Shown here: positions 1 to 64,000 of the stretch, in pieces
Layout: each line of letters opens with the position of its first letter
How positions within the stretch are numbered: position 1 is the stretch's first letter
NCBI RefSeq assembly: GCF_000020785.1
Contig: NC_011126.1
Span: 558,001-622,000, forward strand
Length of the DNA stretch: 64,000 bases
Source: Hydrogenobaculum sp. Y04AAS1
Lineage (GTDB): Bacteria; Aquificota; Aquificia; Aquificales; Aquificaceae
Direction of reading: 5' to 3'
The notes under the pieces: generated by a model
Databases searched by the model: none
Seen by the model: the letters and a program-made list of their open reading frames with translations, nothing else
What the model was told of the DNA's origin: nothing
Made by a program: the position numbers and the translations under genes

Positions 1-1
1 G

Positions 2-304
2 CACGTCTGGGAGCTAACAGGAAAAGTAAACAACGAAATACCGTTTCAGTTGCAAGTAGCTTGGAATCACCATTTTATAGATAGGAGTTGGACTGTTCAT
101 ACCAACAAAGGAAGCATTTTTATGAATTTTGCAGATGAAGAAATTATCTTAGAGAATGGGACTTCCTATACGAGAAAAGACGGCAACAAGCTTATGGATA
201 TGTTAGGGCAGTTTTTAGATGGCTTAGAAGATGAATCTTTTGATAGAGCGGCTAAAATATTAAAAATGTTAGATAATATAAAAGATGAAATTGGTAGTAT
301 ATAA
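2..304 (+). CDS. 3' end of an unidentified protein, truncated by the window edge
   Basis: The reading frame is open from base 2, so the TTG at 50 is unlikely to be the real start; about 100 C-terminal residues are visible. The piece runs from a Trp- and His-containing beta-like stretch (QVAWNHHFIDRSW, then a short Gly-Ser turn) into an acidic helical tail. This loosely recalls the C-terminal domain of Gfo/Idh/MocA oxidoreductases, but that is a weak impression and no function is claimed. Its last 20 bases overlap the start of the RNase G gene, so the two are probably translationally coupled. Confidence 0.6.
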   Translation, partial: HVWELTGKVNNEIPFQLQVAWNHHFIDRSWTVHTNKGSIFMNFADEEIILENGTSYTRKDGNKLMDMLGQFLDGLEDESFDRAAKILKMLDNIKDEIGSI

Positions 305-1439
305 AAAGAATGATGTAATATTTTCAATGCTTTTTAAAAGTAACGAACTTTTAGATATTAAAGTAGACAATTTAAACGATCCTGAATATAGCTCATCTAT
401 TTTTTTAGGTAAGATAAAATCTATCGCAAACGGAGTAGAAGGATATTTTGTTGATATAGGTTTAAAAAAAGATGGGTATCTGCCTTTCAAAGAAGCTGAT
501 AAAGAATATAAAATAGGAGATTATGTTGTTGTTCAAGTAAAAAAAGAACCATCCAAATTTAAAGGAGCTAAATTAACCACCAAACTCTCTTTTAAAGGAA
601 AGTACATAATATATTATGAGGCTGATAAATCTGTAAAAACCTCACATCTTTTTGATGAGAATTTTAAAAGCGATTACATTGATAAAGTTTATAGGCTTTT
701 AAGAGAAAAAGAATCTGTAATTATTAGGACTCAAGCTAAAAATGTAGACATATCGAGAATAGGACAAGAGTTGGAATTTTATAGGAAAAAAGCAAAACTC
801 ATAAGAGACATATCTCACAAAGCTATTATGCAATTAGAACCTAAAGAGCCATGCTATGTATCAATGATAAAAGATTATGTTGGTGGTATAGAGAAAATTG
901 TAGTATCTGATATAAAAGTTTACAACAATATAGTGGGTTTCATATTGTCAAACGATTTAAATATAAACGTTGAAATGATTATTGATAAAGAGAGTTTAGA
1001 AAACTTATACGAAGTAGAAAAGCACATCAACAGGCTTTTAAGCAAGTATGTATGGTTAGAAAGCGGTGGTTTTTTAGTAATAGAAGAGACAGAGGCTATG
1101 ACTACAATAGATGTAAATAGCGGTAAAAATACCTGTGATTGTATAGAATCAAGTTCTTACTCCACAAACCTGGAAGCAGCCAAAGAAATACCAAGACAAA
1201 TAAAGCTTAGAAATATAGGTGGTATCATAATGATAGATTTTATTTTCATGAAAGATCAAGTTCATAGAAAAGAGGTGCTTGATGTATTGAAAAATGGCTT
1301 TTCAAAAGACAACGTCCAAACCACAGTCTATGGATATACGGCTCTTGGGCTTATGGAGATAGCAAGAAAAAAAACTGGAAGAAGCTTATTCCAAACCATA
1401 AAAGCATCTAAACAAGAAAATATGCCAAGTGTTGTATGA
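285..1439 (+). CDS. rng: Ribonuclease G/E family protein, short form without the Zn-link
   Basis: Single-strand-specific endoribonuclease of the RNase E/G family, with roles in mRNA decay and rRNA maturation. An S1-like RNA-binding region spans about residues 35-100. The two catalytic Mg-binding aspartates are visible: D276 in TTIDVNSG and D318 in GGIIMIDFIFM. At 384 residues it is about 100 shorter than E. coli RNase G. It stops shortly after the LGLMEIARKKTGRSL segment, so the CPxCxG Zn-link motif and the small C-terminal domain that build the tetramer in RNase E are missing. The ATG at 285 lies inside the end of the preceding gene. thrC follows after a 45-base gap. Confidence 0.88.
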   Translation: MKLVVYKKNDVIFSMLFKSNELLDIKVDNLNDPEYSSSIFLGKIKSIANGVEGYFVDIGLKKDGYLPFKEADKEYKIGDYVVVQVKKEPSKFKGAKLTTKLSFKGKYIIYYEADKSVKTSHLFDENFKSDYIDKVYRLLREKESVIIRTQAKNVDISRIGQELEFYRKKAKLIRDISHKAIMQLEPKEPCYVSMIKDYVGGIEKIVVSDIKVYNNIVGFILSNDLNINVEMIIDKESLENLYEVEKHINRLLSKYVWLESGGFLVIEETEAMTTIDVNSGKNTCDCIESSSYSTNLEAAKEIPRQIKLRNIGGIIMIDFIFMKDQVHRKEVLDVLKNGFSKDNVQTTVYGYTALGLMEIARKKTGRSLFQTIKASKQENMPSVV

Positions 1440-1484
1440 AAGAGTTATAATAATTACTTATTACATTTTGGAGGTTTTTAGGAA

Positions 1485-2723
1485 ATGGCAAAACTCAAAG
1501 GACTAAAATGTAGAGAATGCAAGCGTGAATATCCTATAGAACCAATACACGTTTGTGAGTTTTGTTTTGGTCCTTTGGAAGTAAATTATGATTATGATTA
1601 TATTAAAAGCACAATAAACAAAGAAAACATATCAAAAGGTCCAAAAAGTTTATGGAGATACATAGATTTGTTACCTGTAGAAAATCCTACCGTTGGGCTA
1701 ACAGCAGGCTTTACCCCTCTTAAAAAAGCAGATAAACTTGGAAAAATACTTGGTCTTAACAATTTATATATAAAAGATGATTCGGTAAACCATCCAACAC
1801 TTTCTTTTAAAGATAGAGTTGTATCTGTAGCTTTATCCAAAGCAAAAGAATTTGGTTTTGATACCGGGGCTTGCGCATCCACCGGTAATTTGGCAAATTC
1901 TGTAGCAGCTCATTGCGCTCAATCAGATCTAAATTGCTACGTTTTTATACCTGCAAATCTTGAATCCCAAAAAATTATCGGTAGTCTTGTTTTCAATCCT
2001 ACAGTGGTGGCAGTAAATGGAAATTACGACGATGTAAACAGGCTATGCTCAGAAATTGCCAACGATTTAGGATGGGCTTTTGTAAATATAAATATAAGAC
2101 CATACTATGCAGAAGGTTCAAAAACCCTTGCTTTTGAAACTATAGAGCAACTTGGGTGGATAGCTCCAGATGCTATAGTAACTCCAGCGGCAAGTGGCTC
2201 CCTTTTAACAAAGATTTATAAGGGTATAGAGGAATTTTACAAAGTAGGTTTGATAGACAAATATAACACTAGGGTATACGGGGCTCAAGCCCTAGGATGT
2301 TCACCGATAGCCCAAGCTTTTAAAGAAGGGCTTGATTTTGTAAAACCAGTAAAACCAAATACCATAGCAAAATCAATAGCCATAGGAAATCCGGCAGATG
2401 GTATTTATGCTCTTGATGTGGTAAGAAAAACTGGTGGCACATGGGAAACAGCCGATGACAATGAAATAATAGAAGGTATGAAGCTTTTAGCTCAAACAGA
2501 AGGGATATTTACAGAAACAGCGGGCGGTACCACTATAGCTGTATTGAAGAAATTAGCTCAGCAAGGGCACTTCAAGCCAGATGAAATTGTAGTAGCATAT
2601 ATAACTGGTAATGGCTATAAGACTATGGAAGTATTGGAAGGAAAATTAAACGAGACGATACATATAAATCCAACGCTTAAGGAATTTAAAGAGGTAGTCC
2701 TCAAAAGGACTAAAGGAGCTTGA
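1485..2723 (+). CDS. thrC: Threonine synthase
   Basis: PLP enzyme converting O-phosphohomoserine to threonine, the last step of threonine synthesis. The PLP lysine is K109 in SFKDR, and GSG/GNG phosphate-binding loops follow, as in fold-type II enzymes. The N-terminus carries four cysteines (C9, C12, C24, C27) in a rubredoxin-like Zn site typical of one threonine synthase subgroup. Length (412) is normal. The start is supported by a GGAGGT Shine-Dalgarno at 1470-1475. A 32-residue membrane protein begins 2 bases after the stop and is probably co-transcribed. Confidence 0.93.
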   Translation: MAKLKGLKCRECKREYPIEPIHVCEFCFGPLEVNYDYDYIKSTINKENISKGPKSLWRYIDLLPVENPTVGLTAGFTPLKKADKLGKILGLNNLYIKDDSVNHPTLSFKDRVVSVALSKAKEFGFDTGACASTGNLANSVAAHCAQSDLNCYVFIPANLESQKIIGSLVFNPTVVAVNGNYDDVNRLCSEIANDLGWAFVNINIRPYYAEGSKTLAFETIEQLGWIAPDAIVTPAASGSLLTKIYKGIEEFYKVGLIDKYNTRVYGAQALGCSPIAQAFKEGLDFVKPVKPNTIAKSIAIGNPADGIYALDVVRKTGGTWETADDNEIIEGMKLLAQTEGIFTETAGGTTIAVLKKLAQQGHFKPDEIVVAYITGNGYKTMEVLEGKLNETIHINPTLKEFKEVVLKRTKGA

Positions 2724-2724
2724 T

Positions 2725-2823
2725 ATGGAAAAAGGAATGGGTGCTTTTGACCTCGTTACCACAATAGTAGTACTTGGAGTTATAGTGGCTGGTATCATAG
2801 TTCTACTCGCAGCGGCATTTTAA
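2725..2823 (+). CDS. 32-residue single-TM microprotein
   Basis: ATG-to-TAA frame one base after the thrC stop, with AAAGGAG as Shine-Dalgarno within the thrC 3' end. A short N-terminal stretch (MEKGMGAFD) is followed by a continuous hydrophobic helix of about 22 residues to the C-terminus. It fits exactly between thrC and the YihY-family gene with only a few bases on each side, which argues for a real gene. The function is unknown; it could be a small partner of the downstream membrane protein. Confidence 0.65.
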   Translation: MEKGMGAFDLVTTIVVLGVIVAGIIVLLAAAF

Positions 2824-2827
2824 GTAT

Positions 2828-3604
2828 GTGAAAAACCTAATAAACTTTGTATTAGACTTTTTTAGATTAAAAATACTTTATCATGCCGGTGCTTTGTCTT
2901 TTAGTTTTATAATGTCAATAGTACCCCTTATACTTGGGGCTGGTTTTTTTCTGCATATGTTTTTAGAAAATAAAATAGACAATTATATATATCACTTTAG
3001 CGCTGTGTTCCCAGATTTTACAAATAAAATAATAAAAGACATATCCTATTTAGAGCAAAAGAGGTTAAAAGCAGGTATTATAGGAGCTTTGGTATCTCTA
3101 TATTTTTCTACTGGATTTATAAAAGATTTAGATTATGCCATAGCGTTGATGTGGGATAAAAAAGAGGCAAAACGCATAGAGGTTATGTATTTCTTGTACC
3201 TAATGTTTTTTGTTGTAGTATTTACTGGTGGTTCTGTTTATTTGTTTTATATAAGCTTGATGTTCAAACATCTTAATCTACCTTTGGAATTTACTAAAAA
3301 TCTCAGCTATTTACTGTTTTTTACAGTATTTTTTTATTCTGTATATAGCATTTTTATACAAAGCAAGAATATTCGTAAAATTTATGTACTTGCAGTATCC
3401 GCTGTAGAATCCTTAGCTTTGTTGCTTTTAAAATATATAATAACAGTATACATATCACACTTACTTATTAAAAGCATAGTTTACGCATCGCTTTGGTTAA
3501 TAATAGCTTTCTTGATATGGATAGATTGGTTAATGGCATCCTTGCTCTTGGGAGCCAGAGCTTTGTTTTATATTCATAAAAGCCTTGCAAACAATTTATA
3601 TTAA
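2828..3604 (+). CDS. YihY/BrkB-family inner-membrane protein
   Basis: Integral membrane protein of 258 residues with about six hydrophobic segments. The N-terminal LYHAGALSFSFIMSIVPLIL resembles the Ala-rich first helix of the YihY/BrkB (UPF0761) family, and the DLDYAIALMWD region fits too. Despite the old name 'ribonuclease BN', the family is a membrane protein of unknown biochemical role. The start is a GTG; the ATG two bases earlier is out of frame and hits a stop at once. It lies 4 bases after the preceding microprotein, probably in one transcript with thrC. Confidence 0.8.
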   Translation: MKNLINFVLDFFRLKILYHAGALSFSFIMSIVPLILGAGFFLHMFLENKIDNYIYHFSAVFPDFTNKIIKDISYLEQKRLKAGIIGALVSLYFSTGFIKDLDYAIALMWDKKEAKRIEVMYFLYLMFFVVVFTGGSVYLFYISLMFKHLNLPLEFTKNLSYLLFFTVFFYSVYSIFIQSKNIRKIYVLAVSAVESLALLLLKYIITVYISHLLIKSIVYASLWLIIAFLIWIDWLMASLLLGARALFYIHKSLANNLY

Positions 3605-3628
3605 AATATCTTAAATATATTCCGATAT
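3602..3628 (+). promoter_or_regulatory. Sigma-28 (FliA)-type promoter of flgM
   Basis: TAAAATAT at 3602-3609, an 11-base spacer, then TCCGATAT at 3621-3628. This matches the FliA consensus TAAAGTTT-N11-GCCGATAA in spacing and in the core TAAA and CCGATA bases. The same two 8-mers with the same spacing occur before motA. It is followed by GAGGTG and the flgM ATG at 3646. Confidence 0.8.
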
Positions 3629-3645
3629 TTATATAGAGGTGTTAT

Positions 3646-3945
3646 ATGAGTAGGATAGAAGGAGATATCACTAGAAACGCTGGGCTAGATACTTCTATTG
3701 CAAAGAAAGATAAATTACAAAAACAAAGCAGTAGTGTTGTAAACGAAGAGGTTACACCCCAAGAAAACAGTGAGCAGGCTTACAAAGTAGAACTATCATC
3801 TATAGCTAAAAATATAAATTCAAACTCCGACGAAAATATAAAAGATATGTCAAAGAAGATTGAAGAGATAAAAGCCAAAATTGCTAATGGTTCTTATGAG
3901 ATAGATACCAACAAAATAGTAGAAGGTTTGTTAAAATACTTTTAG
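3646..3945 (+). CDS. flgM: Anti-sigma-28 factor FlgM
   Basis: Binds and inhibits the flagellar sigma factor FliA until the hook is complete, then is exported through the flagellum. The 99-residue protein has a polar, disordered N-terminal half and the characteristic C-terminal helices (KKIEEIKAKIANGSYEIDTNKI, with IxxGxYxID as the family signature). Preceded by a sigma-28-type promoter and a GAGGTG ribosome site, consistent with autogenous control. tRNA-Val lies 12 bases downstream with no obvious terminator between them. Confidence 0.9.
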   Translation: MSRIEGDITRNAGLDTSIAKKDKLQKQSSSVVNEEVTPQENSEQAYKVELSSIAKNINSNSDENIKDMSKKIEEIKAKIANGSYEIDTNKIVEGLLKYF

Positions 3946-3957
3946 TTAATATCCCAA

Positions 3958-4030
3958 GGGCGATTAGCTCAGTTGGGAGAGCGCCATCCTCACACGGTGG
4001 AGGTCGCAGGTTCGAGCCCTGTATCGCCCA
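3958..4030 (+). tRNA. tRNA-Val (CAC)
   Basis: 73 bases folding as a cloverleaf: acceptor GGGCGAT paired with ATCGCCC, D-stem GCTC/GAGC, anticodon loop CTCACAC giving anticodon CAC, T-loop GTTCGAG. The CCA end is not encoded. The convergent ClC gene ends at the next base. Confidence 0.95.
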
Positions 4031-5458
4031 TTATTGGGAATCATTCGGATAATCTAAAACTCTTACATATGTTTCTGGTATATGAAAACCTTGTTTTTCT
4101 AGTTTAAATGTATCTATGCTATAATGTATAATCATACGCCTTACACCAAAAGCTACACCCGATGCTATCATAGAAGGCACAATAACCCTGTAGTCTCGTG
4201 TCATTTCAAAACTCATAACCACAGCGGTAATAGGAGCGCTTACCGTAGAACTTAGCATCGCTGCAATGCCAACTACACCAGACGATACCATATTAATTGG
4301 AATGTGTGGATCTATTTGCTTAGCTAAAAGCCCAACACCCCCACCCAACGTAGCACCCATAAAAATACCAGGAGAAAACACACCGCCAGAGCCGCCAGAG
4401 CCAAGAGAAACTCCAGTTAAGAGAAGCTTCATGAAGAATAAAAATATTAAAAACCAGGCATTTTTTATAGCTTGGTTTAGCACGTCTTGAACGGTAGCAT
4501 AGCCTATGCCCTGTACGTAGTAATGTCCAGTAAAATGCATAAACATAACAGCACAAAAACCAACTATAGTCATACCGACAAAATGCCTTATGTAAGGGTT
4601 TTTAGAGATTTTTACAAAAACCGTCTCAGAATAATATATCCAATATACGTACATAGCCCCTCCTATACCAACCAAGATACCTAAAAGTATATAAAATGCT
4701 ATAGCCTCAAGAGGTAGGGCCTGTAGAGAAGGTATTATAAATTTAGTATTTTCTACTATAAAAGAGGGTTTATTGCCCCACCAAAGTCTACCAACATAGC
4801 TTGCAACTCCAGCAGATATTATAGCTGGTATTATGGTTCTTACGCTAGCCTCTGGTGATATTACCTCCAAAGCATAAACCACACCTGCCAAAGGAGTGTT
4901 GAAAGCAGCCCCTATGCCACCACCAGCACCAGAAGCTATAAGTGTATATATCTGCCAGTATTCTAATTTAAATATTTGTCCTAGCGTGGAACCTATTACA
5001 CCACCTATTTGTACTATCGGACCTTCTCTACCCACAGACCCACCAGCGCCAATTGATATCGAAGAAGCCAATATCCTTGCCCCTATTATCCTAGGCCTTA
5101 ATTTACCTTTTCTATAGTAAATCGCATGTAAAACTTCTGGTGTCCCAAAACCCTTTGCTTCTATAGCGTAGTTTTGGACTATGTAAACTACTATCATACC
5201 GGCCAAAGGCGGTATAAACATCACAAACCAACCAAGGGGACTTGGTAAACTATGTTTATCGGCATTATAAAAAATATCTATCCTCTGATAAAAAAAAAGA
5301 TTATGAAAGAATGCTATCATAGATCTAAAAACAATAGCACCTATACCACCCAACAACCCTGTTAGAAATGACAACAGCAACATGTGAATGGGCACTTCAT
5401 GGTGTAATGTAATAAAATCCAAAAATTTTTCCCAATAGGTCTTTAGCTTTTCAACCAT
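4031..5458 (-). CDS. ClC-family chloride channel / H+-Cl- antiporter
   Basis: Multi-pass membrane protein of 475 residues with the ClC signatures: GREGP (the gating glutamate is E145), an upstream GAGGS stretch, and GSGGSGGVFSPGIF in the second half. Retention of the gating glutamate fits a proton-coupled antiporter or a gated channel; such proteins support acid resistance in many bacteria, which would suit an acidophile. No C-terminal CBS domains are present. The gene abuts tRNA-Val and diverges from the carboxyltransferase gene. No good Shine-Dalgarno precedes the ATG. Confidence 0.92.
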   Translation of the reverse strand: MVEKLKTYWEKFLDFITLHHEVPIHMLLLSFLTGLLGGIGAIVFRSMIAFFHNLFFYQRIDIFYNADKHSLPSPLGWFVMFIPPLAGMIVVYIVQNYAIEAKGFGTPEVLHAIYYRKGKLRPRIIGARILASSISIGAGGSVGREGPIVQIGGVIGSTLGQIFKLEYWQIYTLIASGAGGGIGAAFNTPLAGVVYALEVISPEASVRTIIPAIISAGVASYVGRLWWGNKPSFIVENTKFIIPSLQALPLEAIAFYILLGILVGIGGAMYVYWIYYSETVFVKISKNPYIRHFVGMTIVGFCAVMFMHFTGHYYVQGIGYATVQDVLNQAIKNAWFLIFLFFMKLLLTGVSLGSGGSGGVFSPGIFMGATLGGGVGLLAKQIDPHIPINMVSSGVVGIAAMLSSTVSAPITAVVMSFEMTRDYRVIVPSMIASGVAFGVRRMIIHYSIDTFKLEKQGFHIPETYVRVLDYPNDSQ

Positions 5459-5483
5459 AAAAAATTATTTTACCATTTTAGTG

Positions 5484-5489
5484 TATAAT
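5484..5489 (+). promoter_or_regulatory. -10 box of the carboxyltransferase gene, leaderless spacing
   Basis: A perfect TATAAT lies six bases before the ATG at 5496, so transcription should start at or next to the start codon. No convincing -35 was seen. The same AT-rich segment read on the other strand could serve the divergent ClC gene. Confidence 0.6.
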
Positions 5490-5495
5490 AGTGAT

Positions 5496-7355
5496 ATGGA
5501 GAAATTATATTTTACCGATGTTAGCCTAAGAGACGGTATCCAGAGTCTTTTAGCCACGAGAGTACGAACAGAGGATATGCTTCCTGCGTTAGAAATTTTG
5601 GATAAATGCGGATTTTGGTCTTTGGAAGTTTGGGGCGGCGCTACATTTGATGTATGTCTTAGGTACCTAAAAGAAGATCCATGGGAACGTTTAAAACAAT
5701 TTAAAAACATCACAAAAAATACTAAACTTGAAATGTTGTTAAGAGGTCAAAATATCGTAGGCTATAGGAATTATCCAGACGACGTTGTGGAGGCTTTTGT
5801 TAAAAAATCCTACGACAATGGAGTAGAAGTTTTTAGAATTTTTGACGCATTAAACGATGTTAGAAACATGAGAAAAGCCATAGAAACCGGCAAAAGCTTA
5901 AATGCTATAGTAAAAGGGGTATTATCGTATACAACAAGCCCAGTCCATACCGTCGAATACTACGTAAAAATAGCAAAAGATTTAGTAAATATGGGTATAG
6001 ATATAATTTCTATAAAAGACCAATCTGGCATACTAACTCCAAAAATGGCTTTTGATTTGGTAAAAGCTCTAAAACAAGAATTTAAGCTTCCTATACATAT
6101 ACATACGCAGACCACTGCAGAACTTGCAAATATGTCTCAGCTTAAAGCTTTAGAAGCTGGAGCAACTATGTTTGATACGGCTTTTTATAGCTTATCATCT
6201 CAGACTTCCCATCCATCTGGAGAAACAATGATACATGTTTTTAAGGAATTTGGCTATCAAATAGATGTAGACCAAGCACTCTATGAAGAAGCTGGCAATG
6301 TTTTTAGAGAGGTTAGAAAAAAGTATAAAAAATACGACACACTGCCTCCTTATCCAGACGTATCCGTATTAACACACCAAGTACCTGGTGGTATGATTAG
6401 CAACTTTATAAGCCAGCTTAAAGAACAAAATTTAGAAGATAAATTGGAAGAAGTGTTGAAAGAGGTAGCTAGAGTTAGGGAAGACTTAGGGTATCCTCCT
6501 CTTGTGACGCCCACAAGCCAAATGGTGGGGTCTCAAGCTTTTCTAAATATAGTAAATAAAGAAAGATATAAGGTTGTCACTAAAGAAATAAAAGACTATG
6601 TGAAAGGTTTATATGGAAAACCACCAGCCCCTATCAAACCGGAAATTATGGAATTGATATTAAAAGACGAAAAAGATAAAGTCTATTTTGATATAAGACC
6701 AGCCGATCTTCTTCAAAACGAGTTAGATGAAATAAGAAAAGAAGCCTACGACGCAGGTGCAAGAAACGAAGAAGACGTACTTTCTTATGCTATATTACCA
6801 GTAGTAGCTAAAGAGTTTTTTGAATGGCGAGAAAAGTTTGAAAAAGGTTTGGTGCAGAAAGAAATAGAGTATACTTATAGCGATTGCAACGAAAATGTAC
6901 CCGTGGAATTTAACGTAGCCGTACACGGTGAGCAGTTTAACATAAAAATAGTTGGCAGAGAAGGGATGTCAAAAGATAGAAAGCTCTTCTTCATAAGAAT
7001 AAACGATCAATTAGAAGAGGTTACCATTGAGCCGATTAGAGAAATAACAGTTTCCCAACAAAAGTCCAGCAGCGTTGATATACCAGAAGGGACATCTGTA
7101 AAACCAAAAAGACCAAAAGCTCAAGACATAGGTGATATATCTTCAAACATTTCAGGTAAGGTTGTGGATATAAAGGTAAGTATAGGCGATAAGGTAAAAG
7201 AAGGTGATACGCTTTTAATAGTAGAAGCCATGAAGATGGAAAATGAGATAAAAAGCACCATAGACGGACAAGTAGAGGAAATTCTGGTAGAAATAGGAGA
7301 GGTTATAAATCCCGGTGAAGTGCTCATAAGGCTAAAACCAGAATTTGATGCTTAA
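5496..7355 (+). CDS. Biotin-dependent carboxyltransferase (PycB / 2-oxoglutarate carboxylase large subunit / OadA family)
   Basis: The N-terminal two thirds is an HMGL-like carboxyltransferase barrel (TDVSLRDGIQS near residues 5-15; metal site HIHTQTT). The C-terminal 80 residues are a biotinyl domain with the biotin lysine K580 in VEAMKMENE. A Pro- and Ser-rich linker joins them. The family includes pyruvate carboxylase subunit B, oxaloacetate decarboxylase alpha, and the CfiA subunit of 2-oxoglutarate carboxylase in reverse-TCA Aquificales. Which substrate applies cannot be decided here, and no biotin carboxylase subunit is adjacent. ATG 5496 is preferred over GTG 5481 because of the -10 box at 5484. 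The end overlaps hisG. Confidence 0.88.
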   Translation: MEKLYFTDVSLRDGIQSLLATRVRTEDMLPALEILDKCGFWSLEVWGGATFDVCLRYLKEDPWERLKQFKNITKNTKLEMLLRGQNIVGYRNYPDDVVEAFVKKSYDNGVEVFRIFDALNDVRNMRKAIETGKSLNAIVKGVLSYTTSPVHTVEYYVKIAKDLVNMGIDIISIKDQSGILTPKMAFDLVKALKQEFKLPIHIHTQTTAELANMSQLKALEAGATMFDTAFYSLSSQTSHPSGETMIHVFKEFGYQIDVDQALYEEAGNVFREVRKKYKKYDTLPPYPDVSVLTHQVPGGMISNFISQLKEQNLEDKLEEVLKEVARVREDLGYPPLVTPTSQMVGSQAFLNIVNKERYKVVTKEIKDYVKGLYGKPPAPIKPEIMELILKDEKDKVYFDIRPADLLQNELDEIRKEAYDAGARNEEDVLSYAILPVVAKEFFEWREKFEKGLVQKEIEYTYSDCNENVPVEFNVAVHGEQFNIKIVGREGMSKDRKLFFIRINDQLEEVTIEPIREITVSQQKSSSVDIPEGTSVKPKRPKAQDIGDISSNISGKVVDIKVSIGDKVKEGDTLLIVEAMKMENEIKSTIDGQVEEILVEIGEVINPGEVLIRLKPEFDA

Positions 7356-7962
7356 AATAGCAATACCAAAAGGAAGACTGCTAGAAGAAGTATCGGAATT
7401 ATTTCTTAGTAAAAGCCTGATACCTAGCAAAATTGAAGAAAGCAGAAAGCTGATAGTTGATATAGATTACTTCAGATTTTTAATAGTAAAACCATCGGAT
7501 GTAGCGACATATGTAGAGCAAGGAGCGGCAGATATAGGAGTGGTGGGATTAGATGTGTTAAAAGAAGAACCAAAAGAGATATATGAAATTTTAGATTTGA
7601 AAAACATAGGTAAATGTAGTATGGTAGTGGCCGGAAAGCCAGAAAAACTTGGAGACTACAAAATACTTCATTTTACAAAAGTTGCTACAAAGTATGTAAA
7701 TATAGCCAGGAGCTTCTTTGAAGGTAAAGACGTTTCTATAAACATTATAAAATTAAACGGTTCAGTAGAAATAGCTCCCATAATAGGACTAAGCGATTAT
7801 ATAGTTGATATAACTCAAACGGGGAAGACCTTAAAAGAAAATGGTCTCATAGTGATGGAAAAAATATTCGATTCACATGCAAAGATAATATGTAACAAAG
7901 TAGCTTTTAGAATAAAAAAATATGATATATTTAAAATATTGGATAAATTATCCGATATTTAG
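7348..7962 (+). CDS. hisG: ATP phosphoribosyltransferase catalytic subunit, short form
   Basis: First step of histidine synthesis: ATP plus PRPP to phosphoribosyl-ATP. The N-terminus LKIAIPKGRL, the DIGVVGLDVL segment and the C-terminal DITQTGKTLKENGL phosphate-binding loop are diagnostic. At 204 residues it is the short HisG form, which lacks the C-terminal regulatory domain and needs HisZ, not seen in this window. ATG 7348 overlaps the end of the carboxyltransferase gene by 8 bases. The last 30 bases contain the promoter of motA. Confidence 0.93.
   Translation: MLKIAIPKGRLLEEVSELFLSKSLIPSKIEESRKLIVDIDYFRFLIVKPSDVATYVEQGAADIGVVGLDVLKEEPKEIYEILDLKNIGKCSMVVAGKPEKLGDYKILHFTKVATKYVNIARSFFEGKDVSINIIKLNGSVEIAPIIGLSDYIVDITQTGKTLKENGLIVMEKIFDSHAKIICNKVAFRIKKYDIFKILDKLSDI
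7932..7958 (+). promoter_or_regulatory. Sigma-28 (FliA)-type promoter of motAB, inside hisG
   Basis: TAAAATAT at 7932-7939, an 11-base spacer and TCCGATAT at 7951-7958: the same two elements and spacing as before flgM. It sits in the 3' end of hisG, 13 bases before the motA ATG, with AGGTG as ribosome site. It would let late flagellar control act on motAB independently of the upstream genes. Confidence 0.8.
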
Positions 7963-7971
7963 GTGTAGTGT

Positions 7972-8706
7972 ATGGACATATTCTCTATTATAGGTTTTTT
8001 GGCTTTTGGTTCACTTTTGTTAGGAGCTTTTTTAGATGGGACTCATCTTGCAATTTTAATACAACCTCCTGCTTTTTTAATAGTAATACCATCTACTCTT
8101 TTAGGGGTGCTTGGTTCCGTACCAGCCGGCAAAATAGGCTATATAATAAAAGCTCTAAAAATGGTCTTTAGTGGAAGCATAGTAAACCCAGAAAAAACAA
8201 AAGAAGAGATATTAGAAATAGCTAGCAAGGCTCGTAAAGAGGGTATATTGAGTCTTGAGTCCAGTATAGACGAAATAAAAGACCCTCTTATAAAACGAGG
8301 TGTTGAGCTTATGGTGCTTGGCATGGAGGAAGAGTCAATAGTTTCTATATTAGAAGCAGAACTTACAAAAGAAGAGGAAGAGTTAAAAATAGGAGTAGAA
8401 TATTGGAAAACTTGCTCAGAAACTTCACCTACTATGGGTCTAACCGGGGCTGTTTTTGGATTGATGCACGCCTTAACAGAACTCAACGATCCAAATAAAT
8501 TAGCTGAAGGTATATCAACAGCCTTTGTGGCTACCATTTATGGTATTGCTAGCTCTTATCTTATTTTTGGACCATGGGGTAGAAAATCAAAGACAAAACT
8601 TGAAATGATAGTTATGGCTGGTTATATGACAATAGAGGGTATCAGGCTTATAGCAAAAGGTGAAAACCCAAGACTTATAGAAGAAAAGCTTAATGCTTAT
8701 GCGTGA
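7972..8706 (+). CDS. motA: Flagellar stator protein MotA
   Basis: Forms the proton-conducting stator with MotB and pushes on FliG. Four membrane helices are visible: two near the N-terminus (GFLAFGSLLLGAFLDG and the following Ala/Ile/Leu segment) and two in the second half. The conserved ETSPTMGLTGAVFGLM stretch holds the functionally important proline, and an acidic cytoplasmic loop lies between about residues 75 and 140. Length (244) is typical. motB follows with a stop/start overlap or near overlap. Confidence 0.92.
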   Translation: MDIFSIIGFLAFGSLLLGAFLDGTHLAILIQPPAFLIVIPSTLLGVLGSVPAGKIGYIIKALKMVFSGSIVNPEKTKEEILEIASKARKEGILSLESSIDEIKDPLIKRGVELMVLGMEEESIVSILEAELTKEEEELKIGVEYWKTCSETSPTMGLTGAVFGLMHALTELNDPNKLAEGISTAFVATIYGIASSYLIFGPWGRKSKTKLEMIVMAGYMTIEGIRLIAKGENPRLIEEKLNAYA

Positions 8707-8711
8707 CAAAT

Positions 8712-9527
8712 ATGGCTAAAAAACATAAATGTCCGGAAGAAGCCTCTGAAAGATGGGCTATACCATACGCTGATTTTTTAACACTTCTTTTAGCTCTTTT
8801 CATTTCTTTATATGCAATAATGAGAGGGTCTAAAGCTATACCAATATATGCAGAGGCTTTTGCAAAAGCTATGGGCATGAGAATACTCCCATTTGAGCAA
8901 ACATTACCGTCACAAATATTACCACAACCAGCACTTCCAAAGATTCAATTAACCCAAAAGGGTCAATATATAAACATGCAATTGAAGAGAATAGAGCAAA
9001 TGTTAAAAAAACAAGGCCTAGAAGGTAAGTTCAAAGTTAAACTTGTACCTCAGGGTATTAAACTTATACTTCAAGACACTGTACTATTTAAAAGCGGGAG
9101 CGCTGATATAGATCCTAAGTATTACTCATTGCTAGATTCTATATACAAAATAATTTCAAGCTTGCCAAATCCCATAGAAATAGATGGTTTTACCGACAAC
9201 ACTCCCATACATACACTTACATTTCCCTCAAACTGGGAACTATCTACCGATAGAGCGGCTTCCGTTGCTAAGTACTTCATATTTAAAGGTTTTGATCCAT
9301 CAAAGATAAAGATAGCTGGGTATGGCAAGTATCACCCATTGGTGCCAAATACAACACCGCAAAATAAAGCTATGAACAGAAGGGTTGAAATAACCATATT
9401 GAATATAAAAGGAAGTGAGCTTACTACGCTCGCACAATATGAAAATCCAAACAACAAATGGGAGCAAATAGAAAGAAAATGGGGTATCATCCCAAATGCT
9501 CAAAATCCCAATAACCAATCTCAGTAA
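8712..9527 (+). CDS. motB: Flagellar stator protein MotB
   Basis: One N-terminal membrane helix carries the essential proton-accepting aspartate in WAIPYADFLTLLLALF. A linker then leads to a periplasmic OmpA-like peptidoglycan-binding domain (LFKSGSADI, DGFTDNTPI, LSTDRAASVAKYF, NRRVEI). ATG 8712 (MAKKHKCPEE) is preferred; the GTG at 8703 overlaps the motA stop and would add three residues. Expected to be co-transcribed with motA from the sigma-28-type promoter. Confidence 0.92.
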   Translation: MAKKHKCPEEASERWAIPYADFLTLLLALFISLYAIMRGSKAIPIYAEAFAKAMGMRILPFEQTLPSQILPQPALPKIQLTQKGQYINMQLKRIEQMLKKQGLEGKFKVKLVPQGIKLILQDTVLFKSGSADIDPKYYSLLDSIYKIISSLPNPIEIDGFTDNTPIHTLTFPSNWELSTDRAASVAKYFIFKGFDPSKIKIAGYGKYHPLVPNTTPQNKAMNRRVEITILNIKGSELTTLAQYENPNNKWEQIERKWGIIPNAQNPNNQSQ

Positions 9528-9544
9528 ATTTTTGGTTTTTCATA

Positions 9545-9550
9545 TATAAT
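9545..9550 (+). promoter_or_regulatory. -10 box of the flavoprotein gene, leaderless spacing
   Basis: TATAAT six bases before the ATG at 9557, with no Shine-Dalgarno in between. It predicts a leaderless mRNA. Confidence 0.6.
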
Positions 9551-9556
9551 ATTTAT

Positions 9557-11257
9557 ATGCTAAAGTACGATATAGTTATAATAGGCGGTGGCGGTGCTGG
9601 ATTAATGGCTGCCATAGAAGCTTCTAAAGATAAAAACATAAAAATAGCAATTGTTTCTAAAGTTTTTCCAACAAGATCTCATACCGGTGCTGCTCAAGGT
9701 GGTATGAACGCCAGCATAGGAGTAGCTGATCCAAACGATTCACCAGAAAAACATGCTTTTGATACCACAAAAGGTGCCGATTTTTTAGCAGACCAGCAAG
9801 CTGTCTTGTTTATGTGCAAGAATGCCCCAGACATGATATACGAGTTAGATAGAATGGGTGTTCCATTTTCAAGGACAATCGACGGTAAAATAGCACAAAG
9901 ACCTTTTGGGGGAGCATCTTTTCCAAGAACTGTTTATTCCGCAGATAGAACAGGTCACGTACTTCTACATACACTATTTGAACAGGCAATGTCAAAAGAA
10001 AATATAGACTTTTTCAACGAGTATTTTTTGCTCGATTTAGATATAGAAAATGAAAAAATAGAGGGTGTTGAGCTTTTAAACATAAAAGATTCAAGTGTAT
10101 TGTATATAAAGACGAAGGTTTTAATATTAGCAGGTGGTGGCTTTGCAAGAATATATTGGCATAGAAGCACAAATGCCTCAGGCAACACAGGAGATCTGCA
10201 AGCTATAGCGCTTAGAAAAGGTATAGCTTTAAAAGATATAGAGTTTATCCAATTTCACCCAACGGGTCTTGCCAAAACTGGTATACTGCTTTCAGAAGCT
10301 TCAAGAGGAGAAGGTGGATACCTTTTAAATGTTAAAGGCGAAAGGTTTATGGAGAAATATTCTCCAAATAAAATGGAACTAGCTCCGAGAGATATAGTAT
10401 CAAGATCGATAGAGCTTGAAATAAAGAGCGGGCTTGGTGTAGGAGAAGGAACATCTGCGTATGTGTATTTAGATTTAAGACATTTGGGAGAAGAAAAAAT
10501 AAATGAACGATTACCTCAGGTAAGGCAATTAGCCATCGATTTTGAAGGCGTAGACCCTGTAAAAGCTCCTATACCTATAAGACCCACAGCTCATTATTGC
10601 ATGGGTGGTATAGATGTTGTTGATTTTAAAAGCTCCCAAACCAGCGTAAAAGGACTTTTAGCTATAGGAGAGTGTGCTTGCGTATCAGTACATGGTGCAA
10701 ACAGGTTAGGAGGTAATTCCCTTACTGAGCTTGTGGTGTTTGGCAAATATGCTGGTGAATATGCACGTGAATATGCAAAAGATTTCGATTTTTCAAATAG
10801 AAACCCTACAACAAAAGCTGAAGCTTATGTAAACTCTTTGATGCAAAGAGAAGGAAATGTTAAATTGTATGAGGTAAGAAATAAAATGGGGGAAATAACA
10901 TGGTTTAACATGGGTATATTTAGGACAGAAAGCTCTTTGAAAGAAGCTTATAAAGAACTCACAAAACTATTGGATATGTGGCATTATATACCAGTCTCAG
11001 ACAAATCGAGAATATTTAATACAAATCTTATTGAGCTTTTAGAGTTAAGAAATATGCTTGAATTATCAAGAGCGGTAGCTTTATGCGCTTTAAACAGAAG
11101 AGAATCAAGAGGTGGGCATTGGAGAGAAGATTACAAAGAAAGAGACGATGAGAATTTTTTAAAACATTCGCTGGTACAATATAAAAATGGTGAGCTTAGC
11201 TTAAGCTACAAAGAGGTAGATACAAGCATTTATAAACTGGAGGAGAGAAAGTACTGA
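9557..11257 (+). CDS. sdhA: Succinate dehydrogenase / fumarate reductase flavoprotein subunit
   Basis: FAD-containing catalytic subunit that interconverts succinate and fumarate; in a reverse-TCA organism it would mainly run as fumarate reductase. Visible signatures are the dinucleotide-binding GGGGAGL at 10-16, the covalent FAD histidine H42 in SHTGAAQGG, the substrate region RPTAHYCMGG, VHGANRLGGNSL, and the C-terminal RRESRGGHWREDY. Length (566) is normal. The iron-sulfur and membrane subunits are not adjacent. Its TGA overlaps the bamA ATG. Confidence 0.92.
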   Translation: MLKYDIVIIGGGGAGLMAAIEASKDKNIKIAIVSKVFPTRSHTGAAQGGMNASIGVADPNDSPEKHAFDTTKGADFLADQQAVLFMCKNAPDMIYELDRMGVPFSRTIDGKIAQRPFGGASFPRTVYSADRTGHVLLHTLFEQAMSKENIDFFNEYFLLDLDIENEKIEGVELLNIKDSSVLYIKTKVLILAGGGFARIYWHRSTNASGNTGDLQAIALRKGIALKDIEFIQFHPTGLAKTGILLSEASRGEGGYLLNVKGERFMEKYSPNKMELAPRDIVSRSIELEIKSGLGVGEGTSAYVYLDLRHLGEEKINERLPQVRQLAIDFEGVDPVKAPIPIRPTAHYCMGGIDVVDFKSSQTSVKGLLAIGECACVSVHGANRLGGNSLTELVVFGKYAGEYAREYAKDFDFSNRNPTTKAEAYVNSLMQREGNVKLYEVRNKMGEITWFNMGIFRTESSLKEAYKELTKLLDMWHYIPVSDKSRIFNTNLIELLELRNMLELSRAVALCALNRRESRGGHWREDYKERDDENFLKHSLVQYKNGELSLSYKEVDTSIYKLEERKY

Positions 11258-13584
11258 TGAAGAAAGTATTTTTATTTATATTGCTGTTAGTATCGCTTGG
11301 TTTTTCCCAAACTATATCAAAAATAGAAGTTGTTGGAAATAAGTATATACAGTCGGGTCTTGTTAAGGGATTCATGAAACTTCATCCAGGCATGCAATTT
11401 TCGCAAACCATGCTGGACGAAGACATAAAAAGATTATATGAAACTGGATATTTCAAAAATATAGCAGTAAAAGAAATAAAAAAGGACGATCATGTAAAAC
11501 TTATATATATTGTACAAGATTTGCCAATTATATATCGTATAGAATTTAAAGGCAACAAAAGACTAAGCTCCAAGGATCTTGCCAAAAAGCTTGGCATAGA
11601 AACAGAGGTAGGAAAATTTGGTTTAAATCAAGCCACTAGAGGTTTAACGCCGTCTTCCAGCATAAATGAAAAGATAGAAATTATAAAACAATTCCAATTA
11701 GGAAAAGTCCTAAGCGAAGAACAAATCCACGAGCTTATAAACCGTATCAAAAAAGCCTATGAAGAAGCCGGATACTCTCATGTGGGTGTAACCTATAAGA
11801 TAATACCCGTTAAAGGGGCATCAAGATTAGTATTTTACATAAAGGAAACAAAGCCTACCTATGTAGATGATATTCATTTTATAGGTAACAAGACTTTTAG
11901 CGACGGTAGACTTTTAGATCATATGAAAACGCAACCCTTTAGTCTATTAGCTTTTAGATGGCACCCCCCCTTCAACAAACATATACTCATGGATGATATA
12001 AAAAGACTGAAAAAATTTTATGAAAATGAAGGTTTTTTTGAAGTTCAAATAGACAAACCTATTATTAAAAAGCATGGACACTGGGTAAATATAACAATAA
12101 AAATACACGAAGGTTCGAGATATAAAATAGGCAAAATAGTTTTCAAAGGAAACAAAATGTATTCTGAAAGTGAGCTATTGGATAAGATAATACAACACAG
12201 AGATAGCAAGAGATATTATAAAAAATCTATAATAAAGCTTATAGAAAAAAGAATATTTGACAAATATGGCAAGACAGGTTTCATCAACGAATACACCAGC
12301 GTAAAAAAGGAAACAAATTTTAAAAATAAAACTGTTAACTTATTTTTTCATGTTTATGAAGGTGGTCCAGTATACGCTGGTAAAATCCATATACGAGGAA
12401 ATTATGAAACGAGAGACTATGTTATAAGAAGAGAAATGAGGGTCCAAGAGTACGACCTTATCACAAGACACGAACTAAGTAGATCAAAGGACCGTATAAT
12501 GAACTTAGGCTACTATGACAACGTACAAATAGTGCCTGTACCAAAACCAGATAATTTTGACGATATATATACAAAAATCCAAGAAAGGTATACAGGCCAG
12601 TTCTCAGTGGGTCTTGGCTACAACCAGGTAACTGGTCTAGCCGGATTTGCGTCCATTAGAAAAGGTAATTTCCTAGGTACTGGCGATATAGCCGGCATAT
12701 CCTTATCTTACGGTGCAAACTACGAAAACGATTCAATAAGTTATACCCATAAATGGTTGTTTAACAAACCAATAGATGTAACTGGATCACTATACGATAC
12801 AAAGATCTACTATATAGACTACACCGTTCAAAGAGTTGGCTTTGACTTAACCTTTACAAAAGAGTTTGGTGAATATTGGTATGCAAGCTTAGGCTCGAGC
12901 ATACAAAAAGTAACATATTCTGATATATCATCTTCGACTCCGCCGGTAATCCAATCACAAGCAGGCACTTGGCAAGCAAGAAAGTTAATATTTTCGGTTT
13001 CTCACAACACCACAAACTACTATTTATTCCCTTCAAAGGGATCTATTCAATCTTTAACATACACAATCGCTTTACCGGTGCTTGGTGGTAGTGAAAAATT
13101 CCAAAAAATAGTGCTTTCAAACGCAAACTTTATAAAAGACCATATATTCTATACTGGTACAATATTCTCGGCAAGAGAGACTATTGGTTGGGCTCAAGCA
13201 TATTCCAATTCGGTTGTACCTTTAGACGATGAGTTCTTTGTAGGTGGTGACTATACGATAAGAGGTTATAGCTATGGTTACGCTGGTCCTCTTGACTCAG
13301 CAGATGAACCAATAGGTGCTACAAGGGAAATTGTACTAAACTTTGAAGCAGATTATCCTTTATACAAAAATATTTTTTACGTAGATGCCTTTTACGATAC
13401 TGGTAGAGGTGCAGATTCTTGGTCTGGTCTAAGACCAAGCAAATGGCTTGGAAGCTATGGTGTAGGTATAAGATTTATAACCTCTTATGCGCCAGTGAGA
13501 CTCGACCTTGCTTTTAAAACAAAGCCGGTTCCAGGAGATACCGCAAGAGAAAAAATATCTTTTGTGCTTGGATCGTTTTTCTAA
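11257..13584 (+). CDS. bamA: Outer-membrane assembly factor BamA
   Basis: Core of the BAM complex that inserts beta-barrel proteins into the outer membrane. A signal peptide (MKKVFLFILLLVSLGFSQ) is followed by POTRA repeats over about residues 20-430 and a C-terminal barrel (Omp85/surface antigen) with the conserved FVGGDYTIRGY-type segment. The barrel ends in phenylalanine (VLGSFF), the usual outer-membrane signal. Length 775 is typical. It starts inside the sdhA stop codon, so translation is coupled. tRNA-Arg faces it 10 bases beyond the stop. Confidence 0.93.
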   Translation: MKKVFLFILLLVSLGFSQTISKIEVVGNKYIQSGLVKGFMKLHPGMQFSQTMLDEDIKRLYETGYFKNIAVKEIKKDDHVKLIYIVQDLPIIYRIEFKGNKRLSSKDLAKKLGIETEVGKFGLNQATRGLTPSSSINEKIEIIKQFQLGKVLSEEQIHELINRIKKAYEEAGYSHVGVTYKIIPVKGASRLVFYIKETKPTYVDDIHFIGNKTFSDGRLLDHMKTQPFSLLAFRWHPPFNKHILMDDIKRLKKFYENEGFFEVQIDKPIIKKHGHWVNITIKIHEGSRYKIGKIVFKGNKMYSESELLDKIIQHRDSKRYYKKSIIKLIEKRIFDKYGKTGFINEYTSVKKETNFKNKTVNLFFHVYEGGPVYAGKIHIRGNYETRDYVIRREMRVQEYDLITRHELSRSKDRIMNLGYYDNVQIVPVPKPDNFDDIYTKIQERYTGQFSVGLGYNQVTGLAGFASIRKGNFLGTGDIAGISLSYGANYENDSISYTHKWLFNKPIDVTGSLYDTKIYYIDYTVQRVGFDLTFTKEFGEYWYASLGSSIQKVTYSDISSSTPPVIQSQAGTWQARKLIFSVSHNTTNYYLFPSKGSIQSLTYTIALPVLGGSEKFQKIVLSNANFIKDHIFYTGTIFSARETIGWAQAYSNSVVPLDDEFFVGGDYTIRGYSYGYAGPLDSADEPIGATREIVLNFEADYPLYKNIFYVDAFYDTGRGADSWSGLRPSKWLGSYGVGIRFITSYAPVRLDLAFKTKPVPGDTAREKISFVLGSFF

Positions 13585-13593
13585 GATATTATA

Positions 13594-13667
13594 CGCCCTG
13601 GGCAGGAGTCGAACCCGCAACCTTGGGATCCGTAGTCCCATGCTCTATCCAATTGAGCTACCAGGGC
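13594..13667 (-). tRNA. tRNA-Arg (ACG)
   Basis: 74 bases on the minus strand: acceptor GCCCTGG paired with CCAGGGC, discriminator G, anticodon stem TGGGA/TCCCA around loop CTACGGA giving anticodon ACG (A34 normally edited to inosine), T-loop GTTCGACT. CCA is not encoded. Oriented against bamA. Confidence 0.95.
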
Positions 13668-13676
13668 TAATAACAT

Positions 13677-13685
13677 ATTATAGCA
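13677..13685 (-). promoter_or_regulatory. Extended -10 promoter of tRNA-Arg
   Basis: On the minus strand the sequence reads TGCTATAAT, a consensus -10 with the TGn extension, 9 bases upstream of the mature tRNA 5' end. No clear -35. Confidence 0.6.
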
Positions 13686-13705
13686 TATTAAAAGCCAAAA
13701 ACAGG

Positions 13706-13711
13706 TATAAT
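13706..13711 (+). promoter_or_regulatory. -10 box of tyrS, near-leaderless spacing
   Basis: TATAAT ending eight bases before the tyrS ATG at 13720. The start of transcription should fall within about two bases of the start codon. Confidence 0.55.
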
Positions 13712-13719
13712 ATATAACC

Positions 13720-14898
13720 ATGGATATACAGAAACAATTGGAGATTATACAAAAAGGGACTGTAGAAATTATAGAGAAAGAAGAGCTTATAGAAAAGTTA
13801 AAAAAGGGGAAGCCGCTTGTAGTAAAAGCAGGTTTTGACCCTACAGCAAAAGATTTGCATTTAGGGCACACGGTTTTGCTTCAAAAATTAAGAGACTTTC
13901 AAAATTTAGGGCATGAAATAATATTTTTAATAGGTGATTTTACAGCAATGATAGGAGACCCAACCGGCAGAAACGAAACAAGACCCCCTCTTTCTAAAGA
14001 AGAAGTTTTAGAAAATGCAAAAACATATCAAGAGCAAGTTTTTAAGATTTTAGATAAAGATAAAACAAAAATTTTATACAACAGCGAGTGGCTATCCACT
14101 ATGACAACAAAAGATATAGTCAACCTTGCTTCAAAATATACAGTAGCAAGAATGTTAGAGCGTGATGATTTTCAAAAGCGCTATAAAGAAGGCTCTCCTA
14201 TACACATTCATGAGTTTTTATATCCACTTTTTCAAGGATACGACTCTGTAATACTAAAAGCAGATATAGAAATAGGAGGGTCTGATCAAAAGTTTAATTT
14301 GCTTGTAGGAAGGGAACTTCAAAAGGATTACGGCTTAGAAAAACAAGTTTGTATTACTATGCCGCTTTTAGTGGGAATAGACGGTGTAAAGAAGATGTCA
14401 AAAAGCTATGGAAACTATATAGCACTAAAGGATGATCCTAAGGATATGTTTGGAAAAATTATGAGTATATCTGATGAACTTATGTACGACTATTATACTT
14501 TACTCACCGATAAGACCCCAGATGAGATAGAAAAGATAAAAGCGATGCATCCTATGGAAGCTAAAAAGCAGCTTGCATACATCATTGTATCAAGATTTCA
14601 TTCAGAGGAAAAGGCCAAAGAAGCAAAGGAATTTTTTGAATCTACTTTTTCTCAAAAAGAGTTTCCGAAGGACGCACCAGTATTTAGCTTTTCTGATAAA
14701 GATTCTTTAAAAGCTTACGAACTTATAGTAAAGATAGGTTTTGCAACATCAAACAACGAAGCAAGAAGGATAATATCTGGTGGAGGATTGAGAATAAACG
14801 GAGAAAAGATAACAGATCCAAACAAAGAAATAGTTGTTGAAAATGAGCTAAGAGTACAAGTAGGTAAAAAACATTTTGCAATAATCAAAAAAGCATGA
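13720..14898 (+). CDS. tyrS: Tyrosyl-tRNA synthetase
   Basis: Class I synthetase charging tRNA-Tyr. The HIGH-type motif is HLGHTVLL near residue 47, followed by a [13 protein letters not shown] stretch that marks the second bacterial TyrRS subgroup. The signature lysine loop is [11 protein letters not shown]-terminal S4-like RNA-binding domain covers about the last 60 residues. Length (392) is normal. The stop overlaps the start of the nucleotide-sugar dehydrogenase gene (ATGA). Confidence 0.95.
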
Positions 14899-16205
14899 TA
14901 AACATAGAAGATTTTATAAACAAACAAGAGTCAATATGCGTAGTAGGGCTTGGATATGTAGGGCTTCCATTGGCTGTAACGTTTGCAAAACACTTTAACG
15001 TAATAGGTTTTGATATAAACCAAATAAGGATAAACGAACTAAAATTAGGTATAGACAGAACAAAGGAAACCACTTCTGAAGAACTTCTAAATAGCAACAT
15101 ACTTTTTACGGACAACGAAGAGTATATAAAAAAATGTAAATTTATTATCATCACAGTACCAACGCCTATAGATAAACACAAAGTACCAGACCTAAAACCT
15201 ATATTTAGTGCATCTGTTATAGTTGGTAGAAATTTACAAAAAGACAGTATAGTGGTGTATGAATCTACAGTATATCCTGGTCTAACGGAAGAAGAATGTG
15301 TACCTATTTTAGAAAAAGAATCAGGGCTTAAATGGAAAAAAGATTTCTTTGTGGGCTATTCACCAGAACGCATAAATCCTGGTGATAAAATACATAGGTT
15401 TGAAAATATAGTAAAAGTAGTTTCTGGAGACAGCGAATATAGCCTTAACATAATAAGTGGAATATACTCTAAGGTTGTAAAAGCTGGAATATTTAAAGCA
15501 AAATCTATAAAAGTTGCAGAAGCCGCTAAAGTTATAGAAAATACTCAACGAGATATAAACATTGCACTTATGAACGAACTATCGATGATCTTTCATAAAA
15601 TGGGTATAGATACAAAGGATGTGTTAGAAGCCGCTGCTACCAAATGGAACTTTCTCAAATTTGAACCAGGTTTAGTAGGAGGACACTGTATCAGCGTAGA
15701 CCCTTACTATCTAACATTCAAGGCTCAAGAGTTAGGCCACCATCCAGAGGTAATTCTTTCTGGTAGAAGAGTAAACGACGACATGCCAAACTTTGTAGTG
15801 CAAAACGTTTTAAAGCTTTTAATAAAAGCAAAAAAACAGATAGAATCCTCAAAAATAATCATATTTGGGCTCTCTTTTAAAGAAAACATTCCAGACATAA
15901 GAAACTCAAAAGTAGTAGATATATACAACGAACTTAAAGATTTTGGTATAAATACATACATATACGACCCGTACGTATACAGGGATGAAGTTTTTAAAGA
16001 ATATGGTATAGAACTTTTACAAGACCCTTACGAAGAGGCACCTTACGATGCTGTAATTGTAGCGGTAAAACACAACGCTTTTGGGGAATACGATATAAGA
16101 TTTTACGAAAATATTACTAAAAGCCCAAAAATTTTGATAGACATAAAAAACTTATACAACAAAGATGTTTTCTTAAAAAATGGCTTTCTTTATTGGAGCT
16201 TATAA
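14895..16205 (+). CDS. UDP-N-acetylhexosamine dehydrogenase (TviB/WbpO-like)
   Basis: NAD-dependent oxidation of a UDP-sugar at C6 to the uronic acid, for surface polysaccharide or glycan synthesis. Rossmann motif [12 protein letters not shown] at about 17-28; catalytic cysteine in [15 protein letters not shown]-terminal domain with [14 protein letters not shown]. The overall pattern fits the TviB/WbpO branch acting on UDP-GlcNAc or UDP-GalNAc rather than UDP-glucose, but the substrate is inferred. ATGA overlap with tyrS; nusB begins at its stop codon. Confidence 0.88.
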
Positions 16206-16624
16206 TGAAAGACATAAGAGCAAGAGCACGAGAAATAGCATTTAGAAGCCTTTACGCTTGGGATATAAGTGGAGGAGAAATATCTATTATATCTCAAGAA
16301 ATTATAAACATGAGCAAACCGCCACTTAAAAAAGATAGCCAAAAATACACGCTACTAATAACGAAAAAGTTTGGAGAGAATATAGAAAATATAGACAAGA
16401 AAATAGCCTCTTATCTTGAAAACTGGAATCTTGATGATTTAGGTAGCATAGAAAAGGCTATTTTAAGAACTGCTTTTACAGAACTTCTTTACATAAAACC
16501 TAAAAAAAACATACAAGCCATAATAGATTATATAGAAATTGCAAGCAACTACGGTAATAAAAAAACGCCTTCTTTTATAAATGGTATTCTCTCCAAGCTA
16601 TCAAAAGATATCTACAATGTATAA
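16205..16624 (+). CDS. nusB: Transcription antitermination protein NusB
   Basis: Small all-helical RNA-binding protein that with NusE binds boxA of rRNA leaders and prevents premature termination. RARAREIAFRSLYAWD at the N-terminus and the C-terminal AIIDYIEIASNYGNKKTPSFINGIL are the family signatures. The ATG at 16205 overlaps the preceding stop (TAATG); an in-frame TTG at 16193 is less likely. About 139 residues. hemD overlaps its end by 8 bases. Confidence 0.92.
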   Translation: MKDIRARAREIAFRSLYAWDISGGEISIISQEIINMSKPPLKKDSQKYTLLITKKFGENIENIDKKIASYLENWNLDDLGSIEKAILRTAFTELLYIKPKKNIQAIIDYIEIASNYGNKKTPSFINGILSKLSKDIYNV

Positions 16625-17303
16625 GCTGCTTCTCACAAGAGAAGAAGAGAAAAACTTAGAATCTAAAAAAATATTCTCTTCTTACAATATAAATACTATC
16701 AGCTTACCTATGATAGAAACAATACCCAAAGAGTTTGAGTTAAAAGACTTTGACTTTGATTGTATAATCTTTAGCAGCAGAAAAGCTGTAGAAATATTTT
16801 TTAAAAATTTACATATTTGCAAAAATGCAAAAATTAATGTATATATTGTAGGAGAAAAAACTAAAGAGTATTTCTTGGGATTTTACAACACAAAAAACTT
16901 AATTGCTAGAGATTCAATAAAAGAAATACTACCTATAGTAAACTGTAAAACTCTTTGGATAAGGACAGACTTCGAGCTTCCAGAAGATATAAAAAATATG
17001 GTAAAAAACAAAGATATTTTCATATTAGAAGCCTACAAAACTAAGCATAAGATTTACGAATTAAGAAAAGTACTAGAGACTCTTAAGGCAGTAAATGGAG
17101 TATTTTTTGCTAGTCCTTCAGCTTTTTTAGGGCTTTTAAAAAATTTGCAAAATTACAAATATATTTTAAACGAAAAAGACATATTTGCTATAGGAAACAC
17201 TACGGCAGATGCTATAAAAAATGAAGGATTTCAAGTGACTTACGTCCCCCAGAAACCAAGCGTAGAATCTATAGCAAAATATATATCATCTATTGGCACA
17301 TAA
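16617..17303 (+). CDS. hemD: Uroporphyrinogen-III synthase
   Basis: Closes and flips ring D of hydroxymethylbilane in heme synthesis. The protein is divergent, as is usual in this family, but shows the two-lobe layout and the typical segments DCIIFSSRKAVEIFF (first lobe) and GVFFASPSAFLGLL and AIGNTTADAIKNEGF (second lobe). ATG 16617 (MYKLLLTREEE) lies within the end of nusB; the upstream in-frame ATG at 16581 is deep in nusB and unlikely. Another heme gene, hemA, is at 56.4 kb. Confidence 0.82.
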   Translation: MYKLLLTREEEKNLESKKIFSSYNINTISLPMIETIPKEFELKDFDFDCIIFSSRKAVEIFFKNLHICKNAKINVYIVGEKTKEYFLGFYNTKNLIARDSIKEILPIVNCKTLWIRTDFELPEDIKNMVKNKDIFILEAYKTKHKIYELRKVLETLKAVNGVFFASPSAFLGLLKNLQNYKYILNEKDIFAIGNTTADAIKNEGFQVTYVPQKPSVESIAKYISSIGT

Positions 17304-17311
17304 TTTGCTCA

Positions 17312-17317
17312 TATAAT
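17312..17317 (+). promoter_or_regulatory. -10 box of lpxC, leaderless spacing
   Basis: TATAAT ending five bases before the lpxC ATG, with no Shine-Dalgarno. Confidence 0.55.
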
Positions 17318-17322
17318 TTTAT

Positions 17323-18198
17323 ATGAGAAACGAATGCTTTTTGCAAAATACCATATCTGATTCTTTTACAATAGAGGGCATAGGCATACACTCAGGTGCA
17401 ATATCGAAGGTAAAGTTCCACCCAGCAGAAGAAAATACAGGCATAATCTTTATGAGGAATGCTTATAAAGTAAAAGCTCATGTAGAAAATGTAGTAGATA
17501 CTTCAAATTCAACATCTATAGGAAACGGCATAGCAACTTTTAGAACCATAGAACATATAATGGCAGCCTTATATTTAGCAGATATAGACAATATAATAGT
17601 GGAGTTTGTAAATTCTGAAGAATCCCCTATTATGGATGGTAGCGCTTGTGAATTTTTTAAGCTTTTAGAAAAATACAAAGTGGCTCAAGATACTCCTAAA
17701 TATTTTGGCCATCTTTCAAATATTGTAAGAGTTTCAGATGGCGACAAATATATAATGGCAAAACCACAAAAAAGTTTATCTATTATATTTGAAGGATTTT
17801 TTGGAAATTTTCTGAAGCATCAAATTTATAATTACAACTCCGAATTGGAAAAACCACACATAGATAGAAAGCTCATAAGCGCTAGAACGTTTTGTCATAT
17901 AGAAGACATAGAAAAACTTAGAAAGTTAGGCCTTGGGAAAGGTGGCTCTTTAGAAAATAACATAGTCCTTACAGATACAGGTGTGTTAAATAAAGAGGGG
18001 CTAAGGCACTCTCATGAGCCTGTAAGCCATAAAGTCCTAGACTTAATAGGAGATTTATATTTAACTGGTGTAAGATTTTCAGCAAACATATATTCTTACA
18101 TGGGTGGACATAGATTAAACATTGAATTTGTAAAAGAAGCCATAAAACATATAAAAGTATCTGAACATCTATTAGAAACAACAAAAACAGCTTCATAA
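17323..18198 (+). CDS. lpxC: UDP-3-O-acyl-N-acetylglucosamine deacetylase LpxC
   Basis: Zn-dependent deacetylase, the committed step of lipid A synthesis. The zinc ligands are visible as H78 in EHIMAAL and H236/D240 in HKVLD, and the catalytic histidine is H263 in MGGH. The MDGSACEF loop is also present. Length (291) is typical. It shows the cell makes LPS, in line with bamA, waaA and the heptosyltransferase-like gene elsewhere in the window. Confidence 0.94.
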   Translation: MRNECFLQNTISDSFTIEGIGIHSGAISKVKFHPAEENTGIIFMRNAYKVKAHVENVVDTSNSTSIGNGIATFRTIEHIMAALYLADIDNIIVEFVNSEESPIMDGSACEFFKLLEKYKVAQDTPKYFGHLSNIVRVSDGDKYIMAKPQKSLSIIFEGFFGNFLKHQIYNYNSELEKPHIDRKLISARTFCHIEDIEKLRKLGLGKGGSLENNIVLTDTGVLNKEGLRHSHEPVSHKVLDLIGDLYLTGVRFSANIYSYMGGHRLNIEFVKEAIKHIKVSEHLLETTKTAS

Positions 18199-18230
18199 AA
18201 CACTTTTAGATAATCACATAAATTTCATGA

Positions 18231-18257
18231 TATACTAATATAATATTGCGTGGAGGT
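18231..18257 (+). promoter_or_regulatory. Promoter and ribosome site of the DsbC-like gene
   Basis: Two possible -10 boxes, TATACT at 18231-18236 and TATAAT at 18239-18244, are followed by a strong GGAGGT at 18252-18257 and ATG at 18262. This gene has a normal leader, unlike lpxC just upstream. Confidence 0.5.
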
Positions 18258-18261
18258 AATT

Positions 18262-19089
18262 ATGAATATTGAATTTAAAAAAGCTAAACTTTTTAAGCCA
18301 AGTTTGTTGCTTGCAGTAGCTATCTTTGGCATCGGTTTAGGTGCTTGTAGTAAACTTCAAACTACAAAATGCCCATCTAACAACACTATAGTTGCAAACG
18401 TAGAGCATTTTACACCGCCTGGAGCAAAAGTCCAAGTAGTAGCAGAAAAACCTTTAAAACAAATAAAAGGTCTTTGTGAAGTAGTTATAAAAATAAACGA
18501 TGGACCACCAAATGTAATATATACGGATCCAAAAGGAAACTATTTTATAGCTGGTCAGCTTCTAAACGCTATTACAAAGCAAAATCTTACACAAGAAACT
18601 ATGAACCAGTTTTTAAAAGTAAGCAAAAATGAAGAATCAGGACTAAATCAGTATGTAGCTTTTAGTTATTACAAAGGGAAATCTTATTTCGGCACAAATC
18701 CACCACCAGCAGACAAATACATATATCTAATCACTGATCCTAAGTGCCCATTCTGCCATGAGGCGGAACCTCTCATACAAAAATGGGCAGATAAAAATGG
18801 CGTAGAAGTAAGAGTTATACTTTTCCCGCTACCAATACATCCAGGGGCTTTCCAATCCGCTGTAGGGCTTTGGTGCAACAAAAAAGGATGGAACAGCCTA
18901 CACGCTGCTTACAACGCAAAAGCACCGCTATCTCAATGTCCAGAAGGAGATGCTTTTATCAAAAACTCTATGCAAGAAGCTATGAAACTTGGAGTGCAAG
19001 GCACACCCACTATTATAGGCATGGATGGTAAAATGCACCCAGGAGCCCCAAGTAGTGAAAAACAGTTAGACCAATGGTTAGGTAAATAA
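18262..19089 (+). CDS. DsbC/DsbG-like thiol:disulfide interchange lipoprotein
   Basis: Periplasmic disulfide isomerase-type protein. A lipoprotein signal ends in the lipobox LGAC (C29), so it is expected to be membrane-anchored, unlike soluble E. coli DsbC. The thioredoxin-fold domain starts near residue 150, with active site CPFC (C162, C165) and a cis-proline loop in VQGTPTI. About 275 residues. It may work with the VKOR-thioredoxin fusion at 40.2 kb, which could supply oxidising power; that link is inference. Confidence 0.83.
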   Translation: MNIEFKKAKLFKPSLLLAVAIFGIGLGACSKLQTTKCPSNNTIVANVEHFTPPGAKVQVVAEKPLKQIKGLCEVVIKINDGPPNVIYTDPKGNYFIAGQLLNAITKQNLTQETMNQFLKVSKNEESGLNQYVAFSYYKGKSYFGTNPPPADKYIYLITDPKCPFCHEAEPLIQKWADKNGVEVRVILFPLPIHPGAFQSAVGLWCNKKGWNSLHAAYNAKAPLSQCPEGDAFIKNSMQEAMKLGVQGTPTIIGMDGKMHPGAPSSEKQLDQWLGK

Positions 19090-19117
19090 ATCATTTTATT
19101 TTTAGGCTTTTTACAGT

Positions 19118-20257
19118 GTGAATATTTTAATAGCTAGTGAAAAGTATAAAGAACTAAGATATCCTAAAAACCATCCCTTGAGGGTGCCTAGGGTTTCCCT
19201 TATGATAAATTACCTTAAGGCACTTGGTTTTGATGTTGATTATCTAGAAGGAAGGGATGCGTCTATAGAAGAGTTGCTTATTTTCCACACAAAAGATTAT
19301 ATAGACGCTCTTATAGAAGCAGATAGAATGATGAAAGCAACCAATTATATAAGAGAAAAATATGCCATAGGAACTATAGAAAATCCTGTATCAGCGGGCA
19401 TGTGGAAAGGATCTTTATTGGCAACTGGCTCTAGCGTCCAAGCCGTAGAATTTTATATTAAAAACTATAAAACAGAGAATGAAATTGTAGCATTTAATCC
19501 AGCAGGTGGAATGCATCACGCAATGAAATCACGGGCAAACGGTTTTTGTTTTTTAAACGATCCAGTTATAAGCATATTGCATCTACAAAAACATGGTTTT
19601 AAGAAGATAATGTATATAGATTTAGATGCTCATCATCCAGATGGTGTTCAAGAAGCTTTTTATAACAGCGCCGATGTGTTTTTAATAAGCTTGCATCAAT
19701 CTCCAGAGTATGCTTTTCCTTTCCATGTTGGATATGCAGATGAACTAGGAGAAGGTGAAGGTTTTGGTTTTAATATGAATATACCTCTTCCAAAGGAGAT
19801 TAACGATAACGATTTCTTGCATGCTTTAGAAAAAGCCATTGAAATAGCCACAAAAAAATTTACCCCGGATGTTTTTGTAGTGCAAATGGGTGTTGATGCT
19901 GTAAAAGAAGATTATCTATCGAAATTCAATCTATCAAACAACATTTATATAAAAGCAATAGATATTATAAAACAATACACAAAAAAATTTATATTGCTTG
20001 GAGGCGGTGGATACAATCCAATAAGCCTTGCCAGAGCATGGTCTTTAATATGGCTTCATTTAGAAGGTATCGATGTAAAATCTATAAAAGTTACAAAAGA
20101 AGCAAAAATGCTTTTAGAATCTATAGATTATGAAGATTTTGACGAGATCATGGAACCACAAATATATACCAGCATACTCGATGAACCACGAGGGGGAGAT
20201 ATTACCATAAAAGAATATCTTGAAAAAATATTTTCTTTGCATAAATTTAATATATGA
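19118..20257 (+). CDS. Histone deacetylase / AcuC-family deacetylase
   Basis: Zn-dependent amidohydrolase of the class I/II deacetylase superfamily; bacterial members act on acetyl-lysine, polyamines or acetoin-related substrates. Catalytic motifs are intact: the double histidine in GGMHHA, zinc ligands in DLDAHHPDG, and the glycine loop LGGGGYNP. The substrate cannot be told from sequence. The start is a GTG at 19118 with no clear ribosome site or -10 box, so the start is less certain than the rest. Confidence 0.85.
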   Translation: MNILIASEKYKELRYPKNHPLRVPRVSLMINYLKALGFDVDYLEGRDASIEELLIFHTKDYIDALIEADRMMKATNYIREKYAIGTIENPVSAGMWKGSLLATGSSVQAVEFYIKNYKTENEIVAFNPAGGMHHAMKSRANGFCFLNDPVISILHLQKHGFKKIMYIDLDAHHPDGVQEAFYNSADVFLISLHQSPEYAFPFHVGYADELGEGEGFGFNMNIPLPKEINDNDFLHALEKAIEIATKKFTPDVFVVQMGVDAVKEDYLSKFNLSNNIYIKAIDIIKQYTKKFILLGGGGYNPISLARAWSLIWLHLEGIDVKSIKVTKEAKMLLESIDYEDFDEIMEPQIYTSILDEPRGGDITIKEYLEKIFSLHKFNI

Positions 20258-20260
20258 TGG

Positions 20261-20277
20261 TATAATCATATGGTTAT
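20261..20277 (+). promoter_or_regulatory. -10 box with overlapping palindrome upstream of the Crp/Fnr gene
   Basis: TATAAT at 20261-20266 overlaps a near-perfect 16-base inverted repeat, ATAATCATATGGTTAT (20262-20277, one mismatched pair). The position suits an operator, possibly for autoregulation by the encoded factor. It is not a canonical FNR or CRP site. Confidence 0.45.
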
Positions 20278-20309
20278 ATCACTAATTTATATTATTTTTG
20301 GAGGTATGT

Positions 20310-21041
20310 ATGGAAACAATGGAAAAGCCTAAGAGCACCATAGATCAGAAAATAAAGTTTCTGAAAAGCGTTAGCATGTTTGAGAATATGTCTAACGACG
20401 AAATAAAAGAAGTAGCAAGTCTTCTAAATATGAGAGAATATAGAAAAAACGAATATATATTCTTTGAAGAGGAATCTGAACCTGGACTTTTTATATTGAT
20501 GGATGGTATAGTTAAGCTCATAAAAGAAACCCAGGACGGCCGTACAATTATAGTAAGGCTCGTATTTCCAAAAGATACCTTTGGATGGATTGAGTGGGGT
20601 GGGTCAAATATAAAGTCAAAAATAAAAACTACATACACAGCTCAATCTATGACAGAATCATCTGTTTTATACCTTTCAAACCAAGACTTTATAAATTTAG
20701 CTATCAAGTATCCAGCTTTTGCTGTAAAAGTAACTTGTGACGCTACCCATAATCTTTTATACGCTTACGATATATTAAAATCCATAGCTTCTGGCAGAGT
20801 AGAAGAGCGCATAGCAAGAGTGATATTAGATCTGGCAAAGTCCGTAGGTGAAGAAAAAGAAGGTGGTAAAATATCAATAGAAATACCTATAACCCGTCAA
20901 GATATAGCAGAAATGACAGGTACTACCGTAGAAACAGCCATACGTATTATGAGTAAATGGAAAAAAGAAGGCATAATACATACGGAAAGAGGCTATATAG
21001 AGATACTTAAGAAAAGAGAATTAGAAAGGCTCATGATATAA
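20310..21041 (+). CDS. Crp/Fnr-family transcription regulator
   Basis: Cyclic-nucleotide-binding-type sensor domain (about residues 20-130, with EEESEPGLFILMDGIVKLI) joined by a long helix to a winged-helix DNA-binding domain (TRQDIAEMTGTTVETAIRIMSKWKKEG). The recognition helix TVETAIR resembles that of Fnr-type regulators (TVETVSR). No N-terminal cysteine cluster is present, so it is not an oxygen-sensing Fe-S FNR of the E. coli kind. Start ATG 20310 is set by GGAGGT at 20299-20304. The ligand is unknown. Confidence 0.88.
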   Translation: METMEKPKSTIDQKIKFLKSVSMFENMSNDEIKEVASLLNMREYRKNEYIFFEEESEPGLFILMDGIVKLIKETQDGRTIIVRLVFPKDTFGWIEWGGSNIKSKIKTTYTAQSMTESSVLYLSNQDFINLAIKYPAFAVKVTCDATHNLLYAYDILKSIASGRVEERIARVILDLAKSVGEEKEGGKISIEIPITRQDIAEMTGTTVETAIRIMSKWKKEGIIHTERGYIEILKKRELERLMI

Positions 21042-21065
21042 GCTAAATATTATAAGGGTAAAACA

Positions 21066-22589
21066 TTGGAAGGTCACGTACTAATAGTTAGTTTTGGGTC
21101 TCAATATGTACAGCTTATAGCTAGAAAAGTAAGAGAATTAGGAGTTTATAGCGAGATAGTTTTACCAGATATAGACATTGAGGAGATAATTACAAAAAAA
21201 CCATGCGCATTGATATTTTCTGGAGGTCCATACTCGGTATACGAGAAAAATGCACCAAAGCTTGACAAGAAGATTTATGAGCTTGGAATACCCGTATTGG
21301 GAATATGCTACGGGCATCAGCTAATAGCCTATGAGTTTGGTGGAATAGTGGAAAAATCAGATAAACATGAGTACGGTAAGGCATACTTAGACTTTAAACC
21401 TAACATTTTTTTCAAAAATATACCACAGCATACCGTAGTTTGGATGAGTCATGCGGATAAGGTATCCACATTGCCAAAGGATTTTGAGTCTATAGGCTTT
21501 TCGGATAACTCGGAAAATGCAGTTATAAAACATAATCATTTTCCAATATACGGTGTACAGTTTCATTTGGAGGTTTATCATACCGAATACGGTAAAGAGA
21601 TGTTGTCAAATTTCTTGTTCGATATAGCAAAATGCCACCAAAACTGGAATATGAAAAGCTTCAAAGAGCATAAAATAGAAGAGATAAGAGTGACAGTTGG
21701 GAATAAAAAGGTAATATGCGCTATTTCTGGTGGTGTAGATTCTGCCGTAGCTGCTGTTTTAACCCACAAAGCTATAGGTGATAAACTAACGTGTATTTTT
21801 GTAGATCATGGGCTTCTTAGAAAAAACGAGTCAAAGGAAGTAATATCAAATCTTACCAAACTTGGTCTTAATATAGTGGCGCTTGATAGAAGCAATTTAT
21901 TTTTAGAAAAGCTTAAAAATGTTGAAGATCCAGAACAAAAAAGAAAAATCATAGGAAACACTTTTATAGAGATTTTTGAAGAAGAAGCCAAAAAATACAA
22001 CGCAGAGTTTTTGCTTCAGGGCACACTTTATCCAGATCTTGTTGAAAGCGCCGGCATTCATGGGTCAGCCAAGATAAAGTCTCATCACAACGTTGGAGGG
22101 CTCCCAGAAAAAATGAATCTAAAACTTTTGGAACCGTTAAGAGAGCTTTTCAAAGACGAAGTAAGAGCCTTAGGCTTAGAGCTTGATCTTCCAAAAGACA
22201 TGGTATATAGACATCCGTTTCCTGGCCCAGGACTCGCGATAAGAATAATAGGAGATGTAAAAGAAGAAGATTTAAATATACTAAGAGAAGCCGATGCCAT
22301 TTTTATAGAAGAGTTGAAAAAATGGAATTTATACGATAAGACATGGCAAGCTTCTGCTGTGCTTTTACCAATAAAATCTGTGGGTGTAATGGGAGACAAT
22401 AGAACATACGGCAAGGTTTTAGCTTTAAGAGCGGTAGACAGTCAAGATGGAATGACCGCAGAACCATCGAAGCTTCCTTATGAATTTTTAGAGCATGTGA
22501 TGAGGAGAATAATACAAGAAGTAAAAGGTATTAATAGAGTGGTTTACGATATATCTTCAAAACCACCAGCCACAATAGAGTGGGAATAG
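21066..22589 (+). CDS. guaA: GMP synthase (glutamine-hydrolysing)
   Basis: Converts XMP to GMP using glutamine and ATP. N-terminal class I amidotransferase with the nucleophile in GICYGHQ (Cys near residue 81) and FHLEVYHTEYG; ATP-pyrophosphatase loop SGGVDSAV near residue 222; C-terminal dimerisation domain ending KPPATIEWE. Length 507. The start is a TTG (MEGHVLIVSFG); the first residues match the family start well. Confidence 0.95.
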   Translation: MEGHVLIVSFGSQYVQLIARKVRELGVYSEIVLPDIDIEEIITKKPCALIFSGGPYSVYEKNAPKLDKKIYELGIPVLGICYGHQLIAYEFGGIVEKSDKHEYGKAYLDFKPNIFFKNIPQHTVVWMSHADKVSTLPKDFESIGFSDNSENAVIKHNHFPIYGVQFHLEVYHTEYGKEMLSNFLFDIAKCHQNWNMKSFKEHKIEEIRVTVGNKKVICAISGGVDSAVAAVLTHKAIGDKLTCIFVDHGLLRKNESKEVISNLTKLGLNIVALDRSNLFLEKLKNVEDPEQKRKIIGNTFIEIFEEEAKKYNAEFLLQGTLYPDLVESAGIHGSAKIKSHHNVGGLPEKMNLKLLEPLRELFKDEVRALGLELDLPKDMVYRHPFPGPGLAIRIIGDVKEEDLNILREADAIFIEELKKWNLYDKTWQASAVLLPIKSVGVMGDNRTYGKVLALRAVDSQDGMTAEPSKLPYEFLEHVMRRIIQEVKGINRVVYDISSKPPATIEWE

Positions 22590-22593
22590 TGTT

Positions 22594-23316
22594 ATGAGAC
22601 TGGGCGTAAATATAGATCATGTTGCTACCATCAGAGAAGCGAGAAAAACCTTCGAACCATCTGTATTAGAAGCTGCTTTTATAGCAAAAAGAGCTGGCGC
22701 TCACCAAATCACAATGCATTTAAGAGAAGATAGAAGACACATAAAAGATGAAGATGTAAGACTGGTGAGGACTTCGGTGGAAATTCCACTGAACCTTGAA
22801 ATGGCACCTACGCAAGAAATAAAAACTATCGCATTAGAAATAAAGCCTCAAAGAGTTACGCTTGTACCAGAAAAAAGACAAGAAGTAACCACCGAAGGAG
22901 GGCTAGACATATTATCAAACGCAGATTATTTAAAGAACTATATAAAGGATTTTAAAGAAAATCAGATAGAGGTGTCTTTTTTTATAGACCCAGACCTTGG
23001 GCAAGTAGAAGCATCGAAATTTACGGGCGCAGATGCAATAGAACTGCATACTGGAAGATTTGCAGAGAGTTTTCATAAGAGAGATTTTAGGCTTTTAGAA
23101 GAAGAAAAAAATAGGCTAAGAAAAGCTGCAACCTTAGCAAGAGAACTAGGTTTGAATGTTTACGCAGGGCACGGCATCACTTATCAAAATATACATCTTA
23201 TATTGGATTTAAAAGGGCTTATAGAAGAGCTTAACATAGGACATTCTATAATATCAAATGCGGTGCTGTTTGGCTTGGAGAAAGCGATCACAAAAATGCT
23301 TGGTATAATATCATGA
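22594..23316 (+). CDS. pdxJ: Pyridoxine 5'-phosphate synthase
   Basis: TIM-barrel enzyme forming pyridoxine phosphate from 1-deoxyxylulose 5-phosphate and aminoacetone phosphate, in the DXP-dependent vitamin B6 route. Signatures: RLGVNIDHVATIREAR at the N-terminus, HLREDRRHI, and GHGITYQN near the C-terminus. Length 240 is normal. It lies 4 bases after guaA, and its stop overlaps the next start (ATGA). Confidence 0.95.
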   Translation: MRLGVNIDHVATIREARKTFEPSVLEAAFIAKRAGAHQITMHLREDRRHIKDEDVRLVRTSVEIPLNLEMAPTQEIKTIALEIKPQRVTLVPEKRQEVTTEGGLDILSNADYLKNYIKDFKENQIEVSFFIDPDLGQVEASKFTGADAIELHTGRFAESFHKRDFRLLEEEKNRLRKAATLARELGLNVYAGHGITYQNIHLILDLKGLIEELNIGHSIISNAVLFGLEKAITKMLGIIS

Positions 23317-23753
23317 GCGATTATTCTAAAAAGAGGGATTTTTCAAAAACACCAGAACCTCGATGGAGTGTAATAGAAAGCCACGAATCTATATTTGTAA
23401 TACAAGAACATCATGCTTCTCATCTACATTGGGATTTTAGGTTGGCTTTAGATGGTGTATTAAAATCTTGGGCAATACCAAAAGAACCACCTATAGAAAG
23501 CGGTGTCAAAAGACTTGCCATACAAACAGAAGATCATCCTTTGGAATATGCGAACTTTGAAGGTGTGATACCAGAAGGCCAGTATGGAGCTGGTGTAGTA
23601 AAAATTTGGGATAAAGGTACCTTTGAGCTTTTAGAACGAACAGATAAAAAATACGATTTTATACTAAATGGCAACAAATTAAAAGGTAAGTATCATCTTA
23701 TAAAATTTCCCAAAGGTGGTGATAATGCTTGGTTGTTTTTTAAATCAGATTAA
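23313..23753 (+). CDS. Stand-alone LigD-type 3'-phosphoesterase
   Basis: 146-residue protein made only of the phosphoesterase (PE) domain that in many bacteria is fused to DNA ligase D and trims 3' ends in end-joining repair. The PE motifs are visible: QEHHASHLHWDFRLALDG (metal-binding His and Asp), PEGQYGAG and HPLEY. No ligase, polymerase or Ku gene is nearby. The role is likely 3'-end repair of DNA or RNA, inferred from the family. Confidence 0.88.
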   Translation: MSDYSKKRDFSKTPEPRWSVIESHESIFVIQEHHASHLHWDFRLALDGVLKSWAIPKEPPIESGVKRLAIQTEDHPLEYANFEGVIPEGQYGAGVVKIWDKGTFELLERTDKKYDFILNGNKLKGKYHLIKFPKGGDNAWLFFKSD

Positions 23754-23783
23754 TATGTTGCTATATAAATAAAAATGATTTAT

Positions 23784-23789
23784 TATAAT
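23784..23789 (+). promoter_or_regulatory. -10 box of the flagellar operon (fliG)
   Basis: TATAAT ending four bases before the fliG ATG; an overlapping TATTAT at 23781-23786 gives a seven-base gap. Either predicts a leaderless or nearly leaderless mRNA for the 10-kb operon. Confidence 0.5.
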
Positions 23790-23793
23790 AATT

Positions 23794-24792
23794 ATGCCGA
23801 TAGATAAATTGACAAAAGCTCAAAAAGCTGCGGTACTTATGATGGCTTTACCTCCAGAGGTATCTGTAGAAATAATGAAAGAATTAGACGAATCGGAGCT
23901 CCAAGATATATTTTTAAATATGAATACTATTCAAGGCATTACTCTTCAGGATGTAGAGGAGATAGCTAAAGAATTTTTACAAGATTATCAAGAAACAACA
24001 ATAGTATCACCAGATACTGAGCAGCTCTTAGAGTTTGCAAGAAGAGTTTTACCGCCAGAAAAATTTGCCAAGATATATGAATTTGTAAGTAGCTCTACTA
24101 TTATAAAGAGTTTCCAAGAATTAGAAAAAGTAGATATTAAAGTTTTAGCTTCTTTGTTGGCAAAAGAGCATCCTCAAACTATAGCCGTTGTATTATCCCA
24201 ATTAAGTCCAATGAGAGCGGCCGATGTGTTGCAGTATTTACCAGAGAATATAGCTGTGGAAGTAACAAAGAGACTTGCAACATTGGAAAATATATCTCCA
24301 GAGTTTTTAGGAGAGCTTATAGAAAACCTGGCCGAAGAGATAAGGGGAATAGGTTTAAGCGGATTCTCTCAAAAAACAAATGGGCTTGTATTAGCTGCAG
24401 AAGTACTAAACTTGCTTGATAAAAAAATCACCGATAAGATTTTAAACAAAATAGAACAAGAGGATAAGTATTTAGCAGAACGCATAAAAGATAAAATGTT
24501 TGTATTTGAAGACATAGAAAAATTAGGCAATAGAGACATAGTGGAGATATTAAAAGCAGTAAATAAAAATACACTTATGGTTGCCTTAAAAGGAGCTTCT
24601 GATGCAATAAAAGGAAAATTCTTCTCAAATATGTCTAATAAAGCGGCTACTATAATGAAGGAAGATATGGAAGCCATGGGTCCGGTAAGAGTCTCTGAAG
24701 TAGAAAAAGCTCAAAAAGAGATTATAGCCGTTATCAAAAAGTTGGCAGATGAAGGCAAGATAGATTTGACTGGTGGTGCTTCTTATGAATGA
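23794..24792 (+). CDS. fliG: Flagellar motor switch protein FliG
   Basis: C-ring protein that converts stator movement to torque. The N-terminal domain begins KLTKAQKAAVLMMALPPEV. The middle domain carries the EHPQTIAVVLSQL motif. The C-terminal domain has the charged torque helix (GNRDIVEILKAVNKNTLMVALKGA). Length 332 is typical. First gene of the flagellar operon; its stop overlaps fliH. Confidence 0.95.
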   Translation: MPIDKLTKAQKAAVLMMALPPEVSVEIMKELDESELQDIFLNMNTIQGITLQDVEEIAKEFLQDYQETTIVSPDTEQLLEFARRVLPPEKFAKIYEFVSSSTIIKSFQELEKVDIKVLASLLAKEHPQTIAVVLSQLSPMRAADVLQYLPENIAVEVTKRLATLENISPEFLGELIENLAEEIRGIGLSGFSQKTNGLVLAAEVLNLLDKKITDKILNKIEQEDKYLAERIKDKMFVFEDIEKLGNRDIVEILKAVNKNTLMVALKGASDAIKGKFFSNMSNKAATIMKEDMEAMGPVRVSEVEKAQKEIIAVIKKLADEGKIDLTGGASYE

Positions 24793-25534
24793 TCACTTTG
24801 AAGCAATACAAAACATTACGTTTGAAATTCAAAACAAAGAGTCTTCACCAAACAAAACGTCAGAAACATCTGTTAACAAAGTTTTAGAGCTTATAAAAAA
24901 AGAAACACAAGCTAAAATACTACAATACAGAAAAACTGTAGAGCAATTAGAACAACAAATAACGTTAAAAGATCAAGAGATTAAACGTCTTTTGGAAAAA
25001 CACAAAAAGACTGAAGAAGAAATCGAGACTATTAAAAAAGAACTAGAAAACATTGAACAAGAAAAAAATGCTTTAATAGCCGAAAAAGAACAATTGAAAG
25101 CTACCATAGAACAAATAAAGGAAAACGAAGCTAAGGAAGAAGCCTATAAAAATGCCGTTTTACAAAGTTTAGAAACTATCAAAAATACCATAATTCAAAG
25201 GGAGCAACTAACCATAGAAGAGATAAGCACATTGATATCAACTATACTAAGTAGCTTATACGCAAAATGTAGTATAGATTTAGACTCTATAATAAAAAAA
25301 ATTTTAGAGGATAGTAATATATTTAAACATTTCATTGTGGTAAAAGCCAACAAAACATTTATAGAAACTTTTCAAAAATATATAAAAAATCTAAACAATG
25401 TAGAAATTAAATTTATAGAGGAAAACCTAGAAAACGGCGAATTTCAGATAGAAACAGAGGACTTTATTTTGGAAAGATTTAACAAGGATTTATTAAAAGA
25501 TGTTGTTGAAAAGGCCCTACAAAATATACGGTAA
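24785..25534 (+). CDS. fliH: Flagellar assembly protein FliH
   Basis: Regulator of the export ATPase FliI. The central third is a long charged coiled coil (Glu/Lys/Gln-rich, about residues 35-125), followed by a C-terminal V-ATPase E-subunit-like domain. Sequence identity to FliH is low, as usual, so the call rests on architecture and on its place between fliG and fliI. The ATG at 24785 overlaps the end of fliG; the last 35 bases overlap fliI. Confidence 0.75.
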   Translation: MNDHFEAIQNITFEIQNKESSPNKTSETSVNKVLELIKKETQAKILQYRKTVEQLEQQITLKDQEIKRLLEKHKKTEEEIETIKKELENIEQEKNALIAEKEQLKATIEQIKENEAKEEAYKNAVLQSLETIKNTIIQREQLTIEEISTLISTILSSLYAKCSIDLDSIIKKILEDSNIFKHFIVVKANKTFIETFQKYIKNLNNVEIKFIEENLENGEFQIETEDFILERFNKDLLKDVVEKALQNIR

Positions 25535-26777
25535 AATAACTAAAGTAAGCGGGGTTTACATAGAAGCTTCCAACTATAGTTCTGGTGTCGGGGATGAAGT
25601 AACGATAGACGGTGATTTCAAAGGTGAGATTATAGGCTTTGACAAGGAAAATGCAATTATAATGTGTTTTGACAGTAACGTTAGCGTAAAACCAGGCACT
25701 AAAGTGCTATATACCGAAGAACCTGTATCTACATATGTATCAGAAGAATTTTTAGGCAAAGTGTTAGATCCTTTTGGAAACATAATACATAGCGACAACA
25801 CTAAAAGCGTAAAATCGTTAAAAAAATTACCTTTAAGCTTAGAAAACCACTCTCCTATGGAAAGAAAAAAAATATCAAAAATATTTGATTCTGGTGTAAG
25901 GACCATAAACGCGTTAACAACCATTGGTATAGGACAAAGAATCGGTGTATTTGCTGGAGCAGGTGTTGGAAAAACTACCACGCTTGGAATGATAATGAAG
26001 CATAGTTATTCCGATGTAGTAGTGCTAGCGCTTATAGGAGAGCGTGGAAGAGAAGTTAGAGAATATGTAGAGGATATACTAGGAGAGGCTTTTGAAAAAT
26101 CGGTAGTTATCGTATCTACATCGGACCAAACACCTATAATGAAAGTAAAAGGAGCTATAAGCGCTTTGGTACATGCTAGATTTTTTGCTAGCAAAGGTTA
26201 CAATGTTTTGCTTGTAATGGATTCTCTAACAAGACTTGCAATGGCCCAAAGAGAAATAGGGCTCTCGGTAGGAGAACCACCAACGTTAAAAGGATATACA
26301 CCATCTGTATTTCTAACGATGTCTAAAATAATAGAAGGATGTGGGCTCGTTGGAGACTATGGTATCACTGGAATATTTAGTGTACTGGTAGAAGGTGACG
26401 ATACTTCACTAGATCCTATAGCCGACAGCGCCATGAGTTTTTTGGATGGACACATACTTTTATCCCGCAAAATAGCAGATTCTGGCATCTATCCAGCTAT
26501 AGATCCACTTAAAAGTATAAGCCGTATAATGCCGAATATAGTCTCAGATGAGCACTGGGACTACGTGCTTAAGTTTAAACAAATTCTATCTGAATATTAT
26601 TCGATGGAAGACATCATAAAAGTAGGACTTTATAGGAAAGGATCTAACCCCACCATAGATAAAGTTTTAGAGCGTAAATCCGATATAGATAATTTTTTTA
26701 TGCAAAATCCAAAAACTGGCATAAATTATAATAATAGCTTACAAGAGTTAAAAGAGCTTGTAAGCAAAATAAGTTAG
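25500..26777 (+). CDS. fliI: Flagellum-specific ATPase FliI
   Basis: ATPase of the flagellar type III export apparatus. Walker A GAGVGKTT near residue 158, Walker B LLVMDSLTR, GERGREV loop, and the F1-beta-like fold throughout. Length (425) matches FliI. The N-terminal domain is short. Start ATG 25500 lies in the end of fliH. Confidence 0.94.
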   Translation: MLLKRPYKIYGKITKVSGVYIEASNYSSGVGDEVTIDGDFKGEIIGFDKENAIIMCFDSNVSVKPGTKVLYTEEPVSTYVSEEFLGKVLDPFGNIIHSDNTKSVKSLKKLPLSLENHSPMERKKISKIFDSGVRTINALTTIGIGQRIGVFAGAGVGKTTTLGMIMKHSYSDVVVLALIGERGREVREYVEDILGEAFEKSVVIVSTSDQTPIMKVKGAISALVHARFFASKGYNVLLVMDSLTRLAMAQREIGLSVGEPPTLKGYTPSVFLTMSKIIEGCGLVGDYGITGIFSVLVEGDDTSLDPIADSAMSFLDGHILLSRKIADSGIYPAIDPLKSISRIMPNIVSDEHWDYVLKFKQILSEYYSMEDIIKVGLYRKGSNPTIDKVLERKSDIDNFFMQNPKTGINYNNSLQELKELVSKIS

Positions 26778-26787
26778 GAGGTACATA

Positions 26788-27510
26788 ATGAGTACGGTAA
26801 ATAGCTCAAACTTGGTAGGTGGATTAAACACTGGACAGAGCGTCTCATCACCATCTTGGCTTCCAAAAGTAAACGTTGTGCCGCCAGGTACTCAGCAAAG
26901 TCTCATGAATCTTAGTGCAAGTGCTTACATGGAAATTTACACCACTGAACTAAAGTATCAAGACCCAGCATCTTCAAGCGGCAACGATGTAACATCTATG
27001 ATAAACGCCACAGTGCAACTTCAGCAAATAGGTTATTACAGTATAGCCCAGCAACAAACCCAGGCCTTAGAGGCACTTTTGTCGCAGATGACTACACTAA
27101 ATTCAATAAACATGATAGGAAAAGAGTTTGTGTTTAGCACAAGCGGCATAGATACTACAAAAAATGTCAGTTATTATCTTGACGCTCCCACAAGCATGTC
27201 TAATGTAAGTGTTGAAATAATGAATGGCAATACACCTGTAAAAACAATTACAATGAGCTTGACAGCCGGTTTAAACCCTTTAAGTCTATCTGGGTTGCAA
27301 CCTGGCCAATATGGTGTTCAAATACTATCAAACGGCATTCCAAATCAAAATGTAAGACTTGGCTTAGCCGATATAGTTCAATCTGTTAATCTAAGTGGTA
27401 CAAATTTGGAGCTCACTCTTCAGTCCGGTTTGTCGGAACTAGCGTCAAACATAATATACGCTGGGGCCATACCAAACTCCAATACATCCACTACATCCAG
27501 CACAATTTAA
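26788..27510 (+). CDS. flgD: Flagellar hook-capping protein FlgD
   Basis: Scaffold cap needed for hook polymerisation. The family segment TTELKYQDPASSSGNDVTSM matches the FlgD N-terminal motif (LxxQDPxxPxDNxE). The C-terminal part has a FlgD Ig-like fold (NGNTPVKTI, LQPGQYGV). A good AGGAGGT precedes the ATG. The next gene encodes the hook protein, as expected. Confidence 0.87.
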   Translation: MSTVNSSNLVGGLNTGQSVSSPSWLPKVNVVPPGTQQSLMNLSASAYMEIYTTELKYQDPASSSGNDVTSMINATVQLQQIGYYSIAQQQTQALEALLSQMTTLNSINMIGKEFVFSTSGIDTTKNVSYYLDAPTSMSNVSVEIMNGNTPVKTITMSLTAGLNPLSLSGLQPGQYGVQILSNGIPNQNVRLGLADIVQSVNLSGTNLELTLQSGLSELASNIIYAGAIPNSNTSTTSSTI

Positions 27511-27521
27511 GGAGGTGAAAC

Positions 27522-29273
27522 ATGTTACCAAGTTTTTACAACGCGATTTCTGGTCTTGATGCTTTTAACAACTACCTAAGCATCATATCTAACAATATGT
27601 CGAATGCCGACACAATAGGCTATAAAGCGGTAAATCCAATATTTGAAAACGTTGTAGCCAATGTAAACGTAGGTATCAACACACTCACTGATACGTTGAA
27701 ATCTACAATATACGGCGCTGGTGTTATAGTTGATTCTACACAACTAAATTGGCAACTCGGCAACTTTGAGCAAACTGGCAACAATACCGATTTAGCCATA
27801 CAAGGTAATGGACTATTTATTTTACAAGATCCAGCCAATGCTGGAAATGTTTTTTATACAAGGAACGGACAGTTTACCATAAGCCAACAAGGTTATATGG
27901 TAAATCCCGATGGTTTAAAGCTTTTAGGATATAAAGTTGATCAATCCGGGTCTGTAGTAGGCACCTCTTTGCAACCGATATATATAATACCTCAGCAACC
28001 ACCAAAAGCCACGGACTTAATAACTTATCAACAACCCACAAATCTAAACTCCACAGCCCCAAGCATAACACAAGCTTTTAATCCTCTAAATACTGCTACT
28101 TTTAACTATCAAAACACATTAACGACCTTTGATACTTTGGGAAACGCTATAGAAGGTGACACATACTTCCAGAAAACAGGACCAAATACATGGAACTATA
28201 TATACGCAGAAAATGAAAAAGCAGCATATTACAGCAATACTTCTGGTAACGTTTTATATAGAAATGTAGCTGGTACTTGGCAAAGCACAACTATAAGCGG
28301 TGGGTCTTTGACATGGTATAACATCACAACCCCACCAAATACAGCAAGCTCAAGTATTATATCTACTACAGTGTCCCCATACTATATGATATCTGGCACA
28401 AACTCATCTGGCTCTATGGTAACAGATTGGGTAGTGGATGTTACCACATCTTCTACTACTATAAGCTACGTGGTGAATCCAACAAAACCAGCTGGTGGCA
28501 CACAAGAATGGGACACTATAGGCTCTGGAGCCGCCAACGGTTTCGTACCTTACAATCTATCTAGTGGCATAGGAGTACCTATATATACTGGAAGCAGCAC
28601 AATATATGCAGCCACAGCGTTGTTAAACTTTGATCCAAACACCGGCAACATTACAACAAGTTCAACAATAGGCGTATATACTTATCCTACTTCTTCAAGC
28701 TACGAATATTTTATAGGCGCTCAAAATCCACTTGTACTAGGAGATGGAAACATAGTAGGAAACTTAAACTCGGCTAGCTCTCAATCAACAGGAGGATTAG
28801 CTTTCGGACAACTAATAGGAGCCAAACCTACAACAAGCACAAGCGCTGGTATAATAGACAACTCATATATAACTCAGGATGCATCTGATTTTACCATTAC
28901 CGCTTCTCAAGACGGTTATAGCCTTGGAAACCTTGTCAATGTCTACGTGCTATCAAGCGATGGTACAGTTGTTGGAGTTTATTCCAACGGCCAATCTACA
29001 CCTCTTTATAGAGTTGCCCTTGCTCAGTTTCAAGACCCTAACGAGCTAATAGAGAAAGGTTCCAATCTATATACGTCCATATATACACCAACGATACTGT
29101 TACCAGGAAGTGCTGACATTATACAATCAGGTATGTTAGAGCAATCAAATGTAGATATAGCGCAAGCTTATATACAACTTGTGACTGCGGAAAGATCTTA
29201 CCAAGCAAACGCAAAAGTTGTAACATCTTCCGACAACGTACTACAGGCTACTCTAAACATGGTTACAGGTTAA
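27522..29273 (+). CDS. flgE: Flagellar hook protein FlgE
   Basis: Structural subunit of the hook. N-terminal rod-type motif with NNMSNADTIGYKA and the C-terminal heptad-rich helix (SNVDIAQAYIQLVTAERSYQANAKVV). The central region is long, Ser/Thr/Gly-rich and variable. At 583 residues it is larger than enteric FlgE (about 400), the extra lying in the surface-exposed middle. Strong AAGGAGGT ribosome site. Confidence 0.92.
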   Translation: MLPSFYNAISGLDAFNNYLSIISNNMSNADTIGYKAVNPIFENVVANVNVGINTLTDTLKSTIYGAGVIVDSTQLNWQLGNFEQTGNNTDLAIQGNGLFILQDPANAGNVFYTRNGQFTISQQGYMVNPDGLKLLGYKVDQSGSVVGTSLQPIYIIPQQPPKATDLITYQQPTNLNSTAPSITQAFNPLNTATFNYQNTLTTFDTLGNAIEGDTYFQKTGPNTWNYIYAENEKAAYYSNTSGNVLYRNVAGTWQSTTISGGSLTWYNITTPPNTASSSIISTTVSPYYMISGTNSSGSMVTDWVVDVTTSSTTISYVVNPTKPAGGTQEWDTIGSGAANGFVPYNLSSGIGVPIYTGSSTIYAATALLNFDPNTGNITTSSTIGVYTYPTSSSYEYFIGAQNPLVLGDGNIVGNLNSASSQSTGGLAFGQLIGAKPTTSTSAGIIDNSYITQDASDFTITASQDGYSLGNLVNVYVLSSDGTVVGVYSNGQSTPLYRVALAQFQDPNELIEKGSNLYTSIYTPTILLPGSADIIQSGMLEQSNVDIAQAYIQLVTAERSYQANAKVVTSSDNVLQATLNMVTG

Positions 29274-29284
29274 AATAGTATAGT

Positions 29285-29770
29285 ATGGCAGAGGAACAGG
29301 TAAAAAAAGAAGAGATTGGTAAAACGGGTGGCAAAAAGAAACTTATATTTATATTGATACCGGTTATCCTTCTTTTAATAGGAGGAGGTGCCGGCGCCTA
29401 TTTTTTCCTAATACATAAAAAAAGGGAATCAACAAAACAGATGGTTGTAGCATCACAAAAGCTTGGTGTGATGTATAACCTAGGTTCTTTTCTAGTAAAC
29501 TTAGCCGATAAAAATGCAAATACTTATGCAAAAGTATCTATTACATTAGAACTATCAAACGAAAAGGTTCAACAAGAAGTTGTAAAACGATTACCAATCA
29601 TAAAAGATGCCATTATAAATTTGCTTAGCTCAAAAACTTACGATGAAATAAGGACTCCCGAAGGAAAAGAAGAACTAAGACTAGAACTTATTAAAAGAAT
29701 AAATGCAATATTGGTTACAGGTGGAGTACAAAACATTTACTTTACACAATTTATAGTACAATCTATGTAG
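29285..29770 (+). CDS. fliL: Flagellar basal-body protein FliL
   Basis: Stator-associated membrane protein. A Lys-rich N-terminus, one membrane helix (LIFILIPVILLLIGGGAGAYFF) and a periplasmic domain with YNLGSFLVNLAD and RTPEGKEELRLELIKRINAIL, typical of FliL. Length 161. Confidence 0.92.
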   Translation: MAEEQVKKEEIGKTGGKKKLIFILIPVILLLIGGGAGAYFFLIHKKRESTKQMVVASQKLGVMYNLGSFLVNLADKNANTYAKVSITLELSNEKVQQEVVKRLPIIKDAIINLLSSKTYDEIRTPEGKEELRLELIKRINAILVTGGVQNIYFTQFIVQSM

Positions 29771-29774
29771 ATTT

Positions 29775-30047
29775 GTGGAAATAGTTTTATTTCTAAAAAC
29801 GTTGAGCGCTCTCGGCATGGTCCTATCGCTTATAGCATTTTTATATACAGCTTTTGATTGGAAAAAGATAATTCAAACAACCTACAACCCTAGCGATATA
29901 GTTAGCATATACAAAATAATACCCATTGACAAACATTCTAAGTTTATAATACTAAAAGCTAAAAACAAACTAATCTTAGTATTTGTATCAAAAGATTATG
30001 CTAAACTTATATATGAGATGGATTATGAGGCTAAAGACGTTAGTTAA
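29775..30047 (+). CDS. fliO: Probable flagellar export protein FliO
   Basis: 90-residue protein with one N-terminal membrane helix (LSALGMVLSLIAFLYTAF) and a small cytoplasmic beta-rich domain (SKFIILKAKNKLILVFVSKDYAKLI) like the SH3-like part of FliO. Sequence alone is weak; the position between fliL and fliP is the main support. GTG start, 4 bases after fliL. Its end overlaps fliP. Confidence 0.65.
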   Translation: MEIVLFLKTLSALGMVLSLIAFLYTAFDWKKIIQTTYNPSDIVSIYKIIPIDKHSKFIILKAKNKLILVFVSKDYAKLIYEMDYEAKDVS

Positions 30048-30783
30048 CATAGGCCTATTGCTTTTAATATTTATACATTTAGCAATGGCTCAAAACGAAA
30101 ATCCTATCAATGTCATACCAGGCATACAGGTAAAGTTTAACAACGGTAACTTCACCGAAGCTATAAGGCTTATCCTGATATTAACAGTACTGAGCTTAGC
30201 GCCATCCATAATAATAATGACGACATCTTTTATCAGAATAGTCACCGTTTTATCAGTGTTAAGACAAGCTATTGGTCTCCCAAATGTCCCTCCAAACCAG
30301 GTGATAACGTCTTTAGCGCTTTTCCTTACGTTCTATGTCATGTATCCTGTAATAAATCAAATAAATCAGAACGCTTTACAGCCATATCTTCAGCACAAAA
30401 TTACAGATAAACAATTTATACAAAATACGATAGAACCTATCAAAGATTTTATGGTAAGAAACACAAAAGTAAGCACCGAAAGAACGTTTTTATTAGCTTC
30501 AAACATACCAAACAAAGATAATATAAAAAACATAAACGACCTACCTTTAAGCGTAGTAATTCCAGCTTTTATGGTTAGTGAGCTATCAATAGCCTTTCAA
30601 ATTATATTTTTGCTTTACTTACCGTTTCTAATAATAGATATGGTGGTATCCGCCATACTGCTTGCAATGGGCATCATCATGATACCGCCAACCGTCATAT
30701 CCTTACCATTTAAGATTATGCTTTTTGTACTTGTAAACGGTTGGGAATTAGTTATCTTATCGTTGGTGAGGAGTTACCATTGA
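30025..30783 (+). CDS. fliP: Flagellar export-gate protein FliP
   Basis: Core subunit of the FliPQR export gate. A cleavable signal peptide (MRLKTLVNIGLLLLIFIHLA) is followed by the conserved SFIRIVTVLSVLRQAIGLPN and PPNQVITSLALFLT and three further membrane helices. The start is ATG 30025 (or 30013 in the same frame); the frame is open further upstream but overlaps fliO. It overlaps the fliQ start at its stop. Confidence 0.92.
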   Translation: MRLKTLVNIGLLLLIFIHLAMAQNENPINVIPGIQVKFNNGNFTEAIRLILILTVLSLAPSIIIMTTSFIRIVTVLSVLRQAIGLPNVPPNQVITSLALFLTFYVMYPVINQINQNALQPYLQHKITDKQFIQNTIEPIKDFMVRNTKVSTERTFLLASNIPNKDNIKNINDLPLSVVIPAFMVSELSIAFQIIFLLYLPFLIIDMVVSAILLAMGIIMIPPTVISLPFKIMLFVLVNGWELVILSLVRSYH

Positions 30784-31049
30784 GTCAAGATCAAGTGCTT
30801 ACCATCACCGAAAATATGCTGAAGATGACAGTGCTCTTGTCCGCTCCTATACTTTTAACTACATTCATAGTAGGACTTTTAATCAGTATACTTCAATCTG
30901 CCACTCAAATCCAAGAAATGACGCTTAGCTATATTCCCAAAATACTTGCGGCGTTTTTCGTAATATTCTTGCTTGGTAGTTGGATGATGAAACATATGGT
31001 AGATTATACAAAAGAAATCATCATCAATATACCAAACTATATAAGATAA
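30780..31049 (+). CDS. fliQ: Flagellar export-gate protein FliQ
   Basis: 89-residue gate protein with two membrane helices: N-terminal MSQDQVLTITENMLKMTVLL and the family segment LISILQSATQIQEMTLSYIPK. The start is a TTG at 30780 overlapping the fliP stop, with GGTGAGGAG as ribosome site at a normal distance. An upstream in-frame ATG at 30741 lies within fliP and is unlikely. Confidence 0.93.
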   Translation: MSQDQVLTITENMLKMTVLLSAPILLTTFIVGLLISILQSATQIQEMTLSYIPKILAAFFVIFLLGSWMMKHMVDYTKEIIINIPNYIR

Positions 31050-31050
31050 T

Positions 31051-31827
31051 ATGACGTTAAGTATATCTATACCATATCTCATAACGTTCTTACTTATAAC
31101 GCTTAGAATATCTTCTATAGTATTTTTAGCACCGATTTTTGGGGATTTGCCAAACAGCTTTAAGATATTTTTTGTGATAGCTTTTAGTGTATCGCTTTAT
31201 TATTACAACCCTGTAAAACCAGTCTATACAGATAGTTTTATAATATTAACACTGATGGCTTTGAAAGAATTTAGCTTGGGTTTTATTATAAGCTTGATAC
31301 TAAGATTCTTAGTAGATATTTTCTTTGTTTTTGGAGAATTCGTGTCTAGTTCTCTTGGATTGTCAAACGCCACTATCTTAAATCCGCTTATGGGAAATTC
31401 TACAATTTTGGGCACATACTTTAGTTATTTTTTCATGGGGCTTTTCGCAGCATCATCTGGTTTTGAATATATTTACTTTATTCTATCGGAAAGCCTTAAG
31501 AGTATACCGCTTGGAGTCTTTGATCTATACAACATGAGACCTGAGTTTATATTAAATATCTTTTATAAAAGCTTTTATACTGCTTTTCAATTAGCTCTTC
31601 CTATGATAGCTATAGGTCTTGTGATGAATATAATTCTAGCAGCTATCAATAGGCTTATACCTCAGATAAACGTTTTCATGGTAGGCATGCCACTTCAAAC
31701 ACTTATAGGTATGATATTTTTGTTGCTTATTTTCCCTCTATTAGGGATACTTATGCACCAAATATTTGAACATTATTTTAAATTTATGCTAGAGTTTACA
31801 AGGGGTTATCATGGCCTCGGAAAATAA
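31051..31827 (+). CDS. fliR: Flagellar export-gate protein FliR
   Basis: Membrane protein of 258 residues with six hydrophobic segments, completing the FliPQR gate. Family features include RISSIVFLAPIFGDLP near residues 18-33 and INRLIPQINVFMVGMPLQ in the second half. It begins one base after fliQ; its end overlaps flhB by 17 bases. Confidence 0.92.
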   Translation: MTLSISIPYLITFLLITLRISSIVFLAPIFGDLPNSFKIFFVIAFSVSLYYYNPVKPVYTDSFIILTLMALKEFSLGFIISLILRFLVDIFFVFGEFVSSSLGLSNATILNPLMGNSTILGTYFSYFFMGLFAASSGFEYIYFILSESLKSIPLGVFDLYNMRPEFILNIFYKSFYTAFQLALPMIAIGLVMNIILAAINRLIPQINVFMVGMPLQTLIGMIFLLLIFPLLGILMHQIFEHYFKFMLEFTRGYHGLGK

Positions 31828-32872
31828 AACAGAAAAAGCTACACCATATCGAAGAGGCAAGCTGAAATCGGAAGGTAACGTAGCAAAAAGCCAAGAAGTT
31901 GTATCTGCCCTTTTGATGCTAGTTTCAACAGGGGCATTGTTTTTTATAGGTTATAAAATCTTTATACTATTTTCGGATTTAATATTGGATGGGAGTTTAC
32001 GAATAGATGACCCTTCGTTTACACCTTCTGATGCTACAAAGTTTTTAGGTTTATCTTTCAAAAAGCTGCTATCAGACATTACACCTCTTTTTATATTAGC
32101 TGTTTTGATAGTTGTATTTGGATATATTTTGCAGTTTGGTTTTATATTTACATTTAAACCTTTAGAGCCTAATTTTTCTAAACTGAATCCTGTAGATGGC
32201 CTCAAAAACCTCTTTAGCCTCAACGCACTTTTTGAACTAGTTAAAAACTCTTTAAAAGTTATGCTTCTTTTAATAGCGTCGTTTTTTATATTATATTTTA
32301 GTTTTCATACCCTTGTATTTTCTTCCTACATGTCACCATCTAAGGGCCTTAGTGAAATAGCAAGGTTAATTTTTAAGCTTTTAATATCTATAGGTATAAT
32401 AGGTCTGATGCTTGCGGGGTTGGATTTCGCTTACAAAAAATTTGACTATGAAAAGCGTATAAAAATGTCAAAGCAGGAGGTAAAAGATGAGTTTAAACAG
32501 TTTGAAGGAAATATTGAGGTAAAAGCAAAGATAAGAAGGAGAATGATGGAGCTATCAAGATCTAGAATGATGCAAGAAGTCCCAAAAGCAAGCGTAGTAA
32601 TCACAAACCCAACACACTTTGCAGTGGCTTTAAGATATATACCAAAACAAGATAGAGCACCTATTGTAGTAGCAAAAGGTCAAGATTATATGGCTAAAAA
32701 AATCATAGAAATAGCAGAACTAAACGATGTTCCAGTAGTAAGAAAGCCAGAGTTAGCAAGGGCACTTTACAAAGCGGTAGATATAGAAGAAGAAATACCA
32801 CCGGAGTTCTACAAAGCTGTAGCCGAAATAATAGCTTATATAGTAAAAAGAAAACAGCGTGGTCTCTTATGA
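31811..32872 (+). CDS. flhB: Flagellar export switch protein FlhB
   Basis: Substrate-specificity switch of the export apparatus. N-terminal KTEKATPYRRGKLKSEGNVAKSQE, four membrane helices, and a cytoplasmic domain with the self-cleaving NPTH motif in VVITNPTHFAVALRY. Length 353. It is followed by queE with a stop/start overlap. Confidence 0.94.
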   Translation: MASENKTEKATPYRRGKLKSEGNVAKSQEVVSALLMLVSTGALFFIGYKIFILFSDLILDGSLRIDDPSFTPSDATKFLGLSFKKLLSDITPLFILAVLIVVFGYILQFGFIFTFKPLEPNFSKLNPVDGLKNLFSLNALFELVKNSLKVMLLLIASFFILYFSFHTLVFSSYMSPSKGLSEIARLIFKLLISIGIIGLMLAGLDFAYKKFDYEKRIKMSKQEVKDEFKQFEGNIEVKAKIRRRMMELSRSRMMQEVPKASVVITNPTHFAVALRYIPKQDRAPIVVAKGQDYMAKKIIEIAELNDVPVVRKPELARALYKAVDIEEEIPPEFYKAVAEIIAYIVKRKQRGLL

Positions 32873-33507
32873 TAAATGAGGTTTTTTATTCTATACAAGG
32901 AGAAGGATTTTTGATAGGTACTCCCGCTTTGTTTGTGAGATTTCAAGGGTGCAATTTAAGATGCGTTTGGTGTGATGAAAAAAATGCTTTAGATTTTGAC
33001 AAAACCACAAAATCCTACACCAAAGCGATAGAAGAAATAGAAGATATACTAGCTGCCCATAATCCATCTTTAATAGTACTAACGGGCGGTGAACCTCTTT
33101 TAAACGAAGATTTTATAAATATTTTTTCTTATTTTAAAAGCCTAGATAAAACAATACAAATAGAAACAAACGCCACAATCTTAAAAGACGATATAGAAAC
33201 ACTCTTTAAAACCTATGCAAGAACTTACATTACGTTATCGCCAAAATACATATCAAACTATATCATACATCCGAAGTTTTTGGCTTTTGATAAAAACATA
33301 GAGTTAAAGATAGTGGTAGATGAGCATTTGAATGAAGGCATTTTAGAAAGAGAGTACATGAAGCCCTTTATAGAAAAAGGGTTGTTGATACTACAGCCTC
33401 TGTGGGAAAATGGAAACGTGAAGTTTCTTGATAAAGCAATAAAGCTAGCAGAAAAATTCAACACTAGAATAATACCACAAATGCACAAACTTTTAGGTTT
33501 AAAATAA
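32869..33507 (+). CDS. queE: 7-carboxy-7-deazaguanine synthase
   Basis: Radical SAM enzyme making CDG, an intermediate of queuosine tRNA modification. N-terminal YSIQGEGFLIGTPALFVRFQ, iron-sulfur motif CNLRCVWC (CxxxCxxC), and GGEPLL SAM loop. Length 212 is normal. Positioned at the end of the flagellar operon with an ATGA overlap with flhB, so probably co-transcribed though functionally unrelated. Confidence 0.92.
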   Translation: MINEVFYSIQGEGFLIGTPALFVRFQGCNLRCVWCDEKNALDFDKTTKSYTKAIEEIEDILAAHNPSLIVLTGGEPLLNEDFINIFSYFKSLDKTIQIETNATILKDDIETLFKTYARTYITLSPKYISNYIIHPKFLAFDKNIELKIVVDEHLNEGILEREYMKPFIEKGLLILQPLWENGNVKFLDKAIKLAEKFNTRIIPQMHKLLGLK

Positions 33508-33968
33508 TGGAAATAAAGATATACACGGACGGAAGTTGTTTGGGAAACCCAGGAGCAGGTGGTTACTGTGCCATATTAAAAGCCATAAAAAATGGCAAAG
33601 TAGTAAAAGAAAAGATAATAAAGGGTACTGAGGCAAACACCACCAACAACCGAATGGAACTAAAAGCTGTAATAGAGGCTTTAAAAGCTTTAAGTAAAAA
33701 AGACCAAAAAATAACCATATATACAGATAGCCAATACGTGGCAAACGGCATAAAGCTATGGCTAAATAATTGGATTAAAAAGGATTTTAAAGGCATAAAA
33801 AACGAAGATTTATGGAAAGAGCTTTACGAGCTTTTAAAAAATCAAAATATAGAAGTAGTGTGGTTAAGAGGGCATCAAAAGAACAAAGGAGATGATCATG
33901 ACACAAACAATTTATGTGATAAAATAGCAAAAGAAGAGGCTATGAAGGTAATAAAAGAGACCTCATGA
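33507..33968 (+). CDS. rnhA: Ribonuclease HI
   Basis: Cleaves the RNA strand of RNA-DNA hybrids. The catalytic acidic residues are visible: D in IYTDGSCLGNPG, E in NNRMELKAVIEAL, D in IYTDSQYV and D in the C-terminal DKIAKEEA region. The basic-protrusion stretch KLWLNNWIKKDFKG is present. Length 153. TAATG overlap with queE. The last 29 bases overlap the convergent gene on the minus strand. Confidence 0.94.
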   Translation: MEIKIYTDGSCLGNPGAGGYCAILKAIKNGKVVKEKIIKGTEANTTNNRMELKAVIEALKALSKKDQKITIYTDSQYVANGIKLWLNNWIKKDFKGIKNEDLWKELYELLKNQNIEVVWLRGHQKNKGDDHDTNNLCDKIAKEEAMKVIKETS

Positions 33969-34287
33969 AAGCTTCAGCGTATTCTACAGGCTCCCCTGGT
34001 TTTTGTATATATATATCAAAATGTTCTTTGTAAAGATAGGGAAAATCTTTTACGTTTTCAAAATAATGTAAAGCTTGATCTTCTTGTTTTAGAGCATAGT
34101 TTATAAGCGATAAAAGTAAATATTTCTCTTTTGAGTCATTGGCTAAAAGTAACCATTTGGAAGCCTCTATGTATTGAGATTTATGTATGTACTTTATAGC
34201 TCTTGCAAGGTTTTTGTCTATATCAAGGTTTTCACATACTTTGACTTTATTCTTATCCAATATTAAAATCCTAAAGCCAATGCGCAT
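33940..34287 (-). CDS. Hypothetical TPR-like protein, 115 residues
   Basis: No family recognised. The middle is helical with a TPR-like cadence (LARAIKYIHKSQYIEASKWLLLA, then YALKQEDQALHYFENV). No signal peptide or membrane helix. It starts 6 bases after the 48-residue microprotein gene and may be the last gene of the microprotein operon. Its 3' end overlaps rnhA by 29 bases. Confidence 0.62.
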   Translation of the reverse strand: MRIGFRILILDKNKVKVCENLDIDKNLARAIKYIHKSQYIEASKWLLLANDSKEKYLLLSLINYALKQEDQALHYFENVKDFPYLYKEHFDIYIQKPGEPVEYAEAFMRSLLLPS

Positions 34288-34293
34288 TAGGTA

Positions 34294-34440
34294 TTAGTCT
34301 TCGTCTTGTTCTTTAAGTGGTGATTCTCCTCTTTCTTGTTCTGTGATATCAACTACATAAGCTATAATGTAAGACATAGTAGCTACTACCACAAGGGCGG
34401 TGATAGCTAAAAAATCCATATACTTCCACATTCCACCCAT
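34294..34440 (-). CDS. 48-residue single-TM microprotein, first in the array from the left
   Basis: One membrane helix (FLAITALVVVATMSYIIAYVV) with a short N-terminus (MGGMWKYMD) and an acidic cytoplasmic- or periplasmic-side tail (TEQERGESPLKEQDED). AAGGAG stands ahead of ATG 34440. The start follows the stop of the next microprotein gene by one base. Function unknown. Confidence 0.68.
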   Translation of the reverse strand: MGGMWKYMDFLAITALVVVATMSYIIAYVVDITEQERGESPLKEQDED

Positions 34441-34441
34441 A

Positions 34442-34603
34442 TTAAGTTTCTCCTTTTTTGTTGCCACCTTTCCATATCGGTAGCACAAAAGATACTACCA
34501 TGATAGCCAGCACTCCAAAAGCTAAAAAAGCAAACCATTCTCTATCTGCTGGCGTAACTGCTTTTGCCATCACTTCATTCATTACCCTTATTGCTTCTTC
34601 CAT
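34442..34603 (-). CDS. 53-residue single-TM microprotein
   Basis: Reads MEEAIRVMNEVMAKAVTPAD at the N-terminus, then one membrane helix (WFAFLAFGVLAIMVVSFVLP) and a Gly/Lys-rich tail. The ATG at 34603 lies inside the preceding microprotein gene (29-base overlap), preceded by AGGAGATAGG as ribosome site. Too short for ordinary gene callers; support comes from the coupled overlaps and conserved layout of the four frames. Confidence 0.66.
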   Translation of the reverse strand: MEEAIRVMNEVMAKAVTPADREWFAFLAFGVLAIMVVSFVLPIWKGGNKKGET

Positions 34604-34736
34604 TTTTCCTATCTCCTCTCATAACATAAAGATAAAGCACAAGACCAAAAGATATTATCATCATTATCATAACAATGGTCATGAAAATAACGTCCCATAT
34701 CCTAAAGACAAACGGCACATACATGTGGTGTCCCAT
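34575..34736 (-). CDS. 53-residue single-TM microprotein with His-rich N-terminus
   Basis: Starts MGHHMYVPFVFRIWD, followed by a Met/Ile-rich membrane helix (VIFMTIVMIMMIISFGLVLY) and a basic tail with GDRKNGRSNKGNE. Its ATG overlaps the stop of the next gene (TAATG). The paired histidines at residues 3-4 could bind metal or heme; this is speculation. Function unknown. Confidence 0.66.
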   Translation of the reverse strand: MGHHMYVPFVFRIWDVIFMTIVMIMMIISFGLVLYLYVMRGDRKNGRSNKGNE

Positions 34737-34849
34737 TATTCTCTACTCTTTTGCCCTTTTTTGCTAGAAAAAATACTATACATAAATATACTAAACATAA
34801 GAAGCAAGACGAAACCAACAACACCTATAACTATAATTCTAAAAATCAT
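34736..34849 (-). CDS. 37-residue single-TM microprotein, first gene of the array
   Basis: Reads MIFRIIVIGVVGFVLLLMFS and ends in a basic tail (SSKKGQKSRE). AGAGGG lies seven bases before the ATG. A TATAAT box 17 bases upstream suggests the array has its own promoter, separate from the TPR lipoprotein gene. Function unknown. Confidence 0.62.
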   Translation of the reverse strand: MIFRIIVIGVVGFVLLLMFSIFMYSIFSSKKGQKSRE

Positions 34850-34866
34850 AAAAGCCCTCTTAACGT

Positions 34867-34872
34867 ATTATA
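34867..34872 (-). promoter_or_regulatory. -10 box upstream of the microprotein array
   Basis: Minus-strand TATAAT, 17 bases before the first microprotein ATG, leaving about 11 bases of leader with an AGAGGG ribosome site. It lies in the 52-base gap after the TPR lipoprotein gene. No clear -35. Confidence 0.45.
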
Positions 34873-34901
34873 TCACTTAATTATGTAAAAATTATAAAAA
34901 C

Positions 34902-36260
34902 TTAAAATCCAAGACTCTTAAATTTTGGCAGCATATTCTGTTGGGCTAAGATACTTTTGTATTGGTTGAAAAGCTCTTTCGCTTTTTCATTGTTTCCAAG
35001 CTTTTGATAACAAGATATATCTTCATAAAGGGCTTTTGCCATCGTATCGTATATACCAAACTTTTCTAAATAAGGTACGGCTTCATCAAGATATGCCACT
35101 GCATTTTTGCATTGATTCATTTTATACAAGTCGTTGCCTACGTTGTATAGGTCCAAATCAAGTCCATATCTGGCACCACCCTTTCTGGTTTTATACCCTC
35201 TTATCATAAGGGCTTGCAAGTGATACTGATAAGCTTTTTGGTAATTGCCTTTTTGATAATATATATCGCCAAGATGCCTTAGTGGTATAGCGGCTCCTTC
35301 CGTATCACCGTTTTTAAGAGCTATCTGAGAAGATTCTACGTAATACTTTTCAGCATCTGGCAAATCACCTTTCTTTTCATAGGCTTGCCCTAAAAGGTTG
35401 TATAAAAGCCCAAGCGTATTTGGCTTATCCTGACCAAGAGCTATGGCTTGTTGTAAATATTCTATAGCCTTGTCGTAATCTCCAGTTTCAAGGTAGAAAT
35501 TGCCAGAATAATAATATGTCGTATATAAAAGGTTGTTGTCGTTTAGAAGTTTTGCTATTTTAAAAGCTCTAGACAAATCTCTTAAAGCGAGTTGTTTTTG
35601 ACCAGACTTGGCCTTGTTTAACACGCTATTAAGAATCTTCTGAGTATATATTTTGATATCACTTATAAAACTAGATACATCAATACCATTTTCTTGAGCT
35701 ATCCTTATATATTTAAATACCTTGTCTATGTCGTAGTATCTAGATGATAAAAAGTCGTTGTAAGCTATATAATAAGCTGCTTCTCCAATAAGATACTTTT
35801 TACCTACTACGTTTGCAAACTCAAAAGCTTTTTTTAACACTTCATTTGCTTTTTGATATCTTTCTGACTTCATTAAGTTTATGCCTTTACTTATAATCTC
35901 TTCAATCTGCTTGGTGGGTTTTGCATAAACCTCAAATCCGTAATCTGTCTCATGTATCATGTATTCGTCTTTTGAAGAGTTGCAATATAGCCATGGACCG
36001 TTCTTTATAAAATCACCACCTTTTGCCTTACAGTATAAAGAAGCCAAATGTTCGTACTCTTTGCGTTTTTGAGGGTTTGTAAGATGAAAGTTAAAATACA
36101 TAGGCTTTTGTATCATATCAAGATAAAAAGGAACAACGCTCTCAGAGTATTCTACAAAGTTTGAATAATCTTGAAAATCTTTCTTTTGATAAACTCTTTC
36201 GCAACTAGACAGGGCCACTACGCCAACCACCATTCCTAAATATATAATTTTTTTGTCCAT
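34902..36260 (-). CDS. TPR-repeat lipoprotein
   Basis: Exported lipoprotein of 452 residues: signal peptide ending in the lipobox LSSC (Cys near residue 20), then an N-terminal region without recognised family, then at least five TPR repeats from about residue 220 (YYSGNFYLETGDYDKAIEYL, LYNLLGQAYEKKGDLPDAEKYY, RHLGDIYYQKGNYQKAYQY and others). TPR repeats scaffold protein complexes. It starts 19 bases after the Fe-S membrane protein, with AAGGAGAGG as ribosome site, so the two probably work together, perhaps in assembly of a respiratory complex. Confidence 0.82.
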   Translation of the reverse strand: MDKKIIYLGMVVGVVALSSCERVYQKKDFQDYSNFVEYSESVVPFYLDMIQKPMYFNFHLTNPQKRKEYEHLASLYCKAKGGDFIKNGPWLYCNSSKDEYMIHETDYGFEVYAKPTKQIEEIISKGINLMKSERYQKANEVLKKAFEFANVVGKKYLIGEAAYYIAYNDFLSSRYYDIDKVFKYIRIAQENGIDVSSFISDIKIYTQKILNSVLNKAKSGQKQLALRDLSRAFKIAKLLNDNNLLYTTYYYSGNFYLETGDYDKAIEYLQQAIALGQDKPNTLGLLYNLLGQAYEKKGDLPDAEKYYVESSQIALKNGDTEGAAIPLRHLGDIYYQKGNYQKAYQYHLQALMIRGYKTRKGGARYGLDLDLYNVGNDLYKMNQCKNAVAYLDEAVPYLEKFGIYDTMAKALYEDISCYQKLGNNEKAKELFNQYKSILAQQNMLPKFKSLGF

Positions 36261-36279
36261 TTTTTCCTCTCCTTAAAAT

Positions 36280-37110
36280 TTAAAATAAGTCTTTTACATT
36301 TCCTTCATCATCTACCTTGGATATATGTAGAGCTTGCTTTTCTTCTCCATGGTTTCTAAAATCCGTCATACAAGCGTCTACACACTTTCCGCACATATAG
36401 CAAGCTTTTAATCCGCTTGTGGTATCAAGCTCATCCTTCAATTTTCTTGGGTCTAAAGCTATGGGACAAGCTCTTACGCACTCCAAACATTCTGTACATG
36501 TATTTTTATCATAGGTAATGCGCCATCTCATCTTTTGATTGAAAACTTCCAAATAAAGACCTATAGGACAAAAATATCTACACCACTTTTGCCTTAACCA
36601 TCCTATAGCAAGATAATTAAGAGCAATAAGGCCATATGTAAGAAACGATACCCACCAAAACGCAGGATGGTATGGCTTAAACAAAACAGACAAATCCACT
36701 ATCCAATTTAACAATATTAGGGTTAGTGTAGCGTTTAAAACGAAAACTATGATATTAAACTGCAATTTTTTGCCATGTCTATAAAGCCTATCGTATAAAA
36801 CTTTTACACCTCTTATAAGCCACCCTTCGGTACATATAAAACTACAAAAAAATCTTCCATAAAAATAGTTTATTACAAATGTAACAGTATAAAGAGCAAT
36901 CCACAACGAAAAAGCCCATATGGCTGGTTTTGTCCAATTTGTGGTATAATGCCCCCAAAGATAATAGTTTCCGTTGGCAAAGTCCATCTTTATAAGATGA
37001 AAAACCGGAAATATAACAAGAGTAATTGCAGATATAACGTTGAAGGCAAACCTTACTTTGGTATATTTAGTAGTGTAGGGATACTCCCCTAAAAGTTCTA
37101 AAAGCGCCAT
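36280..37110 (-). CDS. NapH/CcoG-like iron-sulfur membrane protein
   Basis: Four to five membrane helices with two cysteine motifs at the membrane face, FCSFICTEGW and WCRYFCPIG, as in NapH, NosR and CcoG/RdxA. A C-terminal domain carries two 4Fe-4S motifs: CTECLECVRACP (complete) and CYMCGKCVDACM, where Met replaces the usual Pro. At 276 residues it lacks the C-terminal Ig-like domain of CcoG, so it is closer to NapH. The family moves electrons from quinol or delivers electrons for copper reduction. No nap or nos genes are nearby. GGAGGT precedes the ATG. Confidence 0.85.
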   Translation of the reverse strand: MALLELLGEYPYTTKYTKVRFAFNVISAITLVIFPVFHLIKMDFANGNYYLWGHYTTNWTKPAIWAFSLWIALYTVTFVINYFYGRFFCSFICTEGWLIRGVKVLYDRLYRHGKKLQFNIIVFVLNATLTLILLNWIVDLSVLFKPYHPAFWWVSFLTYGLIALNYLAIGWLRQKWCRYFCPIGLYLEVFNQKMRWRITYDKNTCTECLECVRACPIALDPRKLKDELDTTSGLKACYMCGKCVDACMTDFRNHGEEKQALHISKVDDEGNVKDLF

Positions 37111-37161
37111 AGCAACCTCCTATCCTAAAAAGTTAATCATATCTTACTAACATATAAAAAT

Positions 37162-37170
37162 AGTATAGCA
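37162..37170 (-). promoter_or_regulatory. Extended -10 promoter of the Fe-S protein / TPR lipoprotein operon
   Basis: Minus-strand TGCTATACT, about 52 bases before the ATG at 37110, giving a leader of roughly 45 bases that ends with GGAGGT. Confidence 0.5.
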
Positions 37171-37204
37171 TAAGACATAAAAGCTTTGTATAATTTTAGA
37201 AAAA

Positions 37205-37603
37205 TTATATATCTCTATTCTTCTTGTCCTCTTCTAAAAGTTCCACCGGTTTGCGGCCCATAAATCCTTCTTCAATACCGTGCCAGTGGCTTATCTCCTC
37301 TTCTCCTTCTAACCAACAGAGCCATATATCCTGATTTCCCTTTTTAGATAGAAAGTCAAGAAGCAACGGGTTTAAACCCTTAACAACGGCACCGCTAGAA
37401 GATATTTCATATATGAGTTCATTCACCTCTTGCTTTTTCTCTTCTAAAATGCTTTCCATATATAGCTTTTCTAGCTCATCTTCTATGGTGGATATACGCT
37501 CTATAATATCTACTATCTCATCCCTTTTTTCTATAAAATCATATATAAGGGGTTTTATAGATTCTAAAACTTTATTGGCCTCTACTAAATCAAAATATTT
37601 CAT
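37205..37603 (-). CDS. DUF2203-family protein
   Basis: Family of unknown function. The N-terminus MKYFDLVEANKVLESIKPLI matches the family opening, followed by a long helical hairpin and a C-terminal GLNPLLLDF - DIWLCWLEGEEEISHWHGIEEGF stretch that is the usual conserved end. ATG 37603 is chosen because it fits the family; an upstream in-frame ATG at 37630 would add nine residues. A TATAAT sits three bases before the chosen ATG, which is tight for a promoter. No predicted function. Confidence 0.78.
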   Translation of the reverse strand: MKYFDLVEANKVLESIKPLIYDFIEKRDEIVDIIERISTIEDELEKLYMESILEEKKQEVNELIYEISSSGAVVKGLNPLLLDFLSKKGNQDIWLCWLEGEEEISHWHGIEEGFMGRKPVELLEEDKKNRDI

Positions 37604-37651
37604 AGCATTATATAAAGTAATTCTATACATATGCTTTTACTATGAAAAATA

Positions 37652-38566
37652 TTAGCCTAATAGCATCATCGCTTTGTCAAATATAAACTTAGGCTTTATG
37701 TCAAGACAAGGGTAGTCCCCATACTTACAAATTCCTTTTCCATGTAAATCACAAGGCTTACAGGGCATATCTTTTGATATTGTAATACCCTCGTCTGGTT
37801 TTGGAGCAAAGCCAAAACACGGATGTGTACCACCAAATATCGTAATTACCCTAACACCGACGGCCCTTGCCATGTGAGTTATAGAAGAATCGTTTGCGAT
37901 TACAAGTTTTGAGCTTTTTATACAAGCTAACGTATCTATAAGAGAAAGTTTTCCTATATAACTAACGCCTTTGGCATCGGTATTATCGTTTTTATCTCCT
38001 AAAAGCCTAACTTCAAAACCACTATTTAAAAACAACTCTGACAATTCTTTGAAATACTTATATTTTTTCTTATCGTATCTTGCCCCTACTCCTAGACTTA
38101 TCACAGGCTTTGAAGACACAAACCTTTCAAGCCTCTCATCTATTACTTCCAAATAAGGTTTTGGGTTTTTTATATCGATAATAGGTTTTACAGCGTTAGC
38201 ATATTCATCTGTTATATAAAATATATTGTTTTTAAAAGCCTTAAACCAAACGCAAAATCTTCTTGGAATAGATTTTTTATCGTAAGAAAACCATTTTGCC
38301 TTTAAGATATTTTTCAATATAAAAGTCTTGATGTTCTTATGAAGGTCTATTACTATATCCGGTGTTAGGCTTTTAGCCACATCAAACATATTTGATTTAT
38401 CAACAGATAAAACATTTACAAAAGAAGAATCTTCAAATATAGAAGCAAACTCTTTATAAGTCATAAGATATACATCAAAACCAGCATCGTAAAGAGGTTT
38501 AAGAATAGAGCTTGTAAGTATTACATCTCCAAGGGAAGAAAATCTAAGGACAAGAACCTTAGCCAC
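37652..38566 (-). CDS. Glycosyltransferase family 9 (ADP-heptose:LPS heptosyltransferase-like)
   Basis: Two-domain GT-B enzyme of LPS core synthesis. N-terminal VLVLRFSSLGDVILTSSIL, middle DIVIDLHKN, and C-terminal VIANDSSITHMARAVGVRVITIFGGTHP with the conserved CKPCDLHGKGICKYG - CLDI cysteines typical of this family. GTG 38566 (MAKVLVLRFSS) is preferred because the family begins there; the longer frame from 38638 would overlap moaD almost fully. The acceptor sugar is unknown. Confidence 0.87.
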   Translation of the reverse strand: MAKVLVLRFSSLGDVILTSSILKPLYDAGFDVYLMTYKEFASIFEDSSFVNVLSVDKSNMFDVAKSLTPDIVIDLHKNIKTFILKNILKAKWFSYDKKSIPRRFCVWFKAFKNNIFYITDEYANAVKPIIDIKNPKPYLEVIDERLERFVSSKPVISLGVGARYDKKKYKYFKELSELFLNSGFEVRLLGDKNDNTDAKGVSYIGKLSLIDTLACIKSSKLVIANDSSITHMARAVGVRVITIFGGTHPCFGFAPKPDEGITISKDMPCKPCDLHGKGICKYGDYPCLDIKPKFIFDKAMMLLG

Positions 38567-38780
38567 CGCTGACCGGAGGGATGGCAAATACGGTATCAGA
38601 GTTTTTAAACTCTTCCACGTATTCGTTTTCTTTGGCAAACCTAGAAGATTTTATAATGTTGCATAAGTGTGGATATTTGTTACATAAATATGCCTTAAGC
38701 TCTTCTTCGGTACCATCAAATTCAAACTCTTCAAAAGCACCAATCTTTTCCTTTAATATTGAAAAATAAAATATCTTCAT
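38559..38780 (-). CDS. moaD: MoaD-like molybdopterin synthase small subunit
   Basis: Ubiquitin-fold sulfur carrier of 73 residues. It starts KIFYFSILKEKIG and ends in the diagnostic Gly-Gly (FAIPPVSGG), which is activated as a thiocarboxylate. Its role would be molybdopterin synthesis, though other MoaD/ThiS-type uses cannot be excluded. It overlaps gltX at its start and the GT9 gene at its end; no other moa gene is nearby. Confidence 0.88.
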   Translation of the reverse strand: MKIFYFSILKEKIGAFEEFEFDGTEEELKAYLCNKYPHLCNIIKSSRFAKENEYVEEFKNSDTVFAIPPVSGG

Positions 38781-40171
38781 GTGTATCTGGACAGCCTTTT
38801 CAACACTTCTTCCTTAGGTAAAATAGAAGCTATTACATCTATAGCTATACCCTCCAAAGAGCCTGTTAGAGCTATTCTAAGAGCATGCCATACATCCTTT
38901 GGTTTTAAGCTAGTTGATTTCTGGATATTTTTTACAACTCCTTTAAGATTTTCTGGCGTAATCTCCTCTAAAGATTCTATCTCTTGTTTTAAAAGCTCAA
39001 AAACTTTTCTATCTATTTTTGAAAGCTCTTCTTTTGCAACTTCATCTAGTTCTTTTTCTTTAAAAAACGGTCTTAGCTTTTCCACAGCTTCTAAATATGT
39101 GTTGTATTCTTTTCTAGTGGCTTTTACTATCTTTTTAAGATACTCTATATCAACTGTTCCATAAGCTTTTTCTAAGAAAGACAACAAATCCTCCAACAGT
39201 CTATCCTCTGGCAAAATCTCTCTTATATAAACACCATTTAACCAATATAACTTATCATGGCTAAATACAGCCGGAGACAAATTTATATCTTTTATATCAA
39301 AATATTTTACAGCTTCTTCCTTTGATATAACTTCTTTACCTACTTTTTCACTAGACCATCCTAAAAGACATAGATAGTTAAAAAGAGCCTCAGGGCAGTA
39401 TCCATTTTCTTTGTAAAATCTAACCGAAACCCCGCCGTGCCTTTTTGAAAGTTTTGTCCTATCCTCACCAAGTATCACTGGTAAATGAGCAAATTCTGGA
39501 GGTTTAAATCCAAGAGCCTCATATATTAGTATCTGCTTTGGGGTATTTGATATATGGTCTTCTCCTCTTATAACGTGCGTTATCTTCATAAGGGCGTCAT
39601 CTATAACCGCTACAAAGTTATAAACTGAACTACCATCGCTTCTTACTATTACAAAATCCCCAAAATCATCAACATTTATACTTATATTGCCCCTTATCAT
39701 ATCTTCAAAACTAACTATTTGTCCATCTGGCACTTTAAACCTTATAACGTAAGACTCGCCGCTTTTTAGTCTATCCTCAACATCTTCTTTCGAGAGATGC
39801 CTACAGGTACCAGGATACCTATATGCTTTTCCCTGAGCGTAAGCTTCTTCTCTTTGCTTTTCTATGTCTTCTTCTTTGCAAAAGCAATAATACGCATGGC
39901 CTGAATCTATAAGCTTTTTGGCGTATTCTTTATATATATCAAATCTTTCTGATTGCCTATAAAATTCATCCCATTCTATGCCTAGCCATTTCAAATCCTC
40001 TATTATAGAATCCTCAAACTCTTTAGTAGACCTTTCCCTATCTGTATCTTCAATTCTCAACACAAATGTTCCATTGTGGTGTCTTGCAAAAAGATAGCTA
40101 AATATACCAGTTCTTGCGTTGCCAAGATGCATGTATCCTGTAGGGCTTGGAGCAAACCTTGTTCTAACCAT
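38777..40171 (-). CDS. gltX: Glutamyl-tRNA synthetase
   Basis: Class I synthetase charging tRNA-Glu (and perhaps tRNA-Gln, for later transamidation). MVRTRFAPSPTGYMHLGNART has the HIGH-type motif (HLGN); the signature loop is KLSKRHGG near residue 240. ATG 40171 is the right start: the family begins MVRTRFAPSPTG, and a TATAAT stands six bases upstream. The frame extends eight codons further but that part lies over the promoter. About 464 residues. Confidence 0.94.
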   Translation of the reverse strand: MVRTRFAPSPTGYMHLGNARTGIFSYLFARHHNGTFVLRIEDTDRERSTKEFEDSIIEDLKWLGIEWDEFYRQSERFDIYKEYAKKLIDSGHAYYCFCKEEDIEKQREEAYAQGKAYRYPGTCRHLSKEDVEDRLKSGESYVIRFKVPDGQIVSFEDMIRGNISINVDDFGDFVIVRSDGSSVYNFVAVIDDALMKITHVIRGEDHISNTPKQILIYEALGFKPPEFAHLPVILGEDRTKLSKRHGGVSVRFYKENGYCPEALFNYLCLLGWSSEKVGKEVISKEEAVKYFDIKDINLSPAVFSHDKLYWLNGVYIREILPEDRLLEDLLSFLEKAYGTVDIEYLKKIVKATRKEYNTYLEAVEKLRPFFKEKELDEVAKEELSKIDRKVFELLKQEIESLEEITPENLKGVVKNIQKSTSLKPKDVWHALRIALTGSLEGIAIDVIASILPKEEVLKRLSRYT

Positions 40172-40177
40172 ATCATT

Positions 40178-40212
40178 ATTATAAAGCAAAAACAACCGCT
40201 TAACGTTATAAT
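40178..40212. promoter_or_regulatory. Compact divergent promoters of gltX and the VKOR fusion
   Basis: Minus-strand TATAAT at 40178-40183 (six bases from the gltX ATG) and plus-strand TATAAT at 40207-40212 (seven bases from the VKOR ATG at 40220), 23 bases apart. The -35 position of each falls on or next to the -10 of the other, so the two polymerases should compete. Confidence 0.6.
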
Positions 40213-40219
40213 TATCAAT

Positions 40220-40999
40220 ATGAGCATATTTACAAAAATATCAACCTTGGGTGCTTTATGGGTGGCGTTAGAACTCGTAATGGGTGTTTTCCGTAAAAGC
40301 GTATGCACAAGCTCAGGATGTACAATAGCAGCTTCTTACAACAGATATCCAGAATTTGTAATGCTAACAATAGGACTTTTACTCTTTATAGTTTTGGGGA
40401 TTTTAAAGGAAAAAAAGAAAGAAAAATTATTAGATATCATATTGATAGGGGCTTTAGGGTCAGAAGGCTATTTACAAAGCTTTGAAATATTTGTAGCTCA
40501 TGCATTTTGCATATTTTGCACAGTAACGTTTTTGATAATACTCACTCTTTTTATAATAAGAGTGAAAGAAAATAAAGATATACTTTTGAAAGGACTTAGC
40601 GCTTTTTTATTTGTATTTGCAACGGTTTTTTTAGTCAACAACCCTACTTTAGAGATAAAACACCAATACACGCTCTTATATCTTCCAGGGTGTCCTCACT
40701 GTGAGCGTACAGAGGGGTTTCTTAATAGCATACACCTAAAATACGATAAGATAAACGCTTCTCATCACAAAGGACTTATCATGTCTATGGGTATAGATGA
40801 AGTACCGGTGCTTTTTGTAAGAGAACCTTACGGTTATAAAGTGCTTGTTGGTTCAGATAGCATAGAGTCGTTTTTTAAAAATCCTACAAAAAGCCTACAA
40901 AACCAAACAGCCAACTCACATACTTCAGAGAATAACAGCTTTAACATAGGAAGTGGATGTCAGCTGAATAGTGTATTTGGAGGTAATTGTAGTAAATAA
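40220..40999 (+). CDS. VKOR-thioredoxin fusion, disulfide-forming membrane protein
   Basis: Bacterial homologue of vitamin K epoxide reductase that replaces DsbB in making disulfides, fused to a thioredoxin-like partner. Four to five membrane helices; loop cysteines C29 and C34, the quinone-side pair C97/C100 (FCIFC), then a C-terminal thioredoxin-like domain with CPHC (C158, C161). Such fusions are known in bacteria. About 259 residues. ATG 40220 is chosen for its TATAAT; the frame runs further upstream into gltX but only by chance. Confidence 0.83.
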   Translation: MSIFTKISTLGALWVALELVMGVFRKSVCTSSGCTIAASYNRYPEFVMLTIGLLLFIVLGILKEKKKEKLLDIILIGALGSEGYLQSFEIFVAHAFCIFCTVTFLIILTLFIIRVKENKDILLKGLSAFLFVFATVFLVNNPTLEIKHQYTLLYLPGCPHCERTEGFLNSIHLKYDKINASHHKGLIMSMGIDEVPVLFVREPYGYKVLVGSDSIESFFKNPTKSLQNQTANSHTSENNSFNIGSGCQLNSVFGGNCSK

Positions 41000-41024
41000 G
41001 TTTAGTAAGATATTATCAAAAAAC

Positions 41025-41075
41025 TTGACAGAAATTCACTAAATATTATATTAATAATATAATGAGTTAGGAGGT
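41025..41075 (+). promoter_or_regulatory. Promoter and ribosome site of clpB
   Basis: TTGACA at 41025-41030, a 16-base spacer and TATATT at 41047-41052; a second TATAAT is at 41058-41063. GGAGGT is just ahead of the ATG at 41080. One of only two near-consensus -35/-10 pairs seen in the window. No CIRCE element or sigma-32 type sequence. Confidence 0.6.
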
Positions 41076-41079
41076 TAAT

Positions 41080-44028
41080 ATGTATAGTGAAAACATGTGG
41101 AGTAAAAAATTAAAGGACTATGTAGAACAAGCTTCTTCTATCGCAAGGTCTTTAGGAGATACGAAGGTAGATACAGACCACCTTCTGCTGGCTTTGTTAA
41201 AAGACCCAGACTCTTCTTTGTCAAAATACATATCTAAGAAGGGTATAGACTCAAAAGAGTTGTATCAAAAACTAAGAGAACACATAAACAGTATAGACAA
41301 TCAGCTTAACAAAGCGGCAGAATCAGAAGCCAGTCACCTTATAGGCTTAAGAAGCAAAATAATTCAATTAAAATCTGATATATCAAACATCCAAACAGAG
41401 TTATCTGAAATAAAAGAAGCAAAAAGACGCATAGAAGCCGAGTTAGAAAGAGCAAGAAGATATGATCCTTGGAGTGCAAGACAGTTAGAGTTAGAGCTAA
41501 GACAGTTAAACGCTGAAGAAGAACACTTAAAAAAGGAACTTTCAAGGGTAGAACAAAACCTATCAACGGTTTTTGATAAGAGCGCTGTAATAGATTTCTT
41601 AGAAAATAAAATATCAATAGATGCTTTGGTAAAAACCGCTCTAAAGGAAAGCCACTACAAAGACCAACTTAAAGACATAGGAATATCTTTCGATAGATAT
41701 CAAGACAAGGTATTAAAAAGATTTATTGGAAAAACCCCAGAGTTTGGATATGCTAAAAACCTTGAAAAGGTATTTGAAATAGCCCAAGAAAAAGCCGTAA
41801 GAGATGGTGTAGCGGAAGTATCACCGGCTCACCTTGTTTCAGCGCTTTTGGAAGCAAAAGATTTTATAGCAGCAAAACTTTTAGATCAAATTATAGGAGG
41901 TAAAAGCATGGACACAGAAAAAGAAATTCAAGAAGAAGAGAAGTCTATACTAGAACGCTATGGTGTAGACCTTACCCAAAAGGCAAGGGACGGAAAATTA
42001 GATCCAGTTATAGGGAGAGAGAAAGAAATAAACCAAACCATAGAAATATTGTTAAGACGTAGCAAAAACAATCCTGTTTTAGTAGGAGACCCTGGCGTTG
42101 GTAAAACGGCTATAGTAGAGGGTCTAGCCCAAAGGATAATAAACAAAGAAGTACCCCCAGAACTTCAAGATAAAAGCATCATAAGTATAGACATGGGTTC
42201 ATTGGTAGCTGGCTCTAAGTATAGAGGAGAATTTGAAGAAAGGGTAAAAAAGCTTTTAGAAGAACTAAAAGAAAAACCAGAGGCAATACTTTTTATAGAT
42301 GAAATCCACACTGTAATAGGAGCTGGAAAAGGTGAAGGATCGCTGGATGCCGGCAACATGCTAAAACCAGCGTTGGCCAGGGGTGAAATAAGACTAATAG
42401 GAGCTACCACCGTTGATGAATATAGAAAATATATAGAAAAAGACTTAGCCTTAGAAAGAAGATTTCAGCCAGTTTATGTAGACGAACCTACTATAGAAGA
42501 AGCTATAGAGATACTAAACGGCTTAAGACCAAAGCTAGAAGACTTTCACAAAGTAAAAATAGAAGATGATGCAATAGACGGTGCTGTAAAACTCACACAC
42601 AGGTATGTAACTTTTAGAAAACTCCCAGATAAAGCAATAGATGCCCTAGATCAAGCTTGTGCTCGTAAAAAACTAGCATCTGTAAGCGTACCCCCAGAAC
42701 TTCAAGAAATAGAAAGAAAGTTAAGAGCTTTAGAAGAGCAGATTATAAATGCAAACTTGTCTGGGGATTATGAAAAAGAAGCAGAGCTCAAGATTCAAAA
42801 GATTAACCTAGAAAAGCAAAAACAAGATATTATAAACAAGCTAGATATGGTAGATATGAAGATAAACCAGCTAAAGAAAAAGCTAGAAGAATTAGAACAA
42901 CAGATTATAAAATTTGCTGAAAAAGGAGACTATGAGAAAGAGGCAGAGCTTAAGATAGAAATGGTAAACACAGAAAAAGAGATAAAAGCTTTAGAGTCCA
43001 AAAGAGCAAAAACTTTAAGTGTAACATCAGACGATATAGCCCAGGTGGTCTCAGACTGGACTGGTATACCTCTTAACAAATTAAAAGAAGAAGAAATGGA
43101 AAAGCTACTACACTTAGAAGAAGAGCTACACAAGAGAGTTATAGGACAAGATGACGCCGTGGTAGCTGTAGCAGAAGCCATAAGAAGAGCAAGAGCAGGC
43201 TTGAAAGATCCAAAACGCCCAATAGCTTCTTTCTTGTTCTTAGGGCCCACGGGTGTAGGTAAAACTGAGCTATCAAAAGCTTTGGCTGAACTTTTATTTG
43301 GAGAAGAAGACGCGCTTATAAGGCTTGACATGTCAGAATTTAAAGAAGAGCATACTGTATCAAAGCTTATAGGTGCACCTCCTGGATACGTAGGATACGA
43401 AGAAGGGGGCAAATTGACAGAAGCAGTTAGAAGAAAACCCTACAGCGTAATACTTCTAGACGAAATAGAAAAAGCCCACCCAAGAGTATTTGACTTATTC
43501 TTGCAAGTGCTTGATGACGGAAGGTTGACTGATTCTCATGGGAGAACTGTAGATTTTAGAAACACCGTTATTATTATGACTTCTAATATAGGTAGCACAT
43601 ATCTTCTAACGTTGCCTTTGGAAGGGGATTCTGAAGAGATAAAGAAAGAGTTTGAAAAAGCTAAAGAAAAGGTGTTAGGAGAGCTAAAGCATTTCTTTAG
43701 ACCTGAGTTTCTAAATAGAATAGACGATATAATCGTATTCAAACCTCTTACCATGGAGCAACTCATACAAATAGTAGACTTGTTGTTAGAAGATCTAAAC
43801 AAACGTCTAAAGGACAAAGGCATAAAATTAGAGCTCACTTTAGAAGCCAAAAAAGAGCTTGCCAGAAGAGGGTATGAGCCAGCTTTCGGTGCAAGACCTT
43901 TAAAACGTACAGTACAAAAACTGTTAGAAACACCTTTAGCCAACAAGATGATAAAAGATGAGATAAAAGAAAACTCTACTGTAAAAGTAGATATAAAAGA
44001 CGGAGAGTTTGTGTTTGAAACTACCTAA
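41080..44028 (+). CDS. clpB: ATP-dependent chaperone ClpB, long form
   Basis: Hexameric AAA+ disaggregase. Walker A motifs GDPGVGKT (near residue 334) and GPTGVGKT (near 721), and the conserved C-terminal LNRIDDIIVF. At 982 residues it is about 120 longer than E. coli ClpB. The extra lies in an additional coiled coil of about 85 residues (from about residue 88) inserted between the two N-domain repeats. The middle domain contains a duplicated GDYEKEAELKI at residues 562-572 and 616-626. Followed by an intrinsic terminator. Confidence 0.93.
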   Translation: MYSENMWSKKLKDYVEQASSIARSLGDTKVDTDHLLLALLKDPDSSLSKYISKKGIDSKELYQKLREHINSIDNQLNKAAESEASHLIGLRSKIIQLKSDISNIQTELSEIKEAKRRIEAELERARRYDPWSARQLELELRQLNAEEEHLKKELSRVEQNLSTVFDKSAVIDFLENKISIDALVKTALKESHYKDQLKDIGISFDRYQDKVLKRFIGKTPEFGYAKNLEKVFEIAQEKAVRDGVAEVSPAHLVSALLEAKDFIAAKLLDQIIGGKSMDTEKEIQEEEKSILERYGVDLTQKARDGKLDPVIGREKEINQTIEILLRRSKNNPVLVGDPGVGKTAIVEGLAQRIINKEVPPELQDKSIISIDMGSLVAGSKYRGEFEERVKKLLEELKEKPEAILFIDEIHTVIGAGKGEGSLDAGNMLKPALARGEIRLIGATTVDEYRKYIEKDLALERRFQPVYVDEPTIEEAIEILNGLRPKLEDFHKVKIEDDAIDGAVKLTHRYVTFRKLPDKAIDALDQACARKKLASVSVPPELQEIERKLRALEEQIINANLSGDYEKEAELKIQKINLEKQKQDIINKLDMVDMKINQLKKKLEELEQQIIKFAEKGDYEKEAELKIEMVNTEKEIKALESKRAKTLSVTSDDIAQVVSDWTGIPLNKLKEEEMEKLLHLEEELHKRVIGQDDAVVAVAEAIRRARAGLKDPKRPIASFLFLGPTGVGKTELSKALAELLFGEEDALIRLDMSEFKEEHTVSKLIGAPPGYVGYEEGGKLTEAVRRKPYSVILLDEIEKAHPRVFDLFLQVLDDGRLTDSHGRTVDFRNTVIIMTSNIGSTYLLTLPLEGDSEEIKKEFEKAKEKVLGELKHFFRPEFLNRIDDIIVFKPLTMEQLIQIVDLLLEDLNKRLKDKGIKLELTLEAKKELARRGYEPAFGARPLKRTVQKLLETPLANKMIKDEIKENSTVKVDIKDGEFVFETT

Positions 44029-44045
44029 CAAATATTTCTGATAAC

Positions 44046-44071
44046 GGCGGGAGAATAACCCGCCATTTTTT
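44046..44071 (+). terminator. Intrinsic terminator of clpB
   Basis: Six-base-pair GC stem GGCGGG/CCCGCC with loop AGAATAA, followed by ATTTTTT. It begins 17 bases after the clpB stop and ends directly at the promoter of the next gene. The clearest intrinsic terminator in the window. Confidence 0.85.
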
Positions 44072-44079
44072 GCTATAAT
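44072..44079 (+). promoter_or_regulatory. Extended -10 promoter of the U32 gene, leaderless
   Basis: GCTATAAT preceded by T (extended TGCTATAAT) immediately after the clpB terminator T-run. TATAAT ends six bases before ATG 44086, so the predicted first transcribed base is the A of the start codon. The -35 position falls inside the terminator stem. Confidence 0.65.
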
Positions 44080-44085
44080 ACTCCA

Positions 44086-45276
44086 ATGAAAAAGCCAGAG
44101 ATACTATCTCCAGTAGGTCATTTTGAAGGATTGATGTCCGCAATAAAAGCCGGTGCTGATGCTGTATACATGGGACTTGAAAAACTAAATCAAAGAGCTG
44201 GAAAAGGTGGTTTTTCAAAAGAAGATATAAAAGAAATTAGACTTATAACCAAAGACCATGGTATAAGGCAATATATAACGCTAAATTCTATAGTGTTTGA
44301 TGAAGATTTACCTTATTTGGAAGATGTACTTGATTTTTTAAAAGAAATAGAAGTTGATGCGGTTATAGCTTGGGATTTCTCGGTAGTACTTGGAAGTATA
44401 AAAAGAGGTTTAGAAACACATATCTCCACAATGGCATCGGTATCAAACCACATATCTGGTAAATTCTATAAAGAACTTGGCGTAAAACGAATAGTCCCGG
44501 CAAAGGAGTTAGATTTAAACTCCATTAAAAGCTTAAAACAAAATACCGGATTAGAAGTAGAGGTTTTCGTACATGGATCTATGTGTATGGCTGTATCCGG
44601 TAGATGTTTTTTGAGCCATGAGGTTTTTCAAAAATCCGGAAACAGAGGAGAGTGCTATCAAGTCTGTAGACACGAGTTTGACATAAAGGTAATATCGAAA
44701 AACTCCGGCACAGAGTATTACCTTGGTAGCGACTATGTTATGTCAGCCAAAGATCTTCTTACTATAAACTTTGCGGATAAGCTTATGTGGGCAGACGCTT
44801 GGAAGATAGAAGGAAGAAACAAAAACCCAGATTATGTTTATATGACCACAAAAGCTTACAGAGAAGCCAGAGAACGTATATTAAACAACGAGTGGACCCA
44901 AAAAGGCTATCAAGACCTTATAGATATGTTAGAAAGAGTATACCATAGGGAATGGGACGGTGGTTTTTACTTTGGTGAGGCTTCCTTTGGTATAAACTCA
45001 TCTATAGCAAAAGAAGAAAAGATATACGTAGGGGATGTTGTAAAATTTTATCCCAAGGCTTCTGTGGCAGAGGTAAAAGTAGTAGCACATCCTTTAAAAG
45101 TAGGCGATACCATACATATAATAGGAGAAACCACAGGCCTTGTAAGACAGAAAGTAGAATCAATGGAGATAGAAAATCAACGCATAGATCAAGCAGAAAA
45201 AGGCACAGCTATAGGTTTAAAAGTGAACGAAAAAGTAAGAGAAAAAGATAAAGTTTATATTGTAAAAGAAAAATAG
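44086..45276 (+). CDS. U32 peptidase-family protein (TrhP/YegQ-like)
   Basis: Family U32 proteins are now known to be mostly tRNA or ubiquinone hydroxylation enzymes; the TrhP branch makes 5-hydroxyuridine in tRNA. Signatures are PEILSPVGHFEGLMSAIKAGADAVY at the N-terminus, the HGSMCMAVSGRCFLS core with conserved cysteines, and a C-terminal domain with GDTIHIIGETTG. Cys residues around CFLS and RGECYQVCRHEF fit the U32 metal site. Length 396. The exact branch is inferred. Confidence 0.85.
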   Translation: MKKPEILSPVGHFEGLMSAIKAGADAVYMGLEKLNQRAGKGGFSKEDIKEIRLITKDHGIRQYITLNSIVFDEDLPYLEDVLDFLKEIEVDAVIAWDFSVVLGSIKRGLETHISTMASVSNHISGKFYKELGVKRIVPAKELDLNSIKSLKQNTGLEVEVFVHGSMCMAVSGRCFLSHEVFQKSGNRGECYQVCRHEFDIKVISKNSGTEYYLGSDYVMSAKDLLTINFADKLMWADAWKIEGRNKNPDYVYMTTKAYREARERILNNEWTQKGYQDLIDMLERVYHREWDGGFYFGEASFGINSSIAKEEKIYVGDVVKFYPKASVAEVKVVAHPLKVGDTIHIIGETTGLVRQKVESMEIENQRIDQAEKGTAIGLKVNEKVREKDKVYIVKEK

Positions 45277-45282
45277 TATAAT
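45277..45282 (+). promoter_or_regulatory. -10 box of proA, leaderless spacing
   Basis: TATAAT directly after the U32 stop codon and seven bases before the proA ATG at 45290, with no Shine-Dalgarno. Confidence 0.55.
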
Positions 45283-45289
45283 ATTTTTT

Positions 45290-46615
45290 ATGAAAGAGTA
45301 CGCTTTAGAAATAGCAACAAAAGCAAAAGCTGTATTACCCAAACTTTCAAGTTTAAACCCGGCTGTGAAAAATTCTATTCTTATAAGAGTATCTCAGCTT
45401 TTAAAAGAAAACAAAGAGCTAATCCAAAAAGAAAACGAAAAAGACATAGAGTTTGCAAAGTCCATAAATCTTTCAAAGGCAATGATAGATAGGCTTAAAG
45501 TGGGAGAAAAACAAATAAACGGTATGATAAAGATATTGGAGGATGTGGCAAAGCTAAAAGATCCAGTGGGCGAAATAACCTCTATGTGGACGGTAGATAA
45601 CGGCCTTAAAATAGGTAGAATGAGAGTTCCCCTTGGAGTTATTTTTATAATATACGAATCAAGGCCAAACGTTACCATAGAAGCAGCTAGTTTGTGCTTT
45701 AAATCTTCCAATGCCGTTATCCTAAGAGGTGGTAAAGAAGCTATTCACACAAACAAAATACTTTCAGATCTGTTTAGACAAGCTATAAGAGAGCATGTAG
45801 AGGGTTTAGAAGATGCCGTTTGCTTTGTAGATAAAAGGGAAAGAGAGATAGTTACAGAGCTTTTACAGCTAGAGGGTTTAGTAGACGTAGCTATACCAAG
45901 AGGAGGGGAAAGTCTTATAAAGGCTGTATCAGAAACTGCCAAAATATCTGTTATAAAACATTACAAAGGTGTTTGCAGTATATATGTAGACAACGAAGCA
46001 GATCTTAAAAAAGCTTACAATATCGTATACAATGCAAAGGTACAAAGGCCATCAGTTTGCAACGCCATAGAAAACCTTGTTATACATAAAGATCTCTTAC
46101 AAGATTTTTGGCCAAAAATGGCTATGGTGCTTTTAGAAAGCGATGTTGAACTAAGATGCGATGAAGATAGCTATGAAATATTGCAAAATAAGGATTTTGA
46201 TTCTTTTAAAAGCAAAATAAAAAAAGCAACTGAAAAAGATTACTACGAAGAATTTTTAGATCTCATATTGGCTGTTAAAACGGTAAATTCTTTGGAAGAG
46301 GCAATGCAGTTTATAGAAAAATATGGTTCTAAGCATTCTGATGCCATTATCACCGAGAACCATACAAAAGCTATGAGGTTTTTGCAAGAAGTGGATTCGG
46401 CAGCAGTTTACGTAAACGCTTCTACAAGGTTTACAGATGGCAACGAGTTTGGCTTAGGGGCTGAGATGGGTATTTCTACAGACAAAATCCATGCAAGAGG
46501 ACCGATGGCTTTAAGAGAGCTTACCATAGAAAAATTTATAATCTTTGGAAACGGGCAACTAAGAGAAAATGTAGGCATACCAAAGGAACTAAAGGAAAAG
46601 CTTCAAATAGATTAA
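45290..46615 (+). CDS. proA: Gamma-glutamyl phosphate reductase
   Basis: Second step of proline synthesis, NADPH reduction of gamma-glutamyl phosphate. Aldehyde-dehydrogenase-like fold with VIFIIYESRPNVTIEAA, the catalytic cysteine in QRPSVCNAIE, and the C-terminal GNEFGLGAEMGISTDKIHARGPM stretch. Length 441. No proB nearby. It ends one base from the convergent waaA gene. Confidence 0.94.
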   Translation: MKEYALEIATKAKAVLPKLSSLNPAVKNSILIRVSQLLKENKELIQKENEKDIEFAKSINLSKAMIDRLKVGEKQINGMIKILEDVAKLKDPVGEITSMWTVDNGLKIGRMRVPLGVIFIIYESRPNVTIEAASLCFKSSNAVILRGGKEAIHTNKILSDLFRQAIREHVEGLEDAVCFVDKREREIVTELLQLEGLVDVAIPRGGESLIKAVSETAKISVIKHYKGVCSIYVDNEADLKKAYNIVYNAKVQRPSVCNAIENLVIHKDLLQDFWPKMAMVLLESDVELRCDEDSYEILQNKDFDSFKSKIKKATEKDYYEEFLDLILAVKTVNSLEEAMQFIEKYGSKHSDAIITENHTKAMRFLQEVDSAAVYVNASTRFTDGNEFGLGAEMGISTDKIHARGPMALRELTIEKFIIFGNGQLRENVGIPKELKEKLQID

Positions 46616-46616
46616 T

Positions 46617-47684
46617 TTAGTTTTTAGGATTTTGATGTTGTAAAACAAAAGCTTCTACGTTTTTCAAATAGCAAGCTTTGATAGAATTTGTATAATATAT
46701 AAATTTTGTTAGCTTGTCTATGCTCAACGGGTTTTGCAAACATAGTTTTATAACATCCAATACATTTTTCTTATCCACCCTAAAGCCAATATCCATTTTT
46801 CCTAAGATGGCAGCTACATCTTTTATTTTATCTATATACTCTCCGTAAAGAGAATAAGAACAAAAACCAATTGGCTCCACTATATTATGCCCACCATAAC
46901 CTTTTACAAAAGATCCGCCCACTATACTAACGATGGCTCTTTTATAATATTCTTTCAACTCACCAAGCGTATCCAAAACCACTACCCTTGAGTGTTTTTT
47001 TTGAGTTTTAAGATAGGCATCTATACTATTTTGTTTTAAAAACTTTAACACTTCAGAAGCTCTATCTACATGCCTTGGAGCCAAGATAACGTTGTAATCT
47101 GTAGATTTTATTATCCACTTTACGGCATCTAGTAAAATCTCTTCTTCTTTTTCGTGGGTACTTCCTATTACTATGCTATCTTTTTTTATATGCTCACACT
47201 TTACATCGATACAGAGTTTTAGATTACCACATAAAAGTATATTTTTGTTTATAGTATTTAAAAGCTCAAAACTATTTTCATCTTTTGGCAAAATTTTGTC
47301 AAAAAATCTTATCAAAAACCTTTCAAGCATATTTTTAGGAGCCCTTGCATTTAAAAGCATTTTTGGTATATCTGATTTTATTAGAAACGGCCAAAACTCT
47401 TTTTCCACAGTGATAAGACAGCAAGGTTTTGCGTTGGCTATAAATTTATTCCATATTATCGGCAAATCCAAAGGCAATGGTAGCGTAGGATAATTCAAAT
47501 TTAAAAAGAAGCGTTTAGCTCTTGGAGAAAAGTATGTTATAAATACAGGAAATTTAGAGCTAATATGCTCTATTATAAACTTAACGCTGTTGAACTCACC
47601 AACGCTTGCGGTATGAAACCAAACGGCATTCCTGGGTAAGTTTACATCTTCTATTAAAAGCCTTTTCGAAAGCTCTAATGTCAA
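46617..47684 (-). CDS. waaA: 3-deoxy-D-manno-octulosonic acid (Kdo) transferase, short form
   Basis: Adds Kdo to lipid A precursor. Family motifs: WFHTASVGEFN near the N-terminus, LITVEKEFWPFLI, and the CMP-Kdo site IVGGSFVKGYGGHNIVEPIGF. At 355 residues it is about 65 shorter than typical WaaA; the missing part is the N-terminal membrane anchor. The frame starts at a TTG that overlaps the ino1 stop, so either the enzyme is naturally anchor-free or the start is atypical. Last gene of the mnmE-rho operon. Confidence 0.85.
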   Translation of the reverse strand: MTLELSKRLLIEDVNLPRNAVWFHTASVGEFNSVKFIIEHISSKFPVFITYFSPRAKRFFLNLNYPTLPLPLDLPIIWNKFIANAKPCCLITVEKEFWPFLIKSDIPKMLLNARAPKNMLERFLIRFFDKILPKDENSFELLNTINKNILLCGNLKLCIDVKCEHIKKDSIVIGSTHEKEEEILLDAVKWIIKSTDYNVILAPRHVDRASEVLKFLKQNSIDAYLKTQKKHSRVVVLDTLGELKEYYKRAIVSIVGGSFVKGYGGHNIVEPIGFCSYSLYGEYIDKIKDVAAILGKMDIGFRVDKKNVLDVIKLCLQNPLSIDKLTKFIYYTNSIKACYLKNVEAFVLQHQNPKN

Positions 47685-48782
47685 TTAGCTATCTATTTCT
47701 CCAGCTATAAATTTGTTAACAAGTTCTTTAGCTTTATAGTCTGGGTATTGTATAGGTGGGTGCTTCATAGTATAAGCACTAATAGAATGAAGTGGACCGG
47801 CTATACCTCTATCTCTTGCAAGTTTTGCGCATCTTATAGCGTCTACGGCAGAGCCAGCACTATTTGGTGAGTCTTCTACATCAAGCCTTGCTTCTACATG
47901 CATGGGCACATCCCCAAAAAGCCTACCCTCCATTCTTATATAAGCAACTTTCCTATCTTTTAACCAAGGTACCCAATCAGAAGGTCCTATATGTATGTTG
48001 CCATATCCTAAATCGTAATCTATAATAGAGCTAACAGCTTTTGTTTTAGATTCTTTTTTGGTATCAAGCCTTTTCCTTTCTAACATATTTAAAAAGTCTG
48101 TATTACCACCGACGTTTAATTGATATGTTTTATCTATCTTTACACCCCTATCTTTAAAAAGTTGAACTATTGTTCTATGGAATATAGTAGCTCCAAGTTG
48201 AGATTTTATATCATCCCCTACTGCCGGTATACCTGCATCTCTAAAACGCTTGGCCCATTCGTTATCAGAAACTATAAAGGTAGGCATAGCATTTATAAAA
48301 GCAACACCAGCTTTAAGAGCACATTCAGCATAAAATCTAGCAGCTTGTTCTGAACCAACAGGCACATAGTTTATTAACACATCTGCTTTGGTTTCTTTTA
48401 ACACACTTACTATTGTATCCATATCGTCTTCTTTTTCATCGGCTTTTATAAAAGTAAGATCTTCCGGATAATTTGACATGTGTTCTGCTAAACCATCTAA
48501 GACTTTGCCCATTCTAACTTTACAGCCTAGATTTGGCACATTTGGCTCAAAAATTGCAGTGCAATTTGGTTTTTCGTAAATGGCTTCCGAAACATCCTTG
48601 CCAACTTTCCTTTTGTCTATATCCCAAGCAGCTACAACCTGTATATCGTAAGGCTTGTATCCCCCAATATCATCGTACATAAGCCCGCTTACGTCTTTTA
48701 AATTATTTTTCTTGTAGTAAAATATGCCTTGTATAAGAGCACTAGCACAATTTCCCACTCCAACTACAGCAAGCTTTATCAT
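47685..48782 (-). CDS. ino1: Myo-inositol-1-phosphate synthase
   Basis: NAD-dependent conversion of glucose-6-phosphate to inositol-1-phosphate. The Rossmann motif VVGVGNCASALIQGIFYYKK and the segments VNYVPVGSEQAA, GDDIKSQLGATI and the NVGGNTDFLNMLERKR core match the archaeal/actinobacterial form. 365 residues. In thermophiles the product feeds inositol phospholipids or the solute di-myo-inositol phosphate. ATG 48782 is preferred; the TTG at 48788 overlaps the coaE stop. Confidence 0.9.
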   Translation of the reverse strand: MIKLAVVGVGNCASALIQGIFYYKKNNLKDVSGLMYDDIGGYKPYDIQVVAAWDIDKRKVGKDVSEAIYEKPNCTAIFEPNVPNLGCKVRMGKVLDGLAEHMSNYPEDLTFIKADEKEDDMDTIVSVLKETKADVLINYVPVGSEQAARFYAECALKAGVAFINAMPTFIVSDNEWAKRFRDAGIPAVGDDIKSQLGATIFHRTIVQLFKDRGVKIDKTYQLNVGGNTDFLNMLERKRLDTKKESKTKAVSSIIDYDLGYGNIHIGPSDWVPWLKDRKVAYIRMEGRLFGDVPMHVEARLDVEDSPNSAGSAVDAIRCAKLARDRGIAGPLHSISAYTMKHPPIQYPDYKAKELVNKFIAGEIDS

Positions 48783-48784
48783 GG

Positions 48785-49678
48785 TCAACCACCGCCGTAT
48801 TCTGATTGTTCTATTTCCATCATGAAATCTTCCACGTAATGAGTGATTTGATCAAACAACTCTTGGTCTGGAAGATCAAAATAATAATCAAAAAGCTCTA
48901 TTCTTCTCTCGTGACATTTATTATCTTCTAAGCAAAATTTTACCAAAACCAAGGGTCTTTCACAGTCGGGACAGCAATCATTCCCAGGCATACAAAGTTC
49001 CACTATCGTTTCTACCTGGTCAAAGCTGCTACTCAAAAACTCCTCTAGCCTCTTAAGCTTATCTAAGTGCTCTTTCCATTTTTTCATACCTAATATTTTA
49101 GCATACCTAATTTTGTTGTATATATCTTTTATCTGTTTCATAGTAAACTCTTTACTATCTGAATTGTCGATAACAAAATCTGCATATTTTATTTTTTCTT
49201 CTATTGGCATTTGCCTTGATAATCTTTTTTCTATCTGTTCTTCCGTATAACCTTTTTCGATAAGCCTTTTTTTTGAGATTTCCTTGTCAGCATAAACCAC
49301 TATCACAATATCGTAATCTTTGTAAGTACCATTTTCTACAACAAGAGAAGCCTCTAATGCAAACATATCACAATCTAAATTTTTTATTAAATTATCTAAA
49401 TATTCATAAAGGGCTTTATGCACTATCTTTTCTAAAGACAACAACTTTTGTTTATCATCAAAAACAATATCTGCAACTTTTTTTCTGTCTATATTTCCAT
49501 CCTTTAATATGCCTTCTCCCAAAAGCTTTACAACATCGTGCTTTAACTTTTCATCGTTTTTGTAAAGTTCATGGATTATGGCATCCGCATCGTAAACACA
49601 AACCCCTAAGCTTTTAAATAAAGACGATATAAAAGATTTGCCCACACCAAAATTTCCAGTAATAGCTATTTTTATCAC
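48785..49678 (-). CDS. coaE: Dephospho-CoA kinase fused to a C-terminal Cys-rich domain
   Basis: Last step of coenzyme A synthesis. The N-terminal 195 residues are a normal CoaE: P-loop [20 protein letters not shown], and [10 protein letters not shown]. Beyond the usual end, the frame continues with about 100 residues starting [18 protein letters not shown] and carrying [14 protein letters not shown] (CxxC-type, possible zinc site) and an acidic tail ending EYGGG. The extra domain has no family I recognise. Overlaps typA at its start and abuts ino1. Confidence 0.88.
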
Positions 49679-51459
49679 TTTTTCTTCTTTCTTATCCTTA
49701 TTGCATCTGGTGTAACTTCTATAAGCTCATCTTGAGTAATCCACTCCATCGCTTGCTCAAAGTTCATTTTTTTAGGAGGGGTGAGTCTTACATACTCTTC
49801 TGCAGCAGCAGCTCTGTTGTTGGTTAGTTTTTTTTCTTTGGTTATATTTACATAAAGATCGTTATCTTTGTTGTGCTCTCCTATAACCATACCTTCGTAA
49901 ACTTCTGTGCCTGGCTCTATAAAAAATATCCCTCTATCTTCAAGTCCAAGCAAAGCATAAGGAGTAGCCACACCTTTTCTATCTGCTACTATTGCCCCGT
50001 TTATACGGCTTTTAATATCACCCTGCCAAGGTTCATAGCCTTCTAAAACCGTATTTATAAGACCTTCCCCTCTTGTATCAGTTTTAAACTCAGATCTATA
50101 TCCTATTAAACCTCTAGAAGGCACTATAAATTCTAACCTCACTCTACCAAAACCGTGGTTTACCATATTCACCATACGCCCTTTTCTAGAACCAAGCTTT
50201 TGAGATACTATTCCTATATGTTCTTCTGGTATGTCTAAAATAACCCTTTCTATAGGTTCTAACGTTTTACCGTTTTCTTCTAACGTTACAACATCTGGTT
50301 TTGACACTTGGAATTCATAACCTTCCCTTCTCATAGTTTCTACTAAAATAGCCATTTGAAGCTCACCTCTTCCTATAACCAAAAAAGAATCTGTAGAATC
50401 TGTATCTTTTACCTTTATAGCCACATTCATCAAAGTTTCTTTGTAAAGTCTATCTCTTAGATGCCTTGATGTAACGTATTTTCCAGATCTTCCCGCAAAA
50501 GGAGAATCGTTTACAGAAAATGTCATGAATATAGTGGGTTCTTCAACTTTTATAGAAGGTAAGGGTACAGGATTTTCCACATCTGAAATAGTTTGACCTA
50601 TGTTGATATCATCAAAACCAGCTACAGCCACTATATCACCAGCAAAGACCTCTTTTGTTTCCATTCTCTTCAGACCTTCTATCGTATATATGGCTTTTAC
50701 AAAACCGCTCCTAACAACACCTTCTTCTGGTGAGACTATGGATACTTGTTGATTTTGTCTTAGTGAACCGTTTTGTATACGCCCTATGGCCAATCTTCCT
50801 AAGAAATTATCGTAATCTAAAGATGCCACTAAAAGCTGTAAAACTTGATTTTCATCGTATTTTGGAGCTGGAATAGTATTTATAATGGCTTCAAACAAAG
50901 GCTCTAAAGAAGATGATTCTTCTTCTAAAGAAAGTTTAGCTATACCTTTTTTGGCTATGGCGTATAAAACTGGAAAATCAAGCTGATCTTCCGTAGCATC
51001 AAGGTCTATGAAAAGATCGTATATTTCGTTTAAAACCTCTTGCGGTCTTGCATCCTGCCTGTCTATTTTATTTATTACCACTATCGGTGTTAGCTTTGCT
51101 TCAAGAGCTTTTCTCAACACAAACCTAGTTTGAGGAAGAGGTCCTTCTGCAGCATCCACAAGCAATATAACACCATCTACCATATTTAGGATGCGCTCTA
51201 CTTCACCACCAAAATCGGCGTGCCCAGGAGTGTCCACTATATTTATCTTTATATCTTTATAGTTCACAGAGGTGTTTTTTGCTAAAATCGTAATACCTCT
51301 TTCTCTCTCAAGCGCATTGCTATCTAAAATACGCTCTTGCACCTCCTCATTTTGTCTAAAAGTGCCACTTTGTTTTAGAAGTGCATCCACCAATGTGGTT
51401 TTACCATGGTCTACGTGAGCAATAATTGCTACATTCCTAATATCTTCTCTAATCTTCAT
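49675..51459 (-). CDS. typA: GTPase TypA/BipA
   Basis: Ribosome-associated translational GTPase used in stress and cold growth. G-domain motifs [14 protein letters not shown] (residues 14-27), [19 protein letters not shown]; then EF-G-like domains and the C-terminal TypA-specific region with [19 protein letters not shown]. Length 594 is typical. It lies 10 bases after rho. Confidence 0.95.
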
Positions 51460-51469
51460 CTATCATCCT

Positions 51470-52789
51470 TCAAGCGTTCATCGCTTTTAAAAATTCTTGA
51501 TTCGTTTTAAACTTTTTGAGCTTATCAAGTAAAAACTCCATCGCTTCTACGTCATCCATAGAAGAGAAGAATTTTCTAAGAACCCAGATACGCTGCAACT
51601 CCCAATCCGATAAAAGTAGCTCTTCTTTTCTTGTGCCGGATTTGCTTATATTTATAGCTGGGAATATACGTTTCTCTGTCAGCCTTCTATCAAGGTGCAC
51701 TTCCATATTACCTGTACCTTTAAACTCTTCATATATAACATCATCCATACGAGAACCAGTTTCTATTAGCGCTGTAGCTATGATGGTTAGACTTCCACCA
51801 TCTTCTATATTTCTAGCGGCTCCAAAGAATTTCTTGGGTCTTTGTAAAGCTGTAGCTTCTATACCACCTGAAAGCACCCTGCCTGTTGGTGGTGTTACGG
51901 CATTGGAAGCTCTTGCAAACCTTGTCATAGAATCAAGAAGTATTACCACGTCGTTTCCAAGCTCCACAAGTCTTTTGGCTTTTTCTATAACAAGCTCAGC
52001 CACCTGCATATGTCTTTCTGGTGGCTCGTCAAAGGTAGAGGCTATAACCTCTGGTTCATGATCGGCATTGTCTGCATTTGACATCACTATACGCCTCATC
52101 TCAGTAACTTCTTCCGGTCTTTCATCTATCAGTAAAATAATTAAGTATACTTCTGGGTGGTTGGTAAGAATAGCCTTTGACAAACGTTGAAGAATAACGG
52201 TTTTACCAGCTTTTGGCGGTGCTACAATAAGCCCTCTTTGACCTTTACCTATAGGACTAACCAAACTAAGCACCCTTGTGGCATAGTCTGATGGATTGTA
52301 TTCTATATTAAGGCGCTCCGTAGGATGGTACGGCACCAACTTATCAAAAGACGATCTACTTCTTAGCTCCAAAGAACCTATAGGCAATCCGTTTACAGAC
52401 TCTATCTTTATAAGAGCGTAATATTTTTCATTGTCTTTTGGTGGTCTTGAAAAGCCTATTATAGTATCACCAGTCCTTAAATATAGTTTTTTTATCTGAG
52501 ACGGAGATACATATATATCATCTGGGTTTGGCATGTAGTTATTGTTTGAGCTTCTTAAAAATCCATATCCATCTTGCAAAACTTCTAGTACTCCTCTTAC
52601 AAACCTTAAACCCTTTGTTTTACCGTAAGCTTCAAGAATATTCTCTATGAGCTCTTCTTTTCTTATACCGGTGATCCTTTTCAAATCAAACTCTTTACCG
52701 AGTTTTTGTAACTCGGATATTGTCATTTTTTTAAGTTCCTCTAGCGATAGCTCTTTGTTAGTTTCTTTGGTTGTAATGTCTTGTTCCAT
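51470..52789 (-). CDS. rho: Transcription termination factor Rho
   Basis: Hexameric RNA helicase that ends transcription. N-terminal Rho-N region ([19 protein letters not shown]), cold-shock-like RNA-binding domain ([15 protein letters not shown]), and Walker [13 protein letters not shown] with the C-terminal ATPase core. Length about 439. Start ATG 52789 follows an AGGTGGGA ribosome site; the GTG at 52801 is inside that site. Preceded by a structured leader. Confidence 0.95.
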
Positions 52790-52825
52790 AATCAATCCCA
52801 CCTAATTAAACGCTGGTATTTTTAT

Positions 52826-52861
52826 AGCGGGTTTATGGCCATCCAGCTCCCGCTTATGGCC
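52826..52861 (-). promoter_or_regulatory. Structured leader between mnmE and rho
   Basis: In this 70-base gap AGCGGG at 52826-52831 can pair with CCCGCT at 52849-52854 (six base pairs, 17-base loop). TTATGGCC occurs twice, at 52833-52840 and 52854-52861 (21-base period), so alternative pairings are possible. No T-run follows. It may control rho expression; this is inference. Confidence 0.4.
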
Positions 52862-52871
52862 TATTGAAATA

Positions 52872-54188
52872 TCATTTTCCAATACAAAATGTAGAAAATA
52901 TCTCATCCAAAACGTCTTCATCTTTAATAAGTCCAAGAATTTCCTCAAGATAATCTAGAGCCTCCCTTATATAAAGCATCATAACTTCTGTTTTATTTTG
53001 CAAAACAGCTTCTTTCAATGACTCTAAAGCTTTAGCTACCAAAAACTTATTCCTTTTTGAAACATAAATACCATCATCGGCTAAATCCAACATATGTAAA
53101 ACTTTATTTTTCAAGTATTCAACATTTTCTTGGTTTCTTATAGAAATAATTATAGCATTATTTTTGAAAAAATCAAGAGTTTTGCTATTTATCCCCAAAT
53201 CACTTTTATTTAAAGCAACCAGAGTATTTAGGTTTTTAACAATATCATAAATAAAGTAATCTTCTTCTTCAAGATCTTTAGAACCATCCACCACAAACAG
53301 CACAACATGAGCTTCTTTCATATGTTCAATCGCTATGTTTATACCTTCTCTTTCTATTGGATTGTCAGTTTTCCTAATACCAGCTGTATCAACAAGTTTG
53401 ACAGGGAAACCATTTATTTCAAGCCTATCCTCTATATAATCTCTCGTAGTCCCAGGTATATCAGACACTATAGCCCTTCTTTTTTGTAAAAGCGTATTAA
53501 ACAATGAAGACTTACCAACGTTTGGTTTACCTACTATAGCTACTTTTATACCATCGTATAAATAAGATTGTTCTTTTAGCTTTTTATGAAACTCTTCCAA
53601 CCTACAAATTAGATCATTGATTTCTTTTTTTATCTCATTTACATCAAGGGGTTGTATATCCTCATAACCAAACTCTATATCTGCTTCTATGTTAGCAATG
53701 ATCCTTATAAACTCTTTTCTTAGTCCTTCAATAAAAGAAGAGAATTTACCTTTTAACATGTTTAAAGCATTTTCTAAAGCCTTTTCAGTATTGGCACTTA
53801 TTAAAAGCTCAACACTTGAAGCTTCATCCAAGGTCATTTTGCCATTTAAAAATGCTCTTTTTGTAAACTCTCCAGGTGAAGCAAAGGAGCACCCGTAATC
53901 TACAAGCGTTTCTATAGCTTTTTCTATAATAATAGGATTTCCGTGAAAGAAGATTTCAAGCATATCCTCTCCGGTATAAGAACGAGGAGCCTTGTAGTAT
54001 ATAGCTATAACATCGTCAAGTTCTTTATTGTTTACATAAAAAGATGTACGATAGGCATACCTTGGCTTTGGATTTTCAATGTGCAAAAATCTATTAGCTA
54101 TATCTATGCAGTTGAAGCCAGATAACCTCAATATAGAAATAGCCGATTTTAAAACAGGAGTTGCCGGAGCTACAATAGTATTATTCAT
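52872..54188 (-). CDS. mnmE: tRNA modification GTPase MnmE
   Basis: With MnmG, modifies U34 of several tRNAs. N-terminal formyl-THF-binding domain (TIVAPATPVLKSAISILRLSG), G domain at about 215-370 with VAIVGKPNVGKSSLFNTL and DIPGTTRDY, and the conserved C-terminal end CIGK, whose cysteine is essential. Length 438. Its start lies 12 bases from tRNA-His, so it is probably co-transcribed with the two tRNAs upstream. Confidence 0.95.
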   Translation of the reverse strand: MNNTIVAPATPVLKSAISILRLSGFNCIDIANRFLHIENPKPRYAYRTSFYVNNKELDDVIAIYYKAPRSYTGEDMLEIFFHGNPIIIEKAIETLVDYGCSFASPGEFTKRAFLNGKMTLDEASSVELLISANTEKALENALNMLKGKFSSFIEGLRKEFIRIIANIEADIEFGYEDIQPLDVNEIKKEINDLICRLEEFHKKLKEQSYLYDGIKVAIVGKPNVGKSSLFNTLLQKRRAIVSDIPGTTRDYIEDRLEINGFPVKLVDTAGIRKTDNPIEREGINIAIEHMKEAHVVLFVVDGSKDLEEEDYFIYDIVKNLNTLVALNKSDLGINSKTLDFFKNNAIIISIRNQENVEYLKNKVLHMLDLADDGIYVSKRNKFLVAKALESLKEAVLQNKTEVMMLYIREALDYLEEILGLIKDEDVLDEIFSTFCIGK

Positions 54189-54200
54189 AAAAACCTAAAG

Positions 54201-54274
54201 GGAGGATGACGGGGGTCGAACCCGCGACATAGGGATCCACAATCCCTCGCTCTGCCAGTTGAGCTACATCCTCC
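54201..54274 (-). tRNA. tRNA-His (GTG)
   Basis: Acceptor GAGGATG paired with CATCCTC, preceded by an encoded G-1 and followed by C73, the pair that marks histidine tRNAs. Anticodon stem AGGGA/TCCCT around loop TTGTGGA gives anticodon GTG. T-loop GTTCGACC. CCA not encoded. 74 bases including G-1. Confidence 0.95.
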
Positions 54275-54292
54275 TAAAGAGAGTTTCAAAAA

Positions 54293-54365
54293 CTGGGGTG
54301 CCTGGATTCGAACCAGGAACCCTCGGATCCAAAATCCGATGCTCTGCCAGTTGAGCTACACCCCA
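54293..54365 (-). tRNA. tRNA-Gln (TTG)
   Basis: Acceptor TGGGGTG paired with CACCCCA, discriminator G, anticodon stem TCGGA/TCCGA around TTTTGGA giving anticodon TTG. CCA not encoded. 73 bases, 18 bases upstream of tRNA-His in the same direction. Confidence 0.95.
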
Positions 54366-54376
54366 TGAGAATATTT

Positions 54377-54405
54377 ATTATAGCAAAATTTATTTGGAAA
54401 ATCAA
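54377..54405 (-). promoter_or_regulatory. Promoter of tRNA-Gln - tRNA-His - mnmE
   Basis: Minus strand TTGATT at 54405-54400, a 17-base spacer ending in TGC, then TATAAT at 54382-54377, 11 bases before the tRNA-Gln 5' end. The best housekeeping promoter in the window, with an extended -10. Confidence 0.75.
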
Positions 54406-54408
54406 GGA

Positions 54409-54753
54409 TTATCTAAAATTAAAAGAAGAACCACATTTACAGGACTGCTTTATGTTTGGGTTGTTGAATATAAAATTGTTGGTTTTCATAAGATTTTCTA
54501 TATAGTCTAGTTCCGTGCCCTTTAGATAATCGTAAGAGTATTTGTCTATAGCAAGCTTAAAATCGCCGTAATCTATTACTATATCGCTGTCTTTTACAGC
54601 GTTATCAAATTCGGTATAATATTTATACCCTGCGCATCCTTCTTCTATAAGGCTTACTCTAAAAACCGGGTTTGTAAGCTGTTTTTTAGCGGCCAGTTTC
54701 TTAATGGCCTTTATAGCTCTATCTGTCAATGTAAATTCTACCATAGTTTTCAT
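54409..54753 (-). CDS. A-type iron-sulfur carrier (IscA/ErpA/HesB family)
   Basis: Delivers Fe-S clusters to client proteins. The three conserved cysteines are present: one in EEGCAGYKY and two in the C-terminal CKCGSSF. Length 114. Start MKTMVEFTLTD at 54753, with AAGGAGGT eight bases ahead. Own transcription unit: 110 bases separate it from the lipoate-ligase-like gene. Many Fe-S enzymes in the window (queE, the NapH-like protein) could be clients. Confidence 0.88.
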   Translation of the reverse strand: MKTMVEFTLTDRAIKAIKKLAAKKQLTNPVFRVSLIEEGCAGYKYYTEFDNAVKDSDIVIDYGDFKLAIDKYSYDYLKGTELDYIENLMKTNNFIFNNPNIKQSCKCGSSFNFR

Positions 54754-54863
54754 ACCATTACCTCCTTCAAGGTGTTTATTCTAATATACTTATAAATTTA
54801 ATTTTTTCTATATAAAATCTTCATATTAAAAAATAAATATTAAATTACTGATATGATTACATA

Positions 54864-55691
54864 TCATAATATAACTCTTTCAAGAGTGTTTGGGTCTATA
54901 AAATAATTTTCTTTTATTTTAAATACCTTATGTTCTTTACCGGTATCTTCTGTTATAACATCGTAAGATGTAAGCTCTATTTCTAAGCTTTTCGCAAAAT
55001 CCAAGATATCTTGAGGCAAAGAAAGTATTTCTAAATTTGAAAACTTGGATCTCAAAACATCTATAAAAACATTTACAACATCTTCTTTAGCAATATTTAT
55101 ATTTTCATCTTTAATCGTGGTAATATGCTCTTTTAAAATTGTTTTAAAACGATGTTTATCTTTTACATAGGATATTATATTTGCCATCGTATCAAAATCA
55201 AAATCCATAAGTATGTTTCCTACAAACACAAGCATATTTTCAATATCCCCAGCCCCTTGACCAGATATTTTTTTATCGTTTACAACTATATCTGCTATAG
55301 CTCTATAAAAAGCGTTTATACCCAAAGACTTATAAACTTCTATTATGATATTTGAAAAATACTTGTAAACATCCTCCATTTTAAAAGGGATTGTTTTGTT
55401 GCTTTTAGAAAAAATAAATTGATAAAAAACTTGGCCTGGATGAAGAAGCACAGTTCCCCCACCGGTATATCTTCTTATGATTGGTATGTTGTGGGTTTTG
55501 CAGCAATTAAAATCTAAAAAACGATTCGCGTTGTCAAAATATCCAAGACTAACACAAGTATCAGATGGTTCTGTTATAACAATACATTCTATTTGTTTTT
55601 TTGCTAATGCATGAAACAAAGCCACGGACGTAGTAGCTTTTAAATATGGTACTACAAATACTATCAAATATCTTTTACCATCCTTACCCAA
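54864..55691 (-). CDS. Lipoate-protein ligase A-like protein
   Basis: BPL/LplA/LipB fold. The substrate loop RRYTGGGTVLLHPGQVFYQF and the lysine-containing VVNDKKISGQGAG are the family signatures. Such proteins attach lipoate or octanoate to E2, GcvH or related carrier proteins, including the lipoate-binding proteins of the sulfur-oxidising Hdr-like pathway in Aquificales. Which carrier applies is not known. 275 residues; the TTG start at 55691 overlaps the GNAT gene and is uncertain, a start some residues later is possible. Confidence 0.78.
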   Translation of the reverse strand: MGKDGKRYLIVFVVPYLKATTSVALFHALAKKQIECIVITEPSDTCVSLGYFDNANRFLDFNCCKTHNIPIIRRYTGGGTVLLHPGQVFYQFIFSKSNKTIPFKMEDVYKYFSNIIIEVYKSLGINAFYRAIADIVVNDKKISGQGAGDIENMLVFVGNILMDFDFDTMANIISYVKDKHRFKTILKEHITTIKDENINIAKEDVVNVFIDVLRSKFSNLEILSLPQDILDFAKSLEIELTSYDVITEDTGKEHKVFKIKENYFIDPNTLERVIL

Positions 55692-56122
55692 AAGTTGTAT
55701 TGGCCGTCTTTTCTAAAACCAAATTTTTCGTAGAACTTCATAGCTTTTTCGTTTTTATCTCCTACCCAAAGCTCTATAAGGTCTAGATTTCTTTGCTTAA
55801 AATACTCTATAGCCTTTTCCATCAACATTGATCCTACACCTTTATTAAAATAATCTGAGTCTACAAATATTTCGTGTATTGCTCCCACCACCTTGTTGTA
55901 TTTTTTACTATACCAATTACCATCTATAGCCATAAAACCCACAATTTTATCACCGTCTTTTACTACGAAAAGCCCAGCTACGTCTCTTCTTAAAAGCCAG
56001 TTTATATAGACTTTTACGTCCTCTTCGTGAGTATATGAATATTCTTCTAAATTTTTGTAACTTTTAAGATATAGTTTTGCTACTTCGTCTATGTCTTTTA
56101 CATCAAAAGAATGTATTTCCAT
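55664..56122 (-). CDS. GNAT-family N-acetyltransferase
   Basis: Acetyl-CoA-dependent acyltransferase of 152 residues. Acetyl-CoA loop in VDSDYFNKGVGSMLMEKAIEYF (a variant of QxxGxG/A), then LWVGDKNEKAMKFYEKFGF, the usual C-terminal motif. The substrate is unknown. It begins 6 bases after the RAM-domain gene, and its end overlaps the lipoate-ligase-like gene. Confidence 0.88.
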   Translation of the reverse strand: MEIHSFDVKDIDEVAKLYLKSYKNLEEYSYTHEEDVKVYINWLLRRDVAGLFVVKDGDKIVGFMAIDGNWYSKKYNKVVGAIHEIFVDSDYFNKGVGSMLMEKAIEYFKQRNLDLIELWVGDKNEKAMKFYEKFGFRKDGQYNFWVRMVKDI

Positions 56123-56128
56123 TCAATG

Positions 56129-56431
56129 TTATATTCTAACCACTACACAGGTAATGGCTTCTTTCACTCCCTCTAACGTATGAATCTTTGTAATCACAAG
56201 TCTTCCAAGCTCATCCTGATTTTTAAGCTCTGCAAATACGATTATGTCGTAAGGGCCTGTTACCACGTCTGCCGTTCTTATGCCGTCAAAAGTAGAAAGT
56301 GCTATCATAATAGAAGGTATCTCTTTTGGCTCCGCTTTTATCATAATATAGGCTTTTATAGAGCTTTCCGACTCTAACTCCATCAATTCTGTGATGGATA
56401 CTGGAAACGCCTTATCGTTCAACAAATCCAT
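56129..56431 (-). CDS. Stand-alone Lrp/AsnC ligand-binding (RAM) domain protein
   Basis: 100-residue protein whose last 75 residues form the alpha-beta RAM fold of Lrp-type regulators (AYIMIKAEPKEIPSIMIALSTF, GPYDIIVFAELKNQDELGRLV). No helix-turn-helix is present, so it cannot bind DNA alone; it may act as a partner or sensor. Start ATG 56431 overlaps the end of hemA. Confidence 0.82.
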   Translation of the reverse strand: MDLLNDKAFPVSITELMELESESSIKAYIMIKAEPKEIPSIMIALSTFDGIRTADVVTGPYDIIVFAELKNQDELGRLVITKIHTLEGVKEAITCVVVRI

Positions 56432-57608
56432 AATCTATCTCCTTTGCCTTAAATTTTATACCTAAAAGCTCAAAAACTAAAGGTGTATACTCTTTGTTTT
56501 CCCTAATTAGTTTTATTGCTCTATACACTATTTTTTTACAATCTTTTGAGCCATTTTTAGTATAATCTAACATATTTATAATTATAGGCTCTAACTCAAG
56601 ATTTTCAAGCCATTTATAAAATTTATCAGCTTCGTCCAATATTATAAATTCACCTTTTTTAGCCTCTTGAATCCTATTTGATAAGTTGTTTTCTACTACT
56701 TCTTTTAAATCATCTACATTGTATAAAAAAACGCTATCCAAATCAGCACAAGATGGTTCTATATTTCTTGGCACAGATATATCTATTAAAAATATAGGCT
56801 TATAGTACCTTTTTTTCATAGCCTTTGATACAACGTCTTTTGTAATAACATATCCTTGGGCACCGGTAGAAACTAAAACTACATCAAACTCGTATAAAAA
56901 CTGTTCTATCTCATCAAATCTTATTACATTAGCCTTGATCTTCTCTGCCAAACTTACCGCCCTTTCATAAGTCCTATTTGATATATATATGCTAGCTCCA
57001 GAGCGTTGAAGGTATATAGCTGCAAGCTCCCCCATCTCTCCAGCACCTATCAAAAGTACCTTGTGGTTTTTAAGCTCACCAAAAATACGTTTTGCCAGCT
57101 CTACCGCAGCATAACTAACAGATACCGCACTTTTGCTTATACCGGTTTCGTATCTTACCCTTTTAGAAGCATGTAGAGCGTTTTGGCATAGCCTATTCAT
57201 AACTTTGCCAGTGGTTCCTGAAGCTTTTGCCTTAAAAAACGCCTCTTTGAACTGCGCTACTATTTGAGGCTCTCCTATAACCATAGAATCAAGACCAGAG
57301 GCAACTTTAAATATATGAGCTACAGCCTCTTTTCCAGCTTTTAAGAAAAGATGAGAGTTATCAACAGACTGGTTTTTTATTTCGGCGTATCTTCTAAAAG
57401 CATCTAAAACAAATTTTTCGTTGGAAGCATAAGCATATAGCTCAAGTCTATTGCAAGTAGACAAAAGCATAAACTCTTTAACGTTGGTAGAAGCCTTTAA
57501 TATGTGTAAAATAGAATCTAGCTCTGAAGTGTCGCAACTTAATTTTTCCCTAAGTTCTACGGCAGCTGTTTTATAGTTAAGTCCTACAGCATATATATCA
57601 CCTGCCAT
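56412..57608 (-). CDS. hemA: Glutamyl-tRNA reductase
   Basis: First committed step of the C5 heme pathway: glutamyl-tRNA to glutamate-1-semialdehyde. The catalytic cysteine is in LLSTCNRLELYAY (near residue 65), followed by GLDSMVIGEPQIVAQ and the NADPH motif LLIGAGEMGELAA. Length 398. The start overlaps proS by 11 bases. hemD is elsewhere, at 16.6 kb. Confidence 0.94.
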   Translation of the reverse strand: MAGDIYAVGLNYKTAAVELREKLSCDTSELDSILHILKASTNVKEFMLLSTCNRLELYAYASNEKFVLDAFRRYAEIKNQSVDNSHLFLKAGKEAVAHIFKVASGLDSMVIGEPQIVAQFKEAFFKAKASGTTGKVMNRLCQNALHASKRVRYETGISKSAVSVSYAAVELAKRIFGELKNHKVLLIGAGEMGELAAIYLQRSGASIYISNRTYERAVSLAEKIKANVIRFDEIEQFLYEFDVVLVSTGAQGYVITKDVVSKAMKKRYYKPIFLIDISVPRNIEPSCADLDSVFLYNVDDLKEVVENNLSNRIQEAKKGEFIILDEADKFYKWLENLELEPIIINMLDYTKNGSKDCKKIVYRAIKLIRENKEYTPLVFELLGIKFKAKEIDYGFVER

Positions 57609-59295
57609 TTACATTCAAAATATCCTTTATGTAATCTAATACCTTATCTATTGGAACATCAACGGCTTTTAAAGTATGCCTATCTACCACTTCCACAAGA
57701 CCATCTTTTGCCTTTTTACCCACTACTATCCTATAAGGTATACCTATTAAATCTGCATCGTTAAACTTAACTCCAGGTGATACATCCCTATCGTCAAAAA
57801 GCACTTCTATACCCTCTTGTGTTAGGCTTTTATAAAGATGCTCTGATGTGCTATATTGAATATCGTCTGAAGTATTTACACAACTAATAAGCACTTGAAA
57901 TGGAGCCACAGGCAACGGCCACTTTATACCCTTTTCATCGTGATACTGTTCTACCAAAGCTGCTATAAGCCTTGATATACCTATACCATAACATCCCATT
58001 ACAACAGGTTTTTCTACACCGTCTTTATCTGTAAAAAACGCCTTCATAGGCAAAGAGTATCTGGTACCAAGTAAAAATGTATGTCCAAGCTCCAATCCTT
58101 GAGCCACCTTCAAAGGACTGCCACATTCTGGGCAAGGGTCATTTTCTTCTACTTGGGCTACATCTACAAAGTTTTCAAAATCAATATTTGCATTTTTATA
58201 ATGATAATGAGGCTTGTTGAAGGCCACTACCATATTTGAAGCGTTGTATAAAGAGTTATCCACTATTATCTCTATATCTTTACCTTCCACAAAAGGACCT
58301 ATAAAACCTTTTTCGGTATTTAAAAGCCTCAAAACCTCATCATCTTCTGCTAATCTAAACTCATCTGTACCAAAAAGTCTTTCAAGTTTTTTCTCATCTA
58401 TCTTCTTATCCCCTCTTATAAGCACCATAATAGGTTTATCTTCTTTTATATAAAGCACAGATTTTATAATTTTGCTTTTAGCTACATTTAAAAATGAAGA
58501 GAGTTCTTCGATGGTTTTAATGTTTGGAGTATATACCTCTTCTAAAACTAACGGTGGTTCTTTTTCTACGTTTGGTTTTTTTAATTCCACTATCTCGGTG
58601 TTGGCCGCATAGCCACAGTTTTCACAATAAGCTATCAGCGCTTCGCCATATTTTGTAATAGCCACAAACTCATGAGAGCTTTTTCCACCTATTTGACCAA
58701 CATCAGCTTTTACCATCAATATATTTAAATTTAGTCTTTTAAAGATGTTTTTGTATGCTTTTACCATGATATCGTAAGAGTTCTTGGCACTTTCTTCGTC
58801 TGTATCAAAAGAATATGCATCTTTCATAATAAATTCTCTTCCTCTTATAAGCCCATAACGAGGTCTTTTCTCATCTCTAAACTTTGTATGTATCTGATAT
58901 AGGTTTAAAGGAAGTTGTTTGTAAGATCTTACGGTTTTTCTTACCAAATCTGTAATCTCCTCTTCATGGGTAGGACCAAGACAGTAATCTCTATCGGATC
59001 TATCTTTTAGCTTAAAAAGTTCGTTGCCGTAATAATCCCATCTTCCGGTTTCTTTCCAAAGCTCCGCTGGATTTAATATAGTAAGTAGTAGCTCCTGAGC
59101 CCCAGCTTTATCCATCTCATCTCTTACTATATTTTCTATTTTCTTAAGCACTCTAAAGGCTATGGGTGTAAGCTCGTATATACCAGAAGCCACTTGCTTT
59201 ATAAAACCTGCTTTTGTAAGAAATCTATGAGAAGCTGCCTCTGTTTCAGAGGGTTCTTCTTTTGTGGTGTATAAAAAATATCTACTCCATCTCAT
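57598..59295 (-). CDS. proS: Prolyl-tRNA synthetase
   Basis: Class II synthetase, bacterial type with an editing (YbaK-like) insertion at about residues 220-390. Class II motifs: GIYELTPIAFRVLKKIE, RDEKRPRYGLIRGREFIMKDAYSFD (motif 2) and the motif 3 GCYGIGISRLIAA. Length 565 is normal. Its promoter has leaderless spacing. hemA overlaps its end. Confidence 0.94.
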   Translation of the reverse strand: MRWSRYFLYTTKEEPSETEAASHRFLTKAGFIKQVASGIYELTPIAFRVLKKIENIVRDEMDKAGAQELLLTILNPAELWKETGRWDYYGNELFKLKDRSDRDYCLGPTHEEEITDLVRKTVRSYKQLPLNLYQIHTKFRDEKRPRYGLIRGREFIMKDAYSFDTDEESAKNSYDIMVKAYKNIFKRLNLNILMVKADVGQIGGKSSHEFVAITKYGEALIAYCENCGYAANTEIVELKKPNVEKEPPLVLEEVYTPNIKTIEELSSFLNVAKSKIIKSVLYIKEDKPIMVLIRGDKKIDEKKLERLFGTDEFRLAEDDEVLRLLNTEKGFIGPFVEGKDIEIIVDNSLYNASNMVVAFNKPHYHYKNANIDFENFVDVAQVEENDPCPECGSPLKVAQGLELGHTFLLGTRYSLPMKAFFTDKDGVEKPVVMGCYGIGISRLIAALVEQYHDEKGIKWPLPVAPFQVLISCVNTSDDIQYSTSEHLYKSLTQEGIEVLFDDRDVSPGVKFNDADLIGIPYRIVVGKKAKDGLVEVVDRHTLKAVDVPIDKVLDYIKDILNVNGR

Positions 59296-59302
59296 TCTAT
59301 TT

Positions 59303-59308
59303 ATTATA
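59303..59308 (-). promoter_or_regulatory. -10 box of proS, leaderless spacing
   Basis: Minus-strand TATAAT ending seven bases before the proS ATG at 59295, with no Shine-Dalgarno. Lies between tRNA-Leu and proS. Confidence 0.55.
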
Positions 59309-59346
59309 TATTAAAAGCTATATCAAGAAGATATTTTATATTTATA

Positions 59347-59429
59347 TGGGGATGGAGGGACTTGAACCCTCACGGGATTGCTCCCTGCGGATTTTAAGTC
59401 CGCTGCGTCTGCCATTTCGCCACATCCCC
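59347..59429 (-). tRNA. tRNA-Leu (TAA)
   Basis: 83-base class II tRNA with a long variable arm: acceptor GGGGATG paired with CATCCCC, discriminator A, anticodon stem GCGGA/TCCGC around CTTAAAA giving anticodon TAA, T-loop GTTCAAG. CCA not encoded. A TATAAT-rich stretch just upstream (59437-59448) probably holds its promoter. Confidence 0.94.
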
Positions 59430-59456
59430 GCGACTAATTATATTATATCACAACAT

Positions 59457-62435
59457 TTAAACTTTTAACTGAGTTAAAACATACTCTATCATATCTATTC
59501 TAAAATCTTGTCTGTAGTAGTTTAATACTATATTTCTTAGTTCTTTTATCAAAGATTCTCTTTCTTCTTCATGGGAAAGATAATAATCTATCTTTTTAAT
59601 GGCATCTTCGATATTTGTATAAGTGATTTCTTTGTAATGCTCTTTGAATAGTATCATCGCTTCTTCTTTGTAATCCACAATAGGCAAGCTATGATATATT
59701 GGTGGTTCGTATATCATATCATGTACAGCACTAAAACCTTGGGAGTGTATATAAAATGTGATCTTTGAAGAAGATATTAGATATTTTAGCCTTGAATAGG
59801 GTATTTTTACAATATCTGTTGTGAAAAATCTATCCTTGTAATAATCTTTCAATGCGTTTGTAGCATAAGCCCTTACATAAGACATAACACTCGTTGATAT
59901 ATCAAAAAATTCTTGGTTAAAAAATCCGTCTTCTATACAAGGTATATCAAGACATTTTCTTATATCAGATACATCCTTTTTATAACACTCTATATAAGAA
60001 GCGTATTTTTTGTAAAAATCTTCGTTTGGTTTATGAAGACTTCCGGGGAAAATAACATCAAATATTTTTTCTTCTTTTGGTATATCATCATCCTGGGTGG
60101 ATAAGTTTAGATTGCTCATAATAAAGCCGTTTGAGTTCCACCAATAGGCTTTTATACCAAGGGTTCTAAAGCACTCTGTTAAAAATTTATCGTGATGGAT
60201 TATGGCAAACTTATGCTTGTATTTTCTTAGTATCTCAAGCCCTTCTCTTGTTAGATGAGCACGTCCCAAAAAAGGATGATCCACTTTTAAAGCTATTATC
60301 GGAACATCAAAGTTTTTAAACCAAAAATCTCTTGTCCTATAATCCCAAGAGGTTTCATTTCTCATGAAAAATAGATCGCCGTAAAATCCAAAAAACATAA
60401 AATCTGGATTAAAAGCCTTTACTTCATTTTTAAGCCTATCAAGGTTTAGAGGTATATCTTTTCTTAAAACCCCCACCGTATAGCCTTTTGATGCAAAAAG
60501 CTCCGGATAGTTTGATATAAGCTCCCAGTGATCTGTGATAAGCACCTTGCCTTTTGGACCTTTGGCGTAGATCTCTATGTAAGGCTCATTTTCTGAAAGC
60601 CTATTTGTCATATGAAACTTAAACACAGATTTTTCATACATATTCCACTTTGAGTAGTCTATTGACCTTTGGGAGTTTTGGTGTATGGGAAAAGAGCTTC
60701 CATATATGTATGTACCGTATTTGGCTTTTAGCTTATAAAAATTCTCATGCTCAAAAAGAGATAAGCTTATGCCGGTTGATAAAGTAAGTATATTTGAGAA
60801 AAACTCCCCAAAGTACTCGCTATTTTGAGAAAGCTCATTGGAACTATATAAAAACAAATCCTTTCCAAGGTGTTTGAACAAGTTTATAAAAGCTTTTGGT
60901 GTAAGAGAAGATTTAAAAGATGATTTGTATCTTCCAAGCGTATTTAGGATGCTTTCTTTGTTTGGAGCTCCTATTAGTATGTGTTTGTCTTTGAAGATTT
61001 TTAGCAATCCTGTATCGATAGTTCTTATATCTGGTATAAGCACAATATCTATATCACTAAGTACATCTTCTATAGCCCCATCGTAATATTTTGTTCCAAA
61101 GAGCACAAAACCTATTTTCTTCAGTTCTTCATCTTCTTCAACATTTACAGTCTCATAACCAAGATAGTTTAAAAGATGGGATATCTCTCCGTTAAAAGCC
61201 CTGTAAACAAGGACACTCCCCTTTAGTTTTGAGGCTTTTAGTATATAAGCAATATCAATATTGTGCATTTTATCAAGCATACTAAGAGCAATAGGATCTT
61301 TGTAAAAGCTAAAAAACCCCAATATACCCCAATCCGATAAACCTTTTTCTACAAAAAAAGGTTCTTTTTTAGAAAAGATGATGCTTTTACAAGCACTACA
61401 CTCTCTATATTCATCAGCATTTAATACATCCAAAAGGTACATAGGTGCTTTTTCAAGGCAGTATTTACAAGTGTCTTCTTTTACAAGTTCTTTGTTTGAT
61501 TTTTCTATGGCATCTTGTATAATTTGATCTGGTATAGATTCTATATCCATGCAAGGGTTTAGATTAGAACCTCTAACTTTTGCTTCAACACAAACCCCTT
61601 CTGATATCCTCATGCAAGGACTTGAACACAAAGCCCCTACAAAGGGTATCTCCATACACTTCACATAAGAGATTTCACCAAAAACTTTTTTATCAAACCC
61701 ACCCACCATAAAAACACAAGGGGTTTTGTTTACATGGCATATATAAGCCACTGCTGGATGCGTGGTAATGATAACTTTTGAGCTTTTAAGAGCATCAAAG
61801 ATTTTATTTAAACTGGATTTGGTAAATATATTTTGAGGTATGGTGATAGATTTTTCTATATTCGAAGTATTTTTTATATTGGCTTTGTAAAAACCTTGAG
61901 AGTTTATAAAAGTGCTAAAAACACTTGGTTTATGCTCTAAAAATGGCTCTAAAGTGATAGCCTCCACATCAAAAAACCGTTCAAAATAAGATATCCTATT
62001 TGAAGTATCAAACTCATAAGAGGTCAAGTCTTCTTCAAAAAGCACATAAAAAACATCGTAAGAGAGTATATCATCTAAAGAAGGTATATCTTTTAAAGTA
62101 TTTATACCAAAACCCACATATATATCTTTGTTTGAAAACGGATAAACATCCACCTGAGATTCTTTTTCTATAGCTTTTAGTATTGGCATTAAACATACAC
62201 TGCTAAAAGCATCCAAATCAGCAAGCACCAAAACCTTTTTGGGCTTTTTATCCAAGTAAGACAGATTAAGATGCTTAAGATAGCTTTTTCTTATAGACAA
62301 AAGCTCTTTTTCTTCTACAATCTCAAATAAAACCTTTGCAAGAAAATCAGGCACCAATACCGGATAATCTGGTATTTCGATAAACTCTTCTTTATAATCT
62401 ATGTTTGTTCTTGAATGTAGTTTTATAGCTTTCAT
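59457..62435 (-). CDS. 992-residue multidomain glycosyltransferase-like protein
   Basis: No single family fits. Residues about 60-315 look like a degenerate GT9 fold (KVLVLADLDAFSS, ITTHPAVAYICHVNKTP, then cysteines in GALCSSPCMRISEGVCV and CMDI). Cysteine pairs C323/C326 and C346/C349 suggest a zinc ribbon. A Rossmann-like region follows (about 390-560), and residues about 640-990 resemble CgeB-type glycosyltransferases (IYEPPIYHSLPIVDY, then HEEERESLIKE near the end). Probably cytoplasmic, as no signal or membrane helix is seen. A role in glycosylation of flagellin or surface glycans is plausible but unproven. Confidence 0.7.
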   Translation of the reverse strand: MKAIKLHSRTNIDYKEEFIEIPDYPVLVPDFLAKVLFEIVEEKELLSIRKSYLKHLNLSYLDKKPKKVLVLADLDAFSSVCLMPILKAIEKESQVDVYPFSNKDIYVGFGINTLKDIPSLDDILSYDVFYVLFEEDLTSYEFDTSNRISYFERFFDVEAITLEPFLEHKPSVFSTFINSQGFYKANIKNTSNIEKSITIPQNIFTKSSLNKIFDALKSSKVIITTHPAVAYICHVNKTPCVFMVGGFDKKVFGEISYVKCMEIPFVGALCSSPCMRISEGVCVEAKVRGSNLNPCMDIESIPDQIIQDAIEKSNKELVKEDTCKYCLEKAPMYLLDVLNADEYRECSACKSIIFSKKEPFFVEKGLSDWGILGFFSFYKDPIALSMLDKMHNIDIAYILKASKLKGSVLVYRAFNGEISHLLNYLGYETVNVEEDEELKKIGFVLFGTKYYDGAIEDVLSDIDIVLIPDIRTIDTGLLKIFKDKHILIGAPNKESILNTLGRYKSSFKSSLTPKAFINLFKHLGKDLFLYSSNELSQNSEYFGEFFSNILTLSTGISLSLFEHENFYKLKAKYGTYIYGSSFPIHQNSQRSIDYSKWNMYEKSVFKFHMTNRLSENEPYIEIYAKGPKGKVLITDHWELISNYPELFASKGYTVGVLRKDIPLNLDRLKNEVKAFNPDFMFFGFYGDLFFMRNETSWDYRTRDFWFKNFDVPIIALKVDHPFLGRAHLTREGLEILRKYKHKFAIIHHDKFLTECFRTLGIKAYWWNSNGFIMSNLNLSTQDDDIPKEEKIFDVIFPGSLHKPNEDFYKKYASYIECYKKDVSDIRKCLDIPCIEDGFFNQEFFDISTSVMSYVRAYATNALKDYYKDRFFTTDIVKIPYSRLKYLISSSKITFYIHSQGFSAVHDMIYEPPIYHSLPIVDYKEEAMILFKEHYKEITYTNIEDAIKKIDYYLSHEEERESLIKELRNIVLNYYRQDFRIDMIEYVLTQLKV

Positions 62436-62443
62436 GAAGATAT

Positions 62444-62449
62444 ATTATA
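62444..62449 (-). promoter_or_regulatory. -10 box of the 992-residue gene, near-leaderless spacing
   Basis: Minus-strand TATAAT ending eight bases before the ATG at 62435; no Shine-Dalgarno. Confidence 0.5.
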
Positions 62450-62539
62450 AACCAAGATTGATAGTCAAATTGTATAAGTTCACTACATCGTGAAGAATAT
62501 ATCTGTGTTAGTAAGTAAAATTATAAAAGCATGCAATTT

Positions 62540-64000
62540 TCAATCAGAAGAGACATAAAATTTTACATGATAATGTTTATCATATTCTAAGTTTATGCCT
62601 TTTACTACAATCTTTAAAGCTTTTATTTTTAGTAAATTATTTGTTTCTCCGTTCATTAGATTATTTAAATCATTTTGATTTGTAATAAGATATTTTATAA
62701 ACAAATGATCTCTATAAACCATAGGGACTACGCGAAGAGGTCCAGCTACCGCATTGTTCGAAGCTTGAATATATATATATATGGCAAAGGGGTTTGTATA
62801 GAGTATCTATAATATGTGATAAAAGAGTATTTTTAAATTCAATATCCATAAACTCAGCGTTTTGAGGTACTTTAACCCATTGATTAAACTCAGCTCTTAT
62901 AGTTGATATCGGAAACAAATTTAAATTATTGCACGAGTTTTTTCTTGTAAACAGACTATACGGGTTCCCTGGGATTTTTAGTTTATAGCATGATAAAATT
63001 GCATCAAAAGTATATGGTTCAGAGAATAGTGGATATCTACCATCTATGTCCTGAAATGAATAAATTATATTTTGTAAATTATTGTTATTTAAAATCTGTT
63101 TAGCGTTCTGCTCATCAAGATATGGGGTATATGCAGAATATGTCTGTGGAATGACCTCGGGAATGAATTTAAAGTGATAACCCTGTGCCATCATAAGGTT
63201 CCATGCAATAATCGTAACTGGATTATTAGCCACAGCTTGAACAATTGATGGTGGAAGCTGAGACTGACTACGTATTGCATTATCGGTAAATTGCTGATAT
63301 TGCGTTCTTGCATGTTTGGAAGAAATAAGTTCTAAGAACTGTATAAAATTATAAGGCGGCAAAATATTGATTGCACCACCAATAATATTGAAACAGAATA
63401 TTAAAATAAAAATCAGATTGAGAAAATTGCTTGAAAATTCTAGTTTTGAGTAAATCAATATAGTAAAAGCTATCACAGTCAAAGAAACTGTGAAAAAATA
63501 TAAAGCATGGCCACCTATTAAACCAGGATCATGTCTAATGAACCCTTCTTTAAAAGAAAGAAACAATATTAAAAAAAGTAAAATAAGCTGGGAGAATAGG
63601 ACTTTTTGTTTTTTCTTGTAAGAGATTAAAATTAAATATAGAAAATATAAGATTGTAATTATCGCTACAAATGTTTGAACATGGTTACCGTTCAAGTACA
63701 TTGCTTGAGCGTATCCTTTTATAATTTCATACACTCCTACAAGCATAGATGGTATATTTATTAGATCTTGTCCAGTAAGTTTAAGGATAAGCAGAAAAGC
63801 TACAACAAAAGAAATTAAACCTATAAAGCTTTTAACAAATAATTTTTTGCTTTTAAAGCTATATCCTATTAAAAACGGATACAACAAGAGAAACATTACT
63901 GCAAGTGGGATAACGTTAAACTTAATCAAAGAACTCAAAGCCCATAGTATACCTGATAAAATATATCTTATTGTAATTATTTTATTATTTGTGAAATCGT
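62540..64000 (-). pseudogene. Multi-pass membrane protein, frameshifted at an (AT)7 tract, 5' end outside the window
   Basis: The frame is open from the window edge (first full codon at 63998), so the TTG at 63938 is not a true start. At least eight hydrophobic helices are visible (for example WALSSLIKFNVIPLAVMFLL). The layout suggests a polyprenyl-sugar glycosyltransferase of the GT39/ArnT kind, but no motif proves it. The frame ends at 62712 with a nonsense-looking tail (SSFEQCGSWTSSRSPYGL). A second frame, open to 62540, continues naturally with IQASNNAVAGPLRVVPMVYR and so on. The two join at the AT tract; one more AT unit would restore a single product. Could be a pseudogene, phase variation or a read error. 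Confidence 0.7.
62769..62782. repeat. (AT)7 dinucleotide repeat at the frameshift site
   Basis: Seven AT units lying within the coding region of the membrane protein, exactly where its two reading frames meet. Dinucleotide runs of this length are prone to slippage. Confidence 0.85.

Follow-up and report, generated by a model that had tools for sequence, protein, structure and literature searches.

Are the four short, tightly packed open reading frames on the minus strand of this stretch of the Hydrogenobaculum chromosome protein-coding genes and, if so, what might their products serve? The window, that is, the whole 64,000-nucleotide stretch of DNA that was analysed, covers positions 558001-622000 of a 1,559,514-base single-contig genome of the genus Hydrogenobaculum, family Aquificaceae. 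An initial annotation of this DNA had described frames of 37, 53, 53 and 48 residues, here named ORF1 to ORF4, with a NapH/CcoG-like Fe-S membrane protein and a TPR lipoprotein upstream and a TPR-like protein downstream; the coordinates, the lengths and the neighbours are all as it claimed (Table 1). The couplings between the frames were also found as described: ORF1 and ORF2 meet in a TAATG junction, the overlap of ORF2 with ORF3 is 29 bases long, and a single base separates ORF3 from ORF4. In the most distant genome of the genus the first of these junctions reads TAAATG, without overlap.

Table 1. Features of the array, of its surroundings and of related loci. Positions without a prefix are those of the window; prefixed positions lie outside it.
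Feature	Position	Strand	Description
ORF1	34736-34849	minus	37 aa; one helix at about residues 5-23; C-terminal tail basic
ORF2	34575-34736	minus	53 aa; HH-x-YVP-x-VFRIWDVIFM segment conserved, followed by a single helix and a basic tail
ORF3	34442-34603	minus	53 aa; polar N-terminal stretch, one helix, basic tail
ORF4	34294-34440	minus	48 aa; one helix, strongly acidic C-terminal tail
TATAAT, candidate -10 element of the array	34867-34872	minus	17 nt before the ORF1 start; perfect; kept in 5/5 genomes
TPR-like protein	33940-34287	minus	115 aa; downstream; dN/dS 0.1-0.34 (less constrained); weak TPR_2 match, E 0.11
TPR lipoprotein	34902-36260	minus	452 aa; lipobox LSSC; predicted helical repeat model
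NapH/CcoG-like polyferredoxin (Fe-S protein)	36280-37110	minus	276 aa; transmembrane helices; two Cys clusters
Antisense open frame	34458-34880	plus	140 aa; opposite ORF1-3; open in 5/5 genomes; 168 aa in the most distant genome
Flagellar export run and following genes	29985-32872	plus	convergent with the array operon
cbb3 oxidase operon	G000:C1:762833-766632 (L108)	minus	cytochrome c, CcoN, CcoO, 98-aa and 79-aa genes
thiE-linked microprotein	L072:9087-9191; L070:12751-12849; also L042, L043, L046, L073		33-38 aa; one helix; consensus MDPSVxFPIVIIGMVxLAIxIF...LDKGxDEE; directly upstream of thiE
Microprotein near the cbb3 operon, sister-family genus g19	L127:3009-3104; L122:2981-3076		31 aa; one helix; MEPWIPFIIxLIxSAIT...GALKKE
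FISHTVQMKP repeats	L033 (G030), about 1-1300	reverse	repeated in short frames

One membrane helix with a charged tail had been assigned to each frame, an architecture borne out by the tail charges and by the hydrophobicity profile, which contains a single strong hydrophobic segment in each product (19-residue Kyte-Doolittle means of 2.99, 2.84, 2.64 and 2.24 for ORF1-4). The charge pattern of the acidic ORF4 tail is opposite to that of the basic tails of ORF1-3. By this profile, the four products share a trait of the small subunits of cbb3-type oxidases, namely that of single-span membrane proteins of about 30-60 residues. Of the ribosome sites that had been proposed, Shine-Dalgarno-like motifs before ORF3 and ORF4 are conserved in five genomes, that of ORF3 with one change in one of them. 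The claim that the array has its own -10 box stands in part: the TATAAT is perfect and conserved in all five genomes, but no convincing -35 accompanies it and it is absent from the list of a consensus promoter scan. It is treated here as a candidate, and no promoter strength is claimed for it.

The conservation sample was composed of the window genome and the homologous stretches from four other genomes of the genus, five in total. All four frames are kept in each of them in unchanged order, the identity to the most distant genome over aligned residues being 53, 73, 89 and 78% for ORF1-4, respectively. ORF3 is the most constrained of the four, with 100% identity in the other genomes, and the identity of ORF3 and ORF4 within the genus spans 78-100%. 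Low dN/dS values were obtained for ORF3 (0 to 0.07) and ORF4 (0 to 0.13), both within about 0 to 0.15, followed by ORF2 (0.07 to 0.28). ORF1 evolves fastest: its values are 0 to 0.16 within a set of four genomes and 0.29 to 0.46 when the fifth and most distant one is compared. Third positions account for 50, 56, 86 and 70% of the changes in ORF1-4. When evolution was simulated under neutrality, a single frame stayed open in all four relatives in 0.6% of the runs for ORF1 and in 0.06, 0.03 and 0.04% for ORF2-4, and all four stayed open together in 0 of 20,000 runs. ORF1-4 are protein-coding genes, and the substitutions show purifying selection on the array, which is less strong for ORF1 when the most distant pair is compared. 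Two checks proposed in the initial annotation thus have an outcome: the Ka/Ks comparison indicates purifying selection, with dN/dS well under 1 (up to 0.46 for ORF1 in the most distant comparison), and the conservation of gene order holds within the genus, in five of five genomes; for ORF2-4, the rest of the order yielded no convincing match.

An open frame also runs on the strand opposite ORF1-3, and a naive longest-ORF caller picks it over them, a preference that would hide the microproteins. It is scarcely credible that this frame is the real gene, or that ORF1-4 are chance frames. The antisense frame is indeed open in all five genomes, but its third-position fraction is 0.46 and its dN/dS about 0.24-0.57, so that the codon constraint on ORF3 and ORF4 is far stronger; moreover, the simulation never left all four sense frames open, and the Shine-Dalgarno-like motifs and junctions of the array are conserved. 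We rejected the antisense frame as a gene and read it as a shadow of the sense genes.

The array is part of a block of seven genes, the Fe-S protein, the TPR lipoprotein, ORF1-4 and the 115-residue TPR-like protein, which is kept in all five genomes. The region upstream of the block differs in the most distant genome, save for a DUF2203-like gene (named by similarity to the gene in the window). In two of the five genomes ORF4 overlaps the start of the 115-residue gene, and the coupled unit thus reaches that gene. The Fe-S protein, whose cysteine clusters are C205-C208-C211-C215 and C237-C240-C243-C247, with further cysteines at C89/C93 and C177/C181, is among the most constrained members of the block (dN/dS 0.02-0.04). 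No full-length relative of the TPR lipoprotein was found in the order outside the genus, and its predicted structure matches generic TPR proteins only. Beyond the block, a run of FliP-, FliQ-, FliR- and FlhB-like flagellar export genes is followed by QueE-like and RNase H-like genes (names read from translations). In genome G030, the repeats listed in Table 1, some 5 kb upstream of the operon, look like translated repeat units, possibly of a CRISPR array.

None of the family libraries tried recognises the four proteins, in line with the initial annotation, which had recognised none of them. ORF1-4 gave nothing significant in Pfam, NCBIfam, PADLOC or the PDB, none reaching a curated cut-off, and, with E values up to 1 considered, neither Pfam nor NCBIfam linked them to FixQ/CcoQ, FixS/CcoS, FixH/CcoH, DUF4006/CcoX, CydX or the other Pfam oxidase small subunits. 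Profile searches with ORF2, ORF3 and ORF4 across 112 genomes of the order had no hits beyond the genus. This order-wide negative is compatible with the existence of orthologues of such 37-53-residue proteins: even the Fe-S protein, with about 90% identity inside the genus, drops to about 30% in the sister family, where a 50-residue helix would probably escape detection. That family is taken to be the Hydrogenothermaceae from its place in the order and its oxidase pattern. Several weak similarities were rejected. ORF2 as CcmD/CcmD_alt (PF20077) was suggested by one of the five members only (E 0.02, 15.4 bits, cut-off 23.5), the other four giving none; its match to YajC in the PDB (E 0.003) is a single one confined to the helix; and short matches to helices of large proteins in other Aquificota, COX1 included, are chance helix matches. 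Because sequence membership was looked for and not found, ORF1-4 are not filed in any known family, and as far as sequence comparison goes they appear to belong to none. No literature on this locus was found.

Size and a single helix would in general also fit stress-type or regulatory small membrane proteins, or a set of toxic peptides, acting without a stable complex. This is quite improbable: the genes are chromosomal and in single copy, they encode four different proteins in an invariant operon, and the constraint on ORF3 and ORF4 (78-100% identity) is strong. Nor did a defence system emerge, since PADLOC returned no match apart from a generic TPR.

The Fe-S protein shares membrane helices and two four-cysteine clusters with both the CcoG/RdxA/FixG proteins and the NapH/MauN polyferredoxins, but it is shorter than the 435-position CcoG model and falls below the cut-offs of the two families. 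It scores 64.6 bits as NapH against a cut-off of 213 (62-65 bits over NF007013 and TIGR02163, with curated scores of 213-234 bits) and 19.2 bits as CcoG (TIGR02745) against 316.7, a model with which the Hydrogenothermaceae relatives reach 36-51 bits; by curated cut-offs it is neither. Its predicted structure was unusable (mean pLDDT 39.8). A scan of a public genome collection with this protein returned only the genus or near relatives, within this genome a search at E 1e-12 detected no second NapH/CcoG-type protein, and no nap genes that would link it to NapA or NapG were recognised by eye among the neighbours listed at the locus. The microproteins, the NapH-like protein and the TPR lipoprotein might form a membrane electron-transfer complex of their own, for instance a genus-specific, quinol-oxidising NapH-type module with four small helices. 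Such a complex would agree with the best score of the Fe-S protein, as NapH/MauN, with the restriction of the TPR lipoprotein to the genus and with the adjacency of the genes, which stay together in five of five genomes, including the most distant one, whose upstream region is different. We nevertheless judge it unlikely, as the cluster holds no catalytic partner, cytochrome or haem motif and, in the Hydrogenothermaceae, the Fe-S protein stands without such neighbours.

The distribution of the Fe-S protein points to a known enzyme. It has been published that the genus has its type C (cbb3) oxidase in common with Sulfurihydrogenibium rather than with its own family (PMC3665934; PMC3879981), and the cbb3 oxidase of the lineage has been described as minimal (PMC3879981). 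CcoO (PF02433) was found in 39 Hydrogenothermaceae and in all five genomes of the genus; the rest of the Aquificaceae gave none. Besides this genus, 38 Hydrogenothermaceae genomes encode proteins closely related to the Fe-S protein (best E 1e-30 to 1e-41), and the other Aquificaceae gave generic matches only, at about 1e-13 to 1e-15. Among the 112 genomes, 42 contain both CcoO and the Fe-S protein, two CcoO only, both of them incomplete (78% and 82%), one the Fe-S protein only and 67 neither. The protein thus has the CcoG trait of occurring with a cbb3 oxidase, in 42 of the 44 CcoO-positive and one of the 68 CcoO-negative genomes, a pattern that comprises phylogenetically few events. The Fisher p value of 3e-27 ignores kinship and overstates the case, since the genomes are related and the pattern amounts to perhaps three independent events (two clades and one genome without both). 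A Hydrogenothermaceae genome that is 99% complete, G104, is without COX1, CcoO and the Fe-S protein.

The cbb3 operon is compact and lies about 170 kb from the array. It opens with a separate gene for the cytochrome c (CcoP-like) part, and the gene order is the same in the sister family. The 98-residue protein has two helices, and its relatives match FixS weakly, below the cut-off, whereas the 79-residue one-helix protein appears by eye to resemble the membrane helix of CcoP. Between the upstream regions of the Fe-S gene and of the oxidase operon, inspection by eye found no common motif other than Shine-Dalgarno-like similarity.

One-helix genes were also seen in the Hydrogenothermaceae. A conserved microprotein without Pfam or NCBIfam match above cut-off is encoded beside thiE in the genera g12 and g20 (Table 1), the order in g12 being microprotein, thiE and NapH/CcoG-like gene, which is at most a hint that the Fe-S protein is accompanied by one-helix proteins. 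Orthology of this microprotein with ORF1 or ORF4 was rejected: a pairwise p of 0.009 arose among 24 comparisons, but profile comparison gave probabilities of 8% and 2%. Another conserved one-helix microprotein was noticed near the cbb3 operon in genus g19.

Small genes of this kind are known from other cbb3 systems. The Campylobacter jejuni array of CcoX (Cj1486, DUF4006), CcoY (Cj1485), CcoZ and CcoH is, like that described here, a row of small genes, two of them for tiny one-helix proteins; the single-helix CcoX and CcoY (33 residues) are needed for normal cbb3 activity, and a CcoG-type Fe-S protein contributes as well (PMC8267372). In C. jejuni the row directly follows ccoNOQP and CcoG is encoded elsewhere, whereas here it is the Fe-S gene that the row accompanies, at a distance from the oxidase genes; ORF1-4 have no sequence match to DUF4006 or FixH. 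CcoM, which stabilises the Pseudomonas cbb3 enzyme, resembles ORF1-4 in its single helix and in how little sequence identity it has with other small subunits of oxidases; CcoG aids assembly as a cupric reductase (PMC8267372). CcoM is, however, one protein and not four, and no relation is detectable among solved structures.

With one-helix genes placed after a CcoG/NapH-like gene, the layout fits the idea that unrelated or unrecognisably diverged parts do this work here, and we therefore propose, at a probability of roughly 40%, that the products of the array assist the cbb3-type cytochrome c oxidase, either as accessory subunits or as factors in its assembly. The initial annotation had favoured a membrane complex not described before, with the four proteins as its small subunits or assembly factors. 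Of these two ideas, the role as small subunits or assembly factors fits best; the undescribed complex is unsupported, as the Fe-S neighbour co-occurs with a known cbb3 oxidase, and because of this co-occurrence the simplest partner would be the known enzyme. We infer in this way the physical partner of the microproteins, their role in assembly and their orientation in the membrane. ORF1-4 would be single-span inner-membrane proteins serving the cbb3 oxidase of the cell, each helix packing against CcoN, CcoO or the detached CcoP-like helix; in this way they would stabilise the finished oxidase or an assembly intermediate, as is the case for CcoM, CcoX, CcoY and CcoH in other bacteria. The upstream Fe-S protein may serve the same oxidase, for example by providing electrons or reduced copper during maturation, like CcoG, and the TPR lipoprotein and the 115-residue TPR-like protein could act as scaffolds on the two faces of the membrane.

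Several observations stand against a cbb3 role: the distance from the oxidase operon, the lack of sequence relation to oxidase small subunits, a NapH score above that of CcoG, and the distribution of the microproteins, of which ORF1-4 are present in the five CcoO-positive genomes of the genus and ORF2-4 were undetected in the CcoO-positive Hydrogenothermaceae, a weak test for such short proteins. In addition, a CcoS-like protein is already present in the oxidase operon, so the CcoS role is probably filled. That the four new families, the Fe-S protein and the genus-specific TPR lipoprotein make up a previously undescribed module, assembling or feeding the minimal cbb3 oxidase in this acid-hot-spring bacterium, we regard as doubtful.

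The conserved TATAAT directly upstream of ORF1 suggests separate expression, and the microproteins might then belong, as small subunits, to a different respiratory complex (for instance cytochrome bd, a hydrogenase or a quinone-linked sulfur enzyme), under their own promoter and unlinked to the Fe-S gene. A bd oxidase is present in the genus (PMC3879981), and bd oxidases carry small proteins of the CydX or CioY type, CioY, of 34 residues, being part of the CioAB oxidase and, like CydX and the products described here, a tiny one-helix protein (PMC11955535). The genes for CydX and CioY adjoin those of their oxidases, unlike the array, and ORF1-4 match neither CydX nor any other small-subunit family. 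As the close linkage to the Fe-S gene is conserved, and a bd oxidase was also reported in the other two Aquificae compared, where ORF2-4 were undetected, we consider this origin improbable too.

Few kinds of gene are annotated as poorly as those for tiny one-helix proteins, several of which have nevertheless turned out to be important for terminal oxidases. The four orphan one-helix proteins of this locus form a conserved set beside a maturation-type Fe-S protein and, even without a function, they provide four conserved targets for small-protein proteomics. If the array serves the cbb3 oxidase, the minimal enzyme of this lineage would be less minimal than thought, and the assembly of the high-affinity oxidase of Aquificota without a CcoG that passes the threshold would become testable.
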